Below, piece by piece: positions 1 to 25,607 of a stretch of DNA of 25,607 nt (position 1 is its first letter; each line of letters begins with the position of its first letter). Below the pieces are notes generated by a model, which saw nothing but the letters and a program-made list of their open reading frames with translations, did not search any database and was not told where the DNA came from. The translations under genes and the position numbers were made by a program. The stretch spans positions 1 through 25,607 of the IMG/VR virus record IMGVR_UViG_3300021963_000591; one strand, 5' to 3'. The DNA comes from a virus.

Positions 1-1
1 A

Positions 2-64
2 TCGGGCACCATTTCTCGAGTTTTTGAAGGAACAGTTACTGTCAATCCAAACGTTACGAGATAA
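2..64 (+). CDS. C-terminal end of an upstream gene (partial)
   Basis: An open frame enters from the left edge and ends at a TAA at 62-64, followed directly by a second TAA. The visible residues end in EGTVTVNPNVTR. The next gene starts four bases after the first stop, which fits a closely packed late operon. Only about 20 residues are visible, so no function can be given. A virion or baseplate/fibre protein is likely from context alone. Confidence 0.55.
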   Translation, partial: SGTISRVFEGTVTVNPNVTR

Positions 65-67
65 TAA

Positions 68-406
68 ATGGCAACGTCCTTAGCACAAGTTATTACGGTA
101 AACAAACGTGATACCGTTCTTACATCTGATGCGCCATTTACACTTAAGTCGGCGATCTATGACTTCAGCCGTTTAAGTAAACTACTGGACGTTAATGTTA
201 CCGAATCTCCAAATAACGCAATATTTGTTTATAATGAGGCATCCGGTCAGTGGGAAGATCATACAGTAAGTGGTACTACGAGTGAGGTGCAAGTATCGTT
301 TGCTAACAATAATCTGGTTATAGGCTTGCCCGATAGCGTCATCGTCACCGACGCATTCTCGTCAAATACCATATCATTCAACAATATGGATCTGGGTACC
401 TACTAA
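68..406 (+). CDS. Small unrecognised protein, probably virion-associated
   Basis: A 112-residue protein that I do not recognise. It has no signal peptide, membrane segment or cysteine. The middle carries the pattern IFVYNEASGQWED (residues 52-64). This resembles the YD/N-x-x-TGxW element often seen in phage baseplate, fibre and neck-decoration proteins that carry short beta-structured modules. The C-terminal part is rich in N, S, T and V, like the fibres that follow. The ATG lies just after the double stop of the preceding gene (AGATAATAAATG), with no clear Shine-Dalgarno sequence, so it may depend on translational coupling. It precedes the first giant fibre by 71 bases. A small structural role is inferred from position, not homology. 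Confidence 0.7.
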   Translation: MATSLAQVITVNKRDTVLTSDAPFTLKSAIYDFSRLSKLLDVNVTESPNNAIFVYNEASGQWEDHTVSGTTSEVQVSFANNNLVIGLPDSVIVTDAFSSNTISFNNMDLGTY

Positions 407-423
407 GTCGATTTTACTTACTA

Positions 424-431
424 CCTAAATA
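424..431 (+). promoter_or_regulatory. Putative late promoter element CCTAAATA
   Basis: CCTAAATA lies in the 71-base gap before the first giant fibre gene. It resembles the T4 late element TATAAATA and the CTAAATA form I recall from cyanophage relatives. The same octamer appears on the opposite strand before the homing endonuclease gene. Transcription would begin near 437 and give a leader of about 40 bases. The element is short, so chance occurrence in AT-rich DNA is possible; placement in a gap is the support. Confidence 0.45.
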
Positions 432-434
432 GAT

Positions 435-450
435 GGTCTTACATAAGACC
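435..450 (+). other. Hairpin GGTCTT-ACAT-AAGACC in the fibre gene leader
   Basis: A perfect 6-bp inverted repeat with a 4-base loop sits between the putative promoter at 424 and the AGGG Shine-Dalgarno (467-470) of the 1212-residue fibre. No T-run follows, so it does not look like an intrinsic terminator. It would lie at or near the 5' end of the late transcript and might stabilise the mRNA. Its function is inference only. Confidence 0.4.
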
Positions 451-477
451 TAGTAAAATCCTATATAGGGTGCTTTA

Positions 478-3400
478 ATGGCAAACACAAAAGTATTACA
501 AATCAAGCGCACGACTGTGAGCGGGCGCACGCCCAATGTCACCAGTAGTGCAAACAGCACTTATATTTACCCCGGTGAACTAGCGGTCAACCTAACCGAT
601 AAGAAGCTCTACACCTCCAACGGGTCGGCTTTAGTTGAGTTTGGTACTAATCTTACATCTCTTTCCATCAACTCCAACCTAGACGTTTCTGGTAACGTTG
701 TAATAGGTGGAGATCTTACGGTTTCTGGTAATGTAACTTACATTAACTCCCAGACCTTAAACATCGGCGATAACATATTCGTTCTGAATGCCGATGTAAC
801 TGGTGCGCCTTCTGAGAACTCCGGTATGGAGATCAATCGTGGTACCTTTGCCAACGTGCAGTTCTTATGGAATGAGACTGATTCTAGATGGACCACTAAT
901 ACCTCTACCTTACACGTTGGTAATACTCTGGTTGTTGCCAATAACACCACTATTACTGGTACTGCTAACGTATCAACATCGATAAACGTAGGTGCCAATG
1001 TAAATTTAAGCACCAGTTCGATCAACGTTGGCAACTCAACTGTCAACACGTTTATCAACAATATTGCAGTTAATTCAAATACCGTTAATGCAGCCAGTGC
1101 CGTTAACATAGGTGCTAATGTTAACTTAAGCACCAGTCAAATTAACGTCGGTAATAGTACCACCAATTCTGTATTAAATAGTACATCCATTACCATTGGC
1201 AATACTGTAGTTAATACGACTACTATTGCTATCAGTACAAACGTAGTTTCTAATACCACGGCGTTAAAAATCGGTAACACAACCGTTAATGCAGTTATCA
1301 ATAGCACATCTATTGTAATTGGTAATACTGTTGCCAATACCACGGCTATGGCCGTTGGAGCTAACGTAATTGCCAACACGACTGCATTTAGGGTAGGCAA
1401 TAGTACAGTAAACGCATACTTTACATCTAGCCAATTAAACGTTGGCGCAAACGTTGTACTTACTACCTCTAATATCACTGTAGGTAATTCGACTGTTAAT
1501 CTGGCTGTTAACTCTACATCATTCAGCACTACCGGTGTTATATCTTCTGGAAACGTCAGTATAACAGGTACAGCAAACGTATCTGTTGCCTTAAACGTTG
1601 GTGCAAACGTTAATGCTAATACTACAGCCATTAAGGTTGGTAATACCACTGTTAATGCCGTATTGAATCAATCATCATTAACTATTGGTAATACGGTTGC
1701 TAACACAACAGGATTATACGTAGGTGCTAACATTTATGCCAATATGACGTCAGTCTTTATTGGCAACTCAACTGTTAATACTGTTATCAGTAGTGATTCT
1801 ATCATAATTGGTAACACAGTATCTAATACTACTGTTATTGCCATTGGTGCTAATTCTTACATTAATACCACAGCACACTTTGTAGGTAATAGCACAGTAA
1901 ATTCTGCTATTACTTCGTCTTCTATCTCTACCAGCGGTACGATTGCCAGCGGTAATACTACAGTTACTGGTACGGCAAACGTATCAACAGCAATCAATGT
2001 TGGTGCAAACGTCAACCTAGGTACAACCTATATCGATGTTGGTAATAGTACTGTTAACACCACCATTACTAATATAACCGTTAGCACTAATACTGTTAAT
2101 GCAATCAGTGATGTAAATATTGGTGCCAACGTTAATTTAACTACTACTAGTTTTAATGTTGGTAATAGTACAGTAAACACCAGTATAGTTAATTCTGGAG
2201 TTACTTCTGGAAATGTATTTGTTGGAACAAGTACGACCAATACAGTCATTACACCTACAAGTATTACTACCGGTAATACAACAGTCAATACTGTAATAAA
2301 TTCAACTACGGTTAGCACTAATACTGTAAATGCTAACAGCGCATTGAATGTAGGATCTAATGTTAATTTAACTACTACCTACGTCAATGTTGGTAATAGC
2401 ACCGTTAACACATACATTAATTCAACCAGTATAAGTGTACTGACATTAAGTGGTGGTAATGGTAGTTTCAGTGGTGTTATGTCTATGGGCAACACCAATA
2501 TTATTGGTACGGCTAACATCAGTGCCAACCTAACGGCCAATAACGTACGTACGTATGGGGACGTCCAAATTGACGGTGACTTGGTAGTTGGTGGTAATAC
2601 TATTACCCTTAACGTAACTAACCTGTCATTAGAAGATAGTATGATCTATCTTAATGCCAATAGTACGGTAAGTAACCCCGATATTGGCTTTGCAGGTAAT
2701 TATAATGACGGTACATATCATCATGCAGGCTTCTTTAGAGATGCTACTGATGGTGTGTTTAAGGTATTTGATAACTACCTACCAGAACCAGACGCTAGCC
2801 CTTTCATTGATACTGCTAACAATACATTCCGTATTGCTGACTTCCAGGCTAATAATACAACCCTTGGTTCATTAATTGTAACCAACAATTCCTATCTTGG
2901 AGGCCCATCAGGATCTGAAAGTCTTAAGGTAGTCAAGGTATCGTCAGCAGTTAATAGAGTAGAAATAGGTGGAGGTGCTACCGGGGTAAGTTCTTATATT
3001 TACGCCGCCGGCTCCGAAGACCATTCGCTCAACATAAGCGGTAAAGGTGCGTACGGTGTATCGTTCTTCTCCGGTGCCGGGGCAACCAAGCATTTTGATA
3101 TTACCCATACTTCATCCGCTGTCAACTATTTACAGGTAACTGGTGCTGCTACCCTATCTGGTCCAGTTATATCAGCACAAGGTAACGATGCAAACGTTGA
3201 TCTAAACGTAATTACCAAGGGCACCGGTGTAATTAACCTTAAGACTGATAATGGTTTAATTACCAGAATTACTGATAATAGCCAGACCAGTATAGTTAAT
3301 TACCTGGTTATGACTGGTGCTAATACTACCACATCACCTAAACTATCTACAGCCGGGGCTGATACCAATATTGGATTACAAGTAGCTACTAAGGGTACTG

Positions 3401-4116
3401 GTTCAATTCAGTTCTATTCTAACAACGATGTTGAGCAGGTTAGAATTACCCATACCTCATCGGCTGTTAATTATCTAAGTCTAACTGGTGCAGTAACCAC
3501 TTCTGGCCCTATTATTTCAGCCCAGGGTTACGATACCCATATACCGCTAAATCTATACACCAAGGGTAGTGAGTCATTTCACTTCTATACCAACAATGGT
3601 GCCCATAGACAGTTTAAGGTAGCACATACCAGTTCTGCAGTTAACTACTTAGAGGCAACAGGCGGGGCAACAGGCACCGCACCTTCATTAGTGGTTGGGT
3701 CAGGAAGTTCAGATACTAATGTTGACTTTACTTTATCGGCAAAAGGTACCGGGGTAGTTCATACTACTACACCTTTACAGGTACAAACCGATACTGTTGT
3801 AACAACCAAGACATTAACTACTACTGCAACTACTGCCGATCAGGTGATTGGTGCATTTGCAGGAGCAACCTATCGTTCGGCTGAATTTGTCATTCAGGCC
3901 ATAGATGCGACAGGAACTAAATACCAGAAGACTAAAATATTAGCCATACACAATGGTACTACTGCTGACTATACAGAATACGGTAACGTCAACATTGGTG
4001 GTGATTGCGGAACTTTTGGAATAACTTACACCAGTGGTAATTTAAACCTAACAGTAACACCGGCTACAACTAACTCTACTGTTTTCAAAGCAATATGCTT
4101 ATTGACTAAAGTATAA
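478..4116 (+). CDS. Giant repeat-containing tail fibre/adhesin 1 (1212 aa)
   Basis: A large fibre-like virion protein, presumably a host-contact structure. Residues 1-55 (VLQIKRTTVSG, then YPGELAVNLTDKKLYTSNG) resemble the N-terminal module of phage tropism-determinant and fibre proteins (Mtd_N-like). A cap module follows at about residues 85-140 (LNIGDNIFVLNAD...MEINRG). Residues 146-688 are beta-type repeats built on VGANVNLST and [VI]GN[ST]TVN; I count about 13 of the latter. A second cap at about 715-798 contains FAGNYNDGTYHHAGFFRD. Residues 820-1096 hold five copies of a ~57-residue unit with SSAVNYL...TGA. The last ~100 residues (from TADQVIGAF to the end) form a distal domain of a type common in marine T4-like phages. 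The start has AGGG at 467-470, seven bases upstream. No S74 self-cleaving chaperone is visible. Its exact place in the virion is unknown. Confidence 0.88.
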   Translation: MANTKVLQIKRTTVSGRTPNVTSSANSTYIYPGELAVNLTDKKLYTSNGSALVEFGTNLTSLSINSNLDVSGNVVIGGDLTVSGNVTYINSQTLNIGDNIFVLNADVTGAPSENSGMEINRGTFANVQFLWNETDSRWTTNTSTLHVGNTLVVANNTTITGTANVSTSINVGANVNLSTSSINVGNSTVNTFINNIAVNSNTVNAASAVNIGANVNLSTSQINVGNSTTNSVLNSTSITIGNTVVNTTTIAISTNVVSNTTALKIGNTTVNAVINSTSIVIGNTVANTTAMAVGANVIANTTAFRVGNSTVNAYFTSSQLNVGANVVLTTSNITVGNSTVNLAVNSTSFSTTGVISSGNVSITGTANVSVALNVGANVNANTTAIKVGNTTVNAVLNQSSLTIGNTVANTTGLYVGANIYANMTSVFIGNSTVNTVISSDSIIIGNTVSNTTVIAIGANSYINTTAHFVGNSTVNSAITSSSISTSGTIASGNTTVTGTANVSTAINVGANVNLGTTYIDVGNSTVNTTITNITVSTNTVNAISDVNIGANVNLTTTSFNVGNSTVNTSIVNSGVTSGNVFVGTSTTNTVITPTSITTGNTTVNTVINSTTVSTNTVNANSALNVGSNVNLTTTYVNVGNSTVNTYINSTSISVLTLSGGNGSFSGVMSMGNTNIIGTANISANLTANNVRTYGDVQIDGDLVVGGNTITLNVTNLSLEDSMIYLNANSTVSNPDIGFAGNYNDGTYHHAGFFRDATDGVFKVFDNYLPEPDASPFIDTANNTFRIADFQANNTTLGSLIVTNNSYLGGPSGSESLKVVKVSSAVNRVEIGGGATGVSSYIYAAGSEDHSLNISGKGAYGVSFFSGAGATKHFDITHTSSAVNYLQVTGAATLSGPVISAQGNDANVDLNVITKGTGVINLKTDNGLITRITDNSQTSIVNYLVMTGANTTTSPKLSTAGADTNIGLQVATKGTGSIQFYSNNDVEQVRITHTSSAVNYLSLTGAVTTSGPIISAQGYDTHIPLNLYTKGSESFHFYTNNGAHRQFKVAHTSSAVNYLEATGGATGTAPSLVVGSGSSDTNVDFTLSAKGTGVVHTTTPLQVQTDTVVTTKTLTTTATTADQVIGAFAGATYRSAEFVIQAIDATGTKYQKTKILAIHNGTTADYTEYGNVNIGGDCGTFGITYTSGNLNLTVTPATTNSTVFKAICLLTKV
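914..2540 (+). repeat. VGANV/VGNSTVN coding repeat array in adhesin 1
   Basis: The DNA encodes tandem units of the kind VGANVNLST-x-INVGNSTVNT followed by variable spacers. Words such as GGTAATAGTACAGTTAA recur with synonymous changes. Units come in a short form (~40 residues, spacer TVNAASAVN type) and a long form (~52 residues, spacer SGNTTITGTANVST type). Low charge, no Pro or Cys, and regular V/I-N-T/S alternation suggest a beta-helix or beta-roll shaft, by inference. Codon drift between units points to an old duplication rather than a recent expansion. Confidence 0.85.
2935..3765 (+). repeat. Five ~170-bp coding repeats (SSAVNYL unit) in adhesin 1
   Basis: The core motif SSAVN[YR]L or a variant begins near 2943, 3111, 3291, 3458 and 3632, so the period is about 167-180 bases. 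Between the cores each unit carries TGA-x-TxSGP, a D-x-N-x-x-L element and TKGTG. The first and third copies are more divergent. This is a different repeat family from the VGNSTVN shaft and lies between the YNDG cap and the terminal domain. Confidence 0.8.
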
Positions 4117-4125
4117 TAACAATTC

Positions 4126-4137
4126 GGCCGCAAGGCC
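4126..4137 (+). other. Small GC hairpin GGCC-GCAA-GGCC in the 41-base gap between adhesins 1 and 2
   Basis: A 4-bp GC stem is closed by a GNRA-type loop (GCAA), ten bases after the stop of adhesin 1. No T-run follows, so it is not a convincing terminator. Beside it, CTAGG (4137-4141) and CCTAG (4153-4157) form a second possible stem ending right at the start codon of adhesin 2. Either could affect RNA processing or translation of the next gene; this is speculative. Confidence 0.3.
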
Positions 4138-4157
4138 TAGGGGAAATGGGAACCTAG

Positions 4158-7100
4158 ATGGCAACAAAGTTTAACGCAAGGCTTGGCCTTTCCGTTGGAT
4201 CAGCACCAGTCAATATACTGGATGCAAACGGCAATATAACTGCAAATACACTGGCTGTTGGTAATACTACTATTACCGGTACGGCTAATGCATCGTCAGA
4301 TATTAACGTTGGTGCAAATGTTAATCTAACCACAACCAGTATTAACGTAGGCAATTCTACTGTTAATACCTCTCTTACTTCCACCACCCTCCATACCGAT
4401 GGCGTTTTAGATGCCGGTAATACCTATATCGACGGTACTGCAAACGTGGTTGTTGCAGTCAATGTAGGTGCAAACGTAAATTTAGATACCAGTAGAATAA
4501 ACGTTGGTAACAGCACTGTTAACTCCTTCATTACTTCTACCAGTATTCATACCGACGGTACTTTAGATACTGGCAATACTTTAATTACAGGTACGGCTAA
4601 TGTAAGTTCAGACATTAACATTGGCGCAAATGTCAACTTAGATACCAGTAAGATCAATGTAGGTAATAGCACAGTTAACTCTACTATTACCTCTACCAAC
4701 ATTCATACTGCCGGTACCATTGACGGCGGTAATACAGATATTACAGGTACGGCCAACGTATCGACAGCATTAAATGTTGGCGCTAATGTTAACTTAAACA
4801 CTACTACTATCAAGGTTGGTAATAGTACTGTTAATACAAGCATTAATTCTGCCTCTATCTTTACCAGCGGAACAATCGTTGGTGGTAATACTACTATTAG
4901 TGGCTTTGCCAACGTAACTGGTAATGCTAATATTTCAGGTAATGTTGTCATTGGCGGTACAGCTACCATCACCGGTAACTTGACCGTTCAGGGTACCACC
5001 ACCTTTATTAATGCAACTAGTTTAAACATTGGTGATAATATTGTCACCCTTAATGCCGATCTTCCCAATATCATTGCACCTACTGAGAGTGCCGGATTAG
5101 AGATCAACAGAGGTAGTTCGGCTAATGTAAGCATATTATGGGATGAGTCAGCCGATGCATTCACTATGGATGTTGGTGATCAAGATTCGGTTAGACTGAA
5201 ACTTAACTCCAACACCTACGTTAGAGTCACCGATATTACTCCTACCGGGCTTAAGGAACAATGGGGTGACACATCTAGTAATAGCGCCTTTATGGCCTTG
5301 GAAATTGCCGGTGGTGAAAATGCAATCAAGAGTCAGGGTAGAGCCTTTAAGATATCAAACGGGTCATTTGATGCACTAACAGTTGCCTCTAACGGTAACG
5401 TAGGTATCAACAATACATCTCCTGGGCATACCTTAACCGTAACAGGTATTTCTAAGGTAGTAGGTAACAACGATGTAACTGATTATGTAAACGTAGGTGC
5501 TAACGTTCAGTTAAGTACCTCTAGATTATTTATTGGTAATAGCACAGTCAATACCTCTATTGAATCATACGAGATAGTTACATCTGGTGTTATCAATAGT
5601 GGTAATACAACAGTTACCGGTACATCAAACGTATCAGTTGGAATTAATGTAGGATCTAATCTTAACATTAATACAACAAGTATCAACATTGGCAACAGTA
5701 CAGTTAACTCGTTTATTAATTCTACCAGTATTCATACTGATGGTGGTCTTACCGTTGAAGGTAATACTAATATATTTGGATCTGCTAACGTTGCAACTAC
5801 TATAAACGTTGGCGCCAATGTTAACCTGAGCACTACCTCTATCAATGTTGGTAATAGTACAGTTAACTCTAGTATTAATTCGACTGCATTCTTTACTGTA
5901 GGTACAGTTACCTCTGGTAACATAATATCAAATACTGCAAACGTTGCAACTGAAGTTAATGTTGGACAGAACGTTCATTTAACTACCACTACTATCACCA
6001 TTGGTAACACCTCGGTTAATACTCATGCCAATTCGACAGCAGTATTTACCAGCGGTACAATTACAAGTGGTAACACAAACGTTACTGGTACATCTAATGT
6101 AACAGTCGGTATTAACGTAGGCTCTAATACTACTTTAGATACCGGTAAACTATTCATTGGTAATAGCACCGTTAATACCGCCCTTACCTCCAACTCTATC
6201 TTTACCAGTGGCATATTAACCAGTGGTAATTCGTTCGTGGTCGGGGTTGCAAACGTTACTGTAGGTATTAATGTTGGTGATGATATCAATGTTAATACAA
6301 CAGCCATCTATGTTGGTAATACCACCAACAATACCGCGATTACACCTACTTTGGTTGCAACCAGTAACGTGGCAGCCAGACAGATTGTTACAGTTGGATC
6401 AAATGTAAGTATTGATACAGGTAGTTTAAGCATTGGTAATTCAACAGTTAACTCTGTTCTTAACTCCATTACTCTCACCACTAATACAGCAAACGTTCAG
6501 TCAGCCGTTAACGTAGGCGCAAACGTTAATCTTTCTACTTCTAGCATCCATGTTGGTAACTCTACTGTCAACACTGTCATTGATTCAGTATCGGTAAATT
6601 CAAATACAGTAAATGCAGCAAGTGCGGTTAATGTTGGCGCAAATGTAACTGCTAATACTACAGCATTAAGAGTAGGTAATAGTACAGTTAACTCATATGT
6701 AACCAGCGGTGAGATTCACACCGATGGCGTATTGACAGTCACCGGTAATACTACTATTACAGGTTCGGCTAACATTGCAACTACAGTTAACGTAGGTGCT
6801 AATGTCAGCCTGACAACTTCAAGCGTCGTAGTAGGTAACAGTACGGTTAATTCTTATGTGTCGTATAACGGCTTTAGGTCTTATGCTAATACTACCCATT
6901 ATTCAAATTATAATTACGGTGGAATTACTGTAAATAATACGGAAGATTCAAAAAGTACTTCTTTAATTACCAGTCACCTACGATTACAAGATACCAATGC
7001 AGGTTCTGTAAGAGATGTTGCCCAGCTATCGCTGGCTAACTTAGAACTATATCTAGTAAAAGATGAGGAAGTATTTGGTTCTGCATATGCTACTAAGTTA

Positions 7101-9335
7101 TTTGCAAACACTACCTATATTGGTGTAGGCAACAGCACCGTCAATACTGCCATTACATCAACCGGTATTACTTCTGGTACAATAAGTGTAGGTAATACTA
7201 CTGTCAATGGCTCGCTTGTTGCCAACAATACCAACATTATTGGTACGGCTAATATCTCCGGTCTTCTGACTGCGGCCAGTGCAACCTTTAACGGTAACGT
7301 TGCAATTACTGGTAACCTAACAGTAACTGGTACCAGTGTAACGATTAACGCAACAAGCCTGGCTGTTCAGGATAACTTAATTTACTTAAACTCTGGTAGT
7401 ACCGTATCTAATCCTGATCTTGGTTTCGCCGGTAACTATAATGACGGCTCATACCACCATGCTGGTTTCTTCAGAGATGCTTCTGATGGTGTATGGAAAG
7501 TTTTTGATAATTACCAGCCCGAGCCTGACGTAAGTCCATACATCGATACATCTAATGCAACGTTTAGAATTGCCGACTTCCAATCTAATAACACCACTAC
7601 CGGTAACTTAACCGTTGTTGGTTCGGCTAATGCATCGGTTGGATTCAATGCAGGTGCAAACGTTAACATCAGCACCAGCACAATCAATGTAGGCAACTCG
7701 ACTGTAAATAGCTCGGTTAATTCTACTGCCATATTTGCCAGCGGAACCATCACAAGTGGTAACACCACCGTAACAGGAACGGCAAATGTTAGTACATCCG
7801 TCAATGTCGGAGCAAACGTTAACCTATCTACTACCAGTATCAACGTAGGTAATTCTACTGTTAATACTTCCGTTAATGCTACCTCGGTCAGTACTAATAC
7901 TGTTAGTGTAAGTAACGGGGTAAGTATTGGATCAAACGTTAGTGTAACTACAGGCTCATTACTGATTGGTAATAGCACCGTTAACACCGTTGTAAATGCT
8001 ACCTCGTTAAGTACCAATAATGCAACAGTAGATTACATTATAGCTAATACTGCCAACGTTGCCGGTATCGTAAACGTTGGTGCAAACGTTAACTTAACTA
8101 CCACCTATATCAACGTAGGTAACAGTACAGTTAATACAGTAATAGACAGTATTTCTGTTACCAGTAATACAGCTAATTTGGCAAGTGCAGTAAACGTTGG
8201 TGCAAACGTTACCTTAACTACATCTAGTGTTACCGTAGGCAATTCTACAGTCAACACGGTAGTTAATTCAAGCGTCATCACTACCACATCTGCCAACCTG
8301 GCCACCGGTGTACTTTTTGTAGGTGCCAACTTAACAGCCAATACTACTGCACTTAAGATAGGTAATACAACAGTCAATACTGTTATTACCAGTGAGTCTA
8401 TTACTACTAACGGTACTTTATCGGCTTACGGTAACGTAGTATTCTCTGCTTACGCCAACGTTGGTACTCAGTTAAATGTCGGTAGTAACACCAATCTTAC
8501 TGCCTCCCAGATTAATGTCGGTAATAGTAGTGGTAATACTATCCTTACAGCTACTTTAGTTTCATCGACTACTGCCAATTTAAGTTCTGAAGTCAATGTT
8601 GGTGCTAATGTTAACCTGAGCACCACCCAAATCAGTGTCGGTAATAGCACCGTTAATACTGTTATTACAAGTGCTGGGTTTATTACACCTAACGTTTCTA
8701 TAACATATGCAAACGTTGCCACCCAACTTAACGTTGGTGCAAACGTCAACCTTAGCACCACCTACATTAATGTTGGCAACAGTACTGTTAATACGTACAT
8801 TACATCTTCTGGTATTAATACAAATACTGCTAACCTATCTAACATTCTGAATGTAGGTGCTAATGTAAACTTAGGTACATCTTACTTAAGTATCGGTAAC
8901 AGTACAGTTAATACATACCTGACATCGACAGGTATTACTACCAATACCATTAATGCATACGCTATCTTAAACGTAGGCGCAAACGTTAACATTGGTACCA
9001 GTTATATCAGTATTGGTAACAGTACAGTAAATACATATATTACCAGTTCAAGTATTTACACCCAGGGCACCATTCAGGCAATTGCCAACGTAATATTTGG
9101 TGCATACGCCAACGTAGCAACTCAATTGAACGTTGGTGCTAATGTCAACTTAAATACCAGTCAAATTAACGTAGGTAATAGTACAGTCAATACAGTGATT
9201 ACCTCGACCAGTATAAATACCAATGGAACGATGACAGCGAATGTTATTTCTGTTGGTAATGTAGAACAGACCCAAATCAACCTCCAAGTTGATCCAGCAG
9301 GAACAGCTTTCTTAAATGCTTTGATATACGGATAA
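4158..9335 (+). CDS. Giant repeat-containing tail fibre/adhesin 2 (1725 aa)
   Basis: The largest protein in the window and mostly repeat shaft. VGANV/VGNSTVN units fill about residues 32-271, 441-901 and 1151-1698; I count 28 clear [VI]GN[ST]-x-x-N cores in total. The arrays are separated by a cap module at ~280-338 (LNIGDNIVTLNADLP...LEINRG), a GNVGINNTSPGHTL element near 413-431, a non-repeat insert at ~903-985 rich in Y and charged residues, and a YNDGSYHHAGFFRD cap at ~1068-1148. The cap closely matches the one in adhesin 1. The C-terminus is short (EQTQINLQVDPAGTAFLNALIYG region) with no large distal domain. This fits a shaft whose tip is another protein, possibly the next gene, which starts three bases later. 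The start follows GGGAA (4148-4152). Its role as a long fibre shaft is inferred. Confidence 0.87.
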   Translation: MATKFNARLGLSVGSAPVNILDANGNITANTLAVGNTTITGTANASSDINVGANVNLTTTSINVGNSTVNTSLTSTTLHTDGVLDAGNTYIDGTANVVVAVNVGANVNLDTSRINVGNSTVNSFITSTSIHTDGTLDTGNTLITGTANVSSDINIGANVNLDTSKINVGNSTVNSTITSTNIHTAGTIDGGNTDITGTANVSTALNVGANVNLNTTTIKVGNSTVNTSINSASIFTSGTIVGGNTTISGFANVTGNANISGNVVIGGTATITGNLTVQGTTTFINATSLNIGDNIVTLNADLPNIIAPTESAGLEINRGSSANVSILWDESADAFTMDVGDQDSVRLKLNSNTYVRVTDITPTGLKEQWGDTSSNSAFMALEIAGGENAIKSQGRAFKISNGSFDALTVASNGNVGINNTSPGHTLTVTGISKVVGNNDVTDYVNVGANVQLSTSRLFIGNSTVNTSIESYEIVTSGVINSGNTTVTGTSNVSVGINVGSNLNINTTSINIGNSTVNSFINSTSIHTDGGLTVEGNTNIFGSANVATTINVGANVNLSTTSINVGNSTVNSSINSTAFFTVGTVTSGNIISNTANVATEVNVGQNVHLTTTTITIGNTSVNTHANSTAVFTSGTITSGNTNVTGTSNVTVGINVGSNTTLDTGKLFIGNSTVNTALTSNSIFTSGILTSGNSFVVGVANVTVGINVGDDINVNTTAIYVGNTTNNTAITPTLVATSNVAARQIVTVGSNVSIDTGSLSIGNSTVNSVLNSITLTTNTANVQSAVNVGANVNLSTSSIHVGNSTVNTVIDSVSVNSNTVNAASAVNVGANVTANTTALRVGNSTVNSYVTSGEIHTDGVLTVTGNTTITGSANIATTVNVGANVSLTTSSVVVGNSTVNSYVSYNGFRSYANTTHYSNYNYGGITVNNTEDSKSTSLITSHLRLQDTNAGSVRDVAQLSLANLELYLVKDEEVFGSAYATKLFANTTYIGVGNSTVNTAITSTGITSGTISVGNTTVNGSLVANNTNIIGTANISGLLTAASATFNGNVAITGNLTVTGTSVTINATSLAVQDNLIYLNSGSTVSNPDLGFAGNYNDGSYHHAGFFRDASDGVWKVFDNYQPEPDVSPYIDTSNATFRIADFQSNNTTTGNLTVVGSANASVGFNAGANVNISTSTINVGNSTVNSSVNSTAIFASGTITSGNTTVTGTANVSTSVNVGANVNLSTTSINVGNSTVNTSVNATSVSTNTVSVSNGVSIGSNVSVTTGSLLIGNSTVNTVVNATSLSTNNATVDYIIANTANVAGIVNVGANVNLTTTYINVGNSTVNTVIDSISVTSNTANLASAVNVGANVTLTTSSVTVGNSTVNTVVNSSVITTTSANLATGVLFVGANLTANTTALKIGNTTVNTVITSESITTNGTLSAYGNVVFSAYANVGTQLNVGSNTNLTASQINVGNSSGNTILTATLVSSTTANLSSEVNVGANVNLSTTQISVGNSTVNTVITSAGFITPNVSITYANVATQLNVGANVNLSTTYINVGNSTVNTYITSSGINTNTANLSNILNVGANVNLGTSYLSIGNSTVNTYLTSTGITTNTINAYAILNVGANVNIGTSYISIGNSTVNTYITSSSIYTQGTIQAIANVIFGAYANVATQLNVGANVNLNTSQINVGNSTVNTVITSTSINTNGTMTANVISVGNVEQTQINLQVDPAGTAFLNALIYG
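4250..4970 (+). repeat. Repeat array A of adhesin 2
   Basis: Four long-form (~52 residue) units with spacers such as SxxIHTDGTLDTGNTxITGTANVSS. This is the most regular stretch in the window. Successive units share long near-identical blocks at the protein level but differ at third codon positions. Confidence 0.8.
5480..6865 (+). repeat. Repeat array B of adhesin 2
   Basis: About ten VGANV/VGNSTVN units with mixed spacer lengths. Some cores are altered (IGNTSVNT, VGNTTNNT, VGDDINVNT), indicating diversification. The array ends at a non-repeat insert at about 6865-7110. Confidence 0.8.
7610..9250 (+). repeat. Repeat array C of adhesin 2
   Basis: About twelve units, mostly the short form with spacers like TTNTANLSNILN or the variant FGAYANVATQLN. 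The latter recurs near 8445, 8700 and 9100. This array runs almost to the C-terminus of the protein. Confidence 0.8.
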
Positions 9336-9338
9336 CCC

Positions 9339-9659
9339 ATGGCCTCAACACAAACCAGTTTCGTTAACGATGCTATTGGCACCACTGCCAATACAATCTT
9401 TACAGCCAACAACACCACCGCCTTGGTAGGTGTTCAAATTGCTAATATTTCTAACAGTGCAATCACCGTAGATCTTTACGTCACCAGAAGTGCTTCTAAC
9501 TACTATCTGGTCAAAGGTGCAACGGTGGCAGTAGGGGGTGCATTGGCGGCCATTGGTGGAGACGTTAAACACTTCCTTGTACTAAACGATGCACTGAAGG
9601 TAGTATCAAGTGCGGCTAACTCTGCCCACGCCCTGACCTCAGTAGCCGTAGGAGTCTAA
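9339..9659 (+). CDS. Small fibre-associated protein (106 aa), unknown function
   Basis: A 106-residue protein with beta-rich composition and no cysteine, charged cluster or membrane segment. The sequence runs VGVQIANISNSAITVDLYVTR, then YYLVKGATVAVGGAL and IGGD, and ends VVSSAANSAHALTSVAVGV. This layout recalls a family of small conserved proteins that I have seen beside fibre genes of marine phages, with no established function. It starts three bases after adhesin 2 stops and its last codons carry AGGAG for the next gene, so all three are tightly coupled. The lack of a distal domain in adhesin 2 makes a tip or capping role possible; a separate decoration protein is the alternative. No Shine-Dalgarno is obvious before its own ATG. 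Confidence 0.78.
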   Translation: MASTQTSFVNDAIGTTANTIFTANNTTALVGVQIANISNSAITVDLYVTRSASNYYLVKGATVAVGGALAAIGGDVKHFLVLNDALKVVSSAANSAHALTSVAVGV

Positions 9660-12600
9660 ATGGCAACAATCGGTAATTCATTAGCACCGTACTTCACCGC
9701 TACCACCTCTGATGTATTCAGTGCCAATGGTACTGGTACTGATTTTACTTTAACCCGTAGCATTTCTAATTTAGTCGATATAGAAGTACTGGTTAATAAC
9801 ATTCAGCAGAACCCATTTAACGGTGCATATTCTGTAAATGGTAATACGCTAACATTTTCTGAGGCACCTTCGGCCGGGGCCAACAACGTACTGGTTAGTT
9901 ATAGACAGGCTGTAATTGGTTCTTCAATTCCAACACCTAATACTGTTGCCTCTTCTTCCCTGCAGCGTGATCTTACCCTTGGTGGTAACACAACATCAAA
10001 CGGTACCATGTTTACCCAGGCCCTGGTACCTACGGCAAACGTCACATATGATATTGGTACCAGTACTTTAAGATACAAAGATATTTACCTGAGTGGATCA
10101 ACCATTAACCTAGGTGACGTCAGTCTTTCGGCATCTGGTAATACATTTACGGTTGCCAATAGTACCGGTGGTACATTACCATCTAGTATGGGTAATACTA
10201 CAATTGCAGGTACGGCTAACGTAACCGGCGATATGACAATCGGTGGTAACCTGACCGTTACCGGTACAATGACCTATATTAACACCACCGATTTAAATAT
10301 TGGTGATGCTATTATTTCATTGAATGCAGATTTAGCTGCAAACATTGCACCAACCGAAGATGCCGGTATCAATATTAATCGCGGGGCAAGTACCAATGCC
10401 CAGTTCAAATGGATTGAGTCTACAGATAACTGGTCGTTAGGAAATACAACAGTCAGTGGTATCTTAACTTCTAATGACCACGTTATTACAGGTACAGCTA
10501 ACGTAAGTACTGGTATTAATGTGGGTGCTAACGTCAACTTAAGTACCAGCCAAATCAACGTCGGTAATAGCACGGTTAATACTGTTATATCGGCTACTGC
10601 ATTAACCACTACCTCCAATACGGTTACTTTAGGTACTGCAGCTTATGTTACTGCTAACGGTAATGTGGGTATCGGTACATCTTCCCCTGCCCGTAAATTG
10701 CAGGCTCAAACCACCGGTGCTGATTCTGAAATTCTTGTAACAACAGTAACTTCTGGTAATCCCCGTTTTGGAATGGATGCCTCTGGTGCCTATTATAATT
10801 GGATTCAGACGGATAGAACTAGTGGAGCTATTCAGTTTGCAATAAGCAATTCAGAGCGCATGCGCATAGACTCCAGCGGTAACATGGGATTAGCCGTTAC
10901 ACCGAGTGATTGGAATGCAAACTTTAAGGCCTTTCAGATTTCAACGGGTGGTTCATTATCTGCCGCGGTAAGTCAATCAAGCCTAGTTGATTTAGGTGGA
11001 AACTTTTATCAAGATAGCGCTGGCGCAGAACGATACATTGCGTCTTCTTCTGCAAATAAGTATCGTCAATATGCAGGTGCACATTCTTGGTACACTGCCA
11101 CTTCTGGTACAGCCGGGGCAAACGTATCCTTTACCCAAGCAATGACCCTGGATGCCAGCGGTAACTTGGGTATTGGGACGGGTGAGCCAACTTTTAAATT
11201 AGATGTTGTCACAGGAACTGAAGCCACAGGACAAGTTGCACTTGCGAATTTTAGAACAGGAAGCACTACAGCAAGCTATAATGCTGGACTACAAATTTAT
11301 GCTTCAGGATCTGCGACTGCTGGAAACAGGGGTGTTATCGCGGTTTGGGACGCTGATGGGGCAAATGCTGGCGGTGGTGATTATTTTATTATTAATAAGG
11401 CTGGTAATAGTGGTGCTATTGATTTATGGCAGTATTCAAATGCGTCTATGCGCTTTGCTACTAACTACACAAGTCGCGCCACTGTTGATATGACTCTTGA
11501 TGCCTCAGGTAACTTGATGATAGGGGGAACAACAGCATCTGGAAAATTAACTGTAGATCCTGGATCTACTTCTGGTACACGAATTGACGGATTACATCTA
11601 CCAAAAAACCTTACTGCACAAGCAAATTATGTAGCCTGGCAGCAGGGAATTGCTGGATGGCGCGCAGGCATTGTATATAACGATAGCACCTACCCCCTGG
11701 CCTTTTACTATGGAGCATCTACTCCTACAGCGTCAGCCCCGGGTACTGAGTTAATGCGTATTAACACCTCTGGTGACCTAACCATTACAGGCAGTCTTCG
11801 TAGTTTTGCATCTCCGGCATTTTCATTAGCTGCAAATCAATTCACAGATATAATGTATATTGGAGCTGGTGGGTACGGTGCAATAATGTCTGGAATTTTA
11901 ACAGTATATAGTACGTACAGTGGAGCAGTAACACAAAATAGTTACTTTGTTAACGTAATCGGTCATGGTGGTGGTACAGGAATTTCAATGCTTTCGCAAG
12001 GAAATTACAGCACACCTGCTACTACAATTGTATATGATAGATCTCAAGTATTAGGTGGAGGCAGTCGTGTTATAGCTGTATACAACGCTACCGGTACCAA
12101 TATTGCCATGAGCTATTCTTTTAGCCCTGTTGGATCTAATAATTCGGCAGCCTATTATAGTGTATTGTATAATACTGGTACTGCCGGGGCCGGCACAGGA
12201 ATTCCATCAGGTGATGCAGTTTATTTCGGTCAAAACTATGCCACAGTAAAAGCAGCTAATATTATTTTTCCATCATCACAATCAGCATCATCTGACGCAA
12301 ATACCCTAGATGATTATGAAGAAAGTACTTGGACTCCAGCAATAACTGGTTGTACAGTAACTGTTGCTCGTAGTAGCGTTACAAAAATTGGTAGACTAGT
12401 TACAGTATCCGCAACAATAACCCTAGCTAGTGTTAGTGGTTCAAGTAATATACAAATTACTAATTTGCCCTACCCAGGGACGAACGGTGAGTTTACCGGC
12501 GGTGTAATGTTAAGTACCATTGCATATACCGGGGATCCTGTTATATACTGTTACCCTCCAAACCAATTTTTTGAAATTTATTTAAGTACCAGCAATGGTA

Positions 12601-12677
12601 ATTGGACGACTCTGAACAATAGTAATTTGAGTGTAAACGACGCCATTATTTTTAGTATTACATATATCTCAACTTAA
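9660..12677 (+). CDS. Modular tail fibre/adhesin 3 (1005 aa)
   Basis: Residues 1-95 form a virion-attachment type domain (GTGTDFTLTRSISNLVDIEV, then LTFSEAPSAGANNVLVSYR), well known at the N-terminus of fibres in marine and cyano-phages. A YDIGTSTLRYKDIYLSG motif lies at ~130-146 and the cap module LNIGDAIISLNADLA...ININRGAST at ~203-261. One VGANV/VGNSTVN unit sits at ~281-308. From ~334 come GNVGIGTSSP / ERMRIDSSGNMG / TLDASGNLGIGT modules. The C-terminal ~120 residues begin DDYEESTWTPAITG and contain KIGRLVTVSATI, a distal domain type typical of receptor-binding fibre ends. The ATG directly abuts the TAA of the preceding gene (TAAATG), with AGGAG just upstream inside that gene. A small helper gene follows 66 bases downstream. 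Confidence 0.87.
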   Translation: MATIGNSLAPYFTATTSDVFSANGTGTDFTLTRSISNLVDIEVLVNNIQQNPFNGAYSVNGNTLTFSEAPSAGANNVLVSYRQAVIGSSIPTPNTVASSSLQRDLTLGGNTTSNGTMFTQALVPTANVTYDIGTSTLRYKDIYLSGSTINLGDVSLSASGNTFTVANSTGGTLPSSMGNTTIAGTANVTGDMTIGGNLTVTGTMTYINTTDLNIGDAIISLNADLAANIAPTEDAGININRGASTNAQFKWIESTDNWSLGNTTVSGILTSNDHVITGTANVSTGINVGANVNLSTSQINVGNSTVNTVISATALTTTSNTVTLGTAAYVTANGNVGIGTSSPARKLQAQTTGADSEILVTTVTSGNPRFGMDASGAYYNWIQTDRTSGAIQFAISNSERMRIDSSGNMGLAVTPSDWNANFKAFQISTGGSLSAAVSQSSLVDLGGNFYQDSAGAERYIASSSANKYRQYAGAHSWYTATSGTAGANVSFTQAMTLDASGNLGIGTGEPTFKLDVVTGTEATGQVALANFRTGSTTASYNAGLQIYASGSATAGNRGVIAVWDADGANAGGGDYFIINKAGNSGAIDLWQYSNASMRFATNYTSRATVDMTLDASGNLMIGGTTASGKLTVDPGSTSGTRIDGLHLPKNLTAQANYVAWQQGIAGWRAGIVYNDSTYPLAFYYGASTPTASAPGTELMRINTSGDLTITGSLRSFASPAFSLAANQFTDIMYIGAGGYGAIMSGILTVYSTYSGAVTQNSYFVNVIGHGGGTGISMLSQGNYSTPATTIVYDRSQVLGGGSRVIAVYNATGTNIAMSYSFSPVGSNNSAAYYSVLYNTGTAGAGTGIPSGDAVYFGQNYATVKAANIIFPSSQSASSDANTLDDYEESTWTPAITGCTVTVARSSVTKIGRLVTVSATITLASVSGSSNIQITNLPYPGTNGEFTGGVMLSTIAYTGDPVIYCYPPNQFFEIYLSTSNGNWTTLNNSNLSVNDAIIFSITYIST

Positions 12678-12743
12678 CTACTAAATTTATTAGCTTGATT
12701 GGATTTATCAGGCTGGACACAAAACCAACTTTAAGGAAACATT

Positions 12744-12998
12744 ATGTCATTAACCAAAATCACAATTATTGATCAAATCACCGTAACTGAAACCGGTGGC
12801 GTTTTCTACCGTGAAGCAACACGCATCATGGAAGACGGTAACGAATTAAGCAAAACCTACCATCGCAGCAGCTTAATACCAGGGCAAGACTTAACTGGTA
12901 TACCAGCCAACGTTGCTGCAATCTGTAACACAGTATGGACAGAAGAGGTTATTGCTGCCTACCAGGCACAAGTTGCATCTCATATTGTCGGAACTTAA
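12744..12998 (+). CDS. Small conserved protein after adhesin 3 (84 aa)
   Basis: An 84-residue protein beginning SLTKITIIDQITVTETG, with YREATRIMEDGNELSKTYHR in the middle and TVWTEEVIAAYQAQVA near the end. I recognise this as a type of small protein often encoded just after a fibre gene in T4-like and other marine phages. No function is established that I know of. By analogy with fibre-linked assembly helpers it may assist folding or attachment of adhesin 3. AAGGAAA lies a few bases before the ATG, a good Shine-Dalgarno, unlike the adhesin gene that follows. The 66-base gap before it holds no clear promoter or terminator. Confidence 0.8.
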   Translation: MSLTKITIIDQITVTETGGVFYREATRIMEDGNELSKTYHRSSLIPGQDLTGIPANVAAICNTVWTEEVIAAYQAQVASHIVGT

Positions 12999-13005
12999 AT
13001 AAATA
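12998..13005 (+). promoter_or_regulatory. AATAAATA late-promoter-like element before adhesin 4
   Basis: AATAAATA starts on the last base of the preceding stop codon and ends 7 bases before the ATG at 13012. It differs from the T4 late element TATAAATA at one base. If it acts like T4 late promoters, transcription would start about at the ATG itself. No Shine-Dalgarno is visible. The same arrangement occurs before two more adhesin genes. Confidence 0.45.
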
Positions 13006-13011
13006 TAAACC

Positions 13012-15843
13012 ATGCCATACATAGGTAATCAGCCGTTCGGAAAGACAGTACGAACAGTAACAACAGAAACAATCGCCAGTGCCAAAACTGCCTACTATCC
13101 TAACGGTGGGTACATGGCTGGCTATGTTGACGTATTTGTCAACGGTGTACGTCTATCGGAGTCATTAGACTTTACTGCCACCGATGGATCTTTGGTCACC
13201 TTACTCTATACCCCAAGCAGCGGGGATACGGTAGAGATAGTAACGTATGGATCGGTAGAAATTGCCAATGCCGTCAGACGTTCAGGTGATACCTTTTCTG
13301 GTAACGTCTACGTTGGTTCTAATGTATACATTTCAACCAGCACCATCAGTGTTGGTAATGCCACCGTTAACACCCAGATAACCGCCGGTAACATAGCCTT
13401 AAACGGCTCCACATTGACCATTGGTAACAGTACCGTCAATACGGTGTTCACCGGGGATACGGTGACCGTTGGTGGATCGTTAAGTTTAGGTAATACTGCC
13501 ATTACCGGTACGGCCAATGTAACCACGACCATCAACGTTGGTACTAACGTGTCTATGAACACCACCTCCATCAGGGTAGGTAATAGCACCATCAACACAT
13601 ACATTGTTTCTGACACTATTTACGGTCCTTCGACATTGTATATTGATCCGGCTGCCGCCGGCGACAATACCGGGCTGGTGGTAGTTAAAGGTGACTTACA
13701 GGTCGATGGTACAACATTTATTATCAATAGTGCCAACGTTACTGTTAACGATAAGAATGTGGTGTTGGCCAGTGGGGCTATTAATAATGCTGCCACCGAT
13801 GGGGCCGGTCTAACTATTTACGGCACCAATGCCAACCTGACCTATAATGCTACCGGCAATAACTTTGAAATGTCCAGGGGGTTGAGTGTCACAGGAACGG
13901 CTAACGTATCTGTTGCCTTGAACGTTGGCGCCAACGTCAATTTAAGCACCAGTCAAATTAACGTAGGTAATAGTACAGTCAATACTGTTATTACCTCCAC
14001 ATTACTGAGTACTAACGGTATTACTGTTGCTGGAGGTACAGCTAATGGTGTGGCCTATCTCAATAGCTCAAAGGTTTTAACCACAGGCAGTGCGCTGACT
14101 TTTGATGGAACAACGCTAACTAACACTAGAAATACTACAGACGGATCTGCATCTACCTTGACGTTAAATAACAGCGGTGCTACAGGGTCTTATGCTACGC
14201 TGAATCTTAATGCAGGATCAGTTACATACCAGCAATTTTCTGATGCAGCGGGTAATGCTATTGGTACTGCTGGTGCAATGTTTCGTACTACTAGCAATCA
14301 TCCATTAATCTGGGGAACTAATAACACCGAGCGCATGCGCCTTGACTCCAGTGGTAACTTGGGCATTGGGACGAATTCACCTGCTGCAAGGCTTTCTTTT
14401 GGTGGTTATATCCCCTCGGATGGACAGACTGTTCATATTTACAACTCGGGTAATGTGCGGTCAGGTCTTGGTGTTGTATCCGGCGTCTACCGAGTATTTA
14501 CAGACAGCGGGTCAGTTCTTTCGTTTGGGCAAGTTAGCACATCAGATGGCTCGACTTACACCGAACGCGCCCGTATCGACTCCAGCGGTAACTTGCTGGT
14601 GGGGATTTCAAGTGGTTCCTATAAATTCATGGTTGGTGACGGTACAAGAAATATGACTATTAACCCAAATAGCATAATGGATGGCATTTTTTTAGGAACC
14701 ACTACAGCCAAACCTTTAATTTTTGGAACTACAGACACAGACCGTGCCCGTTTCGACACAAGCGGTAACCTAGTCATAGGCAACACATCTGCCTGGGGAC
14801 GCTTGCATGCTACTAAATCGGTAAATAACACCAATGCTTCGGCCACCAACATATCCGATTATCAAAATGCAACGTTCATTTTACATAATCAGGATGATGT
14901 AGGAACTGGCAATAAAGCAGGTATGTTCTTTGCATTTGCCGGCTCCCCAGGTATTCTAGCTGGCATGGATGGGTATAAGGTAAGTGGTAACTGGAATACC
15001 GGACTTCGTTGGTATACTAACAATTCAACCGGTGTCAACACAGGTAATTTTACCGAACGTATGCGCCTGGATCCTGACGGTCGCTTGGGATTGGGTGTTA
15101 CCTCGCCTACCTGGATGCTAGAAGTTCAAGGAGCCCAAGAATCGTTGGCATCATTTAGACCAAGTACTAGTACCAGCGCTGGATATGCTCGTTTTATTAA
15201 TGGAGGTGGAACGTTTTACATTGGCATTGAGTCTTCCAATGGTACAAGAATTTCTGCTTCTGGGCTTGCTTATGCTGCTTCTATGACCACCGAGGGCAAC
15301 ACAGCATTAACGTTTGGTACTAATAATACAAACCGCATGACCATTGACACCAGCGGTAACTTGGTGGTGGGAGGTACAACTGCTTATAGCGCACGTCTTT
15401 ATGTTCAGGGAAATTCTCTAGGTAGCAGTGGAACTTTGTATAAGTTTGGTGATCAACATACTTATAAATGGGGTGGGTATAACTCACAGGTTGGAAACTC
15501 TGGCAGAACCTTGTTTGCTTATGGTTATGATCCGTTAAATTGGAATTATCACTATTTAAAACTCAAAATTAAGCGTGGTTACTATTACGCCTCTGGTTAT
15601 GCTGAATATATGATTAACTGTCAAAATGGAACAGTAACTCAAGTTTCTCAAACAGACTCTGGTACCACCACCTCCTCTATCACTCTATCAAATAATACAG
15701 TCAATTCAAACTATAGAATTACTACGGTTTCATTTGTCTCTCCTGCTAACTACACTACATGGGATTTTGAACTTGAATTCTGGGGTATGACCCCGGTGAG
15801 CTGGACCACTACCCCAGGGGCAGGTAACATAGCTCTAAATTAA
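13012..15843 (+). CDS. Modular tail fibre/adhesin 4 (943 aa)
   Basis: The N-terminus (PYIGNQPFGKTVRTVT, then GYVDVFVNGVRLSESLDFT and TPSSGDTVEIVTYG, residues 1-85) is the attachment-type domain seen in many cyanophage and marine phage fibres. VGNSTVN-type repeats run at ~97-200. A divergent cap (INSANVTVNDKNVVLASGA) lies at ~234-273, followed by one more repeat at ~295-330. The linker GGTANGVAYLNSSKV at ~340 is nearly the same as in adhesin 5. ERMRLDSSGNLGIGT-type modules run from ~435 to ~800. The C-terminal ~130 residues (YKWGGYNSQVGNSG, then LKLKIKRGYYYASGYAEY and WDFELEFWG) are unlike those of the other adhesins and probably form the receptor-binding tip. No S74 domain is visible. A chaperone-like gene follows after nine bases. 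Confidence 0.86.
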   Translation: MPYIGNQPFGKTVRTVTTETIASAKTAYYPNGGYMAGYVDVFVNGVRLSESLDFTATDGSLVTLLYTPSSGDTVEIVTYGSVEIANAVRRSGDTFSGNVYVGSNVYISTSTISVGNATVNTQITAGNIALNGSTLTIGNSTVNTVFTGDTVTVGGSLSLGNTAITGTANVTTTINVGTNVSMNTTSIRVGNSTINTYIVSDTIYGPSTLYIDPAAAGDNTGLVVVKGDLQVDGTTFIINSANVTVNDKNVVLASGAINNAATDGAGLTIYGTNANLTYNATGNNFEMSRGLSVTGTANVSVALNVGANVNLSTSQINVGNSTVNTVITSTLLSTNGITVAGGTANGVAYLNSSKVLTTGSALTFDGTTLTNTRNTTDGSASTLTLNNSGATGSYATLNLNAGSVTYQQFSDAAGNAIGTAGAMFRTTSNHPLIWGTNNTERMRLDSSGNLGIGTNSPAARLSFGGYIPSDGQTVHIYNSGNVRSGLGVVSGVYRVFTDSGSVLSFGQVSTSDGSTYTERARIDSSGNLLVGISSGSYKFMVGDGTRNMTINPNSIMDGIFLGTTTAKPLIFGTTDTDRARFDTSGNLVIGNTSAWGRLHATKSVNNTNASATNISDYQNATFILHNQDDVGTGNKAGMFFAFAGSPGILAGMDGYKVSGNWNTGLRWYTNNSTGVNTGNFTERMRLDPDGRLGLGVTSPTWMLEVQGAQESLASFRPSTSTSAGYARFINGGGTFYIGIESSNGTRISASGLAYAASMTTEGNTALTFGTNNTNRMTIDTSGNLVVGGTTAYSARLYVQGNSLGSSGTLYKFGDQHTYKWGGYNSQVGNSGRTLFAYGYDPLNWNYHYLKLKIKRGYYYASGYAEYMINCQNGTVTQVSQTDSGTTTSSITLSNNTVNSNYRITTVSFVSPANYTTWDFELEFWGMTPVSWTTTPGAGNIALN

Positions 15844-15852
15844 GGAAATATT

Positions 15853-16203
15853 ATGCAGTTTAAATATAATTTTTTTTACAAAACACCATTAATGTTAAGA
15901 GACATTTCTTTATTGTCAGATCCAAACACGGTTGTTATGCTAGAAAATGATGAAAATAATGGAAAAACATTTAAAGAAATATACGGGTTTACTGATGAAG
16001 AGGTCATGGAATTTGTTACCCGGGCTAAATGGATTCAGGTGAGGGAGTACCGTGATGCTGAATTAAAAGCATCTGATTGGACTCAGGTAGCAGATGTACC
16101 TTCTTCTATTCAAGAACCATGGGCTGTGTACAGAGATGCTTTAAGAAATTTACCTCAACAATTTACTGATCCAGATGATGTAATTTTTCCAGACAAGCCT
16201 TAA
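15853..16203 (+). CDS. Probable tail-fibre assembly chaperone (116 aa), partner of adhesin 4
   Basis: The C-terminal half (REYRDAELKASDWTQ, DVPSS, WAVYRDALRNLPQQ, DPDDVIFPDKP) matches the pattern of the phage tail assembly chaperone family (Phage_tail_APC, Pfam PF16778 from memory). That family is usually encoded immediately after a fibre gene. The N-terminal half (QFKYNFFYKTPLMLRDIS... ENDENNGKTFKEIYGFTDEEV) is different from that of the paralogue at 18790. The gene starts nine bases after adhesin 4 stops, with AAGGAAA as Shine-Dalgarno. Known members help fibre trimerisation or folding; that this one serves adhesin 4 is inferred from adjacency. It is negatively charged overall and lacks membrane segments. 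Confidence 0.8.
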   Translation: MQFKYNFFYKTPLMLRDISLLSDPNTVVMLENDENNGKTFKEIYGFTDEEVMEFVTRAKWIQVREYRDAELKASDWTQVADVPSSIQEPWAVYRDALRNLPQQFTDPDDVIFPDKP

Positions 16204-16257
16204 ACTAGGTTGTTAAACTTAAATTAAAATGAACACACTCCTATTAGTCTTTAATTA

Positions 16258-16265
16258 AATAAATA
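16258..16265 (+). promoter_or_regulatory. AATAAATA late-promoter-like element before adhesin 5
   Basis: AATAAATA ends 7 bases before the ATG at 16272, the same spacing as before adhesin 4. It lies in a 68-base AT-rich gap with no other obvious signal and no Shine-Dalgarno. It is one base away from the T4 late element. Confidence 0.45.
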
Positions 16266-16271
16266 ACCAAA

Positions 16272-18782
16272 ATGACAAGAGCAAGATACGTATCCAACCC
16301 CCAGGCAATTGACATACCTTTAACGGTATCGGCCAATCTTACTGCCAACGCCGTCATTACTGTAGGTAACTCCTCAGTAAACTCTGTCATCACGTCTAAT
16401 ACGTACAGTGTGGGGTCGAACGTCAGTCTGAGTACATCCAGATTGTTCTTAGGCAATAGCACGGTTAATTCAGTGCTTACTGCGTCCACCTTAGACGTTG
16501 GTGCCAATGTTAACTTGTCAACGGTGGGCCTTAACGTCGGTAGTAATACAGTTAATGCATATATTAACTCTACCTCCTTTGCCATCGGTAATAGCACGGT
16601 TAATACCGCCATTACTTCTACCACCATTACCAGCACCGCCTTACTGTCTATAGGTAATACTAATATAACAGGTACGGCCAACGTCAGCACTGGTATTAAC
16701 GTTGGTGCAAACGTTAACCTTGGTACAGCCTACATGGATGTAGGTAATAGCACCGTTAATACTACTATTACTAATATTACAGTCAGTACCAATACAGTTA
16801 ACGTAGCTAGCATTATTAACGTTGGTGCAAACGTTTCGGCCAATACTACAGCACTAAGAGTCGGTAATAGCACGGTTAATACCGTCATTACTTCTACATC
16901 ACTGAGTACTAACGGGATTACTGTTTCTGGAGGCACAGCCAATGGCGTTGCCTATCTCAATAGCTCAAAGGTGGTGACCACGGGTAGTGCGCTGGTGTTT
17001 GATGGTACGAATTTGGGTGTGGGAACAACTACAGCCCTTGGCCGTGTTACTACCGCAGGCAGCGGCGATCAGAGTATCTGGTTCACGCACACAGACAACG
17101 TACCGGCCCGCACAGTCACGTTGCGCCTTGGTAACAGCGATTCAACATATAAAACTTACAGTCCGTATGTACAGGCAATTGAAGGAAGTGGCTTTGATAA
17201 TTACTCGTTGGCGTTCGGTACTTCAAATAGCTCGTCTGGAGGTGCTGTCGAACGTGCCCGTATCGACTCTAGCGGTAACTTGCTAGCGACAGGTGGGTTT
17301 ATACCTACTAATACAAGTAGATTGGTTGTTCGTGGATATAGTGCAATATCGTATAATAATACTTTCTCTACAGCTAATGCTACAGTTCAAATTATTAGTG
17401 ATGAGATGTCAGTCAATCAGTGGTATCCTACAGTAAATATCACAATGGTCCGCCAATCACTTACCACCGGTGCCAATTCATTTGGTGGTATTGGCTTCTC
17501 TACCATTGACGACTCTAACAACTCAGGCATGTACGATGCCGGTCGTATAGCAATAGTTAATGATACAGGATCGGCAGTTGCCTCTGGCACCTCCATGGCC
17601 TTTTATACCCAGGTAGGAAGTTCTAATACAGTTAATGCAGCTATAGAGCGTATGCGCATTGACTCTAGTGGTAACGTAGGTGTTGGAACTAGTTCACCCT
17701 CTTTTAAACTGGATATAGCCGGCGGAGATGATACTAATTCACTGAGAGTTTTCGGTAATTCAACCTACGGGCCTGCTATAAGACTTCAATATACTGGTAC
17801 TGGAGGTAAGGCCTGGAATATTATTTCCAATTCAGGAGGTAATGCAGGTGGTGCTGGTGCACTTCAATTCTGGAACAGTACGGATTCTGTTACTGCGATG
17901 GTCATTAATCCTTCCGGTAATATAACTGCTGTACAGGCCGGTCAAAATATGGCCCTTGGAAATACATCGGCAAGTCTGACCGGGGCAGCTTTAACTGTCT
18001 ATGGTTGGGACGGCAGCATTTCCGCTTATACGACGAGAGCTGAATCACCCTATAATGCTGCTCTCAATATAGGTAACCTTCCTACATCTGGGGCCGGTAC
18101 GGGTACAGGTATAGTGTTTAGAGCTGCCTCTTCTACTAATACCAACAGATCTCAAGGAGAAATATTTACTTATTGGACTACTAATACTGACTCCACTAGA
18201 TATTCAGAAATGGTATTTAGAAACAGTTTTAATTCTTCTATGGTTAATACGATGATTTTAACCTCCAATTGTAATATAAAAACTAATGAAGGGGTTATAA
18301 GTCCGTTAATTTATATTAATCGTTCTTATGAAGTAGCAGGAGCAAACAGTTCATTTAGCTATAATGATCTAACCTCAAACGGCTCAATAGTAAACTTAAA
18401 GGACCATCCATCAAGCGGACTTAATTCTATGTTTCATAGCGGCTTTAGTCCTGCATCATACAATGAAGAAACTATGAATTGGAGATACGTAAGGATTATT
18501 TTTAGAGGTACCCGTGCAGGTAATTCCTATGATAATACAGCAGTATCTTTTAGAACAGCATATTATTTCTATGGAACAGGATGGACTTATGTAGGAGGAA
18601 CGGTTACCACTACTTCTACTGATAGTGATAGAGGTGCTAGAACTATTGTACTTCCTTGGATAAGCTCAAGTGATTTTGGAGCAAATGGATTTGACGTGCC
18701 AGGATTAGGAATTGTAATGACTAATAATGGTGGAAGTGTAACTTACAGGCTTGCTGCTGCTTATATACAGTTTAAATATTAG
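16272..18782 (+). CDS. Modular tail fibre/adhesin 5 (836 aa)
   Basis: It begins TRARYVSNPQAIDIPLTVSA and then goes straight into VGNSTVN-type repeats (~24-207), with no cap module. The linker GGTANGVAYLNSSKVVTTGSA (~217-244) nearly matches adhesin 4. Modules with ERARIDSSGNLLA, ERMRIDSSGNVGVGTSSPSFKLDI and further variable blocks follow. The last ~160 residues (from SPLIYINRSYEV through RYVRIIFRGTRAG and YFYGTGWTYVGGT to the terminal YIQFKY) are unique in the window and rich in aromatic residues, as expected for a receptor-binding tip. The DNA of this C-terminal part is clearly more AT-rich than the shaft: 20 G+C in 18301-18360 against 26 in 16501-16560 by hand count. This fits a tip of separate origin. 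A chaperone-like gene follows. Confidence 0.86.
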   Translation: MTRARYVSNPQAIDIPLTVSANLTANAVITVGNSSVNSVITSNTYSVGSNVSLSTSRLFLGNSTVNSVLTASTLDVGANVNLSTVGLNVGSNTVNAYINSTSFAIGNSTVNTAITSTTITSTALLSIGNTNITGTANVSTGINVGANVNLGTAYMDVGNSTVNTTITNITVSTNTVNVASIINVGANVSANTTALRVGNSTVNTVITSTSLSTNGITVSGGTANGVAYLNSSKVVTTGSALVFDGTNLGVGTTTALGRVTTAGSGDQSIWFTHTDNVPARTVTLRLGNSDSTYKTYSPYVQAIEGSGFDNYSLAFGTSNSSSGGAVERARIDSSGNLLATGGFIPTNTSRLVVRGYSAISYNNTFSTANATVQIISDEMSVNQWYPTVNITMVRQSLTTGANSFGGIGFSTIDDSNNSGMYDAGRIAIVNDTGSAVASGTSMAFYTQVGSSNTVNAAIERMRIDSSGNVGVGTSSPSFKLDIAGGDDTNSLRVFGNSTYGPAIRLQYTGTGGKAWNIISNSGGNAGGAGALQFWNSTDSVTAMVINPSGNITAVQAGQNMALGNTSASLTGAALTVYGWDGSISAYTTRAESPYNAALNIGNLPTSGAGTGTGIVFRAASSTNTNRSQGEIFTYWTTNTDSTRYSEMVFRNSFNSSMVNTMILTSNCNIKTNEGVISPLIYINRSYEVAGANSSFSYNDLTSNGSIVNLKDHPSSGLNSMFHSGFSPASYNEETMNWRYVRIIFRGTRAGNSYDNTAVSFRTAYYFYGTGWTYVGGTVTTTSTDSDRGARTIVLPWISSSDFGANGFDVPGLGIVMTNNGGSVTYRLAAAYIQFKY

Positions 18783-18789
18783 GAAAAAA

Positions 18790-19131
18790 ATGTTTAATTA
18801 CGATAATTGGATGAGCTATACTTGGGAACATGAAGGTAAGATCTTTCAAACAGATCCTATGGGGCTTGTTCCCTCCCCTACTAATTCTAACGAGTTGGTA
18901 CCTTTATATAATTTAATAAATTTAAGTGAAGAAAGGGCAAGAACTATTTCTTATGAATGGAGGTTAAAACAGCTTCGTTTATATAGAGATAAACTTATCG
19001 CTGAAACTGACTGGTGGGTCTTACCAGATATAAATCCTTCTCCAGCCCAGCTTAAATACAGACAGGATCTTAGAGATTTAACTAATAATTTTGATCCGGA
19101 TGCAACACCAAATTTCCCAGTCAAACCTTAA
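18790..19131 (+). CDS. Probable tail-fibre assembly chaperone (113 aa), partner of adhesin 5
   Basis: The C-terminal half (LRLYRDKLIAETDWWVLPD, then LKYRQDLRDLTNNFD and FPVKP) matches the tail assembly chaperone pattern (Phage_tail_APC type) and is paralogous to the 116-residue protein at 15853. The N-terminal half (MFNYDNWMSYTWEHEGKIFQ and on) is different. I place the start at 18790 because AGGA lies just before it. A possible upstream in-frame ATG at 18751 would read inside the adhesin 5 gene and lacks a Shine-Dalgarno. Like its paralogue it probably helps fold or trimerise the fibre encoded immediately upstream. Confidence 0.8.
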   Translation: MFNYDNWMSYTWEHEGKIFQTDPMGLVPSPTNSNELVPLYNLINLSEERARTISYEWRLKQLRLYRDKLIAETDWWVLPDINPSPAQLKYRQDLRDLTNNFDPDATPNFPVKP

Positions 19132-19155
19132 TTGCATAAGTTGATCTCCAACAAC

Positions 19156-19163
19156 AATAAATA
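19156..19163 (+). promoter_or_regulatory. AATAAATA late-promoter-like element before adhesin 6
   Basis: AATAAATA ends 6 bases before the ATG at 19169, with no Shine-Dalgarno between. It is the third copy of the same arrangement (after 12998 and 16258). By the T4 late rule the transcript would start at or within a base or two of the start codon. Confidence 0.45.
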
Positions 19164-19168
19164 AAAAC

Positions 19169-21517
19169 ATGGCCTTAGATAAAGTACTATCAGCATCGAT
19201 TGCAAACGGCGCCGTTACTGCCGCCCTCATCTCTAACACCGCCAACTTGGTGGTTAGTTCTCTCACGGCCAACGTAATTACGATCACCACCATCAGTGGA
19301 TCGGCCAACGTCACCGGTGATATGACTGTCGGTGGCAACCTTACTATATCAGGCACCACCACATATGTCAACACCACCGATTTGAACATTGGTGATGCAA
19401 TCATATCTTTGAATGCCGATTTAGCAGCCAATGTGTCACCAACAGAAAATGCCGGTTTAAATATCAACCGTGGCGCCAGCACAAACGCCCAATTTGTATG
19501 GGTAGAGTCTACCGATAATTGGTCTTTGGGTAATACCAGTATTGGCGGTACATTAGCAACAACATCAAATACAGTTACTTTAGGTACAGCAGCATACTTT
19601 GTAGCAAATGGTAATGTAGGTGTAGGGACTGCAAGTCCTGTTGCAAAACTTCAAATTGTTTCTGATAATCCTTTTAGATTAAACAATGCCGCAAGCAGTT
19701 CACAAGCCGATTTATATTTTGCGGATTCTGGTGCAACGCTAAAAGTTGAAAACTTTTTTGGTACTGGGTCAGCAATCACATTTGGCACTAATGCAAATGG
19801 CGCAGGGGTAACAGAAAAAGCCCGTATCGACTCCAGCGGTAACTTGGGTGTTGGGACTACTGGGCAAGTTTCAAGGATTTCTGCTTCGGGAAATTCAGCC
19901 ACCGATTTTAAAGCATTAACTCTTAGAAATTCAAATGGTACAGCTAATTCATCTGCAGTTTTAAATTTTGAATCATCAGCGGGGGCTGAAGGTGATGCAG
20001 CATCAAGTGCGGCTCAAATTAAAGGCGTCAGAGAAGGTGCAGGAACTAATGGCGCTTTGGCATTTTGGACAAGTTTATCTGGTACATCAGCAGAACGCGC
20101 CCGTATCGACTCCAGCGGTAACTTGATTGTTGGCGGCACAACCGCACTAAATACGTCATCAGGTCGTGGAAATATAACGCTTAATGGAGCAAATGGCGCT
20201 ATTTTACAATTTTCTGTTGGCGGTGCTGATAAAGGTTGGATATTCCATGACAGCACAAACTTAGCAATGCAAAACACAACGGGAAGCGGCTCGTTGATTT
20301 TTAATACAAACAACACAGAACGAGCCCGTATCGACTCCAGCGGTAACTTGCGTGTTGGCACTACCTCTAGTTTAAGTGTCGCCGACAAACTGACTGTGGT
20401 TGGCGGTAACTTTGCGGTGCAAAGAACAAGCGGTATTACCACCTTTATGGGGGACAACACGGTAGACGGGTATGCCGGGACTGCTACCAATCACGCATTT
20501 GCATTGCTAACCAACAGCATAGAGCGTGCCCGTATTGACACCAGCGGTAATTTGGGAGTGGGTGTTACAAGTATTGCTACTCCATCAGCATCTCGCAGAG
20601 CTATGCAAATAAGCAATAGTACTTCAGGTGGTATAATATATTTAGGAAGCGCTGGAACTGAAGGAGATAATGCAAGAATCTTTTCAACTATTTCAACGCA
20701 ATATGACTTAGGGCTAGTGGCAGGTGGTTCAACTGGATTTATTAACTTTTACACAAACGGCCAAGAACGAGCCCGTATTAAATCCAATGGTTATATGGGT
20801 ATTGGAACAGACTCACCAGTACTAAGACTGCATGTGTCTGATTCAAACGGTTCAGGGTCTATGCAGCTTGGATCTAACGCTGCAAGTCAATATCAATACT
20901 TTAATTTTGGTGGGGAAGCTGGCGGACAAAATGCCTGGCAGATAGGTAAGGCAGATGCTGGAGGCGCAATTGCTCCTTCCCAGGGATTTTATCTATATGA
21001 CCTAAAAAATTCTACAACAAGAATGGTTGTTAACACCAGCGGTTATGTAGGTATTGGTACCACATCACCGTCTTATATATTAGATGTTAACGGTATGGCA
21101 AGGGTAACTGGATTCCAGAACAACTCCCTTTATAGTTATAATATGATAGGCACATATACTGGAAGTACCTGGTATGCCATTACCGACGGTGGTACTATGG
21201 CTCAACCTGGGGTTTATATCTGTGTAATGTATGTTGATAGTTATAACATAGGAGGTGCTGTATACTATTACACTTTTGCAAGTGTACCTTTTTACTGGAC
21301 GGGTAATACTGTTGGCTCAAATGGCACATACGCACAAGTACTTCCAACTATGTACGGTACCGGGCATGCCTTAAATAGCCAAACTCCTCCATCATTAAGG
21401 ATTATTGAACGCACTAGCGGTCTGACACCGCAGTTACAATTCTCGCTCCCATTCACCTTAACCTATAGCGGGACCTCAGGTAGTCAATTAATTTTTAACT
21501 TTACAAAAATTGCGTAA
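19169..21517 (+). CDS. Modular tail fibre/adhesin 6 (782 aa)
   Basis: A short N-terminus (ALDKVLSASIANGAVTAALI) leads to a cap module at ~58-121 (YVNTTDLNIGDAIISLNADL...LNINRGAST). This cap is the closest match to the one in adhesin 3, including the following SNTVTLGTAAY-x-x-ANGNVGVGTASP linker. Unlike the other adhesins it has essentially no VGNSTVN shaft. The rest is a chain of RARIDSSGN[L]xVG modules (about six) with variable blocks between. The C-terminal ~135 residues (NSLYSYNMIGTYTGSTWYAI, PGVYICVMYVDSYNIGG, then LTYSGTSGSQLIFNFTKI) look like a distinct tip. A fibre whose shaft was lost, or a short tail fibre equivalent, are both possible. The next gene is a 61-residue protein, not a chaperone of the APC type. 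Confidence 0.86.
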   Translation: MALDKVLSASIANGAVTAALISNTANLVVSSLTANVITITTISGSANVTGDMTVGGNLTISGTTTYVNTTDLNIGDAIISLNADLAANVSPTENAGLNINRGASTNAQFVWVESTDNWSLGNTSIGGTLATTSNTVTLGTAAYFVANGNVGVGTASPVAKLQIVSDNPFRLNNAASSSQADLYFADSGATLKVENFFGTGSAITFGTNANGAGVTEKARIDSSGNLGVGTTGQVSRISASGNSATDFKALTLRNSNGTANSSAVLNFESSAGAEGDAASSAAQIKGVREGAGTNGALAFWTSLSGTSAERARIDSSGNLIVGGTTALNTSSGRGNITLNGANGAILQFSVGGADKGWIFHDSTNLAMQNTTGSGSLIFNTNNTERARIDSSGNLRVGTTSSLSVADKLTVVGGNFAVQRTSGITTFMGDNTVDGYAGTATNHAFALLTNSIERARIDTSGNLGVGVTSIATPSASRRAMQISNSTSGGIIYLGSAGTEGDNARIFSTISTQYDLGLVAGGSTGFINFYTNGQERARIKSNGYMGIGTDSPVLRLHVSDSNGSGSMQLGSNAASQYQYFNFGGEAGGQNAWQIGKADAGGAIAPSQGFYLYDLKNSTTRMVVNTSGYVGIGTTSPSYILDVNGMARVTGFQNNSLYSYNMIGTYTGSTWYAITDGGTMAQPGVYICVMYVDSYNIGGAVYYYTFASVPFYWTGNTVGSNGTYAQVLPTMYGTGHALNSQTPPSLRIIERTSGLTPQLQFSLPFTLTYSGTSGSQLIFNFTKIA

Positions 21518-21547
21518 AGTTGACCTTTAATCCGTAAATATATACAA

Positions 21548-21555
21548 TATAAATA
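21548..21555 (+). promoter_or_regulatory. Exact T4-type late promoter TATAAATA
   Basis: The octamer TATAAATA is identical to the T4 late promoter consensus and lies in the 73-base gap after the last adhesin. Transcription would begin near 21561, giving a ~30-base leader that contains GGAGA before the ATG at 21591. It probably drives the small protein and the neck/packaging genes. Confidence 0.65.
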
Positions 21556-21590
21556 TCGTGCTGTAAAGCATTTTTAACTTTGGAGAAACC

Positions 21591-21776
21591 ATGACTACAG
21601 AAAAAACAGTTGATTTGAACGTAAGCGTAAGCGTACTGAACGTAATTTTGGCCGCATTGGACGAGATTCCACATAAGACCGCCCGTCCTATCTTTGATAA
21701 CCTAGTTGGCCAAGCCCAACCCCAGTTACAGCAAGCCGAAGGTGGTGCAACCCCTCCTGCCGATCCTGCCCAGTAA
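21591..21776 (+). CDS. Small conserved phage protein (61 aa), unknown function
   Basis: A 61-residue protein with TVDLNVSVSVLNVILAALDEIPHKTARPIFDNLVGQ followed by a Q/P/A-rich flexible tail ending PADPAQ. A short strand-plus-helix layout of this kind (..LNVILxALxxLPxxx...) is common in small proteins of T4-like marine phages, but I know of no assigned function. It has a good GGAGA Shine-Dalgarno and an exact late promoter upstream. It precedes gp13 by 33 bases. Its position could suggest a structural or assembly role, but nothing in the sequence proves it. Confidence 0.75.
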   Translation: MTTEKTVDLNVSVSVLNVILAALDEIPHKTARPIFDNLVGQAQPQLQQAEGGATPPADPAQ

Positions 21777-21782
21777 CGTTCT

Positions 21783-21790
21783 CATAAATA
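21783..21790 (+). promoter_or_regulatory. Late-promoter-like CATAAATA before gp13
   Basis: CATAAATA differs from the T4 late consensus at one base. It lies in the 33-base gap before gp13, upstream of a clear AGGAG (21800-21804). Together with the exact element at 21548 it would give the neck gene block two closely spaced late starts. Confidence 0.5.
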
Positions 21791-21809
21791 TGGCCATATA
21801 GGAGAAAAT

Positions 21810-22553
21810 ATGGCCGTACCAACAACACGCAGCGAATTTAGAGAATATTGCCTACGTAAGTTAGGTAAGCCGGTAATAGAAATTAACGTTGACGATGATC
21901 AAGTAGATGATCGCGTTGATGAGGCTTTAAAGTATTATTACGATTATCACTTTGATGGATCGGAAAAGATTTACTATAAGCATGCCGTTACTGATGCTGA
22001 CAAAGTCAACAAATATATCACACTACCGGAAAACATTATCGGCGCCATTAGAGTATTCTCTATAGCCGATCCGTCTATCCGTTCTGATGATTTGTTCAAT
22101 ATTCGATACCAGATCGCATTAAACGATCTGTATACCCTTACGTCCGTTAGCATGGTACCATATTTTATGGTCATGCAGCAATTGGCAACGATTTCGGAAA
22201 TGCTGGTAGGTAAACAGCCAATCAGATACAACCGCCATACCGACAAATGCTATATCGATATGGATTGGAATTCTATCCAGACTGGTGAATATGTCTTGAT
22301 TGAGGCATATGAGGTCATTAATCCAGATGTTTATACTGATGCCTGGGGCGATCGTTGGCTGCAGGCCTATGCCTCGGCTAAAATTAAATACCAATGGGGT
22401 ACCAATCTTACCAAATTCACTGGTATGACCTTACCCGGTGGTGTTCAGTTTAATGGTGAAAAGATTCTAGATGATGCCAGACAAGAAATCGACAAATTAG
22501 AGGCAGAGATGATCACCAGCTACAGTTTACCAGTATCCGATATGGTGGGATGA
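21810..22553 (+). CDS. 13: Neck protein gp13 (T4-like)
   Basis: A 247-residue homologue of T4 gp13, which with gp14 forms the neck that closes the filled head and provides the tail attachment surface. Recognisable regions are the N-terminal REYCLRKLGKPVIEINVDDDQ and EALKYYYDYHFDGSEK (T4: LRRLGAPIINVELTPDQ and YGEYHFDG), plus the C-terminal WLQAYASAKIKYQWG and GMTLPGGVQFNGEKILDDAR. The latter corresponds to T4 WVKDYATALAKE and [20 protein letters not shown]. It is shorter than T4 gp13 (about 309 residues), lacking part of the central region, as is usual in the cyanophage-like branch. It is preceded by AGGAG and followed after 12 bases by gp14. Confidence 0.93.
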   Translation: MAVPTTRSEFREYCLRKLGKPVIEINVDDDQVDDRVDEALKYYYDYHFDGSEKIYYKHAVTDADKVNKYITLPENIIGAIRVFSIADPSIRSDDLFNIRYQIALNDLYTLTSVSMVPYFMVMQQLATISEMLVGKQPIRYNRHTDKCYIDMDWNSIQTGEYVLIEAYEVINPDVYTDAWGDRWLQAYASAKIKYQWGTNLTKFTGMTLPGGVQFNGEKILDDARQEIDKLEAEMITSYSLPVSDMVG

Positions 22554-22565
22554 AATACACACTTT

Positions 22566-23300
22566 ATGTCAACATCAGTTTTCTTTAATAACTTTCAATC
22601 CAGTCAGGAACAACTCCTGATAGAAGATTTGGTGCTTGAAAGCATCCGGATCTATGGTATTGACTTATACTATCTCCCAAGAACTAGAACGGCCTTTGAT
22701 TCGTTATATGGGGAAGATACTCTATCGGTGTTTTCTAGATATTACTTCGTTGATATGTACGTTAAGAATGTGGATGGGTTTGATGGTGATGGGGACTTTA
22801 TTTCTAAGTTTGGTTTAGAGATAAGAGATAGAATGACATTAACTATTTCACGTCGTGTATTTAACGACGAGATAGGTAACCTAGAAAACATTCAAAGACC
22901 TCAGGAAGGTGATTTAATCTTCTTCCCACTCAACAACAAGATCTTTGAAATTAAGTTTGTTGAACATGAATCGGTATTCTATCAGATGGGTGCCTTACAG
23001 ACCTACGATCTTACCTGTGAATTATTTGAATACGGTAGTGAGAAATTCGATACCGGCATTACTAATATTGACAGTCTGTATACTAAGAACTATCTTACCG
23101 ACCTTAACTATTCTACCGCTATTACCGACTTCTCCATTAAGACCGAATACATCTATGATGAGTATCTAACAGATGAAGAGGGTAGACGTCTGTTGATTGA
23201 ACAGTACTTAGAAGTTGGTGATAGTGAAATTATTCAAAGTGAGTCCGATGGCTTTATTGACTTTAGTGAACTCAATCCATTCAGTGAGGGAGTTTACTGA
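22566..23300 (+). CDS. 14: Neck protein gp14 (T4-like)
   Basis: A 244-residue homologue of T4 gp14, partner of gp13 in the neck. Matches include LVLESIRIYGIDLYYLPR (T4: VAESIQMRGVECYYVPR), LYGED, a VDGFDGDGDFISKFGLEIRD block (T4: FFSKFGMEVQDEVTLSI) and EGDLIFFPLNNKIFEIKFVE (T4: [20 protein letters not shown]). The C-terminus ends NPFSEGVY. There is no strong Shine-Dalgarno, and only 12 bases separate it from gp13, which suggests coupling. Its last 20 bases overlap the 3' end of the opposite-strand homing endonuclease gene, so that element inserted precisely at the end of gp14 without removing its conserved terminus. Confidence 0.93.
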   Translation: MSTSVFFNNFQSSQEQLLIEDLVLESIRIYGIDLYYLPRTRTAFDSLYGEDTLSVFSRYYFVDMYVKNVDGFDGDGDFISKFGLEIRDRMTLTISRRVFNDEIGNLENIQRPQEGDLIFFPLNNKIFEIKFVEHESVFYQMGALQTYDLTCELFEYGSEKFDTGITNIDSLYTKNYLTDLNYSTAITDFSIKTEYIYDEYLTDEEGRRLLIEQYLEVGDSEIIQSESDGFIDFSELNPFSEGVY

Positions 23301-23898
23301 TGTTTTTTACATCTTTATCCCTTACTAACCAGCTTTTAGATATAGCTATAGACTGTTGCTGTCTTTTTTCTTTTGATTCCCACCGTCTTAGAGCAGCAGC
23401 TCTATAACGTTCCTTTTGCTCTTCAGTGCGGATAATTTTAGGCATTGCATCATTTTTTCTTTTTAATGCCCATGTCTCTTTGGCTGTGCGGTTTCTTTTG
23501 TCAGCCCATTCTTTATCTAGCCATTTATTCTTTACACCGTTAGAAACCTTCATAGCATAGGCTACATCATCCCATTTTTTCTTACTAGCCTTACTATATG
23601 CAGCTGCATCTCCATTTATAGCCTTATTATCTGTCCTATTGATCCATTTAGTATCTTTTATTACCTTTAATCTTCTAAGGACTATATGCTCCCATAAAAT
23701 AGCAGATTCCCTTGTATTAAATACTTTACGAACTTCTACTATATTAGGTAGTCCATTTTCTGCTATGAATTGCTTTACGTATTTTGATGAGCTAAAGTAA
23801 GTATTACCAATTTCAGTAATATCACAACCCTTACTGTAGCGGACACCATAGTAATACTTGCCTTGAATAGACCAACCTAATAAATACGTGTACGGCAT
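23281..23898 (-). CDS. GIY-YIG-type homing endonuclease (putative)
   Basis: A 205-residue protein on the strand opposite to all other genes. The N-terminus carries a GIY-YIG-like core: YTYLLGWS, then KYYYGVRYSKGC (YYYG as the YIG element with a following Arg). TYFSSSKYVKQFI comes next, and WEHIVLRRL near residue 70 could supply the metal-binding Glu. This variant is common in free-standing phage homing endonucleases. The C-terminal part is very basic, with repeated KKKW, KNKW and RRWES elements plus a SIAISKSW motif, similar to NUMOD-like DNA-binding modules. Such enzymes cut a site in related phages lacking the gene and spread it by repair. Its position between gp14 and gp15 suggests the cut site is in one of them. 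Whether it is active cannot be told; no frame break is seen. Start ATG is at 23896-23898. Confidence 0.8.
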   Translation of the reverse strand: MPYTYLLGWSIQGKYYYGVRYSKGCDITEIGNTYFSSSKYVKQFIAENGLPNIVEVRKVFNTRESAILWEHIVLRRLKVIKDTKWINRTDNKAINGDAAAYSKASKKKWDDVAYAMKVSNGVKNKWLDKEWADKRNRTAKETWALKRKNDAMPKIIRTEEQKERYRAAALRRWESKEKRQQQSIAISKSWLVRDKDVKNISKLPH

Positions 23899-23900
23899 AA

Positions 23901-23908
23901 TTTAAATA
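23901..23908 (+). promoter_or_regulatory. Late-promoter-like TTTAAATA before gp15
   Basis: TTTAAATA differs from the T4 late consensus at one base. It points toward gp15 and would start transcription near 23914, just before the AGGAG at 23918. It would restore gp15 expression downstream of the inserted opposite-strand gene. It forms half of an inverted repeat with the element on the other strand (TAAATA-AAAG-TATTTA, 23903-23918). Confidence 0.45.
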
Positions 23909-23912
23909 AAAG

Positions 23913-23920
23913 TATTTAGG
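23913..23920 (-). promoter_or_regulatory. Late-promoter-like CCTAAATA driving the homing endonuclease
   Basis: Read on the minus strand this is CCTAAATA, the same octamer as at 424-431 before adhesin 1. It lies 15 bases before the endonuclease ATG. No Shine-Dalgarno is clear between it and the start. It shares bases with the gp15 Shine-Dalgarno on the plus strand. Confidence 0.4.
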
Positions 23921-23922
23921 AG
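23918..23922 (+). promoter_or_regulatory. Shine-Dalgarno AGGAG that decides the gp15 start
   Basis: AGGAG ends 7 bases before the ATT at 23930 but about 50 bases before the first standard start codon (GTG at 23972). Its placement supports initiation at ATT. Confidence 0.65.
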
Positions 23923-23929
23923 AACTAAA

Positions 23930-24745
23930 ATTTTCGGTCAAACTTACTATCATAAGACACTAAGAAAATATGTGTCACTATTTGGTACTCTATTTAATGA
24001 TATTTACATTAATAGAACCGATTTAGAAAATAATGACATTCAGACCTTAAAGGTACCTATTACCTACGGTCCAAAGAATAAGGGACTGGCAAGACTGACC
24101 AGTGATCCTAAACTCAATCGTCCATTTGAAGTGCAATCGCCAGTTATTTCATTTGAAATGACAGGTATGACTTATGCCTCCGATAGAAAATTAAATACAG
24201 TAAGAAAACACAGTATTAAGGTAGATACAGGTAATTCTGAAAAAGTTCAATACGCATATAATCCTGTACCCTATGATATTAATTTTTCATTGTACGTATA
24301 TACCAAGTATGCCGAAGATGGTACAAGGGTATTAGAACAGATTCTTCCTTACTTTACACCCGATTGGACGGCTACCATTAACTTGATTCCAGAACTGGAT
24401 ATCAAAATGGATATCCCGGTAGTTATTCAGAGTGTTAATTCTGAGGATTCTTATGAGGGAGCTGTTGACGAGAGACGATTTATTATCTGGACTTTAAACT
24501 TCGTCATGAAGGGCTATATGTTTGGCCGTGTTCGTACTTCCGAAATCATTACATTGGCCAACACCAATTTCTATTCCGATCTTACCGCAACTCCTACATA
24601 TGATAATATTACCATCATGCCAGGTTTGCTGGCTAATGGTTCTCCTACCACCAATTCATCTCTTTCTATAGATAGAAAGCAAATTGTAGAGACCGATGAT
24701 TGGGCGTATATCATAACCAAGGATACGATTGAGAAAAATGGATGA
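23930..24745 (+). CDS. 15: Tail sheath stabiliser/tail terminator gp15 (T4-like), probable ATT start
   Basis: Homologue of T4 gp15, the ring that caps the tail tube and sheath and joins the tail to the neck. Matches include LFGTLFNDIYINR, VPITYGPK, YNPVPYDINFSLYVYTKY, RVLEQILPYFTPDW (T4: QIVEQILPYFQPHF) and RRFIIWTLNFVMKGYMFGRV. The first standard start (GTG, 23972) would drop the conserved N-terminus. In the same frame upstream the codons read ATT then FGQTYYHKTLRKYVSLFG, aligning with T4 MFGYFYNSSFRRYATLMG. The ATT falls exactly at the Met position, AGGAG is 7 bases upstream, and a TAA at 23903 closes the frame. With this start the protein is 271 residues, against about 272 in T4. A T-for-G change or sequencing error in an ATG is the alternative. 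The gene overlaps gp16 by eight bases. Confidence 0.88.
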   Translation: MFGQTYYHKTLRKYVSLFGTLFNDIYINRTDLENNDIQTLKVPITYGPKNKGLARLTSDPKLNRPFEVQSPVISFEMTGMTYASDRKLNTVRKHSIKVDTGNSEKVQYAYNPVPYDINFSLYVYTKYAEDGTRVLEQILPYFTPDWTATINLIPELDIKMDIPVVIQSVNSEDSYEGAVDERRFIIWTLNFVMKGYMFGRVRTSEIITLANTNFYSDLTATPTYDNITIMPGLLANGSPTTNSSLSIDRKQIVETDDWAYIITKDTIEKNG

Positions 24746-25112
24746 TGAAATTAGCAAAGCACTGGGGCTGACACAAATAGAATTGCCTGTGGCAGAGGTG
24801 CAGGAAATCCCCCAGATTGAATCTGACTATGAGTATGCCCGTGGTAATATGATTTCGGCTATTGAAAAGGGTCAAGAGGCGTTGAGTGGTATATTGGAAG
24901 TTGCAGGCATGTCCCAGCATCCAAGAAGCTATGAGGTGGTGGCTAAGTTATTAGACTCCGTTACTAATGCCAACGAAAAACTTCTTGAACTTACAAAGAA
25001 GAAGATGGATATATCAGGTGAAATAGGTCAACCAAAGACCATTAATAATAATCTATTCGTAGGAAGTACAGCCGAATTACAAAGGCTGATTAAGTCCAAT
25101 GGCAACGTCTGA
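24738..25112 (+). CDS. 16: Terminase small subunit gp16 (T4-like)
   Basis: A 124-residue protein matching the T4 gp16 DNA-packaging family. The small subunit forms a ring that recognises phage DNA and regulates the gp17 motor. The central helical region (ARGNMISAIEKGQEALSGIL, then RSYEVVAKLLDSVTNANEKLLELTKKK) corresponds to the coiled-coil core. The C-terminal NNLFVGSTAELQRLIK is the conserved tail seen in T4-like relatives. I chose ATG 24738 (MDDEISKALGL) over an in-frame TTG nine bases upstream, because ATG is the stronger codon and homologues begin with an acidic start of this kind. It overlaps the end of gp15 by eight bases and gp17 by fourteen, typical of a coupled packaging operon. Confidence 0.9.
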   Translation: MDDEISKALGLTQIELPVAEVQEIPQIESDYEYARGNMISAIEKGQEALSGILEVAGMSQHPRSYEVVAKLLDSVTNANEKLLELTKKKMDISGEIGQPKTINNNLFVGSTAELQRLIKSNGNV

Positions 25113-25607
25113 GAATTATCAAGGTAATAGAAACCTTAAGAAATCAAATGTAGCCATAGCATGGTCCCAGGATCAGGTACAAGAGTATCTTAAGTGTGCT
25201 CGTGATCCGATATACTTCATCACCACATACATTAAGATCGTCAACGTTGACCTAGGTCTTATTCCTTTTGGCATGTATGATTTCCAAAAGGAGATGGTAG
25301 ATACTGCCGTCAATAATCGTTTCGTTATCTGTAAGATGCCTCGACAGGTTGGTAAAACAACTACTATTGCCGCCTTGTTACTTTGGTATGTTTTATTTCA
25401 TGAGAATTATTCTGTAGCCTTACTTGCCCATAAGGAGGCACAGGCCATAGAAATTTTATCAAGAGTACAACTAGCGTATGAGCATCTTCCAAAGTGGCTT
25501 CAACAGGGTATAGTTGAATGGAATAAGAAATCGGTTGAATTAGAAAATGGTTCAACCATTATAGCCTCTGCCACCTCTTCTTCCGCCATTCGCGGTACTT
25601 CACAGAA
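25099..25607 (+). CDS. 17: Terminase large subunit gp17 (T4-like), N-terminal part
   Basis: The frame runs from ATG 25099 to the window edge, giving 169 residues of a protein that is about 600 residues in T4. The product is the ATP-driven DNA packaging motor and headful nuclease. Visible features are MYDFQKEMV (residues 59-67), whose Gln fits the adenine-binding Q motif, and MPRQVGKTTT (80-89), the Walker A loop (T4: SRQLGKTT). Further on come VALLAHKEAQAIEILSRVQ and the conserved SATSSSAIRGTS stretch at the edge. The Walker B acid and the nuclease domain lie beyond the window. The start overlaps gp16 by fourteen bases and has only a weak Shine-Dalgarno, so translation is probably coupled. 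Confidence 0.93.
   Translation, partial: MATSENYQGNRNLKKSNVAIAWSQDQVQEYLKCARDPIYFITTYIKIVNVDLGLIPFGMYDFQKEMVDTAVNNRFVICKMPRQVGKTTTIAALLLWYVLFHENYSVALLAHKEAQAIEILSRVQLAYEHLPKWLQQGIVEWNKKSVELENGSTIIASATSSSAIRGTSQ

Follow-up and report, generated by a model that had tools for sequence, protein, structure and literature searches.

The window analysed here, a stretch of 25,607 bp, is an IMG/VR virus record whose gene families were assigned from PHROGs and Pfam matches. Judged by these genes its source is a T4-like phage, since it encodes the neck proteins gp13 and gp14, a tail sheath stabilizer, tail fibres and two helper proteins of family PF16778. The tail fibres and the two helpers precede gp13, gp14 and the tail sheath stabilizer.

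Promoter-like octamers at the fibre genes

Three fibre genes, from here fibres 4, 5 and 6, each have a copy of the octamer AATAAATA directly before the start codon. A small gene of unknown function (12744..12998, +; phrog_6228), led by the Shine-Dalgarno (SD) sequence AAGGAAA, lies ahead of fibre 4, and its TAA stop codon shares the first octamer base at 12998. This octamer (12998..13005, +) is the predicted late promoter of fibre 4; in T4 geometry transcription would start at the C in position 13011, one base 5′ of the ATG at 13012. Fibre 4 (13012..15843, +) is a tail fibre of 943 aa (phrog_18345, E 9.8e-22) with a predicted leader of 0–1 nt. The following helper gene (15853..16203, +) encodes a PF16778 tail assembly chaperone, and its SD, AAGGAAA, overlaps the fibre 4 stop codon. 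The second octamer (16258..16265, +), the predicted late promoter of fibre 5, would set the start at the A in position 16271, again one base 5′ of the ATG at 16272. Fibre 5 (16272..18782, +; 836 aa) found no match in the PHROGs and Pfam searches and was assigned by its position and its similarity to fibres of the related phage G001. Its stop codon overlaps the SD, AGGAAA, of the second PF16778 tail assembly chaperone gene (18790..19131, +). The third octamer (19156..19163, +), the predicted late promoter of fibre 6, places the start at 19169 on the A of the ATG, and fibre 6 (19169..21517, +; 782 aa; tail fibre, phrog_18345, E 6.9e-23) is predicted to be leaderless.

The original prediction had described an octamer adjoining three fibre start codons without an SD, next to genes that have ribosome sites, and all of this was borne out. 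Its distances of 7, 7 and 6 count up to the A, while the bases intervening between ATAAATA and the ATG, the gap used here, number 6, 6 and 5 at fibres 4, 5 and 6. Upstream of each of the three ATGs the anti-SD duplex energy was +1.6 kcal/mol, scored with the anti-SD of E. coli as a stand-in for that of the host. The ribosome sites of the genes at 12744, 15853 and 18790 are present. The abundance of the octamer was dropped as evidence, being at chance level in the window (five copies of AATAAATA versus 3.55 expected, with 26 of 100 shuffles reaching five); it is the placement, not the frequency, that stands out, as seen in the excess at gap 5 in 34 related sequences. No terminator-like site was found ahead of the three octamers, so read-through transcription could occur there.

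Two further late promoter-like elements with downstream SDs, TATAAATA at 21548..21555 (+), 35 nt 5′ of a 61-aa open reading frame (21591; SD GGAG), and CATAAATA at 21783..21790 (+), 19 nt 5′ of gp13 (21810; SD GGAG), have by their sequence the ordinary spacing and serve as an internal comparison for the tight fibre sites. Another copy of TATAAATA (9212–9219, +) lies within a large fibre gene (4158–9335), 119 nt ahead of the next small gene. A homing-endonuclease-like gene on the minus strand (23281–23935; phrog_314) separates gp14 from a gp15-like gene; in G001 gp14 and gp15 are direct neighbours and gp15 has an ATG start. The gp15 frame of the window opens at an ATT (23930), possibly its start codon, with AGGAG at 23918–23922 and AATAAATA upstream at 23879.

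Comparison with the closest relative

The closest relative is G001 (164 kb), with a gp13 that is 96% identical. Its gaps at fibres 4–6 are 6, 6 and 5, as in the window, and GATAAATA replaces AATAAATA at its fibres 5 and 6. Conservation of the full octamer was thus rejected: the first base varies among relatives, while ATAAATA and the gaps are kept in G001, so that of the proposed conservation the heptamer and its distance stood and the octamer did not. From these alignments the conserved unit is the heptamer ATAAATA with a free first octamer base. Ungapped comparison with G001 gave identities of 19/46 upstream, 17/17 from the octamer to the ATG and 57/60 after the ATG at fibre 4; the corresponding values were 12/46, 16/17 and 58/60 at fibre 5 and 19/46, 16/17 and 55/60 at fibre 6. 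By this measure the block of promoter and start is retained between the two phages and most of the preceding sequence has diverged, with the proviso that the low upstream value at fibre 4 partly reflects a 3-base shift, because the preceding gene is conserved.

Within G001 the heptamer occurs 34 times on the plus and twice on the minus strand. A reversed-pattern control for NATAAATA was discarded, ATAAATA being identical when read backwards. The fourth tight site of G001 lies ahead of the baseplate wedge gene gp8.

The start of fibre 4 is backed by the other loci with an MPYIG start among the matches listed. Of these, 28/28 have GGAG upstream (GGAGG in 17), and ATAAATA was absent, by eye, from the 45 nt upstream in these relatives. 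The relatives of fibre 6 other than G001 align from residue 19 or later and their starts thus fall outside the comparison. Among the relatives examined, the three fibre promoters therefore appear to be conserved only to G001. The N-terminal parts alone of fibres 4–6 align to their G001 counterparts (residues 1–699, 1–265 and 1–470), and the fibre tips (within 13012–21517) differ from those of G001, as in tip exchange. An extended block, CCAACAAC(G/A)ATAAATA, is found at fibres 5 and 6 of G001 (110323–110356 and 112940–112972) and at fibre 6 of the window (19148–19171), and is possibly a recombination site.

Distance between heptamer and start codon in related phages

For a census we paired ATAAATA with in-frame ATG codons within 60 nt in 34 related sequences (384 pairs) and called gaps of 4–7 tight. 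Gaps 4, 5, 6 and 7 occurred 2, 22, 8 and 1 times, followed by 9 pairs at gaps 8–13, 241 at 14–35 and 96 at 36–60. Twenty permuted heptamers averaged 1.2 pairs at gap 5, none of them exceeding 4, compared with the 22 of ATAAATA; their means were 11.2 at gaps 8–13 and 61 at 14–35. Each of the 21 single-mismatch heptamers scored at most 2 at gap 5. The count of 8 at gap 6 is below the 10 of the permuted AATAAAT, a one-base shift of the same site. Tight pairs were found in 17/34 sequences, orthologs included, and many tight cases are not independent. A strong SD was present at 1/33 tight genes versus 65–75% of those at gaps of at least 14. Start-codon choice was uninformative as a signature (31 ATG, one GTG and one TTG at tight genes; 306 ATG and 29 others at SD-led genes).

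In a looser count over 81 sequences there were 9 pairs at gap 5; the pooled 4–7 bin, with 14 pairs, did not surpass all permuted heptamers (maximum 15), and the 8–13 bin (2) lay below all of them (range 7–21). A hold-out set consisted of 78 gp23 loci, G001 and one already listed contig being left out, and its contig names were not found among the contigs of the earlier sequence lists. Here gap 5 occurred 15 times, whereas permuted heptamers averaged 0.4 and reached at most 3, and a strong SD was scored at 0/18 tight genes versus 156/172 at gaps 14–35. Gaps 8–13 occurred 10 times in the hold-out versus a permuted 5.2, and 8 of these 10 genes have an SD; short SD-led leaders thus exist and the trough is no prohibition. 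Depletion at gaps 8–13 was rejected as proof, as it holds in the 81-sequence count only and in neither the 34-sequence nor the hold-out count.

No tight pair was found in the T4 late regions or in Syn33, XG4, Cr30, G003 and G007. CTAAATA replaces ATAAATA at gap 5 in HTVC008M (L524, upstream of 151) and in the locus L395 (upstream of 1791). Its 50 pairs at gaps 14–35 (rank 3 of the 21 single-mismatch heptamers) suggest that CTAAATA may be an accepted late-promoter variant.

Predicted transcription start

According to a review on T4, the first base of the octamer is −13, which makes the sixth base after the octamer +1. A gap of 5 places the A of the ATG on this position and a gap of 6 leaves one extra base; the distance is exact at fibre 6 and one base off at fibres 4 and 5. 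Initiator preference was tallied at 322 distinct SD-led promoters with a gap of at least 17. The sixth base after the motif was A in 200/322 (62%; 74% of 19 in T4 alone) and a pyrimidine-purine step was found there in 127/322 (39%, about 20% elsewhere). Among near relatives alone (n = 94) the signal was weak, with A at 54% and the step at 30%, and 31% two bases later. After removal of duplicates, 27 tight and 333 other sequences were kept, and C or T directly precedes the ATG in 23/27 of the former versus 152/333 of the latter. At fibre 4 it is plausible that the start slips by one base from the C at 13011 to the A.

Other virion genes with the same geometry

Tight spacing was found in 7/10 gp8 orthologs, G001 included, down to 52% identity; of the remaining three, two are without the heptamer and the third has it at gap 18, together with an SD-like stretch (10 of 11 loci, L195 being left out because its start is missing). 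The gp8 of G006 is tight as well, as are gp4 (head closure) in three contigs, gp2 (DNA end protector) in Melnitz-3 and Mosig, and the tail tube gene (gp19) in G021 and Mosig.

In the Mosig-related tail-tube clade ATAAATA stands at exactly gap 5 in 66/76 orthologs (76 of 80 loci, four without the first residue being left out) and at no other gap within the 30 nt examined. The 66 tight copies have 10 different spacers, every one ending in T or C. An SD-like match was scored in 11/38 tight genes of the tail-tube set, and none of the 66 tight orthologs has an SD within −13 to −4. The other 10 orthologs include L395 (CTAAATA, gap 5) and L416–L418 (AAAAGGAG). An intrinsic terminator lies just 5′ of the octamer in 58/62 octamer-bearing copies with 100 nt upstream, in 1/10 copies without the heptamer (L395) and in 0/76 coding control segments; transcripts of those 58 genes would therefore start between the terminator and the ATG. 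The tail-tube ATG of Mosig matches the depositors' annotation, and in HTVC008M the CTAAATA at gap 5 precedes the annotated tail-tube start. In Melnitz-3 (L525, 122–151) a frame of 8 codons begins at the tight ATG. The annotated start of the tail tube comes just after this frame, behind AAAAGGGA, an arrangement possibly representing a leaderless mini-frame ahead of an SD-led tail-tube gene.

Late-transcription genes

Homologs of gp55 (phrog_234) and gp33 (phrog_254) were detected in 11/11 genomes searched, G001 included; the window is a fragment outside those genes. The gp45 clamp family (PF02916) gave matches in 7/11 genomes at E <= 0.001, two of them over the cut-off, and is a weak match in G001 (E 3.4e-4, below the cut-off). 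RegA homologs were present in 6/6 genomes searched.

Discussion

The octamers are probably T4-type late promoters (NATAAATA) fused to the start codon, giving leaderless or near-leaderless mRNA. Leaderless late mRNA is well supported in silico by the peak at gap 5, the absence of an SD, the repeat in the hold-out set, and the conserved gap and terminators of the tail-tube genes. The promoter type and leaderless outcome put forward originally are likewise favoured by the −13 numbering, the preferred A at the sixth base and the SD-less peak at gaps 5–6. From the sequences we infer promoter use, start site and leaderless translation as follows. Host RNA polymerase with the phage sigma factor gp55 and with gp33 would read the octamers. 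Transcription would begin on the A of the ATG (gap 5) or one base earlier (gap 6), possibly with a one-base slip to the A, and with the promoter so near to the start codon the mRNA would be leaderless or nearly so. The ribosome would then recognise the 5′-terminal AUG without SD pairing. Late genes of this phage group would thus come in two arrangements, with the promoter fused to the start or at least 14 nt upstream and followed by an SD.

The link to fibres drawn in the original prediction, in which the arrangement sets the stoichiometry of fibre to chaperone, is too narrow and that reading is probably wrong. The same geometry precedes gp8, gp4, gp19 and gp2, which ruled out fibre-specific regulation; with baseplate, head-closure, tail-tube and DNA-end-protector genes sharing it, and with orthologs being either leaderless or SD-led, it would not be a device for fibres and chaperones. 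Moreover, the helper SDs overlap or follow the stop codon of the preceding fibre, placing each helper downstream of that fibre on the same likely transcript rather than pairing it with the next one.

That the promoter is real and the true 5′ end lies off the ATG, through a start a few bases upstream or processing of a longer transcript, would yield a short leader. Fibres 4 and 5, whose gap of 6 leaves one base in T4 geometry, and the weak start-site signal among near relatives fit this; the exact spacing of 5 bases in 66/76 tail-tube orthologs, the pyrimidine that precedes the ATG in 23/27 tight sequences, which is typical of a start site, and the lack of an SD fitting such a leader in the 66 tight tail-tube orthologs make it unlikely. 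We regard as very unlikely the alternative, already raised originally, that the AT-rich octamer acts as an enhancer of translation, such as an S1-type site, on a longer read-through mRNA. The fibre genes do lack an SD and have no terminator-like site upstream that would prevent read-through in the window, but an enhancer leaves unexplained why ATAAATA is also enriched 14–35 nt before SD-led genes (241 versus 61), the peak at gap 5 is absent for single-mismatch heptamers of similar composition, and the terminators at 58/62 octamer-bearing tail-tube genes would stop the read-through.

An effect of chance or AT composition at gene starts would agree with the chance-level octamer count of the window and with the pooled 4–7 bin of the 81-sequence count; set against the gap-5 counts (22 versus a permuted maximum of 4, and 15 versus 3 in the hold-out) and a tail-tube spacing that is conserved while the spacer sequence varies, it is extremely unlikely. 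RB69 RegA, according to the accessible text of PMC3014915, selects A+U-rich RNA of the AAUAAUAAUAAnA type, and since RegA homologs are present in the genomes searched, an operator for this translational repressor in the AAUAAAUA stretch is not dismissible by absence of the protein. Such an operator would explain neither the promoter-type distribution nor the fixed spacing of 5 nt, the preference for a pyrimidine ahead of the ATG and the free first octamer base, and we give it practically no credence.

The promoter-start fusion resembles the late promoters of T4 (TATAAATA; gp55, gp33, gp45) and of cyanophages (NATAAATA) in its heptamer core, its free first base and the virion genes downstream; the relatives carry gp55 and gp33 homologs, and A is favoured at the sixth base after the motif, as in T4. 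T4 differs in that 0/21 gene-linked sites in its late regions (70–169 kb) have a gap of 4–7, whereas here a subset has the start codon on +1. The whole T4 genome holds three tight ATAAATA-ATG strings, none at an annotated gene start in the regions examined. Bacterial leaderless 'TA-led' genes, as described in the accessible sections of PMC3160421, have a −10-type element about 10–12 bp before the start codon and no SD, the same criterion as used here, but rely on host sigma promoters, whereas the element here would be a phage late promoter. For the late-only translation of T4 gene e, the available text of PMC3014915 has promoter choice decide translatability, as proposed here; there early transcripts fold into a hairpin that masks the ribosome site, whereas here no leader is predicted. 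The lambda cI mRNA also begins at its own AUG, but cI is one regulatory gene in a temperate phage, whereas the tight genes recur as a class among late virion genes. Kasugamycin is reported to spare leaderless translation (PMC4929434 and PMC5230787). No description of leaderless late genes in T4-like phages was found in the accessible parts of the literature on late promoters, leaderless mRNA, cyanophages and pelagiphages and ONT-cappable-seq, a body of text that does not cover the Syn9 transcriptome. The AR9 paper, in the portion available, remarks in passing that phage transcripts are frequently leaderless. The paper on Melnitz, with its 15 predicted late promoters, makes no mention of tight spacing in the text examined. 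While each component is known, what appears to be new is the combination of a T4-type late promoter with leaderless initiation.

The purpose of the fusion is a matter of speculation. SD-less read-through transcripts would be poorly translated, so that translation would be coupled to late transcription; compactness would be the simpler alternative. More tentatively, and with some doubt on our part, ATAAATA-N5-ATG could be a second late expression mode in many T4-like phages other than coliphages. The first transcribed base would be the A of the start codon and, there being no leader, translation of a tight gene would require its own gp55-dependent transcript, which would confine the expression of virion genes, that of the tail tube included, to the late phase. 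When the sequence ahead of a gene is exchanged, the element would stay with the 5′ end of that gene.

For gene calling, promoter-start fusions may flag true start codons that lack an SD. If the proposed leaderless late mRNAs are real, they would offer a natural system for the competition between 5′-AUG and SD initiation late in infection and a natural test of whether leaderless starts couple translation to late transcription. Aquatic T4-like phages would then use leaderless initiation recurrently in their late virion genes, that of the tail tube among them.
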